Of a stretch of 64,000 nucleotides of DNA, positions 1 to 64,000 are shown piece after piece. The translations under genes were made by a program, and so were the position numbers. Source of the stretch: Armatimonadota bacterium (GTDB lineage: Bacteria; Armatimonadota; Armatimonadia; Armatimonadales; Capsulimonadaceae); contig JANXMY010000027.1 in NCBI GenBank assembly GCA_025354405.1, positions 62,001-126,000 of the forward strand. Reading direction: 5' to 3'. Below the pieces are notes generated by a model. The model saw only the letters and a program-made list of their open reading frames with translations, was not told the origin of the DNA and did no database searches. Positions within the stretch are counted from its first letter, which is position 1, and each line of letters starts with the position of its first letter.

Positions 1-1
1 G

Positions 2-964
2 CCGATCACGATTGACACGCCTTTGGTGCTTGCCCCCATGGCAGGCGTGACTTCCCATGCGTTTCGGCTGCTCTGCCGTAATCATGGCGTCGGTCTGGTG
101 GTGACAGAACTGCTGTCATCGCACGCGATCCACTATAAAAACGCCAAGACCTTCGGGATGTTCGACTGGGCCGACAACGAGCGGCCCGTCTCCGTGCAGC
201 TCTTCGGCGGCGATCCGGCCCTGATGGCGGAGGCGTCGCAGGTCGTGGAGGCGGCGGGGGCGGATATCATTGACCTGAATATGGGCTGCTGGGTGCCGAA
301 GGTCGCCAAGACCGGAGCGGGGGCGACATTACTCAAAGATGTCTGCCTGGCACAATCTGTGGTAAAAGCCATGGTGGACGCAGTCAAAATCCCCGTGACC
401 GTCAAAATTCGTTCCGGCTGGGACCCCTCGCAGACCACAGGAATCGAGTTTGCAAAGCGGGCACAGGATGTCGGGGCGCAGGCGATTGCCGTACACGCAC
501 GCTACGCGAATCAGGGTTTTACCGGCCATGCCGATTGGAGCATTATTCGGCGAGTCAAAGATGTGGTCACCATTCCCGTGATCGGCAACGGCGATGTCGA
601 AACACCCGAGGATGCGAAGCGAATGATTGAAGAGACGGGCTGCGACGCCGTCATGATCGGGCGAGCCGCCATGGGCAACCCATGGATATTCGGGGACATC
701 AAGCAGTATCTGGAGACCGGCGAGCATCGCCGTCCCGCGACCCTAGCAGACCGGATCGAGGCCGCTCTGTTCCATGTCCGTACAATGGCGGCAAATCCCC
801 TGGTCGGCGAGGAGCGGGCCGTGAAGGAGATGCGGGGGCAGATCACGCACTACTTCAAAGGCTTTCCCGGCGTCTCCGCCCTGCGCTGCCTGCTGGTCCA
901 GGCCCGCACGGTCGAAGAGATCGAGCATTTGCTGCGCCGCGAGAACACGCACACCCATGAGTAG
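2..964 (+). CDS. dusB: tRNA-dihydrouridine synthase, DusB-like (5' partial)
   Basis: Flavoenzyme that reduces uridine to dihydrouridine in tRNA. The frame is open to the left window edge and the residues before the first internal start already match the family N-terminus (PITIDTPLVLAPMAGVT), so the true start lies upstream. The TIM-barrel motifs are visible: APMAGVT, VQLFGGDP, DLNMGC, VTVKIRSGW, VHAR and GNGDVETPEDA followed by GCDAVMIGRAAMGNPWIF. The cysteine of NMGC is the expected catalytic residue. Unusually it is followed by Trp (NMGCWVPKV) where most Dus proteins have Pro (GCP). The 3' end overlaps the next gene by 8 bp in an ATGAGTAG arrangement, so the two are probably translationally coupled. 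Family assignment is secure; DusB rather than another Dus subfamily is inferred from overall motif style. Confidence 0.93.
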   Translation, partial: PITIDTPLVLAPMAGVTSHAFRLLCRNHGVGLVVTELLSSHAIHYKNAKTFGMFDWADNERPVSVQLFGGDPALMAEASQVVEAAGADIIDLNMGCWVPKVAKTGAGATLLKDVCLAQSVVKAMVDAVKIPVTVKIRSGWDPSQTTGIEFAKRAQDVGAQAIAVHARYANQGFTGHADWSIIRRVKDVVTIPVIGNGDVETPEDAKRMIEETGCDAVMIGRAAMGNPWIFGDIKQYLETGEHRRPATLADRIEAALFHVRTMAANPLVGEERAVKEMRGQITHYFKGFPGVSALRCLLVQARTVEEIEHLLRRENTHTHE

Positions 965-1901
965 CCCCCGGTTAAATTATTTGCAGACATTTTTGGCCAA
1001 TCCGCGACGTGCCGCACTCTCGGCCCTGTTGATTTATCTTGCGTTCAATCTGCTGCTCCCCCTGGCTCCCCTGCCCCCCCGGCATCTGGGGCCAGGCTTT
1101 TTTGGCAGCCTGGTGCTGCTCTCCACCGCGGTTTTTATGTTTCTGCAGGTCTGGCTGGCGCAGGCGGTGGTCAATCTGCAGCCGCGCCCGGTCATTGCCG
1201 CAATTCTTGTCGTCTGTTTCACGCTGTTATGGTTTGTGGTAGCCCGGTTTGTACCGCCCTGGTATCACCGCTCCCTGCTGATGGGGCTGACTATCACGCT
1301 GGGCTGCGCATTTCTGGGAATTCTGCTGGCCCCGATCATCCGCGAGCCCAATGTTCTGCTGCCTGTGGCTCTGGTCGCCATGCCGATCGACTATCTCGGC
1401 GCGATGACCTCGATTGGGTTCACCCAGAACGTGGTCGCACACAACCCAAAACTGGTTCAAACTCTCTCCGTACCGGTTCCATCGATCGGCGGCGGACTGC
1501 ACGGCGGCATCCACCCAATCGGATTTATTGGACCTGGCGATGCCCTCTTCATGGCGTTTTTTTTCGCCGTCGTCCTGCGGCTGAAGATGAACACGCGGGG
1601 AACATTCTGGCTGATGGTCAGTTTGCTGACTGCCACCATGCTGATCGTTCTGGTGCAGGACTTTAACATCGCCGCACTCATTCCCATGGGCTTGGCGATC
1701 CTGCTCGCGAATTTCCGCTTCTTCAAGTTAAAGCGTGAAGAAGTCTTCGCGACTCTCTATGCCGGGGCGATGATTCTCGTGCTCGTCACCGGATTTTATC
1801 TCTACAGCCATTCGCATTTTTACCGCTCAGATTCTAAAGGAAACTCCGATGCCGCTCGAAACACTGTCCACCCCGCGCCGGGTCGTCCTGCTGGAAACTG
1901 A
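957..1901 (+). CDS. integral membrane protein of unknown function
   Basis: I do not recognise this 314-residue protein. It is very hydrophobic, with about eight predicted membrane segments, beginning with AALSALLIYLAFNLLLPLAP and ending with a segment near residue 275 (GAMILVLVTGFYLYS). A soluble glycine-rich loop around residues 175-195 contains SIGGGLHGGIHPIGFIGPGD. Its ATG lies inside the end of the Dus gene. The last 17 or so codons overlap the following small gene by 53 bp, and that tail (rich in Ser, Asp, Arg, Pro) does not look like conserved protein. The functional part therefore probably ends near the last membrane helix. No catalytic motif is apparent. Confidence 0.75.
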   Translation: MSSPRLNYLQTFLANPRRAALSALLIYLAFNLLLPLAPLPPRHLGPGFFGSLVLLSTAVFMFLQVWLAQAVVNLQPRPVIAAILVVCFTLLWFVVARFVPPWYHRSLLMGLTITLGCAFLGILLAPIIREPNVLLPVALVAMPIDYLGAMTSIGFTQNVVAHNPKLVQTLSVPVPSIGGGLHGGIHPIGFIGPGDALFMAFFFAVVLRLKMNTRGTFWLMVSLLTATMLIVLVQDFNIAALIPMGLAILLANFRFFKLKREEVFATLYAGAMILVLVTGFYLYSHSHFYRSDSKGNSDAARNTVHPAPGRPAGN

Positions 1902-2091
1902 TGAACGCGCCGGGTTGGTCGCCGCCCTGTCCGCCGCCTGTGCCGCCCGCTCCGTCTCCCTGGACCTCGTCACCGGCCCCGGCCATGTGCTGATCACGTT
2001 CGACACAGATGAGCTGACATTAGACCTTCTGCTGCCTGACCTGCGCTCCGTCGGCGGCGTTGTCACGGCGACGCCATATACGGTTTTATAA
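1849..2091 (+). CDS. small ACT-like domain protein
   Basis: An 80-residue protein with the look of a single ACT domain: beta strand RRVVLLETDE, helix RAGLVAALSAACAARSV, strand SLDLVTGPGHVLITFDTDE, then a second helix and strand. ACT domains usually bind small ligands such as amino acids and regulate enzymes, but here there is no attached catalytic domain. The start is favoured by an upstream AAAGGA placed seven bases before the ATG, although this puts the start 53 bp inside the preceding membrane-protein frame. The fold call comes from pattern and length only, so confidence in a specific function is low. It could also be a ferredoxin-like small subunit of another kind. Confidence 0.6.
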   Translation: MPLETLSTPRRVVLLETDERAGLVAALSAACAARSVSLDLVTGPGHVLITFDTDELTLDLLLPDLRSVGGVVTATPYTVL

Positions 2092-2191
2092 CCGAACCGA
2101 AATGGCCTCAGCCTGCGTTATTCTTCTTATCGCCTGCTAAATTTGCTACCGAAATTAGTTCGATGTGGTATCGGAAAAAGACAGCCCCCAT

Positions 2192-2710
2192 TCAGCCCAC
2201 GAGAATAATCTGCAGCAGAACGCAATCTTCCAGTACCCCATTTCGGAGGCCGACTTCGCGCTGGGTGCCAATTACTTCATAGCCGCATTTGCGGCACATC
2301 GCGAGGCTGGCGGCGTTCTGGGACCAGATACGGGAAAGGACAACGTGGTGCCCCAGTCGCCGTGCTTCGGCCAGCAGTGCCATCATCAAAGCCGTGCCCA
2401 AACCGCGGCCTTGGGAGATCGGGGCGAGGTAAAGCGAAGACTCGACGGTCTGTTCGTAGACCGGATAGGGAGACCAGGGTGAGAGAGAAGCGTAACCGAC
2501 GACTTCTCCGGCACGTTCAGCAGAGAGGATGGGATAGCGGGGATCGAGATGAGAGTCCCACCAGGAGCGGCGATCTTTCACGGTCAGCACTTCCAGATGA
2601 CCCGTGGAAGTGGTTCCCGTAATCGCCGCATTAAAGATTTCGGTGAGGGCAGGCAGATCGGCTTCGGCTGCCGGACGAAAAAGGGTCGGCGGGTCAGATT
2701 TGAAGTCCAT
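2192..2710 (-). CDS. GNAT family N-acetyltransferase, phosphinothricin acetyltransferase-like
   Basis: A 172-residue single-domain GNAT protein. The N-terminal FRPAAEADLPALTEIFNAAI, the acetyl-CoA loop Q-G-R-G-L-G-T-A-L (near residue 108) and the following helix are typical. The stretch YEQTVESSLYLAP and NAASLAMCRKCGYEVIGTQREVG match the Pat/Bar subgroup, which acetylates phosphinothricin-like or methionine sulfone/sulfoximine-like amino acids. Its start overlaps the end of the upstream membrane-protein gene by 17 bp, so it is likely co-translated with it. The native substrate cannot be read from sequence; resistance or amino-acid detoxification is an inference from the family. Confidence 0.88.
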   Translation of the reverse strand: MDFKSDPPTLFRPAAEADLPALTEIFNAAITGTTSTGHLEVLTVKDRRSWWDSHLDPRYPILSAERAGEVVGYASLSPWSPYPVYEQTVESSLYLAPISQGRGLGTALMMALLAEARRLGHHVVLSRIWSQNAASLAMCRKCGYEVIGTQREVGLRNGVLEDCVLLQIILVG

Positions 2711-3047
2711 TGGCCTGTGTAATAATCAAGAAAACTTCCCAGAAAACAATGAGCAGATAAACCAGGCAGCCCATGGTCACAATGAGGCGCGAAGTGCGGA
2801 TGTTTGCGAGCGAGATGCCTTCACAGGCAAGCACGACGATCATCACCAGACCAAACTTGTAGAGCGCGAAGCCATGGAAGCCAAAATGAGTCCAGAACCA
2901 GTTTGCCAGGCCATTTGCTTCCATACCGCCTTTGCGAAATATATAGCCTGTCAAAAACAGGTCGAACATATTCAGCAGCAAAAAGCCAAGATATTCCTGC
3001 GCCAAAAGCACGTCACGTTTATAAAACACGGGTCGAATCTCCGCCAA
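2694..3047 (-). CDS. DUF5658-type small membrane protein
   Basis: A 117-residue protein with three to four membrane helices. It contains the pattern LLLNMFDLFLTGYIF followed by a Gly-Gly-x-E-x-N segment (RKGGMEANGLANW). This order (Asn, Asp and Thr in the first helix, then GG.E.N) is what I associate with the DUF5658 family of unknown function. It starts 23 bp after recN ends on the same strand and overlaps the following acetyltransferase gene, so it sits in the nadK-recN transcription unit. No enzymatic residues are evident. Confidence 0.7.
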   Translation of the reverse strand: MAEIRPVFYKRDVLLAQEYLGFLLLNMFDLFLTGYIFRKGGMEANGLANWFWTHFGFHGFALYKFGLVMIVVLACEGISLANIRTSRLIVTMGCLVYLLIVFWEVFLIITQANGLQI

Positions 3048-3070
3048 TTTTAGATTTTGTAGTGCTTTAC

Positions 3071-4768
3071 TTATGCTGAGTGTGAGACCACACTCAGCAT
3101 CTCGCGCGCATGCTGTACCACGGCCTCCGAGCGGCGCGAACCGCCCAGCATGCGAGCAATTTCATCGATCCGGCCTTCGGCATCGAGGGGAACGACCGAG
3201 ACCATCGTTCGTTCATCCTGAACACGTTTTTCAATGAAGAAATGTGCCCCGGTGCGCGAAGCAATCTGCGGCAGGTGCGTAATGCAAAGCACCTGAGCAT
3301 CGTTTGCCAGCGCGACCAGCTTGTCACCAATCGTCTGGGCGGTGCGCCCCCCAACTCCGACGTCAATCTCATCGAAGATCATTGTGGGGATGCCGCCAGT
3401 TCGCGCCAGTACCGATTTCAGTGCCAGCATAATCCGAGACATCTCGCCGCCGGAGGCGATTTTCGCCAGGGGGCGCAGCGGCTCACCCGGATTGGGTGAC
3501 AGCAGAAACTCGACCCGGTCCGCACCTTTGCTTGCGACGGCCTGCGGTTCGATACTCACTTCGAACTTCGTTGCCTCCATGCCGAGATCGCCCAACTCGC
3601 GGGCAATTCCTGCCGAGAAATCCCGGCTGATACCCCGCCGAAGCTTGGTCAGCTTGGCCGCGACTTTCACGAGTGCCGCGTCGGCCTCCGAGATTGCCAG
3701 GGTGAGCTGCTCCTCGCGGGCCTCCGAATTTTCCAGGGTTTCCAGTTTGCTGGCAAGCTCCAAGCCATAGGCGAGAATTTCGTCCACCGTTTCGCCGTAT
3801 TTGCGCTTCAGCGTTCGCAGCAGGTCCAGACGAGTCTCCAGCTCTTCCAGGCGCTCCGGATTGGATTCCACCGCTTCCTGATAAACTCGCAGGTCTCTGC
3901 CCGCATCTTCGGCATAGGCCACCGCGTTTCGCAGAGAGTCCGCTACTGGAGAAAGCGTTTCATCCAGAGCCGCTGCATGCTCAACCGAAACCAGTGCGGC
4001 GTTGAGAACGTCCAGAGCACCACCGGTTCCGCTCTCCCCCCCGCTGAGAAGATCGTAGGATTCTGTGGCCACCGCGCTCAGCTTCTCGCTGTTTGCCAGG
4101 CGGCGGCGGTCGGACGCCAGGGCCTCTTCTTCACCGGATTTCAGGCCGGCGGCCGAAATTTCTTCCTGCTGAAAGCGCAGCAGGTCGAGCGTGCGGGCAC
4201 GCTCCCGGGCATCGGTCTGCAGCTTTTCTCGCTCCCGCTTGAGCGCATTCGCTTTGCCGTAAAGTGCCGCGACCTCGCCGCGCAGGAACAGTGCCTCTTT
4301 GCCGCCCCAGTCATCGAGTATATCCACATGACGGTCGGCAGAGAGCAGCGATTGGTGCTCATGTTGCCCATGAACATCCACCAGGCCCTCGGCGATCTCT
4401 TTCAGAACGGAGACGGGCATCAGGCGGCCGTTTAAGCGGCACTGCGACTTGCCACCGGCACGGGCCAGCTCACGCGTGACCAGAAGGGTATCTTTGTCTT
4501 CTTCCGTATCCAGCCCGGCCTCGGTAAGCCGACGGCGCACTTCGGCGGGAGCGTGAGTCAAGTCAAACACAGCTTCCACTGTCGCCCGAGCCGCCCCAGT
4601 GCGGATCAGATCGCTCCCGGCCCGCTCCCCCAGTGCCAGCCCCAGCGCATCGATAATAATGGACTTTCCGGCTCCCGTTTCGCCAGTGAGGATATTCAGC
4701 CCCGCACCGAATGTCAGGTCCAGATGGTCAATCAGCGCAAAGTTGGTGACATGGAGTTCAACGAGCAT
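3071..4768 (-). CDS. recN: DNA repair protein RecN
   Basis: SMC-like ATPase acting in recombinational double-strand-break repair. The N-terminal head has Walker A GETGAGKS at residues 29-36 and QCRLNGRLMPVSVLKEIAEG follows. The middle (about residues 160-370) is helical coiled-coil with repeated Glu/Leu/Arg. The C-terminal head contains LASGGEMSRIMLALK (signature motif), MIFDEIDVGVGG (Walker B) and CITHLPQIAS. The length, 565 residues from this start, is normal. I chose the ATG giving MLVELHVTNFALIDHL because RecN proteins begin this way. An upstream in-frame ATG would add eight residues encoded across a TATAAT element. It lies 48 bp downstream of nadK, a neighbour pair conserved in many bacteria. 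Confidence 0.97.
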   Translation of the reverse strand: MLVELHVTNFALIDHLDLTFGAGLNILTGETGAGKSIIIDALGLALGERAGSDLIRTGAARATVEAVFDLTHAPAEVRRRLTEAGLDTEEDKDTLLVTRELARAGGKSQCRLNGRLMPVSVLKEIAEGLVDVHGQHEHQSLLSADRHVDILDDWGGKEALFLRGEVAALYGKANALKREREKLQTDARERARTLDLLRFQQEEISAAGLKSGEEEALASDRRRLANSEKLSAVATESYDLLSGGESGTGGALDVLNAALVSVEHAAALDETLSPVADSLRNAVAYAEDAGRDLRVYQEAVESNPERLEELETRLDLLRTLKRKYGETVDEILAYGLELASKLETLENSEAREEQLTLAISEADAALVKVAAKLTKLRRGISRDFSAGIARELGDLGMEATKFEVSIEPQAVASKGADRVEFLLSPNPGEPLRPLAKIASGGEMSRIMLALKSVLARTGGIPTMIFDEIDVGVGGRTAQTIGDKLVALANDAQVLCITHLPQIASRTGAHFFIEKRVQDERTMVSVVPLDAEGRIDEIARMLGGSRRSEAVVQHAREMLSVVSHSA

Positions 4769-4777
4769 TTGCTTAGT

Positions 4778-4783
4778 ATTATA
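4778..4783 (-). promoter_or_regulatory. -10 element TATAAT immediately upstream of recN
   Basis: On the minus strand a perfect TATAAT ends nine bases before the recN ATG. Transcription from it would start two or three bases before the ATG, giving an essentially leaderless mRNA. The -35 region is weak. It suggests recN can be transcribed separately from nadK, for example after DNA damage, but no LexA-like box was recognised. Confidence 0.5.
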
Positions 4784-4816
4784 CCCATACACGTCTTGAA
4801 TCTGGGATGCGAAATC

Positions 4817-5680
4817 TTAGTAGAGCGTCTCGCCCCAGTGGAGCTTGCTTTGCAGCTTATCATAGAAATCTGCGCCGCCGACGGAGAGGAAAAGGGCCTG
4901 ATGAGGAGCGCGGCGAACATAAATTTCGTCTTCTGCCTGCAGAGGGAAGCCAAGCTGACCGTCGACTGTCACGCGTACGATATCCTGAGGATCGCGCTCG
5001 ACGAATATCATCACCTCCGATTCGGAGGGAATCAAGAGGGCCCGCGCCGTAAGCGTATGGGGACAGATCGGAGTCACGATCAACGTCTGTAGGCGCGGGT
5101 GCACCAATGGCCCTCCGGCCGAAAGGGAATACGCCGTGGAACCGGTGGGAGTAGCTACAATAATGCCGTCGGCGGCATAGGTGGTCACATACTTACCGTC
5201 GATTGAAGTTCGCAGATGCAGAACCCGCGAAAGAGGGCCGTTCGCGACGACAACCTCGTTAAGAGCGAGCCCGGAATCTTGCAGCATTCCGCCCCGGCGC
5301 GTCTCGCACCAGAGCATCATACGCTCTTCCTGGGTGTAGCGGCCTTCGCGGAGAGCATCCAGTGCCTCAGAGAGGGTTTCCGGTGCGACTGCCGTCAGAA
5401 ATCCGAAGCGACCGACATGGATCGGCAGCATGGGAATGCCTAGTGGAGCGCAGAGGCGGGCAGTCGCCAGTATCGTACCGTCACCGCCAAGTACCAGAAC
5501 TGCTTCCGAATCAGCCACTGCGTCATCAGAAAATCCGCGCTCTGGTTGCCCTAAAGCTTCCGCGACACGCGTTTGAATACGCACGGTAACGCCAAGTGAT
5601 TCCAGATAAGAAGAAGCTCGTGCGGCGACTTCTAGAGCCGCCGGCTTACCGGCATTCGCCATGATACCAATGGTTTGCAT
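4817..5680 (-). CDS. nadK: NAD kinase
   Basis: Phosphorylates NAD to NADP with ATP or polyphosphate in the cytosol. The 287-residue protein has the N-terminal MQTIGIMANAGKP, the GGDGT nucleotide motif with following ILATARL (near residue 70), ALNEVVVANG, and the substrate loop TYAADGIIVATPTGSTAYSL followed by SAGGPLVHP. Length and motif order are standard. It starts 27 bp after the TPR gene and is followed 48 bp later by recN, all on the minus strand, so it is probably in one operon. Confidence 0.97.
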   Translation of the reverse strand: MQTIGIMANAGKPAALEVAARASSYLESLGVTVRIQTRVAEALGQPERGFSDDAVADSEAVLVLGGDGTILATARLCAPLGIPMLPIHVGRFGFLTAVAPETLSEALDALREGRYTQEERMMLWCETRRGGMLQDSGLALNEVVVANGPLSRVLHLRTSIDGKYVTTYAADGIIVATPTGSTAYSLSAGGPLVHPRLQTLIVTPICPHTLTARALLIPSESEVMIFVERDPQDIVRVTVDGQLGFPLQAEDEIYVRRAPHQALFLSVGGADFYDKLQSKLHWGETLY

Positions 5681-5707
5681 CCCGAACAGCCGCCCGAGTC
5701 CCCCCCG

Positions 5708-7288
5708 CTAATTGCGGGCGAAACGGTTCAGGTTGAGCCTAGCCTCCCTTAAATTTGGGTCAAGTTGAAGTGATTTTTGATAGGACAAGATCGCCTGTGA
5801 TTTTTTTCCAAGCAGCTCCAGGGCGACACCGACATTGTTTTGTATCTGGGCACTGTGCGGATTAAGTGCAAGACCCTCCCGGAACGCGGCCAGGGCGCGC
5901 GGGTACTGACGAAGCTTTTGATAGGCCGTACCGCGCCCGTTTTGAATTGCGGCGTCGGAAGGGCGAGCCTTGGCGGCCGCATCGTAGAGTGCCAGCGCAC
6001 TCACATACTGCTTTTGCGCCAGGTAGGAACCGGCCAGCGAGACCTGCGTGTCGGTGTCATCGGGGTTCAGTGCCAGGGCTTGCTGCCAGGCGGTGCCTGC
6101 TTCGTTCGTCCGCTTCTGACCGGCATACACATCTCCCAGCCGCCCGTAGATCAGCCCAGCTTTGGTGTCCTGGGGAAGATGGGGCGCGGTCGACGAAAGC
6201 TGGGTGGCCGCCTCTGTCAGCTTGCCTTCGTCGGCCAAGAGCAGGCCAAGTGCCGCCTGGATCTGCAGATTGTTTGGGTCCAGAGCCAATGCACTCCGGT
6301 AGGAGGTTTCCGCTTCGCTGCTGAGTCCTGCCTGCTCCTGAAGCACAGCGGCATTATAAATTGGCACAGCATTCCGGGGCTGAGCCGCGGATGCCAGACT
6401 AAACTCTTTAATGGCTTCGGACGAATTCGACTTTGAAGAATAGACTTCCCCGCGTGCAAAGTGTGCAGCGTAGGTCGAAGCCGCGTCCAGAGGCGGGTCG
6501 GCACCGGCATCAAGCGCATGGTTTAGCGCACTCAGTGCTTGGTCGTTACTACCCGTCTTGACATACAGCTCCCCGGCACTCAGCCACGCTCCGGCGTCCT
6601 TGGGGTTCAGCTCACCGGACTTGCGAAGGGCGTCGGCAGCCTGCGGCGTTTTGCCCGCTTTTTGGAGAAAGAATCCATAGTTTTTCATCGTGGCCGCATC
6701 AGGATTTGCGGCGGCAAGATCGGCAAACAGTGCCAGAGACTGTTCAAGATGCCCGGCCTGACCAAGGGTCGTCGCCAGATTGAACCGAGTCTGTGCTGTA
6801 TCCGGGCTGCCGGAAGCAGCTTTTGCGTGATCCAAAATATACTGGTACTGCGCCGCAGCCTCGTCATATCGTGTGACCTGCCGAAGAGCACTCCCTAAAT
6901 TGTTGCGGGCATCCATGTCATCAGGCTTGAGCTGAATGGCTGCCTGAAGCTCAGGCACCGCAGAGGCGGAAGCGTTTTGGGTAAGAAAAAGGTAGCCGAT
7001 TAAGTTATGCACAACTGGATCATTGCGATACTCGGGCATCGCTGTCAGTGCCTGCAGCTCAGCGATGTTTTGGGTAATCAAAGCGCTGTCAAACGACTGA
7101 GTGGCAGAATTGAAATGATTGATTGCTTCGTTGTACTTTCCCTGCGCTGGAGTCAGCGTACCTGGAACGGTTTTAACGGCGCCTTGTTTGAGGGGAACCG
7201 CAGGGGCAATCGAGGGCGATTGACCGATTGCGACCGAGATGGCTGCAAAAAAGAGACTAGCTGTATAAAGCGATCTAAAATTATTCAA
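5708..7288 (-). CDS. secreted or periplasmic TPR repeat protein
   Basis: A 526-residue protein made almost entirely of tetratricopeptide repeats (about ten), recognisable from recurring A-x-x-x-Y/L-x-x-A-L-x-L-x-P-x-x-x-x-x-x-x-N-L units from about residue 55 to the end (for example KPDDMDARNNLGSALRQ and NPDDTDTQVSLAGSYLAQ). I chose a TTG start because it lies eight bases after GAGGAA and gives a signal-peptide-like N-terminus (FRSLYTASLFFAAISVAIGQ). The frame stays open 66 codons further upstream, but that part crosses a promoter and looks non-coding. TPR arrays mediate protein contacts; no enzyme domain is attached. It is the first gene of the run leading to nadK and recN. Confidence 0.85.
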   Translation of the reverse strand: MNNFRSLYTASLFFAAISVAIGQSPSIAPAVPLKQGAVKTVPGTLTPAQGKYNEAINHFNSATQSFDSALITQNIAELQALTAMPEYRNDPVVHNLIGYLFLTQNASASAVPELQAAIQLKPDDMDARNNLGSALRQVTRYDEAAAQYQYILDHAKAASGSPDTAQTRFNLATTLGQAGHLEQSLALFADLAAANPDAATMKNYGFFLQKAGKTPQAADALRKSGELNPKDAGAWLSAGELYVKTGSNDQALSALNHALDAGADPPLDAASTYAAHFARGEVYSSKSNSSEAIKEFSLASAAQPRNAVPIYNAAVLQEQAGLSSEAETSYRSALALDPNNLQIQAALGLLLADEGKLTEAATQLSSTAPHLPQDTKAGLIYGRLGDVYAGQKRTNEAGTAWQQALALNPDDTDTQVSLAGSYLAQKQYVSALALYDAAAKARPSDAAIQNGRGTAYQKLRQYPRALAAFREGLALNPHSAQIQNNVGVALELLGKKSQAILSYQKSLQLDPNLREARLNLNRFARN

Positions 7289-7349
7289 ACTTGAATCTTC
7301 CTCATTTCGCAGCGGACATTTAGATAGGATGTAGATTCGCTGTGCCGCT

Positions 7350-7358
7350 ATTATAGCA
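7350..7358 (-). promoter_or_regulatory. extended -10 promoter (TGCTATAAT) for the TPR-nadK-recN run
   Basis: On the minus strand the sequence reads TGCTATAAT, a perfect -10 with the TGn extension, about 60 bases upstream of the chosen TTG start. The -35 region is T-rich without a clear TTGACA, as expected for extended -10 promoters. It is back to back with the glnA promoter. Confidence 0.6.
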
Positions 7359-7390
7359 TATACGAGGGAACAAAAAAACCCGCAGAACTC

Positions 7391-7419
7391 TTGACATTTT
7401 TCCGGTTTATTTGTATACT
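7391..7419 (+). promoter_or_regulatory. sigma-70-type promoter of glnA
   Basis: TTGACA at 7391-7396, a 17-bp spacer and TATACT at 7414-7419. This is close to consensus and predicts a start near 7426, leaving an untranslated leader of about 180 bases before glnA. Confidence 0.85.
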
Positions 7420-7445
7420 CATGGACAGCAACGATACGCGAGATT

Positions 7446-7535
7446 GGAACATAGATGTTCCTGTGCAGTGCGATGACCTTATGCAAGCTGACTTAGGCAA
7501 GCAATTTGTCCCCACTGCCACAGGGGCATTTTTTT
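7446..7535 (+). promoter_or_regulatory. putative transcription attenuator in the glnA leader
   Basis: A hairpin with a three-base loop (CCC-A-CTG / CCA / CAGGGG, 7511-7526, one bulged A) is followed one or two bases later by seven T (7529-7535), as in an intrinsic terminator. The upstream segment CCTGTGCAGTG (7460-7470) is complementary to CACTGCCACAGG (7513-7524) over 11 pairs with one bulged C, and G-U pairs extend it outward. That pairing and the terminator are mutually exclusive. A further hairpin GGAAC/GTTCC (7446-7450 with 7457-7461) competes with the first bases of the antiterminator strand. The arrangement fits conditional termination of glnA; the signal is unknown and I see no match to the glutamine riboswitch consensus I remember. 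Confidence 0.55.
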
Positions 7536-7607
7536 GTGTCTTCTCCTCTGCTTATACCGCGCACCGTCACGCTTTCAAACTCAATTCTAAGGAGACTGAC
7601 TTATTCA

Positions 7608-9026
7608 ATGGCCAAAACACCCCAGGATGTATTAACGCTGATCAAGGACAAGGACATCAAGTTCGTCGACGTCAAATTTGTTGACGTTCCCGGCACTTGG
7701 CAGCATTTCACGATGCCCGCGCACCGCTTTGAAGAGGAAGTCTTCACCGTTGGCCTTCCCTTCGATGGCTCTTCGGTCCGGGGCTTCCAGACCATTGATG
7801 AATCGGACATGCTGCTGATTCCCGACCCTGAGACGGCCGTCATGGACCCGTTCACGGAATTCCCGACACTTTCGATCATCGCCGATGTCGAGGATCCGAT
7901 CACGCGGGAGAAATATCCCCGCGACCCTCGCAACATCGCCAAGAAAGCCGAAGCTTACCTGCAGTCCACCGGCATCGCTGATGTCGCCTACTTCGGACCG
8001 GAAGCCGAGTTCTACGTCTTCAACGACATCCGCTACGGGCAGACCGCAAACAGCGGCTTTTACTCCATCGACTCGGACGAAGCCGCCTGGAACACAGGCC
8101 GCGATGAAAAGCCAAACCTTGGCTATAAGATGCGCACCAAAGAAGGTTATTTCCCCACGCCGCCGTCGGACACCCTGAGCGACCTGCGCTCGGAGATGGT
8201 GCTGACCCTGCTGGAAGCGGGCATCGAAGTGGACGTCCACCACCACGAAGTCGGCAATGCCGGCCAGTGCGAAATCGGCATCAAGTTCGACTCGCTGGTC
8301 ACGATGGCCGACAAACTGATGATGCACAAGTACATCGTCAAGAATACCGCCGCCCAGAATGGGTACACTGCCACCTTCATGCCGAAGCCAATCTTCCAGG
8401 ACAACGGCTCGGGAATGCACACCAGCGTCTCCATGTGGAAGGGCAACACGAATATCTTCTATGATGAGAAAGGCTATGGAGCACTCTCTGAAACCGCGTT
8501 GTACTACATCGGCGGCATTCTGAAGCATGCCCGTGCCCTGCTGGCCTTTGGCGCCGCTTCGACCAACTCCTACAAGCGCCTCGTACCCGGTTACGAAGCC
8601 CCGATCAACCTGGTCTATTCGGCACGAAACCGCTCCGCCGCCGTTCGCATCCCGATTGCAGGCAGCCCGAAGTCCAAGCGCGTCGAGTTCCGCGCCCCGG
8701 ACCCCACCGCAAACCCCTACCTGCTCTTCGCCGCTATGGCAATGGCCGGCATTGACGGTATCCAGAACAAAATCATGCCCCCTGCGCCGGTCGACAAAGA
8801 TATCTACGAACTGGCCCCCGAGGAGAAAAAGGGAATTGCACAGACTCCCGGCACCCTCGCGGAATCACTCGATGCCCTCGAAGCAGACCATGAGTTCCTG
8901 CTGAAAGGCGACGTCTTCACGCAGTCGCTGATCGAAACCTACATCGATTACAAGCGCGTCCGCGAAATCGAAGGCGTGGCGCTTCGGCCCCATCCCTACG
9001 AGTTCTTCCTGTATTACGACGCCTAA
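7608..9026 (+). CDS. glnA: type I glutamine synthetase
   Basis: Makes glutamine from glutamate, ammonium and ATP; main entry point for ammonium. The 472-residue protein has the GSI layout: N-terminal beta-grasp domain ([20 protein letters not shown]), the latch/Asp loop [18 protein letters not shown], the HHHEVG and [13 protein letters not shown] metal and glutamate site, [18 protein letters not shown], and NRSAAVRIP. The segment [15 protein letters not shown] aligns with the adenylylated-Tyr loop of the GSI-beta subgroup, so control by an adenylyltransferase is possible. The ATG followed by [11 protein letters not shown] was chosen over an upstream in-frame ATG because of the AAGGAG 13 bases before it and because the upstream part encodes an attenuator-like leader. 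Confidence 0.97.
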
Positions 9027-9054
9027 AGCCGTCGCCGCTTTCGCCCCCCCACCC

Positions 9055-9100
9055 GGCCCGCTTCTCTTGCCATCCTCTGGCGAAGAGAAGCGGGCCTTTT
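9055..9100 (+). terminator. Rho-independent terminator of glnA
   Basis: GGCCCGCTTCTCTT (9055-9068) pairs with AAGAGAAGCGGGCC (9083-9096) over 14 bp. The inner GCCA/TGGC extends the stem with one unpaired G, and TTTT follows at 9097-9100. Confidence 0.92.
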
Positions 9101-9126
9101 CTTATGTCTTTGCGGCTATCACCGGC

Positions 9127-9143
9127 TTGGCATGATTTATGCA
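9127..9143 (+). promoter_or_regulatory. sigma-54-like promoter upstream of the PEP-CTERM gene
   Basis: TTGGCATGATTTATGCA fits the RpoN consensus TGGCACG-N4-TTGCA with two substitutions. The invariant GG and GC are exactly 12 bases apart. PEP-CTERM genes in other bacteria are known to be controlled by sigma-54 with the PrsK/PrsR system, which makes the match credible. It predicts transcription starting near 9154. Confidence 0.6.
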
Positions 9144-9893
9144 CTGTCAACAATAGCAGGCACAATCAAAACCGAACACCCTGAAAGGAAATTCTCATGC
9201 ACATCGCTTTCAAGGTTGGCCCTCCTCGCCCTGACCACACTTGCGACTTTCCCACTGTTAGCCGCTCCGCTGCACGATTACCAGTTGAACAGCACCTATG
9301 CTGACGCTCTCGGCGGTCCCTCTCTTTCTCCCGACGGAGGAACGCTTGGCCCGACCGGGTACACATTCGCTGCCAATCAGGGCCTCAATATCAGCAGCAT
9401 TGCCAATGGATCCGTGTACAGCATCGATATGGTGTTTCAGTTCACGGACGTCACCGGATATCGCAAGATTCTTGATTTCTCGAATTTAGGGCCGGACACC
9501 GGCCTCTATGTCCATGACGGTGCCTTAAACTTCTATAATGTAGCCACCGGTTCATCAACAATTGCCGCGAACCAGATCACAGATGTTCGGCTGGATCGGA
9601 ACACAGCGGGCATTGTGACCGGATTCGTCAATGGCGTACAGGAGATTCAGTTCACGGATACCGGCAGCATAGCCGTTTTCGACACTCCCAACCAGATCAT
9701 GCGCTTCTTCGAAGATGACAATGCGACAGGGCAGCGCGAAGCTTCGGGGGGATTTGTAGACAGCATCACAATCCGTCTGGATCCCGTCCCGGAAACCTCC
9801 GCCTCAGTGTCGCTGGGCTTGCTTTTGGCACTAAGCATCGGAACGCTAGTTGCTACTACTCGCAAGCGCAGTCTATTATCGAAAGATCAGTGA
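9132..9893 (+). CDS. PEP-CTERM-type secreted protein, start disturbed by an apparent frameshift
   Basis: The mature part (from about APLHDYQLNSTYADALGGP) resembles LamG-like beta-sandwich PEP-CTERM proteins: FTDVTGYRKILDFSNLG, GLYVHDGALNFYN, VTGFVNGVQEIQFTDT. The C-terminus has the sorting signal: VPET, a hydrophobic helix (SLGLLLALSIGTLVA) and a basic tail TTRKRS, so export and exosortase processing are expected. The long open frame begins at 9132 inside the sigma-54-like promoter, so that start is unlikely. The best-placed ATG (9197, after AAAGGAA) reads MHIAFK but is in another frame; skipping one base near 9215 joins it to LALLALTTLATFPLLAA, a good signal peptide. This could be a real frameshift or a sequence error; the coordinates given are those of the long frame. 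Confidence 0.75.
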   Translation: MIYALSTIAGTIKTEHPERKFSCTSLSRLALLALTTLATFPLLAAPLHDYQLNSTYADALGGPSLSPDGGTLGPTGYTFAANQGLNISSIANGSVYSIDMVFQFTDVTGYRKILDFSNLGPDTGLYVHDGALNFYNVATGSSTIAANQITDVRLDRNTAGIVTGFVNGVQEIQFTDTGSIAVFDTPNQIMRFFEDDNATGQREASGGFVDSITIRLDPVPETSASVSLGLLLALSIGTLVATTRKRSLLSKDQ

Positions 9894-10173
9894 TTTGGCT
9901 CTTCGACACGAGCTAGGCGTAGCCTGACGCTCAAAGAGACTGTTTTGGGCCAGGTGGTCGGAATGACCGGGACGAAGTCAAAACAATACGTCAGCCTCCA
10001 CAATGTTTCCATCGTCTCGGGCGCCGCGCCCGAAGTGCCTACTTCAGCATCTGGAAACACACTTACCGTACACCGACAAAAATTCAAATTAAGCCGCACA
10101 GAATTTTACGATGTTCTAACGATGAGCAATTGTTAGTTGAGATTTTTGTGAGAACAGTGGGTAAGATGCTTTC
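9894..10173. other. intergenic region, no supported gene
   Basis: 280 bp between the PEP-CTERM gene and the exchanger gene. The frame of the upstream gene remains open after its stop for about 80 codons, but without a credible start or RBS. I see no tRNA, terminator with a T-run or repeat here. Confidence 0.5.
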
Positions 10174-11247
10174 ATGTTTGGCATATCCCATCTCTCTTTT
10201 CCGTTTCTGGCACTCATTTTCGGGCTTGCAGCCGTGGCGGTTTGGATCGCAGGGATTTCACTTTCCAATACAACAGACGCACTTTCAACTCGTTTCAAAC
10301 TCGGGGAAGCACTCGGTGGACTGCTGCTGCTGGCGATCACGACAAACTTGCCGGAGATTGCCATCACTGTCTCGGCGGCCCTTCATCACGACCTTGACCT
10401 TGCGATCGGTAATATTCTAGGTGGGATTGCGATTCAGACCTTGGTCTTGTGTTTGCTGGATTTCCGTATACCCGGCAAGCATCCGCTCACTTATCAAGCG
10501 GCCTCCCTAGTGCTGGTACTGGAAGGAATTCTGGTCGTCGCCGTCCTAATCGTTGCCGTTATGGGAACGCAAATGCCGCACAAAGTGAGCTTTCTGCATT
10601 TGGCACCGCAGGATTTACTGATTTTATTCTTCTGGATTGGCGGTGTATGGCTGCTCAGCAAAGCTCGCACCGACTTGCCCTGGCAGGAAAAGGGCGATGC
10701 GCCCGGCGGGGAGCAGACGAAGGACATGAAGCGACATAAAGAAGAAGAGGAAAAAAAGAATCAGAAAGCGGGAATCGGAAAAACCGTTGCCCTCTTTCTG
10801 ATTTCCTCCGCAGTCACATTGGTGGCCGGGTTTGTCTTGGAGGAAACTGGAACTGGAATTGCCGGGCATATTCATCTGACCGGCGTCCTCTTTGGAGCGA
10901 CAGTGCTGGCGGCGGCGACTTCCTTGCCCGAGATTTCGACGGGCTTGGCCTCGATCAAAATGGGTGATTATCAGCTGGCTGTGAGCGATATCTTCGGAGG
11001 AAACGCATTTCTCCCAGTCCTATTTTTACCGGCGACTTTGCTGTCTGGTTCTTCCGTATTGCCGCAGGCAAAAGACACCGATATCTATCTGGCGGGTCTG
11101 GGTATCCTTCTGACGGCGGTCTACCTCTACGGCTTGATCTTTCGACCGCGCCGCTTGTTCCTGCGCATGGGTGCGGACTCAATCGCGGTTCTGCTTCTGT
11201 ATGGACTGGGCATTGCCGGTCTCTTCACAATTGCCCACGCGCATTGA
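10174..11247 (+). CDS. sodium/calcium exchanger-family membrane protein
   Basis: A 357-residue member of the Ca2+:cation antiporter superfamily. Both alpha repeats are visible: the first around residues 50-80 (TTNLPEIAITVSAALHHDLD, then IGNILGGIAIQT) and the second around residues 250-280 (AATSLPEISTGLASIKMG, then SDIFGGNAFLPVLF). They are separated by a charged cytosolic loop rich in Lys and Glu (near residues 180-205). About ten or eleven membrane helices are predicted. In this family the acidic and polar residues of the repeats coordinate Ca2+ or another cation. It has no close operon partner; the next gene has its own promoter overlapping the end of this one. Confidence 0.88.
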   Translation: MFGISHLSFPFLALIFGLAAVAVWIAGISLSNTTDALSTRFKLGEALGGLLLLAITTNLPEIAITVSAALHHDLDLAIGNILGGIAIQTLVLCLLDFRIPGKHPLTYQAASLVLVLEGILVVAVLIVAVMGTQMPHKVSFLHLAPQDLLILFFWIGGVWLLSKARTDLPWQEKGDAPGGEQTKDMKRHKEEEEKKNQKAGIGKTVALFLISSAVTLVAGFVLEETGTGIAGHIHLTGVLFGATVLAAATSLPEISTGLASIKMGDYQLAVSDIFGGNAFLPVLFLPATLLSGSSVLPQAKDTDIYLAGLGILLTAVYLYGLIFRPRRLFLRMGADSIAVLLLYGLGIAGLFTIAHAH

Positions 11248-11273
11248 CACCTCGGTGGCCTCTGCGGTACACT
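11244..11273 (+). promoter_or_regulatory. sigma-70-type promoter of mtaB, predicted near-leaderless start
   Basis: TTGACA (11244-11249), 18-bp spacer, TACACT (11268-11273). The mtaB ATG begins 10 bases after the -10, so the transcript would carry only about four bases before the start codon. Confidence 0.65.
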
Positions 11274-11283
11274 CAGGGGTATT

Positions 11284-12624
11284 ATGCCGACCGCTGCTTT
11301 TTCCAATTTAGGCTGCAAAGTCAATCAGTATGAGACGGAGCGAATCGCCGAAAGCTTTGAAGCTCTGGGCTTCACGCTGACAGATTTCCGCCAGCCCGCC
11401 GATGTCTATGTTATCAATACCTGCTCCGTAACCGCCGATGCCGACCGGAAATCGCGTCAGATGGCCCGGCGCGCCGCGCGCCAGAAGGACGGGGCGAAAG
11501 TTGTGCTGACCGGCTGCTTCGCTCAGATGGCCATTGACACCGACGAGGCCGTCGACGGAGCCACACTGCTGATCCCAAACGGCGACAAAATGCGCACCGC
11601 CTCCCATGTGCTGGCGGCGTTTCCCGAACTTATCCAATACTCGTCGTCTCCCGCAAACGATTTGCCAGCCGTTTTCCCCGAGTCCGCCCCCGGCGGCCTG
11701 ATCTCCCCCGAGTCACTGGTCAGCCGAATGGCGCACCGGACACGGGCGACGCTGAAAATACAGGACGGCTGCACCTACTTTTGCGGCTTTTGCTCCATTC
11801 CCTATACGCGGAACGTGATGGCGAGCCGGCCCTTTGCTGACGTACTCACCGAAGCGCGGCAAATGGCGCATGTCGGCACAAAAGAGATCGTCATCACGGG
11901 GGTGTGTGTCGGCGCATATGGCCCTGACACCGGCAGTGGCGGAGAAGATCTGGCCGATGTTTTGAGAGCCGTCGCAGATATCCCGGGGATCGAGCGTGTC
12001 CGTTTGTCGTCGGTACAGCCAGTCGAGATTCCCGGCAAATTGATCGATGCCATGGCCGCCCATCCCAATATCGCTCCTCATCTCCACCTTTCCCTCCAAA
12101 GTGGCGATGACACCATACTCAAAGCCATGAACCGGCCCTATGACACGCGCTTCTTTGCCGAGATCGCGGATAAGCTCCGGGCGGTCATGCCACGGATCGG
12201 CCTGACCACGGACCTGATCGTTGGCTACCCCGGCGAAACGCTAAAATTGTTCGAGAACACGCTGGCTTTCGCCCGCAAAATGCAGTTTGCTCGCACCCAT
12301 GTTTTTCGATATTCACCCCGGCAGCGCACCGCCGCCGAGCTGCTCCGCGATGACGTCCCTCATGAAGAAAAAGAACGCCGTCACCGGGAGCTAACCGCCG
12401 TGTGCGTGGCGTCTCAGGAGTCCTTTGCCGCCGGTGATCTCGGCCAGGTCGTCAGCGTCCTCGTCGAAGCAAAAGGGGCGCAGGATGGCTGGCTCTCAGG
12501 CTATACTGGAAATTACGTCCGGGCACAGTTCGCCGCGCCCCCTAATCTGCGCGGCCAACTCGTGCCGGTGCGGCTGACCGAGATTTTACCTGGCGGCGAT
12601 GCCTTCGGCACGCTTCAAGACTGA
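11284..12624 (+). CDS. mtaB: tRNA t6A37 methylthiotransferase MtaB
   Basis: Radical-SAM enzyme that converts t6A to ms2t6A at position 37 of tRNAs reading ANN codons. The N-terminal UPF0004 domain starts with the diagnostic SNLGCKVNQYETERI and has NTCSVTADADRKSRQ and LTGCFAQM, giving the three cysteines of the auxiliary cluster. The radical-SAM motif is CTYFCGFCSIPYTR (CxxxCxxC). HLHLSLQSGDD, TTDLIVGYPGET and a C-terminal TRAM-like domain follow. At 446 residues it has normal length. It is followed 11 bp later by the HIT gene, so the two are probably co-transcribed. Confidence 0.95.
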   Translation: MPTAAFSNLGCKVNQYETERIAESFEALGFTLTDFRQPADVYVINTCSVTADADRKSRQMARRAARQKDGAKVVLTGCFAQMAIDTDEAVDGATLLIPNGDKMRTASHVLAAFPELIQYSSSPANDLPAVFPESAPGGLISPESLVSRMAHRTRATLKIQDGCTYFCGFCSIPYTRNVMASRPFADVLTEARQMAHVGTKEIVITGVCVGAYGPDTGSGGEDLADVLRAVADIPGIERVRLSSVQPVEIPGKLIDAMAAHPNIAPHLHLSLQSGDDTILKAMNRPYDTRFFAEIADKLRAVMPRIGLTTDLIVGYPGETLKLFENTLAFARKMQFARTHVFRYSPRQRTAAELLRDDVPHEEKERRHRELTAVCVASQESFAAGDLGQVVSVLVEAKGAQDGWLSGYTGNYVRAQFAAPPNLRGQLVPVRLTEILPGGDAFGTLQD

Positions 12625-12635
12625 GGGAGACTTGC

Positions 12636-12980
12636 ATGTCAGAGACAATCTTCGGCAAAATCATTCGCCGCGAAATACCCGCCGACATTCTCTACGAAGA
12701 CGATCACGCGATGGCTTTTCGCGACGCCTCGCCGCAGGCGCCGACACACTTCCTGGTCGTTCCGAAGCGGCCTTTGACCAATCTTTTGGATGCCGGCCCA
12801 GACGACACTCTCCTGCTGGGGCAGCTCCTGCAAGCAGTGGTGCATACCGCACGCACACTCGGCCTGGCCGAGGACGGGTTTCGGGTTGTCATCAATGTCG
12901 GAGCCGACGGCGGCCAGACAGTCGATCATCTGCATGTGCACGTCCTTGGCGGCCGCCACTTGACCTGGCCGCCCGGCTGA
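12636..12980 (+). CDS. HIT family nucleotide hydrolase (HinT-like)
   Basis: A 114-residue histidine-triad protein. It begins TIFGKIIRREIPADILYEDD, as HinT proteins do, and carries the triad motif HLHVHVLGG near the C-terminus. Members hydrolyse purine nucleoside phosphoramidates and similar AMP-lysine adducts. GGGAGA precedes the ATG at a good distance. It sits 11 bp behind mtaB and 28 bp ahead of the importer lipoprotein gene. Confidence 0.95.
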   Translation: MSETIFGKIIRREIPADILYEDDHAMAFRDASPQAPTHFLVVPKRPLTNLLDAGPDDTLLLGQLLQAVVHTARTLGLAEDGFRVVINVGADGGQTVDHLHVHVLGGRHLTWPPG

Positions 12981-13008
12981 CCACTGGAATATCAGAAAGA
13001 AATTGACT

Positions 13009-14013
13009 ATGACCCCTACCCGCTTATTTTCAAGCACCCTCGCAGCCCTCGCGGCAGCAGCAGTTACCGGCTGCCATGAACAATCCAAAGGAACCTCCGC
13101 GAGTATCCCCGCACCTTCCGCGTTTAAAGTGGCGCTGTTAACCACTGGTCCGGTCACGGACGGCGGCTGGAACCAGTCGGCCTACACCGGCCTGCAGCGT
13201 ATTCAAAAAGACCTGGGGGCATCGGTCGCCAAGCAGGAAAATCTCAAGCCCGACCAGTTTGAAGGCGCATTTCGCGACTTTGCCCAGCAGGGTTACAGCG
13301 TCGTATTCGCACACGGCGACGAATTCAGTGCGGCAGCGGCTAAAGTGGCCGCACAGTTCCCCAAAACCGATTTCGTCACGACCGGCGGCACGAATACCGC
13401 CCCAAATCTGACAGCCGTGCACTTCTCGACGGAAGAAGGCACGTACCTGCAGGGCATAGAGGCGGCACTCGTCTCCAAGACCGGCAAAGGCGGTTTTGTC
13501 GGAGGGCAGGCACTTCCGCCTGTAACAGTTGCGGCAAACGCTTTTGCAAAAGGTGCCCGGGCCGTCAATCCGAAGTACGCATTTCAGATCACTTATATTA
13601 ATGGCTGGTCAGACATCGGGGCCGCGAAGGCACAAACGGACGCCCTGATGAGCTCTGGCGCCGATACGATTGCGCACAACTGTGATGCCGCGGCTGCAGG
13701 GATGTTCCAGACCGCAGGTGCAAAACCCGGGGTCTACACATTCGGCGTCAACGCCGATGAAAACGCTAAAGCGCCGAATGTCTTATCTTCCGTGTTTCTG
13801 GATATCCCGAAAGCCTTCACCGATATCGCGGCGACAGTGAAAAATGGGACGTTTCACGGCCAGGCTCTGTCTCTCGGTCTGAAAGAAGACGACGTTCGGC
13901 TTCTAGATAACCCCAAACTCGCCACGATCATCTCCCCCGCTGGGAAAGCAAAAGTTCAGTTGGCCAGCCAGGATATCAGAAATGGCAAGATCTCCGTGAT
14001 TGGACCGCCGTGA
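13009..14013 (+). CDS. BMP family ABC transporter substrate-binding lipoprotein
   Basis: Extracytoplasmic binding protein of a nucleoside/purine-type ABC importer. The N-terminus is a lipoprotein signal ending in AAAVTGC, so Cys is the likely lipidated residue. The mature protein has the Bmp/PnrA pattern: KVALLTTGPVTDGGWNQSAY, VVFAHGDEFSAAAAKVA, FPKTDFVTTGG, STEEGTYLQGIEAALVSKTG, FVGGQ, YINGWSDIGAAKAQTDALMS and GVNADENAKAPNVLSSV. These segments line the ligand pocket in PnrA-type proteins. I used the ATG at 13009 rather than a TTG two codons upstream. Three bases separate it from the ATPase gene. Confidence 0.93.
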   Translation: MTPTRLFSSTLAALAAAAVTGCHEQSKGTSASIPAPSAFKVALLTTGPVTDGGWNQSAYTGLQRIQKDLGASVAKQENLKPDQFEGAFRDFAQQGYSVVFAHGDEFSAAAAKVAAQFPKTDFVTTGGTNTAPNLTAVHFSTEEGTYLQGIEAALVSKTGKGGFVGGQALPPVTVAANAFAKGARAVNPKYAFQITYINGWSDIGAAKAQTDALMSSGADTIAHNCDAAAAGMFQTAGAKPGVYTFGVNADENAKAPNVLSSVFLDIPKAFTDIAATVKNGTFHGQALSLGLKEDDVRLLDNPKLATIISPAGKAKVQLASQDIRNGKISVIGPP

Positions 14014-14016
14014 GCT

Positions 14017-15543
14017 ATGCCCAATCTCTCCCTCCACGGTATCTCCAAGCGATTTGGCAGTACCCTTGCTCTTGACGGAGTAGATTTTGATCTCGTGCCC
14101 GGCGAGATCCATGCTCTGCTCGGGGAAAATGGTGCCGGCAAGTCGACACTGATGAATATCTTGCGCGGCCTGACACAGCCGAGTACCGGGGAAATTTCAT
14201 TGGACGGTCATCCAGTGCGTTTTGATGCCCCCCAGGACTCCACGCGGGTTGGCATCGGAATGGTCCATCAGCACTTTCTGCTGGTTCCAACATTCACGGT
14301 CGCCGAAAATCTTGCTCTGGCCTCTCCAGACAAGTATCCCCCGCTTCGGGAGGCAGCGGACGCGGCGAAGCGGCTGGGCTGGTCGATCCCCTTCAATACA
14401 CAGGTTTCCAATCTGCCGGTCGGAACGCAGCAGAGAGTCGAAATCCTCAAGGCCCTGCTGGGGAATGCTCAAATCCTGCTTTTCGATGAACCGACTGCCG
14501 TGCTCGCTCCTTCCGAAGTCGAAGAGCTGTTCATTGTTCTCCGTGCCCTGCGCTTAGAGGGCCGCTCCCTGGTCTTTGTCTCCCATAAGCTAAACGAGGT
14601 CATGGCTCTCTGCGACCGCGTGACGATCCTGCGCCGTGGTAAAAATGCAGGGACAATCGCGGTGAGTGCAACCACTGCGGAGGACCTGGCACAGAGGATG
14701 GTGGGAGGTGTGAGCGAAACTGTTCCCATAATCAGTTCCGTCAAAACCCTGGAGATGCGGGAACAGCCACACAACACACTTCTCTCCGTGACCCATCTTT
14801 CGACTGTCGGCGGCCTCGATTCAGTCGCTTTGCACGATATCACGTTTACCCTGCAGGCAGGAGAAACGCTGGGCTTTGCCGGGGTGGACGGAAACGGACA
14901 GGCAGAGCTAGCCGAGGTGCTGACCGGCCTGCGACCGAGAAGTGCCGGGAGAATTACGCTCCGCGGGAGGGAAATATCCAGAGTAACTCCGCGAGACCTG
15001 GAGCGTCTAGGAATCGCGCTCATCCCTCCCGACCGGCAAAGGCAGGGCCTGGCATTGACACTCTCCATTGCCGACAATCTCACACTGGAAGCTGTGAATC
15101 TGCCACGGTTCCGACGCGGACCAGGCGGGATATTTATTGATCGTTCGGGACTTCGCGCGTTTGCCGCCCAGCTTGCCGCCGATTTCGATATCCGTGCAGA
15201 CGATCTCAGCCAGCCTGCTCGGTCACTCTCGGGAGGCAACCAGCAGAAAATCGTCATCGCGCGTGCCCTCTGGCATAAGCCGGACCTCTTGGTGGCAGTC
15301 AGCCCGACGCGGGGTCTGGATATTGCGGCGACTGGCTACATTCACGCCCGTCTTCGGGAGCGACAGGCGGAAGGCGGCGCGACCGTCCTGATCTCCACAG
15401 AGCTGGACGAAGTTGCCGCGCTGAGTACTCGCATTGCCGTTTTATATGAGGGCAAGATAGTCGGCATCGTGCCCCCCGAGACGCCGCGTGAAACTCTGAG
15501 CCTCATGATGGGAGGCCGCACTGCGGAGAATACTCTTGGCTGA
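14017..15543 (+). CDS. ABC transporter ATP-binding protein, BMP/nucleoside type (two ATPase domains)
   Basis: A 508-residue fused ATPase of the sugar/nucleoside importer class. Domain 1 (about residues 1-225) is complete: GENGAGKST Walker A, VGTQQRVEILKAL in the signature position, and ILLFDEPTAVLAPSE Walker B. Domain 2 (about residues 250-500) has a modified Walker A (GVDGNGQAE) but a good signature (LSGGNQQKIVIARAL). As is usual in this subclass, its Walker B is degenerate (LLVAVSPTRGLDIAA). Only one domain is therefore likely to hydrolyse ATP efficiently. The 3' end overlaps the permease gene by 8 bp. Confidence 0.94.
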   Translation: MPNLSLHGISKRFGSTLALDGVDFDLVPGEIHALLGENGAGKSTLMNILRGLTQPSTGEISLDGHPVRFDAPQDSTRVGIGMVHQHFLLVPTFTVAENLALASPDKYPPLREAADAAKRLGWSIPFNTQVSNLPVGTQQRVEILKALLGNAQILLFDEPTAVLAPSEVEELFIVLRALRLEGRSLVFVSHKLNEVMALCDRVTILRRGKNAGTIAVSATTAEDLAQRMVGGVSETVPIISSVKTLEMREQPHNTLLSVTHLSTVGGLDSVALHDITFTLQAGETLGFAGVDGNGQAELAEVLTGLRPRSAGRITLRGREISRVTPRDLERLGIALIPPDRQRQGLALTLSIADNLTLEAVNLPRFRRGPGGIFIDRSGLRAFAAQLAADFDIRADDLSQPARSLSGGNQQKIVIARALWHKPDLLVAVSPTRGLDIAATGYIHARLRERQAEGGATVLISTELDEVAALSTRIAVLYEGKIVGIVPPETPRETLSLMMGGRTAENTLG

Positions 15544-16582
15544 AACGATTACACAAGCCGCTCGCATACTTGCCGCGCTGGCCACTGCCTTCGGCCTGAC
15601 ACTGCTGGTCATACTCCTGGCACATCAAGACCCACAAGCCGCGCTGTCCGCATTGGCGTCCGGGGCCTTCGGCAGCCCCTATGCGATTGCCGAAACCCTG
15701 ACTAAAACTATCCCACTGCTGCTGACAGGACTGGGTGTGGCGATCGCCTTTCGGGCACGCTTATGGAACATCGGCGGCGAAGGACAGTTTCTGGTCGGTG
15801 CACTGGCGGCCTCGGCCCTGGGTGCTTATGTGTTGAAGAGTCTACCCGCGTTTGTCCTGATCCCCCTGATGCTGCTGGCCGGATCGGCAGCGGGAGCCCT
15901 TTGGGCCGGGCTGGCAGGGTGGATGCGTACCGCTCGGGGCGTGCCGGAGGTGATCAGCACCATCATGCTGAACTTCATCGCCGCTCAGCTGCTCTCCTAT
16001 CTGCTGCATGGCCCGATGCAGGAGCGGGCACATGCCCAGCCTGCCTCCGAAGCCCTGCCCCTTACTGCGACTTTGCCAAGCCTCTGGCCAGGAACAACTC
16101 TGCACTGGGGGCTCCTGATTGCCCTAGGTATGGCCGGAGTAGTTGCGGTTTTCTTGTTCCGCACACGGGCGGGATTTGCCCTGAAGCTCGTCGGCGCAAA
16201 CCCGGAGGCGGCACGAGCTGCAGGCGTAGATGTGGCAGAGACCCGGCTGACCACGATGCTCTGGAGCGGCGGCCTCTGCGGGCTGGCGGGTGCGGTTGAG
16301 CTCTCTGGCGTGGTCGGGACACTCTACGAAAACTACTCTCCGGGCTACGGCTTCGCCGCGGTCGCAGTCGCTTTGCTGGGCCGCCTGAACCCATGGGGCA
16401 TCTTCGCTTCCGCCCTGTTTTTCGGAGCTTTGAACGCCGGCTCTGGGAGCATGGAGCGGAGTGCCGGAATTTCCGCAAATCTGTCGTATGTCCTGCAGGC
16501 AATTACCCTTCTGGTACTGCTGGCGTTCCAGTGGATTCGCTGGACACCACGCCGTGTGATCGTTCCTGAAAGCACTCCATGA
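15536..16582 (+). CDS. ABC transporter permease, BMP/nucleoside type
   Basis: A 348-residue inner-membrane permease of the BPD_transp_2 class, with about nine helices. Characteristic stretches are LGVAIAFRARLWNIGGEGQ, GVPEVISTIMLNFIA, GANPEAARAAGVDVAET and GYGFAAVAVALLGRLNPWG. The start is TTG, placed inside the end of the ATPase gene in a translationally coupled position. Importers of this kind normally have two different permease genes, but here the next gene is an MFS carrier. Either this permease works as a homodimer or the second permease lies elsewhere. Confidence 0.92.
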   Translation: MAETITQAARILAALATAFGLTLLVILLAHQDPQAALSALASGAFGSPYAIAETLTKTIPLLLTGLGVAIAFRARLWNIGGEGQFLVGALAASALGAYVLKSLPAFVLIPLMLLAGSAAGALWAGLAGWMRTARGVPEVISTIMLNFIAAQLLSYLLHGPMQERAHAQPASEALPLTATLPSLWPGTTLHWGLLIALGMAGVVAVFLFRTRAGFALKLVGANPEAARAAGVDVAETRLTTMLWSGGLCGLAGAVELSGVVGTLYENYSPGYGFAAVAVALLGRLNPWGIFASALFFGALNAGSGSMERSAGISANLSYVLQAITLLVLLAFQWIRWTPRRVIVPESTP

Positions 16583-17880
16583 CCCGTGCCGACAAACGCT
16601 GGAATTTTATCGCCTGTCTCACGGATGCGGTCGGATGGCCGCTCGGGGCGGCACTGATCTCGAACACCACGATCCTGCCTCTGTTCCTGGGGCATCTCGG
16701 GGCCAGCAACACGGCAGTCGGCGCACTTCCTGCTTTATACAACCTGCTGGTTTTCCTTCCCGGCCTGCTGGTCGTCGGCCATATCAGCCGCCTGCGCCGG
16801 GCACGGAATTACCTGTTTACAATTGCGCTGATCGAACGATTCGCCTTGCTGGCGCTGGTTCCGCTGACACTTCTCTGGGGCCGAACACATCCCGGGTGGC
16901 TTCTGGCCTCACTTTTCGTGGTCATCTCAGTACATGCCGGGGCCATGGGGCTGAATCAGCCGGCTTACTGGGTGGTGGTCGGGAAGTGCATTCCCCCCGC
17001 CTGGCGCGGGCGGCTGTTTGGCTATGCAGGCGGGGTTGCGGGTGTGCTGGGAATAGGCATGGATGGCTTGCTGCGGCATCTCCTATCGGGGCCAAACGGT
17101 GGCTTTCCGGAGGGTTACAGCACCTGTTTCCTCATCGCTTTTTTGATACTGTTGGTCAGCGTTTTACCTCTGGGTTTCGTGCGTGAGCCGCTCGGGCTGC
17201 CGACTCCAGAAGACAATCCTCACACCGGCCACTACGGGCGGGATAGCCTGCGGGTATGGAGGACCGATACCCACTTCCGGCGGTTCCTACTCGGCCAGAT
17301 CGCCTGGACCCTCTCTGGCCTTGCCGTGCCGTTTTATATCCTGTATGCGGAGCGTCATTTGCACGCCGGACCGGCGGCAGTCGCCGGGTTCACGGCAACT
17401 TTGGTACTGGCGGGTTCATTCGGCGGGCTTGTCTGGGGGGCGTGGAGTGATCGAGCGGGGAACAAGACCGTGCTGCTGCTTTCCGCTCTCTGCGGGGTTC
17501 TGGCAGCACTGCTCGCGCTGTTTGCTGCCACCCCGCTGCTCTTTTACGGCGTGTTTGCGCTTCTGGCTCTGGCGATGGCCGGGGCGGGACTGGCTGGCAA
17601 CAATATCGTGATGGAGTATGCCGGGACGGCCCGGGAGATCCCTCTCTACACCGCAATCTTCAATGCAGTCACGGCTTTGCCGCGCGCTGCCGGACCACTG
17701 CTGGGCGGTCTTCTGGCCGACCATATGGGGGGCTATCCGGTGCTTTTCGCACTTTCGGCAATTTTGGTCGGGGTGAGCATGATCCTGACTTTCCGGGCGG
17801 GAGAACCACGGCATCTGCACAAACCGGCGGCATCTACCGGTGGGGGTGAGTTCCCGGCGGCTCCGCTGCTGGGCGACTGA
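16579..17880 (+). CDS. MFS transporter
   Basis: A 433-residue protein with about twelve membrane helices in two halves. Helix 1 (VGWPLGAALISNTTILPLFL), the loop HISRLRRARN, and LVWGAWSDRAGNKTVLLLSA at the equivalent position of the second half follow the MFS repeat (the second is close to the canonical G-x-x-x-D-R-x-G-R/K motif). It overlaps the permease gene by ATGA, so it belongs to the same operon. The neighbourhood suggests a nucleoside or purine substrate, for example export of the base or another salvage step, but this is inference. Confidence 0.88.
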   Translation: MTRADKRWNFIACLTDAVGWPLGAALISNTTILPLFLGHLGASNTAVGALPALYNLLVFLPGLLVVGHISRLRRARNYLFTIALIERFALLALVPLTLLWGRTHPGWLLASLFVVISVHAGAMGLNQPAYWVVVGKCIPPAWRGRLFGYAGGVAGVLGIGMDGLLRHLLSGPNGGFPEGYSTCFLIAFLILLVSVLPLGFVREPLGLPTPEDNPHTGHYGRDSLRVWRTDTHFRRFLLGQIAWTLSGLAVPFYILYAERHLHAGPAAVAGFTATLVLAGSFGGLVWGAWSDRAGNKTVLLLSALCGVLAALLALFAATPLLFYGVFALLALAMAGAGLAGNNIVMEYAGTAREIPLYTAIFNAVTALPRAAGPLLGGLLADHMGGYPVLFALSAILVGVSMILTFRAGEPRHLHKPAASTGGGEFPAAPLLGD

Positions 17881-18756
17881 TCACGGCATGGGGGTCGGTT
17901 GGCTGGGAATATCCTCAATACTAGTCATCGTGACCTGCGTTTTTTGCTCCATAGTCGTACTCGGCAAGTGATCGGCCACTTTCAGCACATCTCCAAGCGC
18001 GACTCCTATTTTCGGTCTGACAGGAGTTATCTTCATATCGACTTTCGAGACCACCGCCAGGCGGCTAATCGAACCACTAATAACGTCAAAGACAAGGGTT
18101 CCTTCCCCGGTCACAGTGCCAGTCAAGCCCGCCGGTTCACCCGTGCCCAGCGGCATTGACCTCTTGATTGCCCCAATTGTCTTCTGCTGAATGATGGCGT
18201 GGAGGACGCCGTTCGTGGTATCAAAGCCAGTGAGAGTATTCGTCAGCAGGATTGTCGTTCCAGTATCGGCAGCCGCTGTCCCAACCCACGAATCGCCGAT
18301 TTTGACTGGATGTGATGGAAACGTGACCGTGGGACCGCTGATTTTTTTTCCCGGGTACAGGTCGGTCAGCCCTGGCGGCGGTGCGGACAGCTGAACGGAA
18401 AGCACTTCGCCACTGGGCAAAGAAACAGTGGTGTAAGGCCGCTTCATCTGTGCGGACGACGGATAAGGCAGCGCCGTTTCTTTGCCATTGGAGAACACAT
18501 GGAATTCTTCGACCTGCCCGATGGAGGTCGACGCACCATCCGAGGCGCGAACCTTTTGAACGGTCTGCCGAATGACCAAATCAATCGTCATGTTCAGGGC
18601 CGGTTGAGCACCGGACAGAGCGGGCAGCAGAATCGTGTCCATAGACGTGTGCAGTTTGTAGCGGCGCGTTTGGCCTGGGACATACTTGTAGCGCAGAATA
18701 ACTGACTTCGTGGGCGCAGTCACAAGCAGCATAGGGGCAAGAGAATAAATTAGCAC
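17881..18756 (-). CDS. secreted protein, DUF6263-like, paralogue of the upstream gene
   Basis: A 291-residue protein that aligns along its length with its upstream neighbour: VILRYKYVPGQTRRYKLHTS against VTLRFKFVPGETRRYKTNMT, RQTVQKVRASDGA against RQTVKSVRPSDGA, and FPSHPVKIGDSWVG against FPDLPVKTGDQWNG. Family function is unknown; the beta-rich repeats and N-terminal hydrophobic segment suggest an exported protein. The GTG start lies seven bases after AGGGAG. Its signal segment (MLIYSLAPMLLVTAP) is short and lacks a basic N-terminus. Its stop codon abuts the stop of the convergent MFS gene. Confidence 0.72.
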   Translation of the reverse strand: MLIYSLAPMLLVTAPTKSVILRYKYVPGQTRRYKLHTSMDTILLPALSGAQPALNMTIDLVIRQTVQKVRASDGASTSIGQVEEFHVFSNGKETALPYPSSAQMKRPYTTVSLPSGEVLSVQLSAPPPGLTDLYPGKKISGPTVTFPSHPVKIGDSWVGTAAADTGTTILLTNTLTGFDTTNGVLHAIIQQKTIGAIKRSMPLGTGEPAGLTGTVTGEGTLVFDVISGSISRLAVVSKVDMKITPVRPKIGVALGDVLKVADHLPSTTMEQKTQVTMTSIEDIPSQPTPMP

Positions 18757-18773
18757 GAAACGCTCCCTGGAAG

Positions 18774-19682
18774 CTACGGGGTTGGAGCGATGCCGGGAGC
18801 CGCATCGTTTATACGCTCCGTGGTAACGACCAGTTTCATCATATTCTTCATAGATGGTGGCATTCCCGCGGGGCCAGCTGCTCCTGCTGGGGGCGTGAAC
18901 ATCATCAGGATATCCATGTTCATCTCCAACTTCTGGCTGGCGAGCGCCCCCGCCGTTGTGTCGAAGACCTGGCTTCCGCCGCCAGTTATCTTCCCGGTCA
19001 TTGCGACCGGCATATTTTTGGTGGGGGTAATATTGATATCGCCGCTGAGCGTCTGATTAATGGTCGCAAGTTGTCTGCCGCTAACCATCTCAATCCCGGC
19101 GAGGGTGGAAGCATAAAGCGTTTTCATACCTCCGACAGTGAGGGTGCCGTTCCACTGATCTCCCGTCTTCACCGGTAAGTCTGGAAATGCAACACCTGCC
19201 TTCATCGCACTTCCGAGGTCCATACCGGGCAGCCCGCCCGCAGGAAGAGCGGGCGATTCGACTTCAAGAACTTTTCCTGTAGGCAGCATCACGGTTGTGG
19301 TCGGGAGATCCATCTTCGCCGCCTGCGCCGCAGGCATCGCGATTGGCTTGCCATTCATGCTCGTCTGAATGGTTTCAATCTGCATGGACAAAGTCGCCGC
19401 GCCGTCTGATGGGCGAACAGACTTCACGGTCTGACGCATAATCATATCCGTAACTGTATTCATCGGAGTACCCGTCCCAGACTGACTGGTCAGCATTGTC
19501 CCGGTCATTGTCATGTTTGTCTTATAACGCCGCGTTTCGCCGGGAACAAACTTGAAGCGAAGTGTGACGCTGGTAGCCGCTGGAGCCGTTATCAAGGCAG
19601 GCGGCGCCAGTACTGCATCAGCGGCAACAGCGGCCGCGGGAGAGGTGGTGGCCAGCAGAACGGCCAGAAGTAAGGTTTTCAT
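18774..19682 (-). CDS. secreted protein, DUF6263-like
   Basis: A 302-residue exported protein from the chosen start. The N-terminus MKTLLLAVLLATTSPAAAVA is a standard Sec signal peptide ending near AVAADA. The core contains VTLRFKFVPGETRRYKTNM, MRQTVKSVRPSDGAATLSMQ, MLPTGKVLEVESP and FPDLPVKTGDQWNG. I chose the ATG at 19682, preceded by AGAGGG, over a GTG seven codons upstream. It is followed after 17 bp by its paralogue, so the pair is a tandem duplication in one transcript. Function unknown. Confidence 0.75.
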   Translation of the reverse strand: MKTLLLAVLLATTSPAAAVAADAVLAPPALITAPAATSVTLRFKFVPGETRRYKTNMTMTGTMLTSQSGTGTPMNTVTDMIMRQTVKSVRPSDGAATLSMQIETIQTSMNGKPIAMPAAQAAKMDLPTTTVMLPTGKVLEVESPALPAGGLPGMDLGSAMKAGVAFPDLPVKTGDQWNGTLTVGGMKTLYASTLAGIEMVSGRQLATINQTLSGDINITPTKNMPVAMTGKITGGGSQVFDTTAGALASQKLEMNMDILMMFTPPAGAAGPAGMPPSMKNMMKLVVTTERINDAAPGIAPTP

Positions 19683-19762
19683 TTGCAAAATTCCCTCTTT
19701 CACTATGTTTCGAGTTAGTTACTGATGTTACTAATGGTTTTCGAATCTGTGCCGGTGGAGAG

Positions 19763-19826
19763 CGTGAGCCAAAGAGCCGTGAGCCAAAAGGGCGTGAGCC
19801 GAAGAAGTGTGGGAGTAAACTCCCAC
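19763..19826. repeat. three 15-bp tandem repeats followed by a perfect hairpin
   Basis: CGTGAGCC recurs at 19763, 19778 and 19793, exactly 15 bp apart, within units of the type GCGTGAGCCAAAGRG. Immediately after, GTGGGAGT (19809-19816) and ACTCCCAC (19819-19826) form an 8-bp stem with a two-base centre and no T-run. The block lies between the FHA gene and the secreted-paralogue pair. Confidence 0.6.
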
Positions 19827-19867
19827 GTCTTACCTAGTCCATGTCTTGCCTGCGTAACATAAGTTAA

Positions 19868-20803
19868 TCACTGTGTTTCATCATTGCCCTGGAAACGGAA
19901 AAAATTGTCCCCGACTTTGACCTGATCCCCTGAGCGCAGAATTGCCCGCTGGATACGTGTTCCGTTCACATACACCCCGTTTGCACTGCCTAGATCGGTC
20001 AGCGCAAACTGACCATTGTCCTGGCGCAGAAGACGCGCATGATAGCGCGAAACGGTGTTTTCCGCCAGCACGATCTCGTTTTCCCCGTCGCGCCCGATCG
20101 TCACATCCCCGGCGGTCAGGGCAAAAGTACTGCCGGTCGCGAGACCCTGCACCCCAACTAATGTGGCAGGCCGGGCCAGGGGTATAACGGGACCGCGCTG
20201 CGTCTCCGTGTCCCCGGCGGGGTCCGTTCGGCTACTGGAAATTGGGACGATCTTCAGTCCTTGGTTATGCGGCATGAATATCATGTCCGGGTCACGCACA
20301 GCCGGGACAGACACGGGTGGCAAACTGCTGCGTACTGATCGACGTCCCAGCGTCCATAAAAGCCAGCCCGCACCCGCAATCGGGATCAGCAGAGCCGCGA
20401 GTACCAGTGGGCGAAGGCTGCCAAAGATGGGATCCGGCACGGTCGGAATAGTTGCCGCTGTCACGGGCCAACTCGTCCGAGGGATCGCAAGTGGATGAAA
20501 ATCGCCTAGTGTAAAAACTGCCGGAGTTGCCGTCCCATCATCATGCACTATCAACATCTGCTGGGCACATTGCCCGGTGGCTGCATCCAGAAGTACCAGA
20601 CGATTACCTTTTTGCCGAGGGATACGCAGAGTGATGTTCTGATGGTCGGAAACGTTGGCCGGGAGCGCGATTACGGAGCCGTTTCTCGCCTGCAGCCAGT
20701 ACGCGTAACTGCCATAGTCAGGCAGAGTTACCTTCACGACGGGATCCGCAAGGGCACTTCCCATGGTTAGAACAAACAGAATAGCAAGAATTAAACGAGT
20801 CAT
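19868..20803 (-). CDS. exported, membrane-anchored FHA domain protein
   Basis: A 311-residue protein with a signal peptide (MTRLILAILFVLTMGSALA), a beta-rich extracytoplasmic part to about residue 125, a membrane helix around residues 132-150 (LVLAALLIPIAGAGWLLWTL) and a C-terminal FHA domain (about residues 220-311). The FHA domain has VTIGRDGENEIVL, SRYHARL and GSANGVYVNGTRI, the residues used for phosphothreonine binding. This topology puts the FHA domain in the cytoplasm, where it could read Ser/Thr kinase signals. It overlaps the preceding nnr gene by ATGA. Confidence 0.88.
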   Translation of the reverse strand: MTRLILAILFVLTMGSALADPVVKVTLPDYGSYAYWLQARNGSVIALPANVSDHQNITLRIPRQKGNRLVLLDAATGQCAQQMLIVHDDGTATPAVFTLGDFHPLAIPRTSWPVTAATIPTVPDPIFGSLRPLVLAALLIPIAGAGWLLWTLGRRSVRSSLPPVSVPAVRDPDMIFMPHNQGLKIVPISSSRTDPAGDTETQRGPVIPLARPATLVGVQGLATGSTFALTAGDVTIGRDGENEIVLAENTVSRYHARLLRQDNGQFALTDLGSANGVYVNGTRIQRAILRSGDQVKVGDNFFRFQGNDETQ

Positions 20804-22380
20804 AAGGATGAAGTCTCAGTCTGACAGTGGGCGATCGAACGTGGTATTTCGCGGATAATGTCTGAGGCAAGGAGCCCAGCTGCCCCGCCCTGCGCCGTCA
20901 GCGCGAGATCGCCTGCCAGACCATGCAAAAACGCGCCTGCTGCGGCCGTTTCCCAGCCTTCCAGCTTTCCTGCCAGCAGCGCCGCTATGATACCCGTCAA
21001 CACGTCCCCTGCGCCACCGGTCGCCATGCCGGGGTTGCTGGTCGTGTTCACAGCGAGCCGTCCAGAGGCATCGGCAGTCAGCGTGCGAGCACCTTTCAGC
21101 AGCACGACGCAGCCATACGCCCGTGCCGCGGACTCCACTGCCCCACGCCGATCCGCCTGAACGGCTTTTGTATCCGTTCCCAGCAGCCGGCCCATCTCAC
21201 CGGGGTGAGGAGTTAAAACAGTCACAGCCGATCGTTTCCGAATGGTGGAAACTCCCCGGTCGGATTCGAGTGCAAGGCAATTGAGCGCATCGGCATCAAT
21301 CACCAGCGGCACGGAGCAGCGCGCGACGAACTCACGCACAAACGCCCGCGTATCATCGTCATCCGTTCCGCCGAGACCTGGACCAAGCGCGGCCGCCGTT
21401 CCCCGACCCGCCAATGCGAGCGCCTCCTCTACAGAGTGCGCGGAGAAAGTCCCGGCCGCGGTCTGTGTAAGACCACGCGTCATGACCACTGGGCTCACCC
21501 GTGCCAGCACAGCATTCCGAATACCCTCGGGGATCGCAAGTGTGACGAGACCCGCTCCGGTTCTCGCCGCCGCCTCAGCCGTTAAGATCGGAGCGCCGAC
21601 AAAGCCTGCGGAACCGCCGAATACCATGGCGTGACCAAACTGCCCTTTGTTGCTGTCCCGCCCATTCACCCGAGCCGGCAGCCAGCGGGCGATGTCGGAA
21701 GTCTCAGTCACGCCGGCCTGGATCTCATCGGAGCCGAGCAAGGGATGCGGCATTCCAATATCCCCGGCAACGACCTCCCCAGCATACTCCGCTCCTGGAA
21801 AGACCATCAAGCCGAATTTAGGCAGTGCGAGAGTCACCGTCACTGCAGCCCGGATGCACGGGCCATCGACCCGCCCCGTATCTGAGTTGAGGCCCGAAGG
21901 CACATCGACGGAGAGAATCGGCACACTGCTCCGGTTCATCGATTCGATCATCTCAGCATAGGGGCCAGTGACACTCCCCTGCAGGCCCGTTCCCAGCAGA
22001 GCGTCTATAATCAGCTCCCCCCACCCGCCTGTAATGGGCGAGTCGGAAGTAAATAAGGCCAGACCAAAAGCCTGCGCCATGCGGTAATTCGCGGCGGCAT
22101 CCCCCTGATACTCAGTCGGGGCAGACGCCAGCTGTATCATAACATTCGCGCCATATCGGGTCGCGAGGTGTCGAGCGATTGCAAGGCCATCGCCGCCGTT
22201 GTTGCCCTTGCCGCAGATGACGGTGATGCGCTTGCCCTGGAGCGGTGCAAAACGCGCGGCGACCACTTCGACGATACGAAGCGCAGCGTTCTCCATCAAT
22301 ACGATTCCGGGAACGCCGTACTCCTCGATCGTAACGCGGTCCATTTCGCGCATCTGAGCTGTGGTGGGTATTTTTATCAT
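20800..22380 (-). CDS. nnr: bifunctional NAD(P)H-hydrate epimerase / ADP-dependent dehydratase
   Basis: Repairs hydrated NADH and NADPH. The N-terminal YjeF_N epimerase domain (about residues 1-215) contains IVLMENAALRIVE, CGKGNNGGDGLAIARHL and VDVPSGLNSDTGRVDG. The C-terminal ribokinase-like dehydratase domain (about residues 230-520) contains KGQFGHAMVFGGSAGFVGA, LTPHPGEMGRLLG and NPGMATGGAGDVLTGIIAAL. The 526-residue length is typical of the fused enzyme. It lies six bases after the aldo/keto reductase gene and overlaps the FHA gene. Confidence 0.96.
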   Translation of the reverse strand: MIKIPTTAQMREMDRVTIEEYGVPGIVLMENAALRIVEVVAARFAPLQGKRITVICGKGNNGGDGLAIARHLATRYGANVMIQLASAPTEYQGDAAANYRMAQAFGLALFTSDSPITGGWGELIIDALLGTGLQGSVTGPYAEMIESMNRSSVPILSVDVPSGLNSDTGRVDGPCIRAAVTVTLALPKFGLMVFPGAEYAGEVVAGDIGMPHPLLGSDEIQAGVTETSDIARWLPARVNGRDSNKGQFGHAMVFGGSAGFVGAPILTAEAAARTGAGLVTLAIPEGIRNAVLARVSPVVMTRGLTQTAAGTFSAHSVEEALALAGRGTAAALGPGLGGTDDDDTRAFVREFVARCSVPLVIDADALNCLALESDRGVSTIRKRSAVTVLTPHPGEMGRLLGTDTKAVQADRRGAVESAARAYGCVVLLKGARTLTADASGRLAVNTTSNPGMATGGAGDVLTGIIAALLAGKLEGWETAAAGAFLHGLAGDLALTAQGGAAGLLASDIIREIPRSIAHCQTETSSL

Positions 22381-22386
22381 CGTGAT

Positions 22387-23331
22387 TTAAAAGACTTCCG
22401 CGATACGCGCCCGCTCCAACACCGTAATTGGGGCAGCAGCGACAGCACCAACATTTTCCTCGATTTGCATCGGAGTTTTGGCTCCGACGACGACGCACGC
22501 GACCGCCGGATCGTCCAGCACGAAGCGCAGGGCGGCTTGGGCGGCCGTTCGAGTCCCGTCATTCGACAAAAAGCTCAGCTTGGCTGCAGTTTCCGTCATG
22601 GCTGAGATGTACTCTCGGGGCAGAGAGGCCCGGATATCGCCTTTCGTAAACTCAACGCTGTCGGAGTAGTTCCCAGGGAGAAACCCATTTGCCAGAGGCT
22701 CCCGGGCCAGAATACCGACTTTACGCTGCCGGGCCAGAGGCAAAAGATCAGTCGTCGCCCCCTGATAAAAGAGGCTGTAACCCACTTCGATCACCTCCGC
22801 CGGCAGGCGGTTTTGGAGGAGCCAGACTCCGTCAGCCGGATCAGCGACCGAAACACCGAAATGGGCGATCTTACCTGCCCGCTTCAGAGCTTCCAGGGTT
22901 TCCCAGGCACGAAACTTCTCCAGCTCCTCGACAGGAGGGTTCATCAGCAGAAAAACGTCCAGGGTTTCCCTGCGCAGCCGCGCCCGGCTTTGCTCGACAG
23001 CATGCGCCAAGGCAAGCGGTGTCCAGTCCGGCTCCAGCGTTCCATCCTGTCGGTAAAAATTGATTCCCGCCTTCGTTACGATCGTCGGCGGTTGGCCACC
23101 CCACTCGGAGAGAACCTCTCCCAGAAGTGCCTCGCTGTGGCCCTGTCCGTAGACGTCCGCCGTGTCGAAGAGAGTGACACCAAGTTCGAGCGCACGCCGA
23201 AGCGCAGCCTTCGAAACTTCATCGTCAGTCTCTCCATAGGAGTTGCCATAGGCATTGCCACCGATTGCCCAGCAGCCGAAGCCGATCTCTGAAACGCGAA
23301 GCCCTGTTTTACCAAGCTTGTTCTGACGCAT
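22387..23331 (-). CDS. aldo/keto reductase
   Basis: A 314-residue TIM-barrel oxidoreductase using NAD(P)H. It opens with RQNKLGKTGLRVSEIGFGCW and contains FDTADVYGQGHSEALLG (catalytic Asp and Tyr) and TIVTKAG (Lys). The position that normally holds the catalytic His (family pattern LHNP) reads FLLMNPP, so His is replaced by Met; this may alter or reduce reductase activity. Its ATG directly follows the stop of the small upstream gene, and nnr follows after six bases, so three or four genes form one transcription unit. Confidence 0.9.
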   Translation of the reverse strand: MRQNKLGKTGLRVSEIGFGCWAIGGNAYGNSYGETDDEVSKAALRRALELGVTLFDTADVYGQGHSEALLGEVLSEWGGQPPTIVTKAGINFYRQDGTLEPDWTPLALAHAVEQSRARLRRETLDVFLLMNPPVEELEKFRAWETLEALKRAGKIAHFGVSVADPADGVWLLQNRLPAEVIEVGYSLFYQGATTDLLPLARQRKVGILAREPLANGFLPGNYSDSVEFTKGDIRASLPREYISAMTETAAKLSFLSNDGTRTAAQAALRFVLDDPAVACVVVGAKTPMQIEENVGAVAAAPITVLERARIAEVF

Positions 23332-23649
23332 TTAGGCTGCTGCACCAAAAGACTTCTTGGATTTCAATTTCTCATCCAGTCGCTTTGATTCCGCCCGGGC
23401 CGTCAGATAGGCTTTGGCATCGAAAATTGGGAACTTGCTGCCCAGTGCAAGGGCGATGTCATCGGGCAGATCCAGCGCGGTAATTTCTCCCAGAAAGCTT
23501 GGGTTCAGTGCAATAATTGCAGGCAGGTAAAGCATGCCGCTGTCGAACAGCGTCTTTGTATTCTGCGTCGCTCCCGGCGTCTGTGCCCGCAGGCTGGTGC
23601 CGTGCCGAAAGGCATAGAGGCAGAGAGTTTGGGTACGGTCGAGGTTCAA
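23332..23649 (-). CDS. small protein of unknown function
   Basis: A 105-residue protein I do not recognise. The N-terminal 45 residues are mixed; the middle (LYLPAIIALNPSFLGEITAL) is hydrophobic, and the C-terminus (AESKRLDEKLKSKKSFG) is Lys-rich and helical. TTG is the likely start, eight bases after AGGAG; an ATG four bases upstream is out of frame. Support for it being real: tight coupling (stop immediately before the aldo/keto reductase ATG) and a TATACT element upstream. Confidence 0.5.
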   Translation of the reverse strand: MNLDRTQTLCLYAFRHGTSLRAQTPGATQNTKTLFDSGMLYLPAIIALNPSFLGEITALDLPDDIALALGSKFPIFDAKAYLTARAESKRLDEKLKSKKSFGAAA

Positions 23650-23756
23650 ATCATTCAGCTCCTAGGGATCAATTCCTAAGAGTATACCCAGTCTTATCCC
23701 ACTTGCGCGTACCCTCTCCTCTTGCCGCATTCACGCCGATAATTCGAGAAGAACTC

Positions 23757-25157
23757 ATGTCACAAACAATTCTCACAATGTCACCTGATGAGGCTCCGCA
23801 CAAAACGCTTTGCCTGGCGGAAGTCCTATCGTCACTCAGCTACGCTCTGGATCTGACCAGCGGGCAGGTGCGGGGACATGCCGAACGTACTTGCCTCATA
23901 GGGATGCGTTTAGGGAGTGCGATCGGTATGGATGAGCAGGCGCTGAGCAGCCTCTATCACGCATTACTGATGAAAGACGCCGGGTGTTCCAGCAATGCGG
24001 CCCGCATGTTTGAGATCTATGGCAGCGACGATATTCAGGCAAAATATGCGTCAAAGATTGTGGACTGGACAAACATTGTCGAAGCAATCAAATATGCTGC
24101 TGCCCATACCCTGCCGGAAGGATCCCTGCTGGCCCGCGCGGGCAAAATGGTCAAGCTGGCGAAGATCAAGAATGTTGGAGACCAGCTCATGCAGGCTCGA
24201 TGCTCACGCGGGGCACAAATTGCGCTGAGCCTTGGCCTGGGCCAGGAAACCGCGGACTGCATCAAGTATCTCGATGAACACTGGGACGGTCTCGGCGCAC
24301 CGCACCATCTTGCCGGGGACGCAATACCCCTGCCCGCCCGGATCGCCTGCCTGGCACAGACACTGGAAGTGTTTGCGCAGACCTTTGGCCTCGGCCCGGC
24401 TTATGAAATGATACGAGCACGGTCTGGCCGCTGGTTTGACCCGGAGCTCGTCCGCGCCGCCCATGAATTTCGCCAGGACGATGGCTTCTGGCACTCCATA
24501 CGTCAGGCACCGCATGCGGCACTGCTTGGCATGGACATCCATGCGGCGACTGAAGCGGCAACTGACGCCCGCGTGGACTCGGTTTGTGATGCGTTCGCAC
24601 AGATCGTCGATGCCAAATCACAGTTTACCGGCGAACACTCTACTCGAGTCTGCGTCTACGCTCTGGAGATCGCCGACGGCCTGGGGATCAGAGGCGAGCG
24701 GCGAACGACCCTGCGGCGGGCGGCTCTGCTTCATGACATCGGCAAGCTGGCTGTTCCTAACTCCATTTTGGACAAGAACGGCAAGCCAACCGACGAAGAA
24801 TGGACCTGTATTCGCCGTCACCCACTCCACACCCAGCAAATACTCGAACAGATCAGTGGGTTCGAGCAGATTACAAAGATTGCGGCGGCACATCATGAGC
24901 GGCTCGACGGCAGAGGCTATTTCTGCGGCTTAACCGGCGACGTTCTCACAGTCGAAATGCGTGCCCTGGCCGTCGCCGATGTTTTCGATGCACTCTCGGC
25001 TAACCGCCCGTACCGCGATGCCATGCCACTGGACAAAGTATTCTCCATTCTAGAGAGCGACTCACTTGACCCGGACTGTGTCGGCGTTCTCAAAGAGAGA
25101 TACCGCACCCAGAGCTTTATTGCTGCGCCGCTAAACCCCTTGGCGCAGGCTGCATAA
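23757..25157 (+). CDS. HD-GYP domain phosphohydrolase with a degenerate second HD domain
   Basis: A 466-residue soluble protein. The C-terminal half (about residues 285-440) is an HD-GYP domain: FTGEHSTRVCVYAL, LLHDIGKLAVP, HP..T..IL, AAHHERLDGRGYF and ADVFDALSANRPYR. The expected GYP reads GYF. The N-terminal half repeats the fold (GHAERTCLIGMRLGSAIGM, ...HALLMKDAG, YLDEHWDGLGAPHHLAG) but has lost the HD pair. The family hydrolyses c-di-GMP. The ATG at 23757 follows GAGAAGAA; the frame is open further upstream but over the neighbouring gene's promoter region. It precedes a lipid kinase gene by 28 bp. Confidence 0.87.
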   Translation: MSQTILTMSPDEAPHKTLCLAEVLSSLSYALDLTSGQVRGHAERTCLIGMRLGSAIGMDEQALSSLYHALLMKDAGCSSNAARMFEIYGSDDIQAKYASKIVDWTNIVEAIKYAAAHTLPEGSLLARAGKMVKLAKIKNVGDQLMQARCSRGAQIALSLGLGQETADCIKYLDEHWDGLGAPHHLAGDAIPLPARIACLAQTLEVFAQTFGLGPAYEMIRARSGRWFDPELVRAAHEFRQDDGFWHSIRQAPHAALLGMDIHAATEAATDARVDSVCDAFAQIVDAKSQFTGEHSTRVCVYALEIADGLGIRGERRTTLRRAALLHDIGKLAVPNSILDKNGKPTDEEWTCIRRHPLHTQQILEQISGFEQITKIAAAHHERLDGRGYFCGLTGDVLTVEMRALAVADVFDALSANRPYRDAMPLDKVFSILESDSLDPDCVGVLKERYRTQSFIAAPLNPLAQAA

Positions 25158-25185
25158 AAACGCACAGGGAGGGGTAAAAGCATCC

Positions 25186-26235
25186 ATGCCTGAAATTCCC
25201 TTAGATCCCAAAATCCAGAAGTGTGTCACCATTATTTTCAACCCGGTTTCCGGGAAAGAGGACCCCGAGAAGCGGAAAAAAATCATCTCGGAGACACTTG
25301 CCGAACAAGGCTACCGGTGCCAGTTTATCGCGACTACCAAGGAACAGGGCGCAAAGGCGCTGGCAGCGGAAGCGGTCAAGGAGGGCGTAGACCTGCTGGC
25401 CGTCTCCGGCGGCGACGGCACGGTCATGGAAGCGATGGCAGCACTTGTCGGCACACAGATACCGATCGCAGTATTTCCCGCAGGTACCGGCAACTTGCTG
25501 TCTATCAATCTGGGAATTCCAACCACTGTGCCGGATGCCGTCACCGTCGCGCTTTCGGGTCACATACAGGAACTTGATCTGGTACGCACCGGCGATGGCC
25601 GTTATTTCGCCATTATGGGTGGTCTTGGGGTCGATGCCCAGATGATCGCCGACACAAGCCGTCAGTCGAAAGATAAGCTGGGCAAACTTGCCTATTTCGT
25701 CTCCGCGGTCAAAAATCTGCCACGCCATCGGGCGTATGTCGATATAACTTTGGACGATGAACCGCCTCTGCGCCGCCGCGTCAAAAGCGTCCTGCTCGCC
25801 AACATGGGGAAGATTACCGGCGGTCTGGATGCGATGCCAACGGCATCCCCGCGTGACGGACTGCTGGATGTCGGTATTCTCAAAACGGCGACACTGGGTC
25901 AGGGCCTGCGCCTCCTAGGCTACGCACTGCTGGGCCGTGCCCAGGACGACCCGGATTTGGAAGTTTATCAGGTCAAGAAAATCACCCTGCATGCCCGCTA
26001 TCCCGAGCCAGTTCAGTTCGACGGAGAAGATGGTGGACGCATACAGAAGCTGACCGCTGAGATCGTGCCCAATGCCGTGCGAATTTGCCTGCCGGAAAAT
26101 TCTCCTGCGGTCCTCGATCTCAAGTTCCCACCCGCAGAAACCGCCCAGCGGACAGCAAGACGGCGGCTTCTTATCCCTCTCGCTCTCCTCTCCGCAGCGA
26201 TCGGCACTCTTCTCTGGTGGAAATACACCCGTTAA
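25186..26235 (+). CDS. diacylglycerol kinase-family lipid kinase
   Basis: A 349-residue protein of the DagK/YegS/sphingosine-kinase fold. The N-terminal domain has VTIIFNPVSGKEDPEKR, LAVSGGDGTVMEAMAALVG (the GGDGT nucleotide loop) and IAVFPAGTGNLLSINLGIP. The C-terminal beta domain includes KITLHARYPEPVQFDGE and DGE, which in the family contribute to catalysis. Unusually it ends in a single membrane helix (RLLIPLALLSAAIGTLLWW) with a short basic tail, which would tether it to the inner membrane near its lipid substrate. A strong AGGGAGGGG precedes the ATG. Confidence 0.92.
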   Translation: MPEIPLDPKIQKCVTIIFNPVSGKEDPEKRKKIISETLAEQGYRCQFIATTKEQGAKALAAEAVKEGVDLLAVSGGDGTVMEAMAALVGTQIPIAVFPAGTGNLLSINLGIPTTVPDAVTVALSGHIQELDLVRTGDGRYFAIMGGLGVDAQMIADTSRQSKDKLGKLAYFVSAVKNLPRHRAYVDITLDDEPPLRRRVKSVLLANMGKITGGLDAMPTASPRDGLLDVGILKTATLGQGLRLLGYALLGRAQDDPDLEVYQVKKITLHARYPEPVQFDGEDGGRIQKLTAEIVPNAVRICLPENSPAVLDLKFPPAETAQRTARRRLLIPLALLSAAIGTLLWWKYTR

Positions 26236-27251
26236 AGCGGCAAAGTCTGCGTCTGGCCGGTGTCCGCCGCTCGAAGACCGGCTTCCAGTATCTCCTGCGT
26301 AACACGGCTGACTTCCGGGGAGCAAAGGCCGACGACTGGCGAGTTCGTCTCCAGACAATGCAGCAGATATTCGGGGCCATTCCGGCGCGGCGAGGCTGTT
26401 GACGCTGGAGTTACGATCTCCACTGGCTGTCCGGGACGCTGCCAGTGAACTTTATCTCCCACCACGGCCAGAGACCCCCCCGTGCCATAGGCAATCGGAT
26501 TCGCACTTTCGGCATACGGCACAGTCTGCGTCCAGGAAGCCTCTGCGATCCCGAAGGCATGCGGATACCGCATTAAAATGATCGCGTTGTCATCGGGGAT
26601 TGGGTAATCTTTGACAAGCGTTCCACGCAGCCCCGTCACCGAAGTTGGCAGCCCGAGAAATCGTGCATTCATATTTGCGCCGTAGCCGCAGTAATCCATC
26701 AACGCACCCGCGCCGTTCTTTTCGGCGTCGTAAAGCCACTCCGTAAAATAGGGTGAGCAGCCGATCTCCTTCGGGCCATTGTGTGCTGACCGAAACTTGA
26801 TGGAGTTGATCTCCCCAATATCGTCCGTAAGAAGTCGCTGCTCCCACTCCTGAATAGCGGCGGACCAGGCCGTTGGCCAGTTGATGAGCAGCAGCGTTTT
26901 GGCCTCTGCGGCCGCCTTCGCCATACGATTTGCCTGCGCTAGGGTTGCGGCCATCGGCTTTTCGCTGATGACGTGAATTCCCTTCGAAGCGCAGGCTTCC
27001 ACGATCTCCGCCCCGGCATTGTTTTCCATCGCCACCTGCACAATGTCCAGATCCTCCCACTTCAGCATTTCCTGCCAGGAGGGATAGGCTCGAGCGATTC
27101 CGAATTCCCCCTGAGCCCGCTCTCGCAGCGGCGCGTTGACGTCGCCCACCGCGACCACCTCCGCATTCGGCAGGGATTGCCAGTGCTGCAGCTCGCCCCA
27201 GATATGGTCATGCACCAGACCGGCCACGCCAACTCGGTAGATTTTCGTCAT
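26232..27251 (-). CDS. Gfo/Idh/MocA family oxidoreductase
   Basis: A 339-residue NAD(P)-dependent dehydrogenase-type protein. The N-terminal Rossmann fold starts YRVGVAGLVHDHIWGEL (atypical third glycine) and continues to VVAVGD; HVISEKPMA is the family's EKP motif. The C-terminal alpha/beta domain contains GALMDYCGYGANMNARFLG, where G-x-x-x-D-x-G is expected near the catalytic site. Substrates in the family are sugars and cyclitols. I chose the ATG at 27251 because GAGGAGAG lies just before it. The 3' end overlaps the lipid kinase gene tail to tail by four bases. Confidence 0.88.
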   Translation of the reverse strand: MTKIYRVGVAGLVHDHIWGELQHWQSLPNAEVVAVGDVNAPLRERAQGEFGIARAYPSWQEMLKWEDLDIVQVAMENNAGAEIVEACASKGIHVISEKPMAATLAQANRMAKAAAEAKTLLLINWPTAWSAAIQEWEQRLLTDDIGEINSIKFRSAHNGPKEIGCSPYFTEWLYDAEKNGAGALMDYCGYGANMNARFLGLPTSVTGLRGTLVKDYPIPDDNAIILMRYPHAFGIAEASWTQTVPYAESANPIAYGTGGSLAVVGDKVHWQRPGQPVEIVTPASTASPRRNGPEYLLHCLETNSPVVGLCSPEVSRVTQEILEAGLRAADTGQTQTLPL

Positions 27252-27276
27252 CTTTCTCTCCTCTAACATAAGGCAC

Positions 27277-27308
27277 AAAAAAGGCGCAGGGATGAACATC
27301 CCTGCGCC
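27277..27308 (-). terminator. Rho-independent terminator of rpmB
   Basis: Read on the minus strand: GGCGCAGGGATG, two-base loop, CATCCCTGCGCC (27308 to 27283, 12-bp perfect stem) followed by six T (27282-27277). Confidence 0.93.
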
Positions 27309-27328
27309 CGTTCCGAATATTTTCCAAG

Positions 27329-27580
27329 TTATTTCAGCAGATGTGCTGGCAGCTGCTTCTGTCCAGCGACCATCGCCAGGAAGTTGCGGGAGGTCAGCAT
27401 CCGCGCCGCGACTTTGATCCGCTTCTTGCCCTTCGGGGTCTGAATTGTCACCGTCTGCAGGTTGACTTCAAACCGACGCGCCTTCTGCGGAGCGCGATGC
27501 GCCCACGAACCGGAGTGCGGGTGCCGGGTCCAGCGCCCTGCCTGGGCCTTGCGCCCGGTGATATCACAAACTTTTGCCAT
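27329..27580 (-). CDS. rpmB: 50S ribosomal protein L28
   Basis: An 83-residue basic ribosomal protein. MAKVCDITGRKAQ, SHR-type basic middle and VAARMLTSRNF match bL28. It stands alone with its own strong promoter (27645-27674) and terminator (27277-27308), so it is a monocistronic unit. AGGAG lies 12 bases before the ATG. Confidence 0.95.
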   Translation of the reverse strand: MAKVCDITGRKAQAGRWTRHPHSGSWAHRAPQKARRFEVNLQTVTIQTPKGKKRIKVAARMLTSRNFLAMVAGQKQLPAHLLK

Positions 27581-27644
27581 GTTATTTGATGCTCCTGCGT
27601 AATTGTTCTTTAAAATTTGATCTTTTTTGGAAAGATGACCTACT

Positions 27645-27674
27645 AGTATAGCATGCCAATGATGTTTCTGTCAA
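27645..27674 (-). promoter_or_regulatory. sigma-70-type promoter of rpmB
   Basis: On the minus strand TTGACA (27674-27669), an 18-bp spacer ending in TGC, and TATACT (27650-27645). It has both a perfect -35 and a TG-extended -10, as expected for a ribosomal protein gene. Confidence 0.88.
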
Positions 27675-27688
27675 CCGCTCAGTTCGGA

Positions 27689-28579
27689 TTATTTCACTCC
27701 CCGATACTGCTCAAACGCCACCGCCAGATATTCCAGAAAGTCGGCATAATTGACCGAAACCACCCCTGCCGGCGGAGTAATCTCCAGTCGCTGCATCAAA
27801 GGAACGGCAAGGCGCATAGCGGCGCCCTGCTGGACCTGAGGCGGAAGCTGCCAGCGGCGGTCAATATAGTGGCGCACGGCCCGGTACTCCGGCACGCTCA
27901 TCTCGTAGACGTGGCGCCCAATATCCGCCAGGGCGTAATCGGCAAGATGCTCCGGAAGGACGCGCGGGGGCGGGGCCAGAGCTTCCAGGGTCGGGACGCG
28001 CGGGGCACGCTGCTTGACTACCATCGTTCCAGCGATGAAGTCCCCGAGGCGCTGATAACGGGCCGAGAGCATGAGACAGAGCAAAGGGATCAGGATCACG
28101 ATGCCTCCGGTCGCCCCGGTCAGCGACTGATGCCCGACGACTCCGGCAATAATAAGCCCCAGAGCAACAATCGGCATCCCGTCCATCAAGCGGATCAAAT
28201 TGCGAACGATGGCAGCATAAATATTAATCGGATAGCCGCCGTCCCGCACCACGCGCAGGCCCATCTGACGCTTCCCGGGAGTCTGTCCGTTCCAGACCGT
28301 CTCAAACCAGATGAAGTAGCCCCAGAGCACGATGAACGCCGCGATGAGCGCCAGCGCGACCTGAGCCTCGGCAAAGAAAGTCCCCAGAGACCTCGCGACC
28401 GCTCCCGCACTGAGGCCAACTAAGAGGGCCAGCAGGCCGAAGACGATCCAAATTCCGACGTAGATCGCCATCTGGATCGCCGTATCAATCAGGTTCGCCA
28501 GGAAACGTGTACCGAGACCCGCCAGCTCATACTCGATCTCGATATTTTCGGGCGTTACGACCAAAATCTCGCGCGACAT
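27689..28579 (-). CDS. RDD family membrane protein
   Basis: A 296-residue protein with the RDD core: GLGTRFLANLIDTAIQ in the first helix (Arg and Asp), then WNGQTPGKRQMGLRVVRDGG, followed by RNLIRLMDGMP. Four or five membrane helices lie between residues 25 and 175. The C-terminal 110 residues are soluble and may be helical. RDD proteins are thought to act in transport or membrane stress; function is not established for this type. It is divergent from the SpoIIM-like gene, and a DUF58 gene lies 2 kb away, a grouping commonly seen in bacteria. Confidence 0.88.
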   Translation of the reverse strand: MSREILVVTPENIEIEYELAGLGTRFLANLIDTAIQMAIYVGIWIVFGLLALLVGLSAGAVARSLGTFFAEAQVALALIAAFIVLWGYFIWFETVWNGQTPGKRQMGLRVVRDGGYPINIYAAIVRNLIRLMDGMPIVALGLIIAGVVGHQSLTGATGGIVILIPLLCLMLSARYQRLGDFIAGTMVVKQRAPRVPTLEALAPPPRVLPEHLADYALADIGRHVYEMSVPEYRAVRHYIDRRWQLPPQVQQGAAMRLAVPLMQRLEITPPAGVVSVNYADFLEYLAVAFEQYRGVK

Positions 28580-28609
28580 AGACGGCTCTCTCTTTGCGGC
28601 TTTCTGCGG

Positions 28610-28615
28610 TATACT
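28610..28615 (+). promoter_or_regulatory. -10 element TATACT before the SpoIIM-like gene
   Basis: TATACT ends nine bases before the ATG at 28625; the -35 is weak. The predicted transcript is essentially leaderless and there is no Shine-Dalgarno sequence between the -10 and the ATG. Confidence 0.45.
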
Positions 28616-28624
28616 GACTCTACT

Positions 28625-29608
28625 ATGGCGATTGATGAACGCGCCTTTATCAACCAGAAACGGGCGACCTGGGAACAGCTCTCGATCATTGTCGAGCGCA
28701 CCAAAAACGGCGGGCTGAAACGGCTTTCGCGCGAAGAGCTGCCTGCCCTCGGTTCACTCTACCGGCGGGCTGCGGCTGACCTCGCGTTTGCTCGGGCACA
28801 AAGTGCCAATCCTAATCTTGTATTATACCTGAATGAGCTGGTCGGCAATGCGCACGGCGTCATTTACGCCGAAGAGTCCGGCGGATGGTCGCGCTTGGGC
28901 CATTTTTTGACCGTCGGCCTGCCGGATGTTCTGCGCCGCCGAATGGCGTTCACTCTGGCCGCCTTCGCGCTGAGCGTCCTCGGGGCATTCATGGCCTACG
29001 CCATTGTGCATCAAACTCCCTCCAACGTCACTATGTTCCTGCCGGATCAGTTCAAATCGTCCTTCGATGCCTGGAAACAGGGCTTCGCCGACCACGGCGA
29101 CGTCTCCGCCGGCGACGGCATCGTGACCTCTTCAATGCTGATGACCCACAACACCCAGTGCGGTATCATGGCGTTTGCATTTGGCATCACCTTTCTGGCT
29201 CCGATCTACTTTATGCTGCAGAACGGCTTCGTGATGGGGGCCTTGATCGCCGTGGTCCAGCCGACCGGGCATCTGTCTTCCATGTGGGCGGGAATTCTTC
29301 CCCACGGCATCTGCGAGCTGTCCGCCATTTTCATCTGCGGCGGTGCGGGCCTCTGCATCGCCTGGGGCCTGATCGCCCCGGGCCGCCTCTCCCGATCCGA
29401 TGCACTCATCTCGAATGGCCGAGACGCCTGCAAAATGATGGTCGGCACAGTTCCGCTTTTCATCATCGCCGGGATTCTCGAGGGCAACGTCTCCCACGCC
29501 TCCCTCCCCCACTGGGTCAAGTTCACGCTCGCCGGAGGCCAATTCGCCGCCCTGATGTACTACATCTACGGCAACCGGTATTTGAATTCGAGAGAAGTCA
29601 AGATGTGA
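28625..29608 (+). CDS. stage II sporulation protein M-like (SpoIIM/DUF95) membrane protein
   Basis: A 327-residue protein. The N-terminal soluble helical part has the family start FINQKRATWEQLSIIVERTK and LGSLYRRAAADLAFARA. It is followed by about five to six membrane helices, with NTQCGIMAFAFGITFLAPIY and PHGICELSAIFICGGAG as the typical conserved segments. In non-sporulating bacteria these genes go with RDD, DUF58 and MoxR genes and are of unknown role; that context is present here (RDD divergent, DUF58 downstream). There is no evidence of sporulation in this window. Confidence 0.9.
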   Translation: MAIDERAFINQKRATWEQLSIIVERTKNGGLKRLSREELPALGSLYRRAAADLAFARAQSANPNLVLYLNELVGNAHGVIYAEESGGWSRLGHFLTVGLPDVLRRRMAFTLAAFALSVLGAFMAYAIVHQTPSNVTMFLPDQFKSSFDAWKQGFADHGDVSAGDGIVTSSMLMTHNTQCGIMAFAFGITFLAPIYFMLQNGFVMGALIAVVQPTGHLSSMWAGILPHGICELSAIFICGGAGLCIAWGLIAPGRLSRSDALISNGRDACKMMVGTVPLFIIAGILEGNVSHASLPHWVKFTLAGGQFAALMYYIYGNRYLNSREVKM

Positions 29609-29835
29609 TGAGATATTCGAAGGGGGATACCGGGAATTGACGAAGATTTGTTTACCTGCGTTGTTTTCGTCTAATCCACTTTATAACGGATTCCACACTT
29701 ATCATAATAAGTGCCTGAACTTAATTCGGTTAAACTATTCTAGAGAGCCAATGATACGATTTTACTCTCAATATTCTGTTTTCTGCTTGTGCAGATAGTT
29801 TAACTTAATTCCGAATTCCTACTTACGCAAAGCCC

Positions 29836-30016
29836 TTTGGAACCCACCCCGCAGCAAGCTGCGACCCTCCCGAAACGGGAGGGTAAGCGGGAAGTGAACA
29901 GTGTGTTTAATTTGCTTGTCGAAATGCCTTGTCAAGAAGTTGAAATCATACGACTACCTTCCCGCTCACCCTCCCGTTTCGGGAGGGTCGCAGCTTGCTG
30001 CGGGGTGGGCTCCAAA
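29836..30016. repeat. miniature element with 59-bp inverted arms
   Basis: The arm at 29836-29894 and the reverse complement of 29958-30016 agree at 57 of 59 positions; 63 bp lie between them. Each arm itself contains two hairpins (GCAGCAAGCTGC and CCCTCCCG-AAA-CGGGAGGG). The arms share a framework with the inverted repeats around the DUF559 gene at 58.6-59.2 kb: TTTGGARCC, ACCCCG, CG-ACCCTYCC, GGRAGGGT and inner GAAG. It looks like a non-coding, mobilisable relative of that element. Confidence 0.7.
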
Positions 30017-30377
30017 AGCCATTACGGTTCGTTCCAACCGGGAGCACCCATACTCCACTCAGTTCAACGCCATCAACTGCTTATCCCCAGGAAAAGCCTG
30101 CCGACTCAGTGCAAGAAGTGCAGGCCGTGAGTATCTCAGCCCTACTTGGGAATGAGATACCACTTGGTGCTTGGCATCCCCTGTTGTAACATCCACCCGG
30201 AGCAGAAGCAGCACACGCAGATATCCTCGTGAATTTGACATTGCCACACCCGAAAGGCAACCCCGGGTTTAAAATAAATGAAAGCCAGGCGAGTGGCAGG
30301 ATGCATTTCATCGAAGTCTCTTTTCTTAAGCAATGGTACTGTATCCAAACCTAGCTCTCAAATATCCCTGCCCCCTT

Positions 30378-30444
30378 TCTTACGCCCCTGCCTCCACTCT
30401 TACACTCCCACCTCAATTCTTATCGCCACCGCCTCTATTCTTAC
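30378..30444. repeat. degenerate 20-bp tandem repeats
   Basis: TCTTAC/T occurs at 30378, 30398, 30418 and 30439, a period of 20-21 bp, separated by pyrimidine-rich units such as GCCCCTGCCTCCAC. It lies just downstream of the DUF58 stop codon on the minus strand and has no known role. Confidence 0.5.
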
Positions 30445-30466
30445 ACTAACTTTCCTGCACATTCCG

Positions 30467-31786
30467 CTAAATCATCGACCGCGCCTTCAAGTCCAAATAG
30501 TGATTGATCAGATCGGCACTCAGCTCTTCGGGTGGGCTGTCGATAGTCCAAACGCCACGTCGTTTCAAAATGGAAATGGCGGCGCGTCGCTCCTGCAGGA
30601 CCTGCTGGGCAACTGCTTTCTGATAGACACCCGCGCTGTTTTCAGGGATACTCTTAGCGGCGGCCAGGATGTTCGGATCGCTGACCGTGACGCACACCAG
30701 GCGATGCATATCGGAGAGCATCGGGACGGCGTTCAAAATCTGGGCGGATGAGTCGGGGTCCACCAGATCGCTGAAGAGCACCACGAGAGACCTCCGACGC
30801 CAGCGGGTGGCGAGGCTCTGAAAGGCGGCTTTGTAGTCCGTCTCGACCATCCGGGCATCCAGGTTGTAGAGCCTTTCGAGGATACCGTAGACCTGGGCTT
30901 TGGACTTCGCGGGAGGCAGGTAAGCACGGACCTCGGCGTCGAAGGCCATCAGACCCACTTTGTCGTCGGAGGCGGCGGCGACATAGGCCAGCATCAGAGC
31001 GGTGTTGACTACGAAATCCAGCTTCGCCATTTTCTGCACCGGCTGGAGCATAGTTCGGCCCGTATCCAGCAGCAGAATGATATTTTGAGACCGCTCAGCC
31101 TCATACTGGCGCGTGATCAGCTTGCCCCGCCGTGCGGTCGCACTCCAGTCGATCTTCTTGTATTCATCCCCGGGGACATATTCGCGCAGCGATTCGAACT
31201 CGGAGCCGCCGCCGCGCACTTTGGCCGCCCGAATGCCCAGCTGCATCAGACGGCCGCGCCGGGCCAGAAGCTCATACTTGGCGGTCTCGACAAGGTTGGG
31301 ATAGACTTTAACCGAACGCGCTGCGGTGAGGCTTCCCTGCCGAAGTATTAGCCCGAGCCGTCCGGGGTACTGAACGTACAGATCACCGAACTTGAAGTCA
31401 CCTTTGGCCGGGGGATTTACTTGATAGGTGTACTGAATGGGACGTGGGTCGGGCGGCAGCAGAAGTATTCCCTCGGCGGACTGATCCAGCTCAAATGTCG
31501 ACGGAGGCAAATCGCGGAACTTTACCGTCAATGCCTGTCCTGAAAGATTACGCGCTTCCAGTGTCACCAGATTCGAAGTGCCCAGAGAAAGCTTGTCATC
31601 GACCCGGCGCTCCAGAGTCAAAGCCTTGTCCAGCGGCGGCGACGCCAAAAAGTCGGCGACGGCACAGGCGGCAAGCAGCCCATTGTAAATAAGAACGGCG
31701 CTGAGAAGCCAGGATGCCACCCCGACGAAAAGCAGTGGCACCGCGCCCAGGGCGAGAAGTATGATAAAGCGGTAAGTCAATCGCAT
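30467..31786 (-). CDS. DUF58 domain-containing protein (vWA-like)
   Basis: A 439-residue protein with two N-terminal membrane helices (residues 6-45), an immunoglobulin-like region, and the DUF58 core SEFESLREYVPGDEYKKIDW-SATAR, followed by a von Willebrand-A-like domain with LLLDTGRTML (modified MIDAS), AYVAAASDDKVGLMAFD and VLFSDLVDPDSS. Such proteins accompany MoxR AAA ATPases and are proposed to act in maturing or assembling other proteins. No moxR is visible nearby. RDD and SpoIIM-like genes lie upstream. The stop is followed by a repeat-rich non-coding region. Confidence 0.92.
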   Translation of the reverse strand: MRLTYRFIILLALGAVPLLFVGVASWLLSAVLIYNGLLAACAVADFLASPPLDKALTLERRVDDKLSLGTSNLVTLEARNLSGQALTVKFRDLPPSTFELDQSAEGILLLPPDPRPIQYTYQVNPPAKGDFKFGDLYVQYPGRLGLILRQGSLTAARSVKVYPNLVETAKYELLARRGRLMQLGIRAAKVRGGGSEFESLREYVPGDEYKKIDWSATARRGKLITRQYEAERSQNIILLLDTGRTMLQPVQKMAKLDFVVNTALMLAYVAAASDDKVGLMAFDAEVRAYLPPAKSKAQVYGILERLYNLDARMVETDYKAAFQSLATRWRRRSLVVLFSDLVDPDSSAQILNAVPMLSDMHRLVCVTVSDPNILAAAKSIPENSAGVYQKAVAQQVLQERRAAISILKRRGVWTIDSPPEELSADLINHYLDLKARSMI

Positions 31787-31812
31787 GGCGTATTATAGCT
31801 CAATTACTTCCG

Positions 31813-32464
31813 TTATGGCATTGGTGCTTCTCCAGCAACAATGCGGATGAGAACGCGCTGAAAAGCGGATTTCAGCACCGGCCAGTCGGAATCGAGGCAC
31901 TGACAACCCACTTCGACGGTCTTGCCTCCTCCGGCGAAGGACGCCCAGTAGCCGTGCATCGCCCATTTACCCGTCAAAGTCCGCGATCTCTTTCTCCGCA
32001 TATCCCTTGTGCCCGGCAGCAGTCTTCGCCCGCCACCGCTGGTGCAGGACGCCCGCTTTGGAGCCGGTCAGCGACTGCGGGTCGGCAATGTTATTCATTA
32101 CATCGTAGGCGACCAGGGTCGCATAGTTATCCGTCGTAATATCGATTTTCGCACTGGTTTGTTCGAAGAGAACACTGCCGACAGTCGACGCGCTGCCATC
32201 GGACATCTTCGCGGCGATTGGGGCAGTCGTGGTCCACCCTGCCGGGGACGCACAAGTGAAGGACTTATCCAGGGCCGTGTAAGTCGTGAACGATTCCGGT
32301 GCCGGCGTATGCTTGGGTGTGAAGGCAGAAACGGCGGTAAAGGCCGCAGCAAATGAGAGGACTCCGACGAGCACTCTCAGCCACAACTTGGCGCTGCTGT
32401 TTGAGGAAGTCTGTGGCGCAGGCCTTCCCTGGTACGATGAGCCGCTCGAGGGAGCCGCCTGCAA
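31813..32464 (-). pseudogene. membrane-anchored protein interrupted by a one-base frameshift
   Basis: The first frame (32464 to 31967, 165 codons) has a Ser/Gln/Pro-rich N-terminus, one membrane helix (LWLRVLVGVLSFAAAFTAVS) and an extracytoplasmic domain ending ...AEKEIADFDG-stop. Reading continues smoothly in the next frame as KWAMHGYWASFAGGGKTVEV to a stop at 31813. Removing one base of the CCC run at 31970-31972 (GGG on the coding strand) restores a single protein of about 215 residues. The break may be real or a sequencing error. Family unknown; the TTG start is uncertain. Confidence 0.6.
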
Positions 32465-32509
32465 ACGATGGTACGAGTTGATAAAATATTAATATATTTA
32501 ATATTTAGA

Positions 32510-32538
32510 TTGACATATTTGATTAAAAAAGCTATTAT
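32510..32538 (+). promoter_or_regulatory. sigma-70-type promoter of the DUF2089 gene
   Basis: TTGACA (32510-32515), 17-bp spacer, TATTAT (32533-32538), set in an AT-rich stretch of about 90 bp that contrasts with the surrounding high GC. The predicted start near 32545 leaves about 13 bases before the preferred ATG at 32558. Confidence 0.72.
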
Positions 32539-32557
32539 ATTCATGAAAATTAATATT

Positions 32558-32971
32558 ATGAAGCAAACACTACCCACTCAATGCCCACTTTGCAGCGGGG
32601 CACTCGAAATCACCGAGACGACCTGCCTCGGCTGCGGCGTTCAAATGCGCGGGCATTTCTCGCTGGCTCCGTTTAAGGCTTTAGATAGCGAGCAGATGCG
32701 TTTTCTAGAAACATTCCTGCGCTGCCGGGGCGTCATCCGGGACATGGAAGCGGCCCTGGGGATTTCTTACCCAACCGTCCGTGCCCGACTCGACACCCTG
32801 CTCTCGATTTTGGGCTACGCAGATGGGCCGGTGGCCACTCCCCCACCCGTACCCAAACCACCGACCGCCGAGGAAAAAACAAAGCGGCGGAAAGAAATCC
32901 TGGCGGAGATACAAGCCGGGACACTCGATGCCGACACAGGCCTTCGTGCCCTTCACGATCTTTCACTTTGA
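32558..32971 (+). CDS. DUF2089 family zinc-ribbon/HTH protein
   Basis: A 137-residue likely transcriptional regulator. The N-terminus holds a zinc ribbon (CPLCSGALEI then CLGCG). The conserved DUF2089 block follows: GHFSLAPFKALDSEQMRFLE, FLRCRGVIRDMEAALGISYP and TVRARLDTLL, a helix-turn-helix-like part. The C-terminus is Pro-rich, then charged helical (TAEEKTKRRKEILAEIQAG). The ATG at 32558 was preferred over one five codons upstream because the promoter places the transcription start near 32545. A DUF4097 gene follows, a pairing often seen for this family. Confidence 0.88.
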   Translation: MKQTLPTQCPLCSGALEITETTCLGCGVQMRGHFSLAPFKALDSEQMRFLETFLRCRGVIRDMEAALGISYPTVRARLDTLLSILGYADGPVATPPPVPKPPTAEEKTKRRKEILAEIQAGTLDADTGLRALHDLSL

Positions 32972-32992
32972 TCACTCAGGAGACACAAAAGG

Positions 32993-33139
32993 ATGCCAAC
33001 ACTGGAACGAACTGGGTCAAAATTGATGCCGGAGAGCAGCATGCGTCCGGTACTGGTTCTGGTCCACGTCGAAGCACAGAAAGAACACGCCCCCTCAGCC
33101 GAAATAGCGCAAGCTCGAGCGACAACAAGCAGGCCCTAG
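32993..33139 (+). CDS. possible 48-residue small protein
   Basis: A short frame with AGGAG (32978-32982) ten bases before its ATG, in the 200-bp gap between the DUF2089 and DUF4097 genes. It reads MPTLERTGSKLMPESSM..., is basic and polar, and has no recognisable domain. It may be a real small gene in the operon or a fortuitous frame. Confidence 0.25.
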   Translation: MPTLERTGSKLMPESSMRPVLVLVHVEAQKEHAPSAEIAQARATTSRP

Positions 33140-33173
33140 GCCGACCGGCTCTAAAACACAGAGGAAAACCATC

Positions 33174-34802
33174 ATGACTGAAGAAAGTATTCTTATCCTA
33201 AATATGCTCCGTGAGGGCAAAGTAACCGCGGACCAGGCCGACTCACTCCTGAGGGCGGTGCGTGAGACCGGCAGCGTTTCTCCAGCGTCTGCGCCGACGA
33301 CTCCCCCGCCGCCGCCCACGCCGGACCCGGCAGTAATGGCCTCAATGCAGGCGAAGCTGGCGGAGCTTCAGGGAAAGCTCGGCGAACTTCAGGGAAAGCT
33401 CGGCGCCGCACAGGCCGCCAAAAGTGCCGGTCAGGCCGCCATCCTGGCAGGTAAGGTTCTGGACCATATCCCGCGACCCGATCTCGACATGGGACGGATT
33501 AACAAAGCCGTTGACGATGCCATGCGCGGCCTCAATTCTCTGAAGAATGACGCCCTGCGAACCGCACGTAACGCAGGTCGCCAGGCTTCGGAAGAGGCCC
33601 GCAAAGCTGCACGTGAAGGCCGCAAAGCCTTCAAATTTGATTTTGGATATGAGTTCCGGCAGGAGCATTCCGACGAACGGCCAGTCAATGACAGCGGGCA
33701 GCCGGAAGCCAATGAAGCAGGTCAGAGTGTGGTGACCTGGTCCGGGGCGGATCGGCTGCAGCTGGAGAACAATTATGGTCGTATCAAAATCACCGGCAGC
33801 CCAACTGCCACCGCGTCTGCCGAAGCAAAATTTACCAAAACCGCCTGGGCTGAGACGGAGGCCGCCGCAAGGGTCCTGCTTCAGCAGGTCTTTGTGACGC
33901 ATCAGGTGGAGAACGGCTGCTGCAAGATCGGCATTGCGGCCCCCTTAGATGCCCGCGATCGGCTGACCGTGGACTATGAGATCACCGTGCCCTCCGGTCT
34001 GCCACTAGAAGTCAACTCGACATTCGGTGAGATCACCGCCCAAAACGGCTCAGGCGTATTCAGTGCAAAATCCGTGTCCGGCCCGATTTCGGTCACTCAG
34101 CCCGTTGGCGAGGGAACAGCGAAGCTGACAACGGTCTCTGGGAACGTTGGAATTTCGGAATGGAACTTGCCAGGCAGTATGATTTTTGTGGAAACCCAAA
34201 GCGGTAATGTGCTGGCTGAAAGCCTGACCGGGGCGAGCTTTCAGCTTTCCAGCCGCAGCGGGGATGTCACAGCACGGAAAACCCAGGCGGTGACCCAGGC
34301 AAAATTCGAGTCCGCCAGCGGCGACGTTACGGTGACCGAAAGCTCTGCCGGCAGCCAGATACAAATACGAACCCAGAGCGGCCAGGCAGCACTCGAGAGC
34401 TCGCGTGCTCCGCAGATTCAAGTGGAAACCGTCAGCGGCGATGCCGAGCTGCGCGAAGTTTCCGGGGCGCTCACGGTCAAAACAGTGAGCGGCGATATCG
34501 AGGCCGCCGGGATTGAGAGCCCCGCCGTTTCCCTGCTGACCGTGAGCGGTGACGCCCGGTGGGAATTCGCCGCACCCTTCAGCGGCTCGTTTGCGGGGAC
34601 GACCGTCAGCGGCGACCTGCATCTCGTGCTCGGAGTGGATCCCGATGTGCGTATCGAAATGAATACGACCAATGGAAATATTGCACTTTCGGTTCCTGTG
34701 ACCGAGGCCGTGCTGACCGAGCATCACGCCGCGGGTAAATCCGGGGCAGGCACCGGGAGCATTCGACTTCAGTCCGTCTCCGGCGACTTGAAGCTGATCT
34801 AG
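33174..34802 (+). CDS. DUF4097 family beta-strand repeat protein with N-terminal SHOCT-like helix
   Basis: A 542-residue protein. Residues 1-30 (EESILILNMLREGKVTADQA) form the short helical module typical of these regulators. Residues 50-100 are coiled coil with repeated AxLQGKLGELQ. The rest, from about residue 190, is a right-handed beta-type repeat region with many copies of T-V-S-G-D/S-G-D-V (for example VETVSGDAELREVSGALTV). Related proteins sit in cell-envelope stress operons (Lia/YvlB type). Placement behind DUF2089 suggests a regulated envelope function. A short leader with GAGGAAA precedes the ATG. Confidence 0.85.
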   Translation: MTEESILILNMLREGKVTADQADSLLRAVRETGSVSPASAPTTPPPPPTPDPAVMASMQAKLAELQGKLGELQGKLGAAQAAKSAGQAAILAGKVLDHIPRPDLDMGRINKAVDDAMRGLNSLKNDALRTARNAGRQASEEARKAAREGRKAFKFDFGYEFRQEHSDERPVNDSGQPEANEAGQSVVTWSGADRLQLENNYGRIKITGSPTATASAEAKFTKTAWAETEAAARVLLQQVFVTHQVENGCCKIGIAAPLDARDRLTVDYEITVPSGLPLEVNSTFGEITAQNGSGVFSAKSVSGPISVTQPVGEGTAKLTTVSGNVGISEWNLPGSMIFVETQSGNVLAESLTGASFQLSSRSGDVTARKTQAVTQAKFESASGDVTVTESSAGSQIQIRTQSGQAALESSRAPQIQVETVSGDAELREVSGALTVKTVSGDIEAAGIESPAVSLLTVSGDARWEFAAPFSGSFAGTTVSGDLHLVLGVDPDVRIEMNTTNGNIALSVPVTEAVLTEHHAAGKSGAGTGSIRLQSVSGDLKLI

Positions 34803-34832
34803 GGGAAAAGCCGTGATTAAAAAGAGCCATCT

Positions 34833-37800
34833 ATGATTGAAACCCGCCGCCTTGCTCTCGCCAAAAGAGAAACACTCGGCTTCTCTCAAACCGAACTTGT
34901 CACCGCAGCAGAGGTTCTGGAAGCCTGCTCTTCTGCGACGAAATCGCCCCGATTCCAGGACAGCAGCCTGCTGCCAGGCGAGGAGAGCTTCCAGGCAGCC
35001 CATCACTTCGCCCATTTCTGGCTGCACCACGGGAAATGCACCTGCAGTGCGGATGACCTCGTGCGATTTGGGGCTGCAGAAAGTTCGCTGCTGAGCAAAG
35101 TTGATACCGGGTCGGCTGGGCCAAAGCACGCCGCGGAAGCGCGGGTATTTGCCGCAGAGCTTCTCCTGCCCGGCCCGCTGGCGCGGAAGCTCTTCTGGGA
35201 GGACCGCCTGACTTCGGAGAGTATTGCAGAAAGCCTCGGCCTGTCGGCAGCTCTTGTAGAATGGCAGATGAAAGACGCTCTGCTTCTCCCACCACCGGCA
35301 GAAAAACCACCGAAAGAAAATAAGCCCGGCAGGTCTCTCGATCCCTTCCAGCAGAAGGCCGCTTCCACACCGCGCGGGCCGCTCCTACTGGGGGCAGGGC
35401 CGGGAACTGGCAAAACTTCGACACTGATCGGCCGATGCCAGTTCCTGACAGGCCCGTTGGGCGTCCCGGCTGAAAAGATACTGGCACTGACTTTCTCGCG
35501 TCAGGCTGCCCAGGAGATGCGTCAGCGGCTGGCGGACGTGGGCGTCGGGACACCGAGCAGCCGGCCGTGGGTAGGCACATTTCATGGCTTCGGCCTCGAA
35601 ATCCTGCGACGCTTCGGCGACCGCTTAGGATTGCCGACTGAGATCAAGCTGCTGGATACTCTGGATGCAGTCACCCTGCTGGAGAACCATCTGCCGCGGC
35701 TAAATTTAGATGTTCTGGACAATCTATTTAATCCCGCGGTGCATCTGGGCGGTATTGTCAAACAGATCTCACGGGCAAAAGACGAACTGTGTTCGCCGGC
35801 ACGGTATGCTGAGTTGTGTGCAGCGATGTCTGTGGAAGCCGAGCGGTTTGCCGCCGAGGTGGAGGCCAAGCCTGGAAAGAAGCTCAAAAAAGATGCCGAC
35901 GCTGCCCTTCACGCCCGGGAACAGGCTGCGAAAGCCTCGGAGGCAGCACACTGTTACAGCGTTTACCAGAAGCTGCTGGAGCAGGAAGGCTTTCTGGATT
36001 TTGCCGATCTGATCTCCCGCACCGTGGAGATTCTGGAAAGCTGCCCGGATGTTCTTAGCACTTTACAGGCGGAGTATCCGCATGTATTAGCAGACGAGTA
36101 TCAGGATGTCAACCGCGCCTGCGCCCGGCTTGTCCGGCTGCTGGCGGGAGGCAAAGCCGAAGGGCTATGGGCCGTAGGCGACCACCGGCAGAGTATTTAT
36201 CGCTTCCGGGGCGCTTCCCCGGCGAACGTCGCCGCCTTTGAGCGGGATTACCCGGGCGGTCACCGACTGGAGCTGGAAGTCAACTATCGCTCGCAGGCAC
36301 CGATCGTGGAGCTGTTCAGCACCGTAGCTGGAGAGATGGAACAGGAGGCAGTTCCGCCGGCCTGGCACGCGAAGCGCGGGACCGAGGCGGATAGTTCCTT
36401 CCCGGCGGTGATGCTCGCCGTCGCCCCCGATGAGGACGGACAAGCGGATGGGATCGCCTCGGCGATCAAAACTTTGCGGGCCGCCGGAAAACCTTTGGGA
36501 GATCAGGCTATTCTCTGCCGGACACATGGGCAGGCAAAGGCACTGGCAGCAAAACTTGCGGTGCGCGATATTCCGACCCTCTATCTTGGTGCCCTGCTGG
36601 AGCGGCCGGAAGTGAAAGACCTGCTCTGCCTGCTGTCACTGATCTCAGGAACGGATGACAGCAGTTTACTGCGCGTCACGTCCTGGCCCGAGTATGCGGT
36701 TTCGCAGCGTGATGTGCTGCCGGTCGTAGAGCGCGTTACGCTGGAAGCAAAGCCGCTGGTCGATGTGCTGCTTGAGACGACAATGCCCCCAGGCCTGCAA
36801 TTGTTAGGGGAGCATCTCTCGGCACTGCAGGCCCAATCATCTGACCCAGCGGCCAGTCTGTGTCACTACCTGTTCGGGCAGTCGCAATTCCTTCGGCACC
36901 TAGATGCCCTCGAGACGAAACCGTTTGTCCGGCGCCTGCACCGGATGGCGATTCATCAGCTGATCGGCCTTGCAGAAACGTTCGATCAGCGAGTGGTTAC
37001 CACGAAGAAATTGGCTCTGGAGAAGCCAAATAAAATCCGTGATTTCCTCACCCACCTGCGGCGTATGCAAGCTATCGGCGAGACTCTGCGCGGGAGTCTG
37101 CCGCCGGAGGCCGGGACGCTCGATGCGGTGCGCGTGCTCACGGCCCATGCCGCGAAAGGTCTGGAATACCCGGTCGTTTTCGTGCCCAACCTCGGTGCGG
37201 GCCAGTTCCCATCGCGTGGGCGGCACGACGGCATCCCCGAACCATCGGGTCTTGCTGACATAGCCGGGCTGGATGCCGACGAAGAAGAATGCCTGTTTTT
37301 TGTCGCGCTGTCCCGTGCCCGCGATGTTTTGGTCCTTTCCCGCTCCGAGACGAGCAGCACAGATCGCAGCGTCAAGCCGTCCCCTCTGCTGGCCCTGCTT
37401 CAGCCCTGGTTTATTCAGCAGGGCATATCCGAAACACTTTGGCCTGCGGGGCGCACTGCTGAAACACCTGTGGAGGAGGTTGGGCCACCAGATATTCTGC
37501 CAACTTATACCTCGTCCGAGTTGGAGCTTTATGGACGCTGCCCCCGGCAGTATTACTATGAGCGCGTACTAAATCTGACTGGGCTGCCTCCCCTCAGTGG
37601 CTATCTGAAGTTTCACAACTGCGTCCGTCGCCTCCTAACCTGGCTCGAAGAAGAGCGGATGACTGGAAAGAACCCAGCACAAGAGAGGCTTGAAGTGAAG
37701 CTGGAAGAGGTCTGGGCCGAACATGGTCCCTCTCATCACCTGCATGAAATGAAGTACAAAAGCAGCGCAGCATCCATGCTCCGAACAGCCTGGGAGCAGC

Positions 37801-38213
37801 AAGGTCATGCAGGCTATGAAACTGGCGGCCTGCAAGTCACGCTTACCTCCTGCCGGGTCAAGGTCCGTCCCGATCACATGTGCCATGACGCGGCAACCGA
37901 CAGCCTGACCGTCTCTCGATATTTGACAGGCAAGCCTGGTGATGATGATAAGAATGATAAACGCCTGGCGCTCTATCGCCGCGCGGCCCGCGAAACATTC
38001 CCAGAGCGACTCCTGCGGATCGAAATCTGCTATCTGGCAGAGGGCCTCGTGGCTAAAGTCGACGAACCACCAACGGAATACAAAGCAAAATTGGAAGCTG
38101 ACCGAGTGGCAAAATACGACACTGCCGCACAGGGAATTCAGGCGGAAAGATTTCCCGCACGGGTCGGTGACATCTGCCAGACTTGTGCATACTCTTTGAT
38201 CTGTCCACTTTAG
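34833..38213 (+). CDS. UvrD/Rep-type helicase fused to an ImmA/IrrE-like and a RecB-like nuclease domain
   Basis: A 1126-residue fusion. Residues about 50-120 resemble an ImmA/IrrE zinc peptidase (HHFAHFWLHHG at 57-67, then EARVFAAELLLPGPLA), but the catalytic Glu of HExxH is His. Residues about 165-850 are superfamily 1A helicase: AGPGTGKTS (from about 188), LTFSRQAAQEMRQRL, LADEYQDVN, VGDHRQSIYRFRGAS, LEVNYRSQ, LTAHAAKGLEYPVVFVPNL and ALSRARDVLVLS. The C-terminal part has the iron-sulfur cysteines of the PD-(D/E)XK group (C903, C1115, C1118, C1124). The usual [DE]xK is SRYLTGK, so nuclease activity is doubtful. Role: DNA repair or defence, by inference. It starts 30 bp after the DUF4097 gene. 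Confidence 0.88.
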   Translation: MIETRRLALAKRETLGFSQTELVTAAEVLEACSSATKSPRFQDSSLLPGEESFQAAHHFAHFWLHHGKCTCSADDLVRFGAAESSLLSKVDTGSAGPKHAAEARVFAAELLLPGPLARKLFWEDRLTSESIAESLGLSAALVEWQMKDALLLPPPAEKPPKENKPGRSLDPFQQKAASTPRGPLLLGAGPGTGKTSTLIGRCQFLTGPLGVPAEKILALTFSRQAAQEMRQRLADVGVGTPSSRPWVGTFHGFGLEILRRFGDRLGLPTEIKLLDTLDAVTLLENHLPRLNLDVLDNLFNPAVHLGGIVKQISRAKDELCSPARYAELCAAMSVEAERFAAEVEAKPGKKLKKDADAALHAREQAAKASEAAHCYSVYQKLLEQEGFLDFADLISRTVEILESCPDVLSTLQAEYPHVLADEYQDVNRACARLVRLLAGGKAEGLWAVGDHRQSIYRFRGASPANVAAFERDYPGGHRLELEVNYRSQAPIVELFSTVAGEMEQEAVPPAWHAKRGTEADSSFPAVMLAVAPDEDGQADGIASAIKTLRAAGKPLGDQAILCRTHGQAKALAAKLAVRDIPTLYLGALLERPEVKDLLCLLSLISGTDDSSLLRVTSWPEYAVSQRDVLPVVERVTLEAKPLVDVLLETTMPPGLQLLGEHLSALQAQSSDPAASLCHYLFGQSQFLRHLDALETKPFVRRLHRMAIHQLIGLAETFDQRVVTTKKLALEKPNKIRDFLTHLRRMQAIGETLRGSLPPEAGTLDAVRVLTAHAAKGLEYPVVFVPNLGAGQFPSRGRHDGIPEPSGLADIAGLDADEEECLFFVALSRARDVLVLSRSETSSTDRSVKPSPLLALLQPWFIQQGISETLWPAGRTAETPVEEVGPPDILPTYTSSELELYGRCPRQYYYERVLNLTGLPPLSGYLKFHNCVRRLLTWLEEERMTGKNPAQERLEVKLEEVWAEHGPSHHLHEMKYKSSAASMLRTAWEQQGHAGYETGGLQVTLTSCRVKVRPDHMCHDAATDSLTVSRYLTGKPGDDDKNDKRLALYRRAARETFPERLLRIEICYLAEGLVAKVDEPPTEYKAKLEADRVAKYDTAAQGIQAERFPARVGDICQTCAYSLICPL

Positions 38214-38237
38214 CGACTTCATATTCAGGAGTGTTTT

Positions 38238-39944
38238 ATGAAAGCAAACCTTCGATCACTTTGTCTTATTTCTCTGCTTTTCACAGCGCTTCTCTCCTCG
38301 GCGGGGGCTCAAAGCCTGATCAACCCCGGCTTTGAGCAGACGTATCTACCCATCGCACCGACTGGTAACTCAGCTCCCGACGCGGCCCGAATTACCGGCA
38401 GTATCGCGCCCGGCTGGAGTGACAATACGGATTGGGCCAAAAACGTTATCCTGGCCTATGGCCCGGATACAAACAGGCCGCATAGCGGTGTCACCTGTCA
38501 GCGCATCACGGTGACGCATGGGTTCGCCCAGGTCACTCAGGGGATGCAGTTTTCGGCGGGTCGCATCCAGGCCAGTGTCTGGGTCCGGGCGGAGCCAGCG
38601 CAGTGGGTTTCGCTGACTGTGCGATTGGCGGGTGCCCCCTATACCGCTTATGGGGCGCGGCCAATCAAAGCTGGCCCAAAGTGGACACGAATCCGTGTGG
38701 AATGCACAGTTCCGGCGACCAGCGGCGGCCTGTACGTCAACACTTCCGGCATCGGGACCGTATGGCTTGATGATGTGGGGATCGCCGCTGTCACCAGCGC
38801 TGCGCAGAATCTCAGCCCGCCAGCAGGTGCTATACCACGTTCGTATTTCGGGATGAACGTCAACAATATGCACGTCGCGCCTGGATTCCAGTGGCCTGTT
38901 CTGGACTTCGGCACCTATCGCAGCTGGGATTCCGGTGTCATCTGGCCCGCCATCGAAACGGCGCGCGGCGTTTACGATTGGTCCAGCCTCGACAAAGACG
39001 TCGCGCAGGCACAGGCGCATCATGCACAGTTCGTCTTTACGCTCGGCCAGACACCTACCTGGGCATCGTCCCGCCCAAACGAGCCGGCAGTTTACGGCAA
39101 AGGCTATGGTGCCCCTCCCGCGAACCTCAGCGATTGGAAAGATTTTGTGCGAGAGGTCGCCACACGCTACAAAGGCAGAATCGCCGTCTACGAGGTTTGG
39201 AACGAGCCCGACATTGCCATATTTTATACCGGCACACCGGCCCAGCTCGCCGCATTGGAAACGGCAGCGGCCGAAGTCGTACACCATACCGATCCGAAGG
39301 CACTCATCGCTGCCCCCGCAGTATCCGGCGGACGTGCAGCGAGCCAGCTGCGTTTCCTGGACGACTACCTCGCGGCGGGCGGCGGACGCCATGCCGACGT
39401 ACTCGCCTACCACGGCTATGTCTACCCTGCCGAGGAAGAGGTGCAGGCGGTTCAGAGCTATCGGGACCTGCTGAAATCGCACGGTGTCAGCGATAAGCCG
39501 CTCTGGAACACGGAGACTGGCACGGAGCTCGCGACTGTCTCGGAAACAGAGACCGCGGCCTTTGTCTCGCGAGAGCTGATCCTGGACTGGGCACTTGGTC
39601 TTGGCCGAATCTGTATCTATGCCTACAATGGCAGCTTCACCGGCCTCGATGCGCCGACGGCAGACCCCAAAAAGCGTGATCCTTCCCGGCTCGGCCCGTC
39701 CGGCATAGCCTATGCCCAAACCATGCGCTGGCTTATCGGGGCGAAGATGCTTTCCTGTGCATCCGACGCACACGGGATCTGGATCTGCGCTCTTAGGCGG
39801 CCTGATGGAACGGCCGCCTGGCTCGTTTGGAACCCGGCAGGGCCATCGACATTTCGCCTGCCCCTTGCCTGGAAGGTCCGAAGTCGAACCGGGGGCAGTA
39901 TTTCCATCGGTATTCAGCCAGTTCTGGTAACCCGACCGAAATGA
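38238..39944 (+). CDS. secreted clan GH-A glycoside hydrolase with N-terminal carbohydrate-binding region
   Basis: A 568-residue exported enzyme. It has a signal peptide (LCLISLLFTALLSSAGAQS), a CBM4/9-like beta-sandwich (about residues 25-190, beginning LINPGFEQ) and a TIM barrel. The barrel has the acid/base motif AVYEVWNEPD and a nucleophile candidate in KPLWNTETG, both as in GH39/GH5-type retaining enzymes. A small C-terminal beta domain follows. The substrate is probably a plant-type beta-linked polysaccharide such as xylan, but this is a guess from the fold. The gene follows the helicase by 24 bp with a GGAG ribosome site. Confidence 0.85.
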   Translation: MKANLRSLCLISLLFTALLSSAGAQSLINPGFEQTYLPIAPTGNSAPDAARITGSIAPGWSDNTDWAKNVILAYGPDTNRPHSGVTCQRITVTHGFAQVTQGMQFSAGRIQASVWVRAEPAQWVSLTVRLAGAPYTAYGARPIKAGPKWTRIRVECTVPATSGGLYVNTSGIGTVWLDDVGIAAVTSAAQNLSPPAGAIPRSYFGMNVNNMHVAPGFQWPVLDFGTYRSWDSGVIWPAIETARGVYDWSSLDKDVAQAQAHHAQFVFTLGQTPTWASSRPNEPAVYGKGYGAPPANLSDWKDFVREVATRYKGRIAVYEVWNEPDIAIFYTGTPAQLAALETAAAEVVHHTDPKALIAAPAVSGGRAASQLRFLDDYLAAGGGRHADVLAYHGYVYPAEEEVQAVQSYRDLLKSHGVSDKPLWNTETGTELATVSETETAAFVSRELILDWALGLGRICIYAYNGSFTGLDAPTADPKKRDPSRLGPSGIAYAQTMRWLIGAKMLSCASDAHGIWICALRRPDGTAAWLVWNPAGPSTFRLPLAWKVRSRTGGSISIGIQPVLVTRPK

Positions 39945-39948
39945 AGTT

Positions 39949-40143
39949 TCAGCGATGCTTTGGACCGATATCTCCGGCGACGCTGGCGCCCAGATCACTG
40001 TCATTCAGTCCCGTGTCCAGAGCATCGCTTTCGCTGGTCAACTGACGGTCGCCGTCGGGTTCATCGTCCAGCGAGTCGTCATTGACAAACTCATCGGCCT
40101 GGCTCTCCCGCACCTCATCGGGAAAGTTATCTTCGTTCTTCAT
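39949..40143 (-). CDS. small acidic protein
   Basis: A 64-residue very acidic, low-complexity protein (MKNEDNFPDEVRESQADEFV...), probably disordered, with no known domain. GAGGAG precedes the ATG. Its start overlaps the end of the membrane-protein gene by 17 bp, so it is likely translated with it. Its stop lies four bases from the stop of the convergent glycoside hydrolase gene. Confidence 0.55.
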   Translation of the reverse strand: MKNEDNFPDEVRESQADEFVNDDSLDDEPDGDRQLTSESDALDTGLNDSDLGASVAGDIGPKHR

Positions 40144-40600
40144 ATTTCTCTCCTCGTTCCAGTTTATCGTAAGCTGCCCCAGCCGCCAGGGCATAGACTA
40201 GGTGATGAAAGCTCTCGATTGCGATCGATTCGGCGCCCCATTCGCTGACCGGCGGGGCAACTTTAAGCGCCGGCAGCATGAGCATTGCCGCGCCGGAAAT
40301 CGCCACGAAGTGCAGGGCGGTCGCGGCCAGCGGAGGCACCCCGGCAGCGCGGAGAACACCCCTCACAGCACCCCAGGCCGTTCCATATCCAAAGTGCACG
40401 ATCTGGCTAAAACGCTTCTTTTCTGCTTCCCCCCGCGGCTGAACGCCGAGGACTATCCCGGCCGCTTCTGCCGGGGAATCGCTTGGCGCCCGCGCGCGTA
40501 TCTTCATCTCTACCGTCTGCGATGCAGTGATCGCCAGCGTCCCAGCAAAACCGGCAAACAATCCTTTGCCGACGGAATCGGCAAGTGCAGTAATTTTCAT
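40127..40600 (-). CDS. small membrane protein of unknown function (DUF1440-like)
   Basis: A 157-residue protein from the ATG at 40600, which follows AGGAGG. It has about four hydrophobic segments (GKGLFAGFAGTLAITASQTV, IVHFGYGTAWGAVRGVL, LAATALHFVAISGAAMLML, FHHLVYALAAGAAYD). The pattern of Gly-rich helices and a conserved HFGYG resembles the DUF1440/DUF6789 group, but I am not certain. The acidic small gene follows it. No functional residues can be named. Confidence 0.65.
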   Translation of the reverse strand: MKITALADSVGKGLFAGFAGTLAITASQTVEMKIRARAPSDSPAEAAGIVLGVQPRGEAEKKRFSQIVHFGYGTAWGAVRGVLRAAGVPPLAATALHFVAISGAAMLMLPALKVAPPVSEWGAESIAIESFHHLVYALAAGAAYDKLERGEKYEERR

Positions 40601-40689
40601 AGACGCCTCCTGCAACGCCTGTACCCGGAGCCAGACTAAAGGAAACCCTTTTGGTAAAGATATAGCAGAGATGTGCCTACAATACACTT

Positions 40690-43152
40690 GTGAGAAAACT
40701 ACCCACTGCGGCAAAACTGTATCTTATACTTATCTACTGCCTCGGTACGACTGCTGCATGGTACGCTGTTCGTCTGCCCATGCCGAAGTCGCACGCCGCA
40801 CTGTGGGAGCTGGGAGTATATCTTTTTCTGGCGGCTCTCGCAGGCAGCAAAAAGATTCGTCTGATGCGTCACCACAACGCCGAAGATCACGTCTCCATGT
40901 CGCTGGCGTATGTACTGACCTGCACCGCTATGCTGCGCTTTGGTCCGGCCGCAGGAGTGCTGGTCGGAGTGACTGGCAGCCTCTCGAATGGACTTTTCCC
41001 CAAACGTCAGCCGCTTCATCAGCTTTTCTTTAATCTGACCCTGACTATGATCGAATCGTGGAGTTCGGGCCTGGTATTTTTGTGGCTAAATGACAACTCA
41101 CTGGTGCTGAGAAATCCCGGCACTTACCCGGCGATTGCTGCTTCCAGCCTGGTCTATTTCCTGGTCAACACCGGCGGTATTTCTGTCGTGCTTGGCCTGT
41201 GCACACAGCAAAGTTCCTGGAAGATTTGGCGGGAAACCTTTTTCTGGACGGCTCCGAGTTATTTTGCCGGTTCAGGCGTCAGCACCCTCGCCATGCTGCT
41301 GTTTGCCAATCAGTCGGCTTACGTGCTTATTCTCCTCGCTCCATTCGGCTGGGTCATGTATCAAAACTATGCTACGACTGCGGCCCGCACGGAGGAAAAG
41401 CAGCAGCATATTGAAGAGCTGCAAGTCGGCCAGGAACATCTGGCAGACCTGTATCTTGCCACGATCAAGAGCCTGGCACTGGCGATCGACGCCAAAGATC
41501 AATATACGCATCAGCATATTTTGCGGGTACAGCGATATGCCGTCGCCGCCGCAAAGCATATGGGGCTGAACGGGGTGGAGCTGGAAGCAATCAACACCGG
41601 CGCTCTTCTGCACGATATCGGGAAGCTGGGTGTCCCGGAGTATGTCCTGCTTAAACCCGGCCGGCTGACCGATGAAGAGTTTGAAAAGATCAAGAAGCAC
41701 CCCGAAATCGGTGCGGCTATTCTGGACCCGGTCGAGTTTCCCTGGCCGGTGCTGCCGGTTGTTCGATCCCATCACGAAAAATGGGACGGGACAGGCTACC
41801 CAGACGGACTGAAGGGCGAGGAGATCCCGCGTACTGCCCGCATTCTGGCAGTTGCCGATGTATATGATGCCCTGACTTCTTCCCGCTCCTATCGGAACGC
41901 CTGGACCCATGAGCGCGCCTGTGAAGTCCTTCTCAAAGACCGAGGGACGCACTTTGATCCGGAAGTGGCAGACGCATTTTTGGAGATCATCACTGGAGTC
42001 GTCGAAGAAATGGCACGCGAGGGCGAAGGTCCGCTCTTTGAAGCACTCAATACCGCCAAACTGCCCACCAGCAAAACTGAGCAGGCCGCACGAGATATCC
42101 ATCGCGCATCCTCCGAGTTGTGGGCACTCTACGAAGTCGTACAGACCCTATCGTCGTCTCTCGGCCTGGAAGAGACACTCGAGATCCTAGGACGTAAGCT
42201 TGAGGCGATCCTCCCTGGAACAGCCTGTCTCTTTTTGCTGAAAGAAGCGGAGAGCGAGAACCTTCAGGTGCGCTGCACCGTCGGCTTAAACCGTGAGTTT
42301 TTCACTGGAGCAAGTACCCTGGGAAAGTCCAGTGCCACACTGGAAGCCGTCAGCTCCGGCAAGACACGTCTTGGGGAATACCAATCGGATGATTTGCTGC
42401 TCACTGCATCATCTTCGGCGCAATGGGTCGCCCTGCGCACCGCACTGATCGTCCCGATCACCCACCAGGGTGAAGTTCTGGGGACGATCAACCTCTATCA
42501 TCCGGAACTAAATGCATTTGGCGCTCACGACCAGCAGCTATTAGAAACAATCGCCGAACGAGCGGCGACGGCCCTCTACAACGGCATGCTGTTTGACCGT
42601 ACCCGCAGCCATGCCTTTACGGACCCGTTAACCGGGCTGGGTAATCTGCGCCACATCACGCAGCATGTGGAAGAGTGCTGCGGTGACCCCAACACGCCGC
42701 CCTTTGCCCTGCTTTGCCTCGATCTGGACAGCTTCAAGCCTATCAACGACAACTTCGGCCATCAGCGCGGCGACCAGGTACTGCGCGACCTGAGCGCACT
42801 GTTTCTAGCTCACATCAAAGACGGTGATCTTGTGGCCCGCTACGGCGGCGATGAATTTCTGATCTTTCTGCAAGGCAGTGGCGCTGACCAGGCAGACGTG
42901 CTGGCAAAGACCCTGCAAAAAGCGGTAGAGGAGTACGATCCAGGTCTGATTCATCCCCGCCTAGGGGCGCTGCACCTTGGCGTCAGTATCGGCTACGCCT
43001 GCTTTCCTACCGACGGGAATGACTTCACCATGCTTGTCTCCACCGCCGATGTCAGCATGTACAGAGAGAAGACAGAGCGCAAGCTTGGCACACTTGCCGG
43101 ATCGGACCGACTGCATTTCGGCGCTGAATTTGGATTACCTCGAGCCGCCTAA
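40690..43152 (+). CDS. membrane-bound HD-GYP / GAF / GGDEF c-di-GMP turnover protein
   Basis: An 820-residue signalling protein. Residues 1-220 form six or seven membrane helices (a MASE-like sensor). An intact HD-GYP domain follows (about 255-430: LLHDIGKLGVPEYVLLKPG, HHEKWDGTGYPDGL), then a GAF domain (about 490-635) and a GGDEF domain (about 650-805: RYGGDEFLIFLQG). Both enzymatic signatures are complete, so it could make and degrade c-di-GMP. The inhibitory-site position reads KDGD instead of RxxD. The start is GTG just after a TACAAT element. The next transcript carries two c-di-GMP riboswitches, which suggests a local circuit. Confidence 0.93.
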   Translation: MRKLPTAAKLYLILIYCLGTTAAWYAVRLPMPKSHAALWELGVYLFLAALAGSKKIRLMRHHNAEDHVSMSLAYVLTCTAMLRFGPAAGVLVGVTGSLSNGLFPKRQPLHQLFFNLTLTMIESWSSGLVFLWLNDNSLVLRNPGTYPAIAASSLVYFLVNTGGISVVLGLCTQQSSWKIWRETFFWTAPSYFAGSGVSTLAMLLFANQSAYVLILLAPFGWVMYQNYATTAARTEEKQQHIEELQVGQEHLADLYLATIKSLALAIDAKDQYTHQHILRVQRYAVAAAKHMGLNGVELEAINTGALLHDIGKLGVPEYVLLKPGRLTDEEFEKIKKHPEIGAAILDPVEFPWPVLPVVRSHHEKWDGTGYPDGLKGEEIPRTARILAVADVYDALTSSRSYRNAWTHERACEVLLKDRGTHFDPEVADAFLEIITGVVEEMAREGEGPLFEALNTAKLPTSKTEQAARDIHRASSELWALYEVVQTLSSSLGLEETLEILGRKLEAILPGTACLFLLKEAESENLQVRCTVGLNREFFTGASTLGKSSATLEAVSSGKTRLGEYQSDDLLLTASSSAQWVALRTALIVPITHQGEVLGTINLYHPELNAFGAHDQQLLETIAERAATALYNGMLFDRTRSHAFTDPLTGLGNLRHITQHVEECCGDPNTPPFALLCLDLDSFKPINDNFGHQRGDQVLRDLSALFLAHIKDGDLVARYGGDEFLIFLQGSGADQADVLAKTLQKAVEEYDPGLIHPRLGALHLGVSIGYACFPTDGNDFTMLVSTADVSMYREKTERKLGTLAGSDRLHFGAEFGLPRAA

Positions 43153-43251
43153 ACCTTACCACCTCTTACTCACAGACATTTTCCCGTAATTTACACAGTA
43201 ACTCTTACCTCTCGCATCGCCATAATTAAGCTTAGATGGTCCTTGCTCCGC

Positions 43252-43353
43252 TCAAGGCATACCGGTCGCAAGGCCGGGACGCAAAGCCAACGGGTCTTTA
43301 AGAGAACTGCTTGAAATGCAGCTCAAAGAAGATAGCCAGGCCGCCGGGGCCAC
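43252..43353 (+). ncRNA. cyclic di-GMP-I (GEMM) riboswitch, first of two
   Basis: It contains the class core GGGACGCAAAGCCAACGGG (43275-43293), preceded by a stem with a GCAA tetraloop (GGTC-GCAA-GGCC) and followed by a variable stem and the GCC-GCCGGGG segment (43341-43350) that acts as partner strand and tetraloop receptor region. The order matches the GEMM-I consensus. Exact ends are approximate. Confidence 0.85.
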
Positions 43354-43376
43354 CTGTACGCATCTTTTGCAATTGA

Positions 43377-43456
43377 CAAAAGCAAACCGCGCGAAAGCGT
43401 GGGACGCAAAGCTACGGGCCTTATTCTCTGCACGCTGGGGGGTGGCCGCCGGGCCG
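43377..43456 (+). ncRNA. cyclic di-GMP-I (GEMM) riboswitch, second of two
   Basis: It contains GCAAACC, a stem closed by a GAAA tetraloop (GCGC-GAAA-GCGT), the core GGGACGCAAAGCTACGGGCC (43401-43420) and the 3' segment GGTGGCCGCCGGGCC (43441-43455). The subtilase start codon is about 32 bases downstream with GAGGGA between. I see no T-run terminator after it, so control may be at translation. Confidence 0.87.
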
Positions 43457-43487
43457 CTAAGACTGCGACGAATACGAGGGAAAAACC

Positions 43488-45443
43488 ATGTCTAAGCACC
43501 TACCCCTAAAAACGTCCGCACAGACCCTGCCTACCCGCAGTTTCTGGCGGCTGCCGGCCATCGTTGCCGGCCTGACCCTGCCTTTGGCCGTGTCGGCCCT
43601 GGCCGCACCCACCGCAGACCGGGCAATCGCACAAAAATTGACCCAGAAAACCGTCTCCGGCTGGTCATCGGTGATACTTAAAGTTAGCGGCCCAATGACT
43701 CCGCAGCACGAAGCACAGATCAGTGCTCTTGGCGGAGACATCACACGTCACCTCCCGATCATCGGATCCGTGGCCCTGCGTGTTCCTGCCCGGAACCTGC
43801 ACCGGCTGGCATCCCTTACTTTTGTCACCCATCTCTCGCTCGACGGCAAAGTTCTGAAAAGCGATGAGTTCACTGTTGCTTCCAGTGAAGCCAAGCTCGC
43901 CTACGGCACGACTGGCAAACGCAAGCCATACATGCTGACTGGCTCTGGAGTTACGGTGGCCATACTGGACAGCGGTGTTACGCCGCTGCCTGATCTCGGT
44001 GATAACAAAGGTACGCTGTCAAACGACTCTCGACTCCTCACCAGTGTAAATTTTTCGGATGCCATTAACCGGGGTAGTCTAACACTCTCCGTTGACAACA
44101 ACGTGACACTTAGTGGCGGAACTGGCTCGGTTACACTTCTCGGCAACGACACGTTGTTGTCCAGCAGTAATAACGGCAACAGTTACGATCCGTGCGGCCA
44201 CGGCACTCATGTCGCCGGCATCATCGCCGGAGACGGCACGAATTCTACCGGACCGCGATACACTCACACCTTTTACGGGATTGCCCCTGAGGCTAATTTG
44301 GTCAGTGTCCGAGTACTTAATGGCCAGGGCAGCACAAATGTCAGCACCGTGATCACTGGCATTCAGTGGGTGATCAACAACAAAGCCGCCTACAAAATCC
44401 GGGTCATCAACCTTTCCCTCGGACACCCCGTCGGAGAAAGCTACACCACGGACCCTCTCTGTCAGGCCGTCGAAGCCGCCTACAAAGCTGGCATCGTCGT
44501 CGTCTGCGCCGCTGGGAACACCGGGCGAAGCAGCACGAACAACGACCCTGCTCAGGGCAACGAGGGCTGGGGCGCGAACTACGGCTCGATCCAATCCCCC
44601 GGTAACGACCCCTATATCATCACCGTCGGGGCCAGCAAAAACATGGACGGTGTGCGGGCGGACGACCGCATCGCAACCTATTCCAGCCGGGGACCGAGCC
44701 GGGTGGACCTGATCCTCAAGCCCGACATCATCGCCGCCGGTAACAAGGTCATCTCACTCGATGCTGGTGGGAGCCTTCTCGATACGTATAGCAACGGGGC
44801 CAATCAAATTCAAAAGTCGACATACTCCCGAAGCCTCAACCTGTTCGGCAAATCTACCTCTGGGGATTACTTCTGCCTGTCGGGCACTTCGATGGCCGCG
44901 CCGGTGGTTGCCGGAGCCGCCGCGCTCCTGCTGCAGGCTCATCCCGAGCTGACTCCGGATACAATCAAGGCACGTCTCATGCTGGGCGCCGATAAATGGA
45001 CCGATCCGCAGGGCAGCGCCGACCCACTCACCTACGGGGCGGGCTACCTTAACATTCCTGCCGCCCTGGCTTCCACCGTGTTAGCCACCAAGCCCGCGCT
45101 CAGCCCAGCTCTGAGCATCGACGATTCGGGCAGCATCTCGATCCTGATGGACCGAGCGGTATGGGGCAGCAGCCTGTGGGGTACGGGCGTCACCGACCTC
45201 CGAGCGGTATGGGGAAGCCGCGCCGTGTGGGGCAGCAGCGGAGTCTATGCTGACCGCGCCGTGTGGGGCAGCAACCAGATCGCTGGAAGCCGCGCCGTCT
45301 GGGGCAGCAATGGAACAAGCGCTGACCGCGCCGTCTGGGGAAGCCGTGCGGTGTGGGGCAGCAATGTCTGGGCCGACCGCGCCGTCTGGGGCAGTGACAG
45401 CACGGACGTGGACTTGACTTCTACCGCGATGAACGGGGAGTGA
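43488..45443 (+). CDS. secreted S8 family (subtilisin-like) serine protease with C-terminal RAVWGS repeats
   Basis: A 651-residue exported protease. It has a signal peptide (IVAGLTLPLAVSALAAP), an inhibitor-I9-like propeptide (about residues 55-130) and an S8 catalytic domain with Asp161 (VAILDSG), His238 (HGTHVAG) and Ser468 (SGTSMAAP). The C-terminus (residues 556-636) carries eight copies of RAVWGS separated by 0-8 residues. Similar W-G-rich tails occur on subtilases of several soil phyla; their role is not known to me, and surface binding or retention is a guess. Two c-di-GMP riboswitches lie in the leader, so synthesis should respond to c-di-GMP. A long-stem terminator follows. Confidence 0.95.
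   Translation: MSKHLPLKTSAQTLPTRSFWRLPAIVAGLTLPLAVSALAAPTADRAIAQKLTQKTVSGWSSVILKVSGPMTPQHEAQISALGGDITRHLPIIGSVALRVPARNLHRLASLTFVTHLSLDGKVLKSDEFTVASSEAKLAYGTTGKRKPYMLTGSGVTVAILDSGVTPLPDLGDNKGTLSNDSRLLTSVNFSDAINRGSLTLSVDNNVTLSGGTGSVTLLGNDTLLSSSNNGNSYDPCGHGTHVAGIIAGDGTNSTGPRYTHTFYGIAPEANLVSVRVLNGQGSTNVSTVITGIQWVINNKAAYKIRVINLSLGHPVGESYTTDPLCQAVEAAYKAGIVVVCAAGNTGRSSTNNDPAQGNEGWGANYGSIQSPGNDPYIITVGASKNMDGVRADDRIATYSSRGPSRVDLILKPDIIAAGNKVISLDAGGSLLDTYSNGANQIQKSTYSRSLNLFGKSTSGDYFCLSGTSMAAPVVAGAAALLLQAHPELTPDTIKARLMLGADKWTDPQGSADPLTYGAGYLNIPAALASTVLATKPALSPALSIDDSGSISILMDRAVWGSSLWGTGVTDLRAVWGSRAVWGSSGVYADRAVWGSNQIAGSRAVWGSNGTSADRAVWGSRAVWGSNVWADRAVWGSDSTDVDLTSTAMNGE
45153..45395 (+). repeat. coding repeat, eight copies of RAVWGS
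   Basis: An 18-bp motif (cgN-gcN-gt-tgg-gg-ag pattern) is repeated eight times at irregular spacing in the 3' end of the subtilase gene. Codons vary between copies (CGA/CGC, GCG/GCC, GTA/GTG/GTC), so the repeat is kept at protein level rather than being a recent DNA expansion. Confidence 0.9.
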
Positions 45444-45477
45444 GCTTTCTGGCCGATAAGCGGTCTAGGGTCAATTG

Positions 45478-45527
45478 AAAACACCTCGGTTTCTGGGTAC
45501 CACAGGGGCCAGAAACCGAGGTGTTTT
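45478..45527. terminator. bidirectional terminator
   Basis: A 19-bp perfect stem (45478-45496 with 45509-45527; AAAACACCTCGGTTTCTGG on the left arm), 12-base loop, A-run on one side and T-run on the other. It separates the subtilase from the convergent DUF4337 gene and can serve both. Confidence 0.93.
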
Positions 45528-45548
45528 GCTGCGCTTGAAACCACGGAA

Positions 45549-46169
45549 TCAGAACGCAAACGGCAGATGCAATCCAAAAAAGCCGCCAATCAAGGCCGCT
45601 GTCCCCAAGATACCCGCCGCAAGTCCGAAAAACCAGACACGGCGGCGGCGGGTCAATGCAGCGACGGCGGAGAGCGCAATCGAGACCTGGCAGAGGCTGA
45701 CGGAGAATGCAAAAATGTGATGATTCTCCATGTCATGTTCCGACTCTTTATCTTCCGCATCCGCCTTCTTCTCCAGTCCTTCGGCCTTGACTTTGATCTC
45801 CTCCTGCTGCTTGGCATACCGGGCAACTTCCGCCTGATTTTTAATCAAAGCAGCGGAGCCAGGTGGCATGAGCTGAGAATTCGTCGCGTAAATAATCCCT
45901 TTGATGCCTTTCGCCTGATAATAATTCCACTGATCTGTTGCCTGGGTACGGTGGATGATCTCGCTGTTCTTGGCGAGAAGGGCTTCGTTGACCAGCAGGC
46001 CGGAGCGGAGGGCTCCGATGGCGGCAACAACCGCCAGCAGTGCGGTGATCACGGCAATAAAGCGTGTCCAGTCTTCTTTGGTATTCTCCCCGCCACTCAG
46101 CGTTTCCTCATGTGCCTTCTCAATATGCTCTTGCGCATGTTCCAGAGGCACTTCGATTTCACCTGGCAT
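45549..46169 (-). CDS. DUF4337 domain-containing membrane protein
   Basis: A 206-residue protein with a membrane helix at residues 38-60, a soluble coiled-coil region (about 65-150, including TQATDQWNYYQAKGIKGIIY, the DUF4337 signature) and two C-terminal helices (VSIALSAVAALT and VWFFGLAAGILGTAALIGGF). The function of the family is unknown. It lies 12 bp after the DUF1345-like gene on the same strand, so it is the last gene of a three-gene membrane-protein operon. Confidence 0.87.
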   Translation of the reverse strand: MPGEIEVPLEHAQEHIEKAHEETLSGGENTKEDWTRFIAVITALLAVVAAIGALRSGLLVNEALLAKNSEIIHRTQATDQWNYYQAKGIKGIIYATNSQLMPPGSAALIKNQAEVARYAKQQEEIKVKAEGLEKKADAEDKESEHDMENHHIFAFSVSLCQVSIALSAVAALTRRRRVWFFGLAAGILGTAALIGGFFGLHLPFAF

Positions 46170-46181
46170 AAGTACTGCTTT

Positions 46182-46970
46182 CTAGTTTAGCGTATTGATG
46201 GCGCGGGCCGCCAGCACGGCAATGACAATAAGTGAGATAGCGGCCTGAACCATCATCAAGAGTTTAGCCCAGCGGGTGAGCACAGCAGTATCCGCAGGAG
46301 ACAGCGCGGTGCTGGTGTTGAAGGCCAGAAAAAGGTAGTCGACAAAGCCAGGAAACCAGTTTTCCTGACGCGATTCTGCTAACGACTGTACATTCATCGT
46401 CATCTGCGGGAACAAAAAAGAGCCGTGACAATGGCCCCCCCGGGTATCCCGCTGATTGGGCCCGCCAGCATCCAAATGCCAGTACCAGAGGGCGAAGACC
46501 AGCACATTGGTCATCCAGAGCGCACTGGCCGAGATTAGCAGACGCTCCGGCGTTTCGCTATGCATCTGCGAATGCGGTGTGAGCAATGAGTGAACGAGCT
46601 TAGTCAGCGAGGCGACCATGAAAAACGTCTCAATCCCTGCAATACTTAATCCCAGGATTCGATTTATGATGGAGTGGCCTTTAACATGGGAAAAAATCGT
46701 TGGAATCAGCAGAACAGAGATCAAGACCGCTGGCAGCCAGCGCGGGCCGAACGATAAATAGCTCGGCAGCACTCCAAACAAGCCGACGCTGCCCAGAAGT
46801 GCCACGATCGCAGGCCAGCGTGGCTCGGCATCCTCCCGCGCAGTATCAGAGTGGTGCCAGAGCGAGATCTCCCGGAAATTCTCCCCCCAGTTCCTTCTGC
46901 CTTTCTGTGGAGGATCTTGCTTTTCGGCAAGCTGTTTCTCGGCGACTTGTTTGGATTTCGGGATCATCAT
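46182..46970 (-). CDS. DUF1345-like membrane protein
   Basis: A 262-residue protein with a charged N-terminal tail (about 45 residues) and six or seven membrane helices. The C-terminal section (VDYLFLAFNTSTALSPADTA followed by WAKLLMMVQAAISLIVIAVL) is arranged like the selectivity-filter/pore part of DUF1345 and two-pore-type channels. Ion transport is possible but unproven. It follows the TauE/SafE gene by five bases and precedes the DUF4337 gene by 12. Confidence 0.68.
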   Translation of the reverse strand: MMIPKSKQVAEKQLAEKQDPPQKGRRNWGENFREISLWHHSDTAREDAEPRWPAIVALLGSVGLFGVLPSYLSFGPRWLPAVLISVLLIPTIFSHVKGHSIINRILGLSIAGIETFFMVASLTKLVHSLLTPHSQMHSETPERLLISASALWMTNVLVFALWYWHLDAGGPNQRDTRGGHCHGSFLFPQMTMNVQSLAESRQENWFPGFVDYLFLAFNTSTALSPADTAVLTRWAKLLMMVQAAISLIVIAVLAARAINTLN

Positions 46971-46975
46971 TGCTC

Positions 46976-47761
46976 CTATGCGAACTGTTTCCAGAGTGTA
47001 TATACGCCGAATGTCAGGCCAATCGCCACCACGACGCGCCGAACATTCGTCTGCCCGACACGCCGGGCGAGTCCCGCGCCGCCGAAGCCGCCGAGCACCG
47101 CTCCAACCGCCATCAAGGCCGCCAGCGGCCAGTGGACCCGCCCAAAAAAGATAAATGTCGCGGCCCCCACCCCGTTGATACAGATCGCCGCGAAGTTTTT
47201 GAGGCCGTTCATCCGGTGGATATTTGTCTGACCCAGAAACCCCAGGGCAGCCAGCATCAGAATCCCGATACCCGCACCGAAGAAGCCGCCGTAGACCGCG
47301 ACGAAAAACTGAAAAATCATTCCACCCAGTCCAAAGCTTCTGCCCTGCACGGGATTTAGCCTACTGCTCTGTTTCGAATCCAGCCATCTGCGCACCGGAT
47401 CCTGGATCAGAAACAAAAATGTCGCCCCCAGAATAAGCCAGGGGACCAGATGCCCGAAGAGGGCATCACCGGCCTTCACCGCCAGAAAGGCCCCCAGAGC
47501 ACCCCCCAGCACACTCGGCACCGCGAGCAGCAGCAGATCACGGCGGCTGCGGCCAATCTCCTCCCGGTAGCCCCAGTAGGCACTGATTGATCCTGGAACC
47601 AACGCGACCGTGCTGGTGGCATTCGCTGCGACCGACGGGATTCCTGCCGCCAAGAGTGCCGGAAAAGTGAGCAGCGTCCCTCCTCCGGCAACCGAATTGA
47701 TCGCACCCGCGGCCAGCGCCGCCAGAAACAGAAGTGCGAGATGGAGTAGGGTGACGTGCAT
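46976..47761 (-). CDS. TauE/SafE family sulfite/anion exporter-like protein
   Basis: A 261-residue inner-membrane protein with about eight helices. The N-terminal motif FLAALAAGAINSVAGGGTLL and the following PALLAAGIPSVAANATSTVAL, then the repeat-2 equivalent FFGAGIGILMLAALGFLG, are diagnostic. Family members move sulfite, sulfoacetate or other organosulfur anions. It is the first gene of an operon with two other membrane proteins. Confidence 0.92.
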   Translation of the reverse strand: MHVTLLHLALLFLAALAAGAINSVAGGGTLLTFPALLAAGIPSVAANATSTVALVPGSISAYWGYREEIGRSRRDLLLLAVPSVLGGALGAFLAVKAGDALFGHLVPWLILGATFLFLIQDPVRRWLDSKQSSRLNPVQGRSFGLGGMIFQFFVAVYGGFFGAGIGILMLAALGFLGQTNIHRMNGLKNFAAICINGVGAATFIFFGRVHWPLAALMAVGAVLGGFGGAGLARRVGQTNVRRVVVAIGLTFGVYTLWKQFA

Positions 47762-47878
47762 TGACTATAGTTTACCCGGAGGGTGAAAGAAATATGTGGA
47801 AGAAGAATTGGGAAGAGAGGAAACAGAGAGAACCCCTATATACCAGAACGCTTTGCACCCTGTCCATTAGAAGGAATT

Positions 47879-49963
47879 ATGGCCCACAATCTCGAATTAA
47901 GCAGAATGGCGCAAGTGGACACAAAAACAAATAGGGAATCAACGGCGGAGACCTCTGAGCCGCAGGAACGGCGGGAGTCAGTTCGAGGGCGGGCTTTACT
48001 GATCGGGGCGTTGGCAGCGGCGGCGACGGCCTACCTAGTGACGCAGGCGGAAATGGTACTGGTGACGATCCGGATTGGATACCTGCAGTTCCCGCCCGCC
48101 GCTCTTGGCATGCTGCTTCTGGTGGTCGCGGTCAGCCGGGGCATCCAAAAGCTCAGTCGACGCTGGGGACTGACTTCCTCGGACTTACTGGTCATCTACT
48201 GCATGTGTTTGATGGCAGCAATGACATCCTCACACGGCCTGGTCGAAAAGATGATCCCGGCACTGAATTATCCAAACCGTGCTAACAATGCCGTCAACAA
48301 CCTGCATGGCCTGTTCGATCAGCATATCAAGCCCGGCCTGGTTCCCTATGACACAAATCTCAGCAGCGTCCAGCCAATTTCGCGCGACTACGATCAGAAG
48401 CTTCATGCCGGGGACGCAGTTCCGTGGCAGCCCTGGGTAGTCCCGGTCCTAAACTGGGGTGCGCTGTCTTTCATGGTACTGTTCGCGTTTTTATGCCTCA
48501 CGGCCCTTCTGCGCCGTCAGTGGGTCGACGCCGAGAAGCTGTCATTCCCGCTGGCGCAGCTGCCGATGGAAATCGCCGGTGACCAGGACCGGCCCGCGTT
48601 TTTCCGCAACAAAATTATGTGGATGGGCGCACTGATCCCGATCGTTATCTACGGCATCAAAGAGATGCATCAGATTCAGCCGTCGATCCCTGACGTCACC
48701 CTGCAGTGGTCTCTCAGCGACTATATCACCAGTCCGCCCTGGAATGTGTTCTCGATGAACGTCATGTTTATCGTGTCGTTTGCCGCAATCGGGTTCTTCT
48801 TTCTTCTGCCGACCGACGTTTTGTTCTCGATCTGGTTTTTCTTTCTGCTGTCGCGCTTAGAACAGACCATGATGGTCGCATTTAACCAGCCGACGCCCGG
48901 AATGCCCGCCTACCCGCCCCCACTGTTTATCGGCTACCAGACGATCGGAGCGTATCTGGTACTCAGCGGTTACTTCTTCTGGATCGCCCGGCCTCACCTG
49001 AAGCGGGTCTGGGCATCAGCTCTGGGCCGCTCCGGCGGCTACAGTGCCGCAGAGAATGCCGATGAGCTTCTGCCTTACCGCGTAGCCATCTGGGGGCTGC
49101 TGGGGAGTATCCTGGCGTCAGCGGGCTGGCTCTGGTTCAACGGCATGTCGCTCTGGCTGGCCTTGTTCGAGTTGATCGTCGGCATCTTCGTCGTGGCTCT
49201 CGTCATGGCCCGTTCAACTGCAGAAGCAGGAATGCTGATGACGGAGACCACCTTCCGCCCGATCGACATCATCCGCATGGTCGCGCCGATACATGCGCTG
49301 GGCGCATCCAACCTGACCATGCTGGCATTTTTCGACAACCTGTTCCTGCGCGATCAGCGCGGCCTGCTGCTGACGGGGATGCTCGACGCCTCACGAGTTT
49401 CCGACGGTTCAAAAGTCCAGCGCCGTGCACTTGCCGGTGCTCTGGCACTGGGGATCATAATCGCATTTGCCGTCGCTGTGCCGCTGAATATCTACCTGCC
49501 CTATCACCTTGGGGCACTGGGTCACATGGATGGATGGATGGAAACCGGGAGTCCGGGCCTGGCATTCAACGATTACCAGCAGTATTTCAAGAACAGCCCG
49601 CCCCTGCCCACCGGATCATCCTGGCAGATGCCGACATTCTTCAGTGTCGGGGTCATCATGACGATCTTTCTGACCCTCATGCGATCCGCCTTCTTTTGGT
49701 GGCCGCTGCACCCTCTGGGTTATGCCCTCTCGGGCTCATGGAGCACGATCCAATTCTGGTTCCCCTGCTTTCTCGCGTGGGGCTTCAAAACGATTACCTT
49801 ACGCTACGGAGGCATGAGCAGCTACGGCAAAACTCGTCCATTCTTCCTGGGTTTGGTGCTTGGCGAATTCGGCATGGCAGTCATCTTCGTCTTGCTCAAT
49901 GCCCTCTCGGCAGTTATTTCCCCGGAGCACAAGATTCCGGCTCCGTCGTTTCCCTGGGGATAA
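47879..49963 (+). CDS. large polytopic membrane protein, DUF6785 type
   Basis: A 694-residue protein from the ATG after AGAAGGAA. It has about fourteen membrane helices and a soluble region at about residues 125-180. Segments I associate with DUF6784/DUF6785 proteins (common in Armatimonadota and Planctomycetota) include RRWGLTSSDLLVIYCMCLMA, KLSFPLAQLPMEIA, and MRSAFFWWPLHPLGYALSGS. The general architecture is like oligopeptide-type transporters, so a transport role is likely but the substrate is unknown. The frame is open 32 codons further upstream but without an RBS. Its 3' end overlaps the convergent SprT-like gene by 50 bp. Confidence 0.82.
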   Translation: MAHNLELSRMAQVDTKTNRESTAETSEPQERRESVRGRALLIGALAAAATAYLVTQAEMVLVTIRIGYLQFPPAALGMLLLVVAVSRGIQKLSRRWGLTSSDLLVIYCMCLMAAMTSSHGLVEKMIPALNYPNRANNAVNNLHGLFDQHIKPGLVPYDTNLSSVQPISRDYDQKLHAGDAVPWQPWVVPVLNWGALSFMVLFAFLCLTALLRRQWVDAEKLSFPLAQLPMEIAGDQDRPAFFRNKIMWMGALIPIVIYGIKEMHQIQPSIPDVTLQWSLSDYITSPPWNVFSMNVMFIVSFAAIGFFFLLPTDVLFSIWFFFLLSRLEQTMMVAFNQPTPGMPAYPPPLFIGYQTIGAYLVLSGYFFWIARPHLKRVWASALGRSGGYSAAENADELLPYRVAIWGLLGSILASAGWLWFNGMSLWLALFELIVGIFVVALVMARSTAEAGMLMTETTFRPIDIIRMVAPIHALGASNLTMLAFFDNLFLRDQRGLLLTGMLDASRVSDGSKVQRRALAGALALGIIIAFAVAVPLNIYLPYHLGALGHMDGWMETGSPGLAFNDYQQYFKNSPPLPTGSSWQMPTFFSVGVIMTIFLTLMRSAFFWWPLHPLGYALSGSWSTIQFWFPCFLAWGFKTITLRYGGMSSYGKTRPFFLGLVLGEFGMAVIFVLLNALSAVISPEHKIPAPSFPWG

Positions 49964-50435
49964 GCCGCAGCACGAACTTCAGATTGAAGCGCGGGTCACA
50001 CGATGCACAGGAGGAGAGTTTCAGCCGTCGATGCCGGAGGATCTGCTTGCTGCAGACGGGGCAGGTGTAGTGGTATTTAGGCGGGCGGGCGGGCCGCTTG
50101 ACCAGTGGGGTCGATGCATAGCGACGTGTCACGCCCAGGGCATACGCGAGGGCCCAGAAGTCGGCGCGGTGATGTGGATGGACGATGTGGGCGACTTCGT
50201 GCCGGAACGTGTTCAGCGTTTCCTCGATGCCATGTTCGCGGTGCGCCTGCCAGCTCACCACGATTCGGTGGAGCCGTGGCTGGTAGTATCCACCATATGT
50301 TTTGCGCGTGGAGACGACGATCGCGGGCATCTTCAGCCCTCCTTGAAAATGCGCGGCGTTCAGCCGGACGAATTCCAAGAAAAGCACTTCCCGCAGAGAA
50401 TCTTGTTCAGAGTGGGTCGAGACCGATGGTTTCAT
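49914..50435 (-). CDS. SprT-like zinc metalloprotease domain protein
   Basis: A 173-residue protein. It carries RHEVAHIVHPHH (HExxH plus a downstream His) near residue 80, preceded by NTF, and a C-terminal zinc ribbon (CPVC...CASC). This is the arrangement of SprT/Spartan-like peptidases, which in other organisms cleave DNA-protein crosslinks; bacterial members are poorly characterised. Its start overlaps the end of the nucleoside phosphorylase gene by 29 bp and its end overlaps the convergent transporter gene by 50 bp. Both overlaps are long but both frames look genuine. Confidence 0.85.
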   Translation of the reverse strand: MKPSVSTHSEQDSLREVLFLEFVRLNAAHFQGGLKMPAIVVSTRKTYGGYYQPRLHRIVVSWQAHREHGIEETLNTFRHEVAHIVHPHHRADFWALAYALGVTRRYASTPLVKRPARPPKYHYTCPVCSKQILRHRRLKLSSCASCDPRFNLKFVLRLIPRETTEPESCAPGK

Positions 50436-51729
50436 AGATTACAGATTTCAGATCAGGTGGTTTTGGCCCCAGCGTGAAGGCTTCCCAGACTTGCGACGCC
50501 AGCTGACGTGCGGTCATTTCGCAGGCTGTATAGAGCGTCGCGATCGTGCTTCCCTCAGCGATATACTGGCCGACGGTCTCGCGCAGAACAATCCCCGCTG
50601 CAGGATCGATGCGATCATCTTTGTGGACACGGCCTGCCCCGAGGTTCATGGCGACCAGACCGAGGGTCTCAGCATCCACCACCTGAATGTAGCCGGAGCT
50701 CGTGGCTTTTATGTCCCACTTGGCACGAGCACAGGGAGCCTTCAGCAAGTGATGCAGGTAATCACTACTGCCGCCCTGAGACACTACAATCTGGCAGAGC
50801 TTTTCGAATGCCGCCCCCGAAGTGATCTGCTCTTCGGCCAAAACTTTGCCCTCGCCGAGCGTGCGCACACGGCCTGCCAGCAAAAATCCCGCCCCGGCCA
50901 GAAGCAAAACCAGTGCCTTCAAGCGCGACTCAACCCAGGGATTGTTTTGCAGCAGCATGATGACTTCGCGCACTTCCACCAAGTTACCAATGTTGTAGCC
51001 GAGCGGGACATCCATATCCGACAGCACCGCCGCGACCCGGCGGCCGTGCGCCTCTCCGATCTTGATCATTAGCGCTGCCAGAGCACGGGCTTCCGGCAGC
51101 GTTTTCATAAACGCCCCACCCCCGACTTTGACATCCAGTACGATCGACGGACACCCGCCGGCAATTTTCTTGCTCATGATGCTGGCGGCGATCAGCGGCA
51201 AAGATTCCACGGTGGCGGTGACATCGCGCAGGGCATACATCAGGCGGTCTGCGGGGACTAGATGCTCCGTCTGAGCACACAAACAGGCACCGATGCTCTG
51301 CACCTGCGCCAAAATCTCACTGACTTCAAACGACGTGCGTGTCCCTCCGAGCGACTCCAGCTTGTCCAGAGTACCTCCCGTGTGCCCCAGCCCACGCCCG
51401 GACATCTTGGGAACAAACACCCCCCCTGCGGCCAGGATTGGAACCACGGCAAGTGTCGTCTTGTCTCCTACCCCGCCGGTACTATGCTTATCCACGCAGG
51501 GACCGGGAATCGAAGAGAGATCGAGGGTCTCGCCGGATGCAACCATCGCCGCCGTCAGCGCGAACGTCTCAGCCTCGGTCAAACCATGCCACACAACCGC
51601 CATCAGCCAAGCACTCATCTGATAGTCTGGAACAGCGCCCTGCGTATAATTTGCGACGAGAAACTGTATTTCTTCGTCCGTGTGCACCTCGCCCAGTCGC
51701 TTTTTACGGAGAATATCGATGACACGCAT
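50407..51729 (-). CDS. pyrimidine-nucleoside (thymidine) phosphorylase
   Basis: A 440-residue enzyme that splits thymidine, deoxyuridine or uridine with phosphate. MRVIDILRKKRLGEVHTDEE opens the alpha domain; DKHSTGGVGDKTTL (phosphate/pyrimidine loop), KMSGRGLGHTGGTLDKLES and DVKVGGGAFMKT are the family motifs. The C-terminal domain has AGRVHKDDRIDPAAGI. It could be named deoA or pdp; sequence alone does not decide the nucleoside preference. With the BMP-type importer at 13-18 kb, the organism appears able to use nucleosides. The SprT-like gene follows in overlap. Confidence 0.95.
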   Translation of the reverse strand: MRVIDILRKKRLGEVHTDEEIQFLVANYTQGAVPDYQMSAWLMAVVWHGLTEAETFALTAAMVASGETLDLSSIPGPCVDKHSTGGVGDKTTLAVVPILAAGGVFVPKMSGRGLGHTGGTLDKLESLGGTRTSFEVSEILAQVQSIGACLCAQTEHLVPADRLMYALRDVTATVESLPLIAASIMSKKIAGGCPSIVLDVKVGGGAFMKTLPEARALAALMIKIGEAHGRRVAAVLSDMDVPLGYNIGNLVEVREVIMLLQNNPWVESRLKALVLLLAGAGFLLAGRVRTLGEGKVLAEEQITSGAAFEKLCQIVVSQGGSSDYLHHLLKAPCARAKWDIKATSSGYIQVVDAETLGLVAMNLGAGRVHKDDRIDPAAGIVLRETVGQYIAEGSTIATLYTACEMTARQLASQVWEAFTLGPKPPDLKSVIYETIGLDPL

Positions 51730-51772
51730 AGTTTATTCCTACTGGTTCTTAAAGTGAGGGTATCATAGAAGC

Positions 51773-52684
51773 GTGATTATTGACTTTCATTGCCACATTA
51801 CCACGCCGGGCAGTCACCTGCCGAGCTCGGAGGGAGAATATTACCGAGTTCTGCCTCAGATGGCTGCCGCCGGAAGACTGCTAGGGCACTGGACTCAGGA
51901 AGCAATAGACACGATAGCCGAACAGATTCGAACGCCGGAGGCATTACGGACCTACCGCCGGCTCGGGCCACTTATTTACACCGAGATGTCGCGACGTATG
52001 TCCGAAGCAGATGCTCCCTCTCTGCTGGCGGAGATGTCTGAAACCGGAATATCTCAGGCCGTCGTCGTCGCCATGGACCCATTCGTTCCGACCGGGGAAG
52101 TTCTGGAAGCCTGCCTCCATCTTCCGGGCCTGCTGATTCCTTTTGGCTCCAATGATCCTAACCGAGACGATTACGAGGCCAATTTCGCGAAACTTCTGAC
52201 CCGCCCCATCCGCGGAATTAAGTTCCACAGTGACTTGCAAAGACTGCCGCTGGACTCACCACGGCTTTTCGTTATGCTGAAGATATTAGCTGGTTCCGAT
52301 GTATCGCACCTGCCAATTTATCTGCACACCGGGAGCTTCCCGATCTACCGTCCCCAAAATTCGCCATGGCAAGCGGCACTGCCGCGTCTGCTTTCGACGT
52401 TCCCTACTCTCACGTTCGTCTGTGGCCACTCCGGATGGGATGCACCTCAGGCAGCACTCAGAGCCGCACGAACTTACCCAAATCTATATTTAGAAACAAG
52501 CTGGCAGCCCGCGCGGATGATCCGCCGCCTCTGTGACAAGCTTGGCCCCGAGCGACTGCTGTTCGGCTCGGACTTCCCGCTCTTCTCTCAGCGGCGTGCC
52601 CTGCGGAATACCCGAGCTGCACTCACAGATGCCGAGTTCACGCTGGTCACGTCGGAAAATGCGCGACGTCTCCTGCGTTTCTAA
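51773..52684 (+). CDS. amidohydrolase family (TIM-barrel metal-dependent hydrolase)
   Basis: A 303-residue amidohydrolase-2-type enzyme. IIDFHCHIT at the N-terminus gives the HxH metal site, GIKFHSDLQRL a metal Lys/His region, FVCGHSGW the later His, and RLLFGSDFPLF the catalytic Asp. These enzymes decarboxylate or hydrolyse diverse small molecules; the substrate is not predictable. The start is GTG, only six bases after a TATCAT element, so the mRNA may be leaderless. It faces the phosphorylase gene divergently. Confidence 0.9.
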   Translation: MIIDFHCHITTPGSHLPSSEGEYYRVLPQMAAAGRLLGHWTQEAIDTIAEQIRTPEALRTYRRLGPLIYTEMSRRMSEADAPSLLAEMSETGISQAVVVAMDPFVPTGEVLEACLHLPGLLIPFGSNDPNRDDYEANFAKLLTRPIRGIKFHSDLQRLPLDSPRLFVMLKILAGSDVSHLPIYLHTGSFPIYRPQNSPWQAALPRLLSTFPTLTFVCGHSGWDAPQAALRAARTYPNLYLETSWQPARMIRRLCDKLGPERLLFGSDFPLFSQRRALRNTRAALTDAEFTLVTSENARRLLRF

Positions 52685-52695
52685 ATCTCGCGTTT

Positions 52696-53547
52696 CTAAA
52701 TCTCTCCTTCAAACACTTCGGTGGCCGACCCGGTCATATATACATGATTGTCGCCTTCCGACCATTCGATGTCCAGATCGCCGCCAGGAAGATGTACGAG
52801 CACTCTGCGCCCAGTCTTGCCATTTAGAACGCAGGCAGCGACTGCCGCGCAGGCTCCGGTGCCGCAGGCCAGAGTTTCTCCAGCGCCGCGCTCCCAGACC
52901 CGGAAGTTGATTTCGCGCTCTGACAGCACCTCGATAAACTCCGTATTGGTCCGGCGTGGAAACATCGGGTGACTCTCCACTTTCGGTCCGATGACTTCGA
53001 TCGGATAGTCTTTCACCCGATCCACAAAGATGACCGCGTGCGGGTTGCCCATGGAAACGGCAGTGACATAAATGGTCTGACCATCGATCTCCATCGGGAC
53101 ATTGACTGCTGATGTCTCTCCATGGCCCAGAGTGGTAGGAACCAGCGCAGGCTCCAGCACCGGCTCGCCCATATCTACACGAACAGTGTCTGCCTTGCCG
53201 TCCGCCCCGACATGAATCTGGAGATGGAGCAGCCCTGCCCCCGTCTCAACCGGGACAAAGTTTTCGCCGTGAGTCAAACCCCGATCCCAGAGGTACTTCG
53301 CAAAACAGCGGATGCCGTTCCCGCACATCTCAGCTTCGGAGCCGTCTGGGTTGTACATCTTCATCGCAAAGGGGGCCGACTCGCCGGCCAGAACCGCGAT
53401 GACGCCATCCCCCCCGACCCCAAACTTGCGGTCACAGAGAGTTGCCGCCTGCAGCTTCGCCGCTTCCAGCCGCGCGCCGCCGCCTTCCCCGAGGCAGCTA
53501 ACCATGACAAAATCGTTACCGATACCGTGCATCTTCGTAAATTGCAT
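52696..53547 (-). CDS. dapF: diaminopimelate epimerase
   Basis: Interconverts LL- and meso-diaminopimelate for lysine and peptidoglycan synthesis. The 283-residue protein has MQFTKMHGIGNDFVMV at the N-terminus and both catalytic cysteines, in NPDGSEAEMCGNGIRCF and LACGTGACA. NTEFIEV and the repeated two-domain layout are typical. The ATG at 53547 was preferred to a TTG three codons upstream. It starts 25 bp after hfq and is the last gene of the operon. Presence of DapF is consistent with a meso-DAP cell wall. Confidence 0.96.
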   Translation of the reverse strand: MQFTKMHGIGNDFVMVSCLGEGGGARLEAAKLQAATLCDRKFGVGGDGVIAVLAGESAPFAMKMYNPDGSEAEMCGNGIRCFAKYLWDRGLTHGENFVPVETGAGLLHLQIHVGADGKADTVRVDMGEPVLEPALVPTTLGHGETSAVNVPMEIDGQTIYVTAVSMGNPHAVIFVDRVKDYPIEVIGPKVESHPMFPRRTNTEFIEVLSEREINFRVWERGAGETLACGTGACAAVAACVLNGKTGRRVLVHLPGGDLDIEWSEGDNHVYMTGSATEVFEGEI

Positions 53548-53572
53548 TGAGGACAACTTTCAGGGTTCCTAG

Positions 53573-53971
53573 TCAGGAAATCGGGTCTACCAGAGCCGCT
53601 TCGGGAGTGGCTGAAGCAGGAGCAGGGGTCGGATCCTGAACCGTCAAAGATGCATCAGGGTGGGATGCACCGGTGATGTCACCAGAAGTAACCGCCGGAG
53701 CACCGACTGACTGGGGGACCAGACCGGCTTCGCGCATTGCTTCGCTGTAAAGGTTCTGGATTGGACGCATCGGCACGATACTGGTAATCGCGTGCTTGTA
53801 GACAAGCTGTGTCGGCTTGCCGGGGCTGTCTAACAGCAGCGTAAATGAGTCGAAGCCGCGCACATTCCCGCGCAGCTGCACACCGCCGATGAGATAGATC
53901 ATGACGCCGACATTTTCTTTGCGCACCTGGTTTAAAAAAGTATCCTGAAGATTCAGCTGTGTCTTATTCAT
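53573..53971 (-). CDS. hfq: RNA chaperone Hfq with an extended C-terminal tail
   Basis: A 132-residue Sm-like protein. The Sm core is clear: [40 protein letters not shown] and [10 protein letters not shown], the last matching the YKHAIST RNA-binding motif. After about residue 75 comes a tail of some 57 residues rich in Ala, Pro, Asp and Thr, longer than most Hfq tails and likely disordered. It overlaps miaA by four bases, the classical miaA-hfq order. Its presence implies small-RNA regulation in this organism. Confidence 0.95.
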
Positions 53972-54975
53972 GAATTTCTGTTGTCCTCTTTGTTAACGCA
54001 AATTATCATTTTGGATATCTCGTGCGCTAATTGCTCCGGGGTGCGGCCGTCGGCCGCGATCCAGCGAACGCGCTTGTCGCCCCGGAACCAAATCAGCTGC
54101 CGTTTGGAAAACCGCCGAGTCTCCTGTTTGATTTCAGCCACGGCAGATTCCCAGAGCAAATCGCCTGCCAGAAATGCGTTTATTTGCCGGTATCCCAGTG
54201 CCAGCATCGGCTTGAGTGAAGCAGAGTAGCCGCGCTCCCGCAGGCCGCGCACTTCCTCTAAAAAGCCCGATGCGAGCATGAGATCAACGCGGGTATCAAT
54301 ACGGTCATAGAGGTGGTCACGGTCCGCGAAGTGCAGGCCAAACAGGATTGGCTGCTCCAGGCTCTGGTTCGCCTGGTTTTCCGCGTGAAGATCAGTCATG
54401 GTCCGACCGGTCGCCGCAAATACTTCCAGAGCCCGTATCTGTCGACCAATATCGTTCACATGCAGCCGTGCTGCTGTTTCCGGATCAATCATCCCGACCT
54501 GCGCCAGCAGTGCCTCGTTGCCATGCTCCAATGCAAATCCACGCCATCTGGCACGGAACTCTTCATCGGGCGGGGCCGCAGGGATGTCCAGGCGCGTCGT
54601 TAGTGCACGAATGTAAAGGCCCGTACCACCTACCAGCAGGGGAACACTTCCGCGCCCGGAGATCTCTGCACAGGCAGCTTCACCCATTCGCTGATAGTCT
54701 GCGAGTGTCCATTCTTGATCAGGATCAGCCGCATCAAGAGCATGAAAAACAGCCTGTGCCTGCTCTTTGGGTGTTGGCTTGGCCGTCCCGATGTCCATAT
54801 ATCGGTAGACCTGCATGGAGTCAGCCGAGACAATTTCCGCACCTAGCTGCTGTGCTAACCAGACCCCAACCGCCGTCTTTCCTGAGGCAGTCGGGCCAAC
54901 CAGTGCGATACGATTTGCGATTGCTGACGGACTTAGTATAGCACACTCAGACGGCTTTGGCGAGAGCATCGGCAA
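53968..54975 (-). CDS. miaA: tRNA dimethylallyltransferase
   Basis: Adds dimethylallyl to A37 of tRNAs reading UNN. The 335-residue protein has the P-loop [51 protein letters not shown] and [13 protein letters not shown], all diagnostic. The N-terminal 20 or so residues before the P-loop are unusual and overlap the end of the glutaredoxin gene by 29 bp. A TGCTATACT promoter element lies within them, but no other ATG, GTG or TTG is available closer to the P-loop, so I kept this start. Confidence 0.95.
54935..54943 (-). promoter_or_regulatory. internal extended -10 element (TGCTATACT) at the start of miaA
   Basis: On the minus strand TGCTATACT lies inside the first codons of miaA. It is identical to the extended -10 of rpmB. 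It could drive hfq-dapF, or a shorter miaA using a non-standard start. Confidence 0.4.
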
Positions 54976-55192
54976 TCTCCGATTCGTCCGGCTCTACCAG
55001 CATGGTGTCGCCAATCCAGAGCGTTGGGGTGACCTCGCGCCCGGTCCACGCAGCAACCTGTTTCAGGGCATCGGCGTCTTCTTCGATATCTACTTCGTCC
55101 CATGTGAGTCCCCGCTCACGCAAGTATTGCGAAGCGCGGGCAACATCCGGGCAGCCGGGACGAGTATACATAACAATCTTTGGCTGGTTCAT
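54947..55192 (-). CDS. glutaredoxin family protein
   Basis: An 81-residue thioredoxin-fold protein: KIVMYTRPGCPDVARASQYL with a C-P-D-V active site (one cysteine only, so monothiol chemistry), the cis-Pro loop VTPTLWIGD, and a C-terminal helix. Similar small proteins reduce ribonucleotide reductase or act in iron-sulfur handling; which applies here is unknown. The ATG at 55192 gives MNQPKIVMYT. It overlaps both neighbours slightly, consistent with operon membership. Confidence 0.88.
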   Translation of the reverse strand: MNQPKIVMYTRPGCPDVARASQYLRERGLTWDEVDIEEDADALKQVAAWTGREVTPTLWIGDTMLVEPDESEIADALAKAV

Positions 55193-56259
55193 AAACAAAA
55201 ATCCCTCAGTCTGTTTGCAACCACCTCTGCCCCGTTTGTCGGATAAACCAGAGGGTCGGGTCGGGCTTCCAGGGCTGCTGTCAGCGCATACCCCCAGTTC
55301 CCGGCAAAGAAATCCGCTTCACAAATCTCGATACCGCCTCCCCATTTATTCATACCCATAACCAGCGCATCATGCTCGGCAAAGCCATGGCGGGGCAGAT
55401 AGATCAGCGGCACCGAATTGGCAATGCATTCGGTGAGCGTGCCATATCCGGCTTTCGAGATGACGGCATCCACCGACGCTGCAACATCAGCATATCGCCA
55501 GAGTGTGGGATCGAAGACGCAGACATTGGTCGGAAGGGGCTGAGTCAGAGGGCGATCTACCAGAAACACCCAGTCTCTCAAATGCCCCAGGGCCGCCCAG
55601 TCAATAGACAAACCCCAGTTGCCAAGATAGAGCAATGCCAGCTTTTTGCTCGGCAATATGCCCAGTGATGCCGTCACTGAGGAACGAATGGGATGACCTC
55701 GACGCGCGACCAGTGGGACACGCTCACTTGCAGAGAACACATCACCGACCGTGGACACGGCCAGCGGTGTCAAACAGGCCAGAGTCGCCATTCCATATTC
55801 CCCAGCCATTTGGGTCAGCAGATCAGCATCACCGGCAGTTTGCACATATTCCGAGTAAATATCGTGCCAGGTGAAGTTAGCAACGGCGACACTGGGAATA
55901 CCTGACGCATGTGCCGCTCGAAGTGGAAAAGAGGGCACGTCGGAAGCGACGCAGCGCACGCCGCGCCCTTGCAGAAAAGCGATCTCGTCCGGCAGCCTTT
56001 TGAGATTCGCCTGGGCAATCTCGTCGTAACGAATTAATGTTTCACGACGCAGAACGGTGACGCTGTCGCTTTGAATGCATCCGCAGTCATATTCCGCAGA
56101 GATATACTCAAACTGTCGCCCCGGAAGCTCTTCGCGAAAGAGCCGTTCCGGGGCCATAGTTTTAAGAATAAAAGGCAGGTCCGGCGGCAGTGCTTTCAGG
56201 ACCTGCGTTGTGCGAATTGCGTGGCCGAACCCATGCCCTGTCACGTAATAGCAAAGCAT
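55189..56259 (-). CDS. MurG/arabinokinase-N-domain-like glycosyltransferase
   Basis: A 356-residue GT-B-fold protein. It begins YYVTGHGFGHAIRTTQVLKAL, like the first domain of plant L-arabinokinases and related bacterial proteins. The C-terminal half has VDAVISKAGYGTLTECIANSVPLIYLPR, the nucleotide-sugar site pattern. In plants this domain is fused to a GHMP sugar kinase; here a GHMP kinase of the galactokinase family lies in the neighbouring operon. With the GH51 arabinofuranosidase directly upstream, a role in pentose or galactose salvage is plausible. The ATG at 56259 lies five bases after the GH51 stop. Confidence 0.75.
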   Translation of the reverse strand: MLCYYVTGHGFGHAIRTTQVLKALPPDLPFILKTMAPERLFREELPGRQFEYISAEYDCGCIQSDSVTVLRRETLIRYDEIAQANLKRLPDEIAFLQGRGVRCVASDVPSFPLRAAHASGIPSVAVANFTWHDIYSEYVQTAGDADLLTQMAGEYGMATLACLTPLAVSTVGDVFSASERVPLVARRGHPIRSSVTASLGILPSKKLALLYLGNWGLSIDWAALGHLRDWVFLVDRPLTQPLPTNVCVFDPTLWRYADVAASVDAVISKAGYGTLTECIANSVPLIYLPRHGFAEHDALVMGMNKWGGGIEICEADFFAGNWGYALTAALEARPDPLVYPTNGAEVVANRLRDFCL

Positions 56260-56266
56260 GGCGAGC

Positions 56267-57754
56267 TTACACCAGTCCTGCGACAACTGTCTGCACGGAG
56301 CAGGCGGGCAGTGTCAGGATCAGCGTATCGCCTGAAGCGTCCAGATTTGCCTCCCGAACGACCACTGTTTCCGGCTGCTCGGATGTATTGATGGCATTGG
56401 CCGCCCCCGCCATCGTCCGCACACTGCCCCCGCTGAATGTCCCGTCACGCAGGCTAAGTGTAACTTCCTGCGGTTCGGTAAGATGCCGGTTGCTCAGGCT
56501 GATGATGAGCTTGCCGTCTTTCTTCGAAGCTGATGCCGATAGGAATGGCAATGAGCCACTGGGCAGAGTGCCGTAAATCATTGGAACCGCAGAAATCGAC
56601 TGCGTTTTCATATCATCAAATTCGGCACGAACCGCAGACGCTCCGCGATGCGGCGCATACAGCGAGAACAGGTGGTAGGTTGGTGTCAGCCACATCTTCT
56701 CTCCGGAGGTCTGTACCAGAGCCTGCAAAACGTTCACAATCTGCGCGATATTGGCAGTCGAAACTCGGCTGCTCCATTTCTGAAAAACGTCTAAAACCCC
56801 TGCCCCGACAACGGCATCGCGTATCGTGCTGGGAGCCTCATAGTTCGTGGAGGGCACAGCTTCCGGGTGCCAGATGCCCCATTCGTCGAAGGCGATCCCG
56901 ATCTGCTTGCGGCCCGCCGTGAAAAAGCGGAGAATTTCGTCGGTGTAGCGGATGCTCTCTTCCACAACGGTCGCAGCCTGCATCGAGGAATAATATTCTT
57001 CGTCAGAGAAGCCGACGGCGGAGCCGTTTACCCAGTACTGATGCACGGAAACGTGGTCGAGGAGATGCAGATGATTGCGCATCGTCTCAATCAGCTTCAT
57101 GTTCCAATCGCGATCGTTCAGCCCGCAGGCGACCAGCTGCACAGAGCTGTCGGCCATTTTCAGGAACGTCGAAAACCGTTTGTATTCTTTGGCATAGGCC
57201 TCGGCGTCGTAGTTACCGCCGCAGCCCCAGTTCTCGTTGCCGACGCCCCAGAACCGAACATTCATCGGGTCAGGATGACCATTTGCTGTCCGCTCCCGCG
57301 CCAGAGCCGTGTCCGCCGTGCCGTTACAATAAGTGATCCAATCCGCCAGCTCCTGCGGTGAGCCGGAGCCGACATTTCCAGCCAGATACGGGTCTGCACC
57401 GATCGCTCGGCAGAGCGCAATAAACTCGTGTGTCCCCAGCGTGTTGTCTTCAACTACATTAAGCCCGCAGCTTTCCGCCCAGGTACGTGGGCGGCTTTCG
57501 GCAGGGCCGATACCGTCGCGCCAGTGGTAGGAATCCGCAAAGCAGCCACCGGGCCAGCGCAGCTGCGGAATGCCGACAGCTTTCAACGCATCAAGGATGT
57601 CGGTTCGGAAACCGCCCTGATTTGGAATAGGAGAGTCTAAACCCACCCAGAGGCCGTCATAGCAGCAGCGGCCCAAATGCTCTGCGAAGTGGCCGTGAAT
57701 ATAGGGAGAAATGGTGCCGAGTATTTCCCCGGCATGGATGGTAAGTTTAGACAT
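56267..57754 (-). CDS. alpha-N-arabinofuranosidase, GH51
   Basis: A 495-residue retaining glycoside hydrolase releasing L-arabinose from arabinoxylan or arabinan. ISPYIHGHFAEHLGRC and LRWPGGCFADSYHWRDGIGP form the barrel start. The acid/base Glu is in FWGVGNENWGCGG and the nucleophile Glu in IAFDEWGIWHP. A C-terminal beta domain follows residue 370. There is no signal peptide, so it acts inside the cell on imported oligosaccharides. It starts 21 bp after the SDR gene. Confidence 0.95.
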   Translation of the reverse strand: MSKLTIHAGEILGTISPYIHGHFAEHLGRCCYDGLWVGLDSPIPNQGGFRTDILDALKAVGIPQLRWPGGCFADSYHWRDGIGPAESRPRTWAESCGLNVVEDNTLGTHEFIALCRAIGADPYLAGNVGSGSPQELADWITYCNGTADTALARERTANGHPDPMNVRFWGVGNENWGCGGNYDAEAYAKEYKRFSTFLKMADSSVQLVACGLNDRDWNMKLIETMRNHLHLLDHVSVHQYWVNGSAVGFSDEEYYSSMQAATVVEESIRYTDEILRFFTAGRKQIGIAFDEWGIWHPEAVPSTNYEAPSTIRDAVVGAGVLDVFQKWSSRVSTANIAQIVNVLQALVQTSGEKMWLTPTYHLFSLYAPHRGASAVRAEFDDMKTQSISAVPMIYGTLPSGSLPFLSASASKKDGKLIISLSNRHLTEPQEVTLSLRDGTFSGGSVRTMAGAANAINTSEQPETVVVREANLDASGDTLILTLPACSVQTVVAGLV

Positions 57755-57775
57755 GAAAACGGTACCTCAACGTGA

Positions 57776-58519
57776 TTAATTATTTGGTTTCCGATGAATC
57801 AGAGTGGCCGTCGCTTGATCGAGCGGGCGAATGACCATGGTATCGATGTTGACATGGGCGGGCCGGGTGACGGCCCAGACTATCGCTTCGGCCACATCGT
57901 CGGCGGTCAGCGGCGTCATGCCTTCATAGGGCTTCTTCGCACGCTCCGCATCGCCGCCAAAGCGCACAAGGCTGAACTCCGTCTCGACAAGGCCCGGCGC
58001 GATCTCGGTGACCCGAATTGGCTTGCCAAGCAGCTCCAGCCGTAATGTCTCGGTGAGGGCACGAACGGCGTGTTTCGCCGCCGTGTACCCACCCCCGCCA
58101 GGATAGACTTCAATCCCGGCGATGCTGCTGATATTAACAATATGGCCTGCCCCGGAAGCTTCCATCTTCGGCAGCAGGGCACGGACCATCCGCATCGTCC
58201 CGAGTACATTGGAGTCGAACATCGTTCGCCATTTTTCCTCGTCGGCATCGGCGATCGTCTCAAATCCTAATGCGCCTCCGGCACTGTTGACTAGTACGTT
58301 CACCGCCGGGACCTTCTCGCAGAACGCCAGGACACTCGAGGCATCGGTGACGTCCAGCTCCAAAGCCGTCGCCCCAATCGCATCGGCGACCTTGGACAGC
58401 CGGTCCAGGCGCCGTGCTCCAATATAGACCTGATAGCCAGATGCTACGAGATGCGCAGCCGCTGCCGTTCCAATTCCGCTGCTCGCTCCGGTCACGACAG
58501 CAATAGGTTTGTTTGACAT
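57776..58519 (-). CDS. short-chain dehydrogenase/reductase
   Basis: A 247-residue classical SDR: AVVTGASSGIGTAAAAHL (cofactor loop), VLVNSAGGALG (NNAG position), NISSIAG (catalytic Ser) and YTAAKHAV (Tyr and Lys). The ARR after the second strand (IGARRLDRL) suggests NADPH preference. It resembles the YdfG/serine 3-dehydrogenase group, which oxidises small hydroxy acids, but substrate is not fixed by sequence. First gene of the SDR-GH51-GT-Grx-miaA-hfq-dapF operon. Confidence 0.92.
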   Translation of the reverse strand: MSNKPIAVVTGASSGIGTAAAAHLVASGYQVYIGARRLDRLSKVADAIGATALELDVTDASSVLAFCEKVPAVNVLVNSAGGALGFETIADADEEKWRTMFDSNVLGTMRMVRALLPKMEASGAGHIVNISSIAGIEVYPGGGGYTAAKHAVRALTETLRLELLGKPIRVTEIAPGLVETEFSLVRFGGDAERAKKPYEGMTPLTADDVAEAIVWAVTRPAHVNIDTMVIRPLDQATATLIHRKPNN

Positions 58520-58600
58520 AATTGTCTTTCTAAGAGAGGTGCGAGAATTTGCTGGGAGCGTGACTCGCCGGGAAAGGTCTTTCGGAACCTAAGCCCGAGA

Positions 58601-59153
58601 AGAACCTAACCCCGACGCTCCGCGTCGCCCCTTCCCTGTTACGGAAGGGTTAAGATACTCTTTGCGCGATTGGCGAGATTTATCTCCGCTGCGGTGCAGA
58701 TTTCAGCGAAGATACTCTGCAAGTTGTTCTCTATGCGCGAGTTGCTGAAGCGCAGCACTTGCAGGTTATTTCTAGTCAATATGCAGTCTCGGTCCCGATC
58801 GTAGTCGGCCTGAGAATCATGGACGGTCCCGTCATATTCGATGATAAGACGTCCCTCACGGCAGTAGAAGTCGGCGATGAAGCCTTCAATTACTTGCTGG
58901 CGGCGAAAATGCAGCCCAGCTAACTGATTGTTTCGCAAGCTCTTCCACAACACAGCCGCAGCAGGTGTCGTCATCCGACGCATTTGCCGTGCCAGCGCCT
59001 ACTTTTCCGGCTGCCGGGGCGCTAAAACAATCTTGCCATCTTCCACAGCCATTGCCTCCATTATTGATGCATTACCCATTCCCCTCCACGATTATTTCCT
59101 TCAACCCTTCCCTAACAGGGAAGGGTCGACGCGGAGCGTCGGGGTTAGGTTCC
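58601..59153. mobile_element. inverted-repeat element carrying a DUF559 gene
   Basis: The arm 58601-58655 and the reverse complement of 59099-59153 match at about 48 of 51 core positions. Each arm has two hairpins (CGACGCTCCGCGTCG and CCCTTCCC...GGGAAGGG). Between them lies one gene, whose last codons and stop are inside the left arm. The right end runs out as GGTTCCAAAAGC, the same edge as the miniature element at 29.8-30.0 kb. No transposase is present; the DUF559 protein is the only candidate partner. Confidence 0.65.
58639..58983 (-). CDS. DUF559 domain protein (Vsr/PD-(D/E)XK-fold endonuclease-like)
   Basis: A 114-residue protein with the DUF559 pattern: RRMTTPAAAVLWKSLRN, GLHFRRQQVIEGFIADFYC, EGRLIIEYDGTVHDSQ and DRDRDCILTRNNLQVLRFSN. 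The Asp of ADFYC and the EYDG segment occupy the positions of the nuclease metal ligands. The usual Glu of TPAE is Ala, and a stop codon six codons upstream of the ATG leaves a slightly shorter N-terminus than usual. The final residues (LTLP) are encoded by the flanking inverted repeat. Confidence 0.82.
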   Translation of the reverse strand: MRRMTTPAAAVLWKSLRNNQLAGLHFRRQQVIEGFIADFYCREGRLIIEYDGTVHDSQADYDRDRDCILTRNNLQVLRFSNSRIENNLQSIFAEICTAAEINLANRAKSILTLP

Positions 59154-59209
59154 AAAAGCTTAGGCGTACGCTCCGAATGCCTTCACATCACGCCAACTTC
59201 TCCCGCCCC

Positions 59210-60358
59210 TTACACCTTCACCGCCCGCGCACCCGCGGCTGCCCGGCAGGCATAGATATTCGCCTCACGCCCCGTCTTCAACTGGTAACGCATCGCTAGT
59301 TCTTTTTGGAATTCCGGGACAGCATCGGCATAGACCAGGTTGACCGTGCAGCCGCCCCAGCCGCCGCCTGTCATCTTCGAGCCGATGCAGCCGGGGAGAG
59401 TGTCCGCCGCTTCGACCAGGAAATCAATTTCAGGAGCCGAGTTTTCAAAGAGGTCGCGGCAGGAGAGATGGCCCTCGGCTAAAAGCTCGCCCATGCGCAC
59501 CGTATCGCCTTTGCCAACAGCATCGCGCATGGCGAGGACGCGCTTGTCCTCGGTCAGGACATGCCTGGCCCGTTTGCGCTGATTCTCAGGAAGCTCCCTT
59601 TCGCGGGCCATAAACTCTTCCCAGGTAACATCGCGCAGGAGCGGTTTGCCAAAATGGGCGGCGGCGGCCATGCATTCAGCCCGCCTGGTCGCGTAGTCGC
59701 CGCCGGCGTGGGCGTGTTTGACTCCCGAATCGCAGATGACGATGGCGATATCGTCCCGGCCCATCTTGACCGTGGAGTGCTCCAAAGTCAGACAGTCCAG
59801 AAACAGCAGACCATCCTGGACGCCGAACACAGAGGAGAACTGGTCCAAGATACCGCAGGGGACACCGACAAATTCGTTTTCCGCCTTCTGACAAAGCCGC
59901 GCAATCTGCATGGGATCGCGATCGTACGGAAATAGCTGCTGCAAAAAGAGGGCCGTCGCGACTTCCAGTGCCGCTGACGACGAAAGGCCAGCGCCACCGG
60001 GTACGTCGCTGTGAACCACGGCTTTAAAGCCGCGGATTGCGACCCCTTCCTGCTGGAGCTGTTTGACAACGCCCAGAGTATAGTTTGCCCAGCTGTTCTG
60101 TGGATCGGGCTCGATCTTGCTGGCCGTAAACGTCGCATCCCGGCGAAAATCGGCGGCGTAAAGGGTAATTGTGTCGTCGCCCGTCGCTTCCCCAGCGACC
60201 ACAGTGCCTTTGTCCAGCGCAGCCGGCAGAACAAAGCCGCCGTTGTAGTCCGTGTGGTTTCCCATGATCTCGACCCGACCGGGGGCAAACGCCGCCGTCG
60301 TGGGCTTCGTTCCAAATCGCCGCGAATACGCCGCAACGGTATTTTCGACAAGCAGCAT
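59210..60358 (-). CDS. galK: galactokinase-family GHMP sugar kinase
   Basis: Phosphorylates galactose (or a related sugar such as L-arabinose) at C1 with ATP. The 382-residue protein has the N-terminal signature AFAPGRVEIMGNHTDYNGG, the ATP loop VPGGAGLSSSAALEVATAL, GILDQFSSVFG and a C-terminal KMTGGGWGGCTVNL. In the signature, Asn-His replaces the more common Glu-His (GEHTDYNGG), so specificity may differ from standard GalK. It is the last gene of the aspC operon, 16 bp after the sugar nucleotidyltransferase. Confidence 0.92.
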   Translation of the reverse strand: MLLVENTVAAYSRRFGTKPTTAAFAPGRVEIMGNHTDYNGGFVLPAALDKGTVVAGEATGDDTITLYAADFRRDATFTASKIEPDPQNSWANYTLGVVKQLQQEGVAIRGFKAVVHSDVPGGAGLSSSAALEVATALFLQQLFPYDRDPMQIARLCQKAENEFVGVPCGILDQFSSVFGVQDGLLFLDCLTLEHSTVKMGRDDIAIVICDSGVKHAHAGGDYATRRAECMAAAAHFGKPLLRDVTWEEFMARERELPENQRKRARHVLTEDKRVLAMRDAVGKGDTVRMGELLAEGHLSCRDLFENSAPEIDFLVEAADTLPGCIGSKMTGGGWGGCTVNLVYADAVPEFQKELAMRYQLKTGREANIYACRAAAGARAVKV

Positions 60359-60374
60359 TCCTACTAACTCCTAA

Positions 60375-61118
60375 TTATTTCTGGCCTGAAGCCGCGAATT
60401 CGGCAGTGATGGCCGCGTAATCTTCCGGCGTGCCGACATCCCGCCAGCCGCCTTCCAGCGCAATACCTTTAGCCGGATGGCCATCTGTGATCATCGCAGA
60501 GATTGCGTCCGGCAGCTCGTACTCACCGCGTGCCGAAGGCACAATTTTTGCCGTATATTTGAAGATCAGCGGATCGAAAATAAACAGCCCGGCGTTGTTC
60601 CAGTGCGTTGTCGCGGTGCCTTTGGCAGGCTTCTCCTGAATACGCTCAATGACATGATTTTCGTCCAGATAGACTGCCGCACCGGCCCAGGGATCATCCA
60701 CCCAGTTCAGACCGACATACGCTTTTGTTTCGCCGAGGCCGTTCTGCGCATACTCGGCGGCAAAGAGGCCATAGTTCACTGGATCCAGCATGATATCGCC
60801 ATAGGTCATCATGAACGGAGAATCCGCCAGCGCTGACGACGCACAGTTCACGGCATCCCCCACCCCGCGCGGCGTTTCCTGCGGGACATAATGCATTTTC
60901 CAGCCCCACTTCGATCCATCGCCAAAGTAGCTTTCCAGCACGTCGGCTTTGTAGCCCGTAATCAGCACGAACTCACGTATCGGAGTTTCGGCAGCGATGC
61001 GCCCCATGATCCGCTCGATCATCGGCACACCCCCGATAGGAATCATTGGCTTGGGCTGGTTGGCCGTCAGCGGGCCGAGGCGCGTCCCGCGGCCGGCGGC
61101 AAGTAAAAGGGCTTTCAT
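60375..61118 (-). CDS. sugar-1-phosphate nucleotidyltransferase
   Basis: A 247-residue enzyme that couples a sugar 1-phosphate to an NTP. It has LLLAAGRGTRLGPLTANQPKPM (pyrophosphorylase signature), ETPRGVGDAVNCASSAL, MTYGDIM (metal Asp) and GGWRDVGTPEDY. It lacks a C-terminal hexapeptide domain, so it is the short form. Its product cannot be assigned, but the next gene makes a sugar 1-phosphate, so the two probably act in sequence in galactose or arabinose activation. It starts three bases after the mtnP stop. Confidence 0.92.
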   Translation of the reverse strand: MKALLLAAGRGTRLGPLTANQPKPMIPIGGVPMIERIMGRIAAETPIREFVLITGYKADVLESYFGDGSKWGWKMHYVPQETPRGVGDAVNCASSALADSPFMMTYGDIMLDPVNYGLFAAEYAQNGLGETKAYVGLNWVDDPWAGAAVYLDENHVIERIQEKPAKGTATTHWNNAGLFIFDPLIFKYTAKIVPSARGEYELPDAISAMITDGHPAKGIALEGGWRDVGTPEDYAAITAEFAASGQK

Positions 61119-61121
61119 AAT

Positions 61122-61922
61122 CTATTCCATTCGGGCGTATTTGAGTGAGTCAACGCAGGGACAGACACGGCTCTCGGGCAGATGGGAGAGAAGTGTTCGA
61201 AGTACATTTTTGACATTCGTGGTGTTTTTCGTCAGCACTTCCAGCACGTTGTGGGCTTCCACCGCGGCGGCCTCGACGACAGTTCCGGCATCATAATCCG
61301 TGACCAGGCCGATGGTCAAGTAGCACAGAGAGAGCTCACGGGCCAGAATAACTTCGGGATACTGCGTCATCGTTACCACATCCCAGCCCATGCGTGTAAA
61401 CCAGACACTTTCGGCCCGGCTGGAAAAGCGCGGGCCTTGTATCACCACGCTGGTCCCGGCCTCGTGTACGGTGACACCGTTCACCTTTGCCGCATCGATC
61501 GCCAGGGACCGCAGCTGCGGGCAGTAAACATCCGCGGAGGAGACATGGGTCACGATCGGCCCGTCATAAAACGTGTCTAGACGCCCCGAGGTCCGGTCGA
61601 TGAACTGGTCCACAATCACAAAGTCACCCGGCGCAATATGCGCCTGCAGGGAGCCCACAGCACTCGGGGCTAGAACGCGCGTCACCCCGAGACTTTTCAA
61701 GGCCCACAGGTTTGCCCGGTACGGGACTTTGTGCGGCGGCAGAGAATGGCTTTTGCCGTGCCGCGGCAGAAAGGCCACCCGGCGACCAGCGACCGTCATC
61801 AAGGCGATTTTGTCGCTGGGCGGACCGTACGGAGTTTCGACCTTGATCTCCTCCACGTTGCCCTCGGCAAACTCGTAAAAGCCGCTGCCGCCAAAAATGC
61901 CAATTTCCGCTGTTTGTTTCAT
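61122..61922 (-). CDS. mtnP: S-methyl-5'-thioadenosine phosphorylase
   Basis: Cleaves methylthioadenosine, the by-product of polyamine synthesis, to adenine and methylthioribose 1-phosphate. AEIGIFGGSGFYEF, FLPRHGKSHSLPPHKVPYRA, VIVDQFIDRT and VVIQGPRFSSRAES are the family motifs; GMTQYPEV-type VTMTQYPEVILARE identifies the substrate site. The 266-residue length is normal. It overlaps rnc by ATGA and is followed by the nucleotidyltransferase. Confidence 0.95.
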   Translation of the reverse strand: MKQTAEIGIFGGSGFYEFAEGNVEEIKVETPYGPPSDKIALMTVAGRRVAFLPRHGKSHSLPPHKVPYRANLWALKSLGVTRVLAPSAVGSLQAHIAPGDFVIVDQFIDRTSGRLDTFYDGPIVTHVSSADVYCPQLRSLAIDAAKVNGVTVHEAGTSVVIQGPRFSSRAESVWFTRMGWDVVTMTQYPEVILARELSLCYLTIGLVTDYDAGTVVEAAAVEAHNVLEVLTKNTTNVKNVLRTLLSHLPESRVCPCVDSLKYARME

Positions 61923-62635
61923 GGGAGAATCCCAACTTCTGTGCTCAGTCGCGGAGTGGGCTCCAGAGCCGCTTCCGCCGCTGCCTGCTGCGCTTCTTTT
62001 TTAGTTTTTCCGACCCCTACCCCACCGGAGACGCCGTCGAGACGCACTTCCACCGTGTATGTTTTATCGTGAGGCCGACCGCGCTCATCAGTGACGACAT
62101 ATTCGGGCGGCGACAGATGCTCGGCCTGGCGCATCTCCTGCAGAACGCTTTTCGGGTCGCGCCAGTCCCGCTCTGCGCTGACTTCGGCGACCTCTTCAGC
62201 CAGCACACGCATGATAAAGTCGCGGGCCGCTCCGTAGCCACCCTCTCGGTAGATCACCGCGATCAGAGCTTCCATCGCATCGGCGATGATGCTTGCCCGG
62301 TTGCGGCCTCCCATCGCCTCTTCCGTCCGGCCCAGCCGAATGAGCGGAGCAAGGTCGAGTCGGCGGGCAGCGGCCGCCAGAGCGTCTTTGCAGACGATCA
62401 GGGCCTTGGCCTTAGCCAGCTCACCTTCCCCACGCTTTGGAAACTGCGTGTAGAGCCATTCCACCACGACCAGGCCCAGGACCGAGTCACCGACGAATTC
62501 CAGCCGCTCATTGCTGTCTAACGGGTGGTCGGGGACCAGCGACTTATGTGTCAGAGCCTGCTTCAGCGAGACCATGTCCGAGATCGGCAGGCCGCGCTTC
62601 TCGGCTTCGTGCCGCAGCTCCCCGGCATCATTCAT
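61919..62635 (-). CDS. rnc: ribonuclease III
   Basis: Double-strand-specific RNase for rRNA and mRNA processing. The catalytic domain has NERLEFVGDSVLGLVVVEWL (signature) and IIADAMEALIAVIYREGG (second metal Glu/Asp). The dsRNA-binding domain lies at about residues 160-230 (DPKSVLQEM..., GVGKTKKEAQQAAAEAAL). The 238-residue length is typical. It overlaps aspC and mtnP by ATGA at both ends. Confidence 0.96.
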   Translation of the reverse strand: MNDAGELRHEAEKRGLPISDMVSLKQALTHKSLVPDHPLDSNERLEFVGDSVLGLVVVEWLYTQFPKRGEGELAKAKALIVCKDALAAAARRLDLAPLIRLGRTEEAMGGRNRASIIADAMEALIAVIYREGGYGAARDFIMRVLAEEVAEVSAERDWRDPKSVLQEMRQAEHLSPPEYVVTDERGRPHDKTYTVEVRLDGVSGGVGVGKTKKEAQQAAAEAALEPTPRLSTEVGILP

Positions 62636-63861
62636 CCGAGTGCCTGGACTGCTTCAGCGATGCGGGCGACACCGCGCTGAATATTGTCCATCGAAGTGGC
62701 ATACGAAAGCCGTATGTTGCCATCCGCGCCGAAGCCGGAGCCTGGGATGACCGCAACTTCGTATTTTTCCAGAAGATAGGCTGCAAAGTCGTCCGAGCCG
62801 CCAATAGTGCGCGGGGCATCGCCTTCGGGCGTCCAAGACTTGCCGTAAAGCGCGGAGACATTGGGGAAGACGTAAAATGCGCCCTGCGGGTTCAGGCAGT
62901 GTATACCTGGGATATTATTGAGTGCTGGAACGATGACATCTCGCCGCTCCTGGAATGCGAGCCGCATGGTCTCGACCGCGTCCTGCGGGCCGTTCAGGGC
63001 TTCCACCCCACCCGCCTGCGCGATAGAAGTTGGGTTAGAGGTGCTCTGGTCCTGGATTTTGGACATGGCAGCCACAATATCCAGATCGGCAGCGGCGTAG
63101 CCCAGCCGCCAGCCAGTCATGGAATGTGCTTTCGAGAAGCCGTTGATCGTGATGGTCAGCTTTTTTGCCGCCTCGCTGAACGACGCCGGAGAGACAAACT
63201 CGGCTCCGGTGTACAAAATCTTCTCATAAATCTCATCCGACATCAGATAGATGCCGCGCCCAACACACAGATCGGAGATGTCACGCAGCTGCTGCGGCGT
63301 GTAAACTGCACCGGTCGGGTTGGACGGAGAGTTAATGATCACCAGCTTCGTCTTCGGGGTGAAATGCGCCTCGATCTCCGCAGCCGAAGTCAGAAAGCCC
63401 GAGGCTTCGGTCGCGGGAACGATCACCGGAATACCGTCCGCAAGCTTGACCTGCTCAGGATATGAGACCCAGTACGGTGCCGGCACGATCACTTCATCAC
63501 CGGGATTAAGCATGGCCTGCATGAGATTATAGATGGAATGCTTTGCGCCGCAGGAGACAATAATCTCCGTACGCCCATAAGTCAGACCATTATCACGCTT
63601 GAGCTTCGCAATAATCGCATCTTTGAGGGCCACAGTGCCACTGGAAGGCGTATATTTCGTGTCGCCCCGTGCCAGTGCCGCGACGGCGGCATCTTTGACA
63701 TTCTGCGGCGTATCGAAGTCGGGTTCACCCGCCCCGAAGCTGATGACATCCTTGCCCTGCGCCTTGAGGGCATTGGCTTTGGCCGTGATCGCCAGCGTCG
63801 GGGAGGGCGCGGCCTGAATGGCGCGTAAAGACAGCATGCTTTGCTGTAAGGGCGTAGTCAT
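62632..63861 (-). CDS. aspC: pyridoxal-phosphate aspartate aminotransferase, class I
   Basis: A 409-residue fold-type I aminotransferase. ISFGAGEPDFDTP, NSPSNPTGAVY (pyridoxal ring Asn), DEIYEKILYTG and NGFSKAHSMTGWRLGY (Schiff-base Lys) match the thermophilic-type aspartate aminotransferase subgroup (I-gamma/1b), and R in IRLSYATS binds the substrate carboxylate. It is the first gene of the operon, behind a good promoter. Some members of this subgroup also use prephenate; that cannot be excluded. Confidence 0.94.
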   Translation of the reverse strand: MTTPLQQSMLSLRAIQAAPSPTLAITAKANALKAQGKDVISFGAGEPDFDTPQNVKDAAVAALARGDTKYTPSSGTVALKDAIIAKLKRDNGLTYGRTEIIVSCGAKHSIYNLMQAMLNPGDEVIVPAPYWVSYPEQVKLADGIPVIVPATEASGFLTSAAEIEAHFTPKTKLVIINSPSNPTGAVYTPQQLRDISDLCVGRGIYLMSDEIYEKILYTGAEFVSPASFSEAAKKLTITINGFSKAHSMTGWRLGYAAADLDIVAAMSKIQDQSTSNPTSIAQAGGVEALNGPQDAVETMRLAFQERRDVIVPALNNIPGIHCLNPQGAFYVFPNVSALYGKSWTPEGDAPRTIGGSDDFAAYLLEKYEVAVIPGSGFGADGNIRLSYATSMDNIQRGVARIAEAVQALG

Positions 63862-63907
63862 AAACGTGTTCTCATTCTCTAAACCGGTCAGAAATTTGGC
63901 TGAAATT

Positions 63908-63937
63908 ATTGTAGCCGAAGGGGCCGAGCGAAGTCAA
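63908..63937 (-). promoter_or_regulatory. sigma-70-type promoter of the aspC-rnc-mtnP-galK operon
   Basis: On the minus strand TTGACT (63937-63932), an 18-bp spacer and TACAAT (63913-63908), about 46 bases upstream of the aspC ATG. Confidence 0.75.
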
Positions 63938-64000
63938 GTTTGAGCGCAGTGAATATAGCGGGTGAACCGGGGCGTTTTTGGCACTTTGTAAACCGTGAGG

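What the first reader, a model, noticed from the sequence alone, without database searches (positions are those of the whole stretch)
58601..59153. DUF559 nuclease-like gene embedded in folded inverted repeats: possible mobile unit without a classical transposase
The only gene in the unit is a Vsr-fold DUF559 protein whose last codons lie inside one arm, so gene and repeat have been inherited as one piece. Because a gene-less relative with the same repeat architecture exists in the same window, the DUF559 protein is a candidate for the enzyme that recognises and mobilises these hairpin elements, in the way RAYT transposases do for REP sequences. This is a hypothesis from arrangement only.
Basis: partly seen in the sequence, partly recalled or inferred. 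Interest (0 to 1): 0.7.

Follow-up and report, generated by a model that had tools for sequence, protein, structure and literature searches.

The report
Nuclease gene inside mobile hairpin repeats
A small nuclease gene of unknown function (DUF559) sits between paired DNA hairpins, and matching hairpin pairs without the gene are scattered through the same genomes; the same arrangement recurs across distant bacteria, so this nuclease is a good candidate for a previously unrecognised engine of tiny bacterial jumping elements.

Summary
Window 58602-59152 is a DUF559 gene between 50-nt inverted arms (96% complementary); each arm is a tip plus two hairpins, and the stop codon lies inside one arm. 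The window's only other strong inverted repeat is the gene-less relative at 29826-30026. That element belongs to a different arm family: 114 arm copies in this genome, mostly as 172-187-bp pairs, whose only gene-bearing member found is another DUF559 on contig C16.

The association is general. 30 of 45 stand-alone DUF559 domains sampled in the phylum have flanking inverted arms (0 of 130 shifted controls), as do 15 of 33 in other sampled genomes. Arm families are specific to a genome or genus. Same-genome RAYT genes carry unrelated arms. Arm number follows the intact cognate gene in two cases (48 vs 10; 114 vs about six elements). Arm-gene-arm units are present or absent as blocks in Sphingomonas and Deinococcus operons. 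DUF559 is under purifying selection and its model resembles homing nuclease I-Bth0305I.

So: a mobile unit (about 0.9), probably mobilised by DUF559 acting like RAYT does on REPINs (about 0.65). Catalysis and transposition are not shown. The window's own gene carries an in-frame TAG and may be dead.

The parts
58602..58651 (+). Left arm (3' side of the gene): tip GAACCTAACCC, hairpin 1 CGACGC-TCC-GCGTCG (58613-58627), hairpin 2 CCCTTCC..GGAAGGG (58629-58649)
59103..59152 (-). Right arm (5' side of the gene), same modules in inverted orientation: hairpin 2 (59104-59126), hairpin 1 (59127-59141), tip (59142-59152)
58639..58983 (-). DUF559 (PF04480) nuclease ORF from internal ATG, 114 aa; D38, E49, D51 and H55 conserved
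58999..59001 (-). In-frame TAG interrupting the N-terminus of the full DUF559 domain; also present in the 99% identical copy on G001:C126
58579..58598 (+). Extra outer tip copy (CTTTCGGAACCTAAGCCCGA), 90% complementary to 59139-59158; beginning of a 'tip ladder'
   Evidence: (I3)
29826..30026 (.). Gene-less element of another arm family (arms 29836-29894 / 29958-30016); its arm (GGAACCCACCCCGCAGCAAGCTGCG) has 114 copies in the genome, cognate DUF559 on C16 (L003)

Best explanation
The unit is an autonomous mobile element of about 450-790 bp made of a tip, two hairpins, a DUF559 gene, and the same arm inverted. DUF559 is a small PD-(D/E)XK nuclease of the Vsr / I-Bth0305I (EDxHD) fold. It most likely recognises its own arm, probably as folded hairpins, nicks or cuts at the tips, and so moves both its own unit (in cis) and gene-less arm pairs (in trans). 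This would be functionally parallel to RAYT transposases and REPINs, but with an unrelated enzyme. Each DUF559 lineage has its own arm family, which multiplies while the gene is intact and remains as scattered relics when the gene dies. SHOWN here: the architecture; its recurrence across bacteria; multi-copy, genome-specific arms; independence from RAYT arms; presence or absence of the unit as a block; purifying selection on the gene; the fold (predicted model). INFERRED: arm binding and cutting, strand chemistry, and that DUF559 rather than another enzyme drives the movement. The window's own copy appears decayed.
For: Flanking arms: 30 of 45 stand-alone DUF559 domains in the phylum score >=17.5 for flanking inverted repeats, against 0 of 130 shifted controls (max 17.0). 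In other sampled genomes 15 of 33, against 1 of 75 controls, and 6 of 8 named plasmid records. Each locus has its own arm sequence. Amplification and specificity: 14 arm types searched in 14 genomes are multi-copy in most cases and confined to their own genome or genus, with zero hits in three DUF559-free genomes. Dose: window-type arm 48 copies in G001 (intact cognate gene) vs 10 in G000 (broken gene); C16-type arm 114 in G000 (intact gene) vs about six elements in G001, where no cognate was found. Inverted-repeat elements in sampled DNA: 0 in 574 kb of DUF559-free genomes vs 14 in 560 kb of DUF559-bearing ones. Recognition signature: the 46-nt arm is mostly >=90% conserved, core and flanks much less. 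Mobility: the window unit is 99% identical on a different contig of G001, while the genes flanking it in the window are 77-82% identical and lie without DUF559 between them on G001:C45. In Sphingomonas parapaucimobilis an arm-DUF559-arm block fills the interval between pntA1 and pntA2, which abut in Aminobacter. Deinococcus hpa operons have the block at different junctions or not at all. Function retained: dN/dS 0.04-0.21 in the four pairs where it could be computed. Fold: homing nuclease I-Bth0305I is the best match after the DUF559 structure 3HRL.
Against: No target-site duplication or exact empty site was found for the gene-less copies. Intergenic DNA has diverged too far between G000 and G001. 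Genomes rich in these elements also encode RAYTs, so a second enzyme is available. A substantial minority of stand-alone DUF559 genes have no detectable arms, including E. coli and Synechocystis B12. Arm orientation relative to the gene is not constant: tips face outward in many Armatimonadota loci and inward in most of the other loci. The dose relation rests on two arm types in two draft genomes. In Deinococcus all four detected plasmid units lie in or beside one operon, so local rearrangement or loss is possible there. DUF559 proteins can have other roles: Caulobacter VsrA is proposed to be a mismatch-repair endonuclease (PMC12907096).
Confidence: 0.65

Rival explanations
1. Passenger. The hairpin arms are spread by another machinery (RAYT/Y1 transposases or an unknown one). 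DUF559 is a captured, otherwise useful gene that travels between two arms.
For: Genomes with these arms also encode Y1_Tnp genes, and the three DUF559-free genomes G009, G019 and G027 have neither. Arms are hairpin-rich like REPs.
Against: RAYT genes in the same genomes carry their own, different arms, and no DUF559 arm occurs within 800 bp of 28 Y1 genes tested. G025 has two Y1 genes, no DUF559 and no inverted-repeat elements in 200 kb. The gene found between such arms is repeatedly DUF559, over many unrelated arm sequences. Arm number follows the intact DUF559.
Confidence: 0.17
2. Homing-type spread. DUF559 makes a double-strand break at an arm-like target, and the unit is copied in by recombination or gene conversion, like a free-standing homing endonuclease. 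Gene-less pairs would be deletion derivatives.
For: The model matches the I-Bth0305I catalytic domain. Tandem tip copies at many element ends suggest repeated events at a pre-existing arm. Small gene, no accessory protein.
Against: Most gene-less copies have a related 172-187-bp structure and lie at many unrelated sites, more like transposition than allelic homing. Units sit at sites whose empty versions show no arm (Sphingomonas pntA1/A2, Deinococcus hpa).
Confidence: 0.12
3. Ordinary repair or defence nuclease whose gene is framed by transcription-terminator-like hairpins; no mobility function.
For: Caulobacter VsrA contains a DUF559 domain and is proposed to act in mismatch repair (PMC12907096). 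Hairpins could terminate transcription. One DUF559 lies next to a BREX pglX gene without arms.
Against: Arms are long, sequence-specific, inverted and amplified as gene-less pairs, and units are present or absent as blocks. Terminators need none of these. PADLOC shows only weak hits.
Confidence: 0.05

Closest known systems
RAYT (TnpA-REP) and REPINs (Bertels and Rainey, PMC3116915)
   Same: Small enzyme gene flanked by hairpin repeats; inverted hairpin pairs without the gene amplified in the same genome; several lineages per genome, each with its own repeat family
   Different: Enzyme is a Vsr / PD-(D/E)XK-fold DUF559, not an HUH Y1 tyrosine enzyme; arms have a C-rich tip plus two hairpins and no GTAG/CGTC tag in the tips read; same-genome RAYTs carry other arms
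Vsr-fold (EDxHD) homing endonuclease I-Bth0305I (PDB 3R3P)
   Same: Closest solved fold after the DUF559 structure 3HRL (Foldseek E 5e-4, TM 0.74 by target length); a nuclease that drives its own gene's spread
   Different: I-Bth0305I is a homing nuclease without flanking hairpin arms or gene-less repeat families (own knowledge)
PDB 3HRL, NGO0050 of Neisseria gonorrhoeae (DUF559)
   Same: Same family: phmmer E 2e-15, Foldseek E 2e-8
   Different: Structural-genomics entry with only a putative 'endonuclease-like' label; a gonococcal homologue scores only 18 in the arm test
MITEs with an autonomous transposon partner
   Same: Short inverted-repeat elements sharing ends with a gene-bearing copy
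   Different: No DDE transposase, no target-site duplication seen, and arms fold as two hairpins each

Membership tests
DUF559 (PF04480) | Profile match over the curated cut-off | tested here: met
   104 bits vs cut-off 20.6
Vsr-like / EDxHD PD-(D/E)XK nuclease fold | Fold match plus conserved acidic and histidine residues | tested here: met
   AF2 pLDDT 89; 3HRL and 3R3P matches; D38, E49 invariant, D51 and H55 in >=90% of 37 sequences
Vsr mismatch endonuclease | T:G mismatch nicking at methylated motifs | not testable with these tools
   needs biochemistry; Caulobacter VsrA is only a predicted mismatch-repair enzyme
RAYT / TnpA-REP | HUH Y1 transposase domain (PF01797) | tested here: not met
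   The DUF559 protein hits only PF04480 in Pfam and folds as a Vsr-like nuclease; Y1 genes are separate loci
RAYT / TnpA-REP | Gene flanked by the same hairpin repeats that are amplified in that genome | tested here: met
   (analogous feature, not homology)
REPIN | Inverted pairs of repeats as the multiplying unit | tested here: met
   Gene-less copies mostly 172-187-bp inverted pairs
REPIN / REP | GTAG or CGTC tag at the repeat head and linkage to a RAYT | tested here: not met
   Consensus tip GGAACCCACCCC has no such tag; no DUF559 arm within 800 bp of any of 28 Y1 genes
MITE / DDE insertion sequence | Direct target-site duplication | tested here: inconclusive
   None seen by eye at element ends; ends are blurred by tip ladders and no exact empty sites were recovered in the genus
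Homing endonuclease | Cuts the cognate empty allele, spreads by RecA-dependent conversion | not testable with these tools
   needs cleavage assay

The most novel reading that the evidence does not exclude
DUF559 is a new class of transposition enzyme: a Vsr-fold nuclease that recognises paired-hairpin arms and mobilises its own gene and large numbers of gene-less arm pairs across many bacterial groups, as a second, independently evolved counterpart of the RAYT-REPIN system.
Probability: 0.5. Interest if true: 0.9.

Novelty: new variant of a known kind. Interest (0 to 1): 0.77.

Why it matters
DUF559 is a widespread domain without an assigned function, and its G+C-rich hairpin repeats are intergenic DNA that has had no mover assigned. 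If DUF559 moves them, a share of bacterial palindromic repeats gains an enzyme and a second RAYT-like system built on an unrelated fold is revealed. The hypothesis is directly testable: small proteins, defined 50-nt DNA substrates, and clear predictions about which enzyme acts on which arm. It would also mean that DUF559 should not be read automatically as a repair or defence gene.

Tried and rejected
Searching the window with the DUF559 arm sequence did not find the gene-less relative; it came from a general inverted-repeat scan. A first blastn-based inverted-repeat census missed palindromic hits and was replaced. Exact empty sites for the gene-less copies in G001 could not be recovered, because intergenic DNA diverges beyond alignment although flanking genes are collinear. 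Direct target-site duplications were looked for and not seen. Arm homogenisation within an element was tested: left and right arms are only slightly more alike than between elements (2.64 vs 3.28 mismatches, p 0.057), so it is not needed to explain the arms. RAYT as the mover was tested and disfavoured. Known RNA family: no Rfam hit for the unit. Defence system: only weak PADLOC hits. Phage origin: only weak PHROGs hits and 3 phage records with a homologue. Literature: 9 full-text searches found no paper linking DUF559 or Vsr-like proteins to REP or inverted-repeat mobility; subscription papers are not covered.

Full report
WHAT IS THERE. The window is part of contig C175 of an Armatimonadota draft genome (G000: 3.6 Mb, 233 contigs; a 99% identical DUF559 lies in an Armatimonadetes MAG). 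Between an SDR gene (57776-58519) and galactokinase (59210-60358) lies a unit of about 550 bp: arm 58602-58651, a DUF559 gene on the minus strand, and arm 59103-59152. The arms are 50 nt and 96% complementary. Each has a C-rich tip and two hairpins. A scan of the whole window for inverted repeats returns only this unit and the gene-less element near 29.8-30.0 kb.

STATE OF THE WINDOW'S GENE. The family match covers 58690-59001 and includes one in-frame TAG at 58999-59001. Translation could restart at ATG 58983 and keep most of the domain and its D/E/D/H residues, but this copy is probably decaying. The same TAG is in the 99% identical copy on G001:C126.

THE GENE-LESS RELATIVE IS A DIFFERENT FAMILY. 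Its arm, GGAACCCACCCCGCAGCAAGCTGCG plus a CCCTCCCG..CGGGAGGG hairpin, occurs 114 times in G000 against 0 for the reversed pattern. Most copies are inverted pairs of 172-187 bp with degenerate cores; the 46-nt arm is mostly >=90% conserved while core and flank are not. The only gene found between such arms is a DUF559, on C16 (L003, 229-aa open frame). The third DUF559 of the genome (L002, C95) has a third arm type on the side that can be read; the other side is cut by the contig end, and this arm is also multi-copy. So the genome holds three DUF559-arm pairs.

IS IT GENERAL? Flanks of DUF559 domains were scored for inverted repeats by local alignment, with shifted positions of the same geometry as controls. 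In Armatimonadota 30 of 45 stand-alone DUF559 domains exceed every one of 130 controls. In other genomes (60 drawn from the phylum of a Competibacteraceae MAG, plus three MAGs reached through DUF559 relatives) 15 of 33 do, against 1 of 75 controls. Six of eight named plasmid records (Deinococcus, Pseudanabaena, Azospirillum, Sphingomonas, Neisseria) score 18-64; E. coli and Synechocystis B12 do not. Arms share the tip / hairpin 1 / hairpin 2 plan but not the sequence. Tips face outward in many Armatimonadota loci and inward in most of the other loci; I cannot explain this.

DO ARMS BELONG TO THEIR DUF559? Fourteen arm types searched together in 14 genomes are confined to the genome or genus that holds the cognate DUF559. 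Two G002 DUF559s each have their own amplified family. Three DUF559-free genomes gave no hit (the row list was cut, per-genome counts are whole). DUF559 identity and arm similarity correlate weakly but significantly (Mantel r 0.25, p 0.0006). Random samples of four DUF559-free genomes (574 kb) hold no inverted-repeat element, against 14 in 560 kb of two DUF559-bearing genomes.

A NATURAL DOSE EXPERIMENT. Window-type arms number 10 in G000, whose DUF559 of this type has a stop, and 48 in G001, which has an intact relative between the same kind of arms on C239. For C16-type arms the situation is reversed: 114 in G000 with an intact gene, about six elements in G001, where only C239 and C126 DUF559s were found. 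This is n = 2 arm types in two draft genomes, but both point the same way.

IS RAYT DOING IT? RAYT-like Y1_Tnp genes are present in these genomes and absent from three of the four DUF559-free ones, so this had to be tested. Many Y1 genes have inverted hairpin arms of their own, but none of 28 has any of 11 DUF559 arms within 800 bp. RAYTs thus serve as a positive control for the method and show two parallel systems. G025, with two Y1 genes and no DUF559, had no inverted-repeat element in 200 kb.

DOES THE UNIT MOVE? (1) The window unit (540 bp) is 99% identical on G001:C126, whereas its window neighbours are 77-82% identical and lie without DUF559 between them on G001:C45. Caution: C126 is a short contig whose left flank is 97% identical to G000:C213, so binning error or recent exchange is possible. 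(2) In Sphingomonas parapaucimobilis an arm-DUF559-arm block of about 450 bp fills the interval between pntA1 (ends 1423) and pntA2 (starts 1877); the two genes abut in Aminobacter. (3) In Deinococcus hpa operons the block lies between oxidoreductase and hpaE (NW-56), between hpaB and oxidoreductase (D. proteolyticus, D. wulumuqiensis), between VOC and hpaE (D. aetherius), or nowhere (D. deserti, D. ficus, D. radiophilus, D. radiodurans, D7000). All four detected Deinococcus plasmid units are near this operon, so local rearrangement and loss may contribute. Exact empty sites and target-site duplications for gene-less copies were not obtained.

THE PROTEIN. Across 37 homologues W13, F26, D38, C41, E49, G52 and D62 are invariant, with D51 and H55 in at least 90%. 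dN/dS was 0.04-0.21 in four pairs, including Deinococcus pairs with the unit at different junctions; synonymous sites are near saturation, so these values are rough. The AF2 model (pLDDT 89) matches 3HRL, a DUF559 structure, and then the catalytic domain of the homing endonuclease I-Bth0305I. A DUF559-domain Vsr-like protein of Caulobacter is required for a DNA-damage response in cells lacking a cytosine methyltransferase (PMC12907096), which fits a DNA-cutting activity in vivo.

MECHANISM. Best reading: DUF559 recognises its own arms, cuts at or near the tips, and moves arm-bounded DNA, with or without its own gene. Enzyme specificity and arm co-evolve, giving one arm family per DUF559 lineage. 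Movement as a unit is well supported; DUF559 as the mover is supported by specificity, dose and exclusion of RAYT; chemistry is inferred. Homing-like spread remains possible: the nearest characterised fold is a homing nuclease and many element ends carry tandem tip copies.

KNOWN OR NEW. It works like RAYT-REPIN but is not a member: the enzyme is not HUH and the arms lack the GTAG/CGTC tag. Nine full-text searches of open literature found no report linking DUF559 to such repeats. I rate it a new variant of a known kind, with a fair chance that it is a new class of transposition enzyme.

Noticed in passing
L003:1994-2060, L050, L130:3782, L132, L133, L138 (G000 element ends): Tandem 'tip ladders' at outer element ends, e.g. 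GGAACCTGCCTCGGGCTTTT three times, as if new ends were added repeatedly at an existing tip.
   Followed up: partly
L034, L045, L053, L055, L061, L130:1052, L135, L136, L137:5137 flanks: In many gene-less copies the flanks continue as an inverted repeat outside the arms (TGATGTTACGCAAGGCTTTCG|..|CGAAAGCCTTGCGTAACATCA; GACGATCCG|..|CGGATCGTC), suggesting insertion at palindrome centres or inverted duplication of the flank.
   Followed up: partly
window 43246-43462 (+): Two tandem c-di-GMP-I riboswitches (RF01051 at 43246-43348, RF03167 at 43372-43462).
   Followed up: no
L285 (G000:C208), L286 (C51), L292, L278, L280: RAYT/Y1 genes of Armatimonadota with long inverted hairpin arms of their own, unrelated to DUF559 arms; RAYT-REP systems coexist with DUF559 units.
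   Followed up: partly
L090:1-773 vs L121:1-740: 97% identical flank shared by G001:C126 and G000:C213 in genomes otherwise about 80% alike; C213 has a short gene-less arm pair where C126 has the DUF559 unit.
   Followed up: partly
L308:1390-1836 (Synechocystis sp. B12 plasmid): DUF559 gene without arms just upstream of a BREX pglX gene, possibly a domesticated or defence-associated copy.
   Followed up: no
L235, L247, L253-L268 (other sampled genomes): Arms have their tips facing the gene instead of outward, the reverse of many Armatimonadota loci.
   Followed up: partly
L307:1286-1374 (Pseudanabaena plasmid): DUF559 arm CCCCCTAAATCCCCCAATTCTGGGGG, seven places on the plasmid and relatives only in other cyanobacterial plasmids.
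   Followed up: partly
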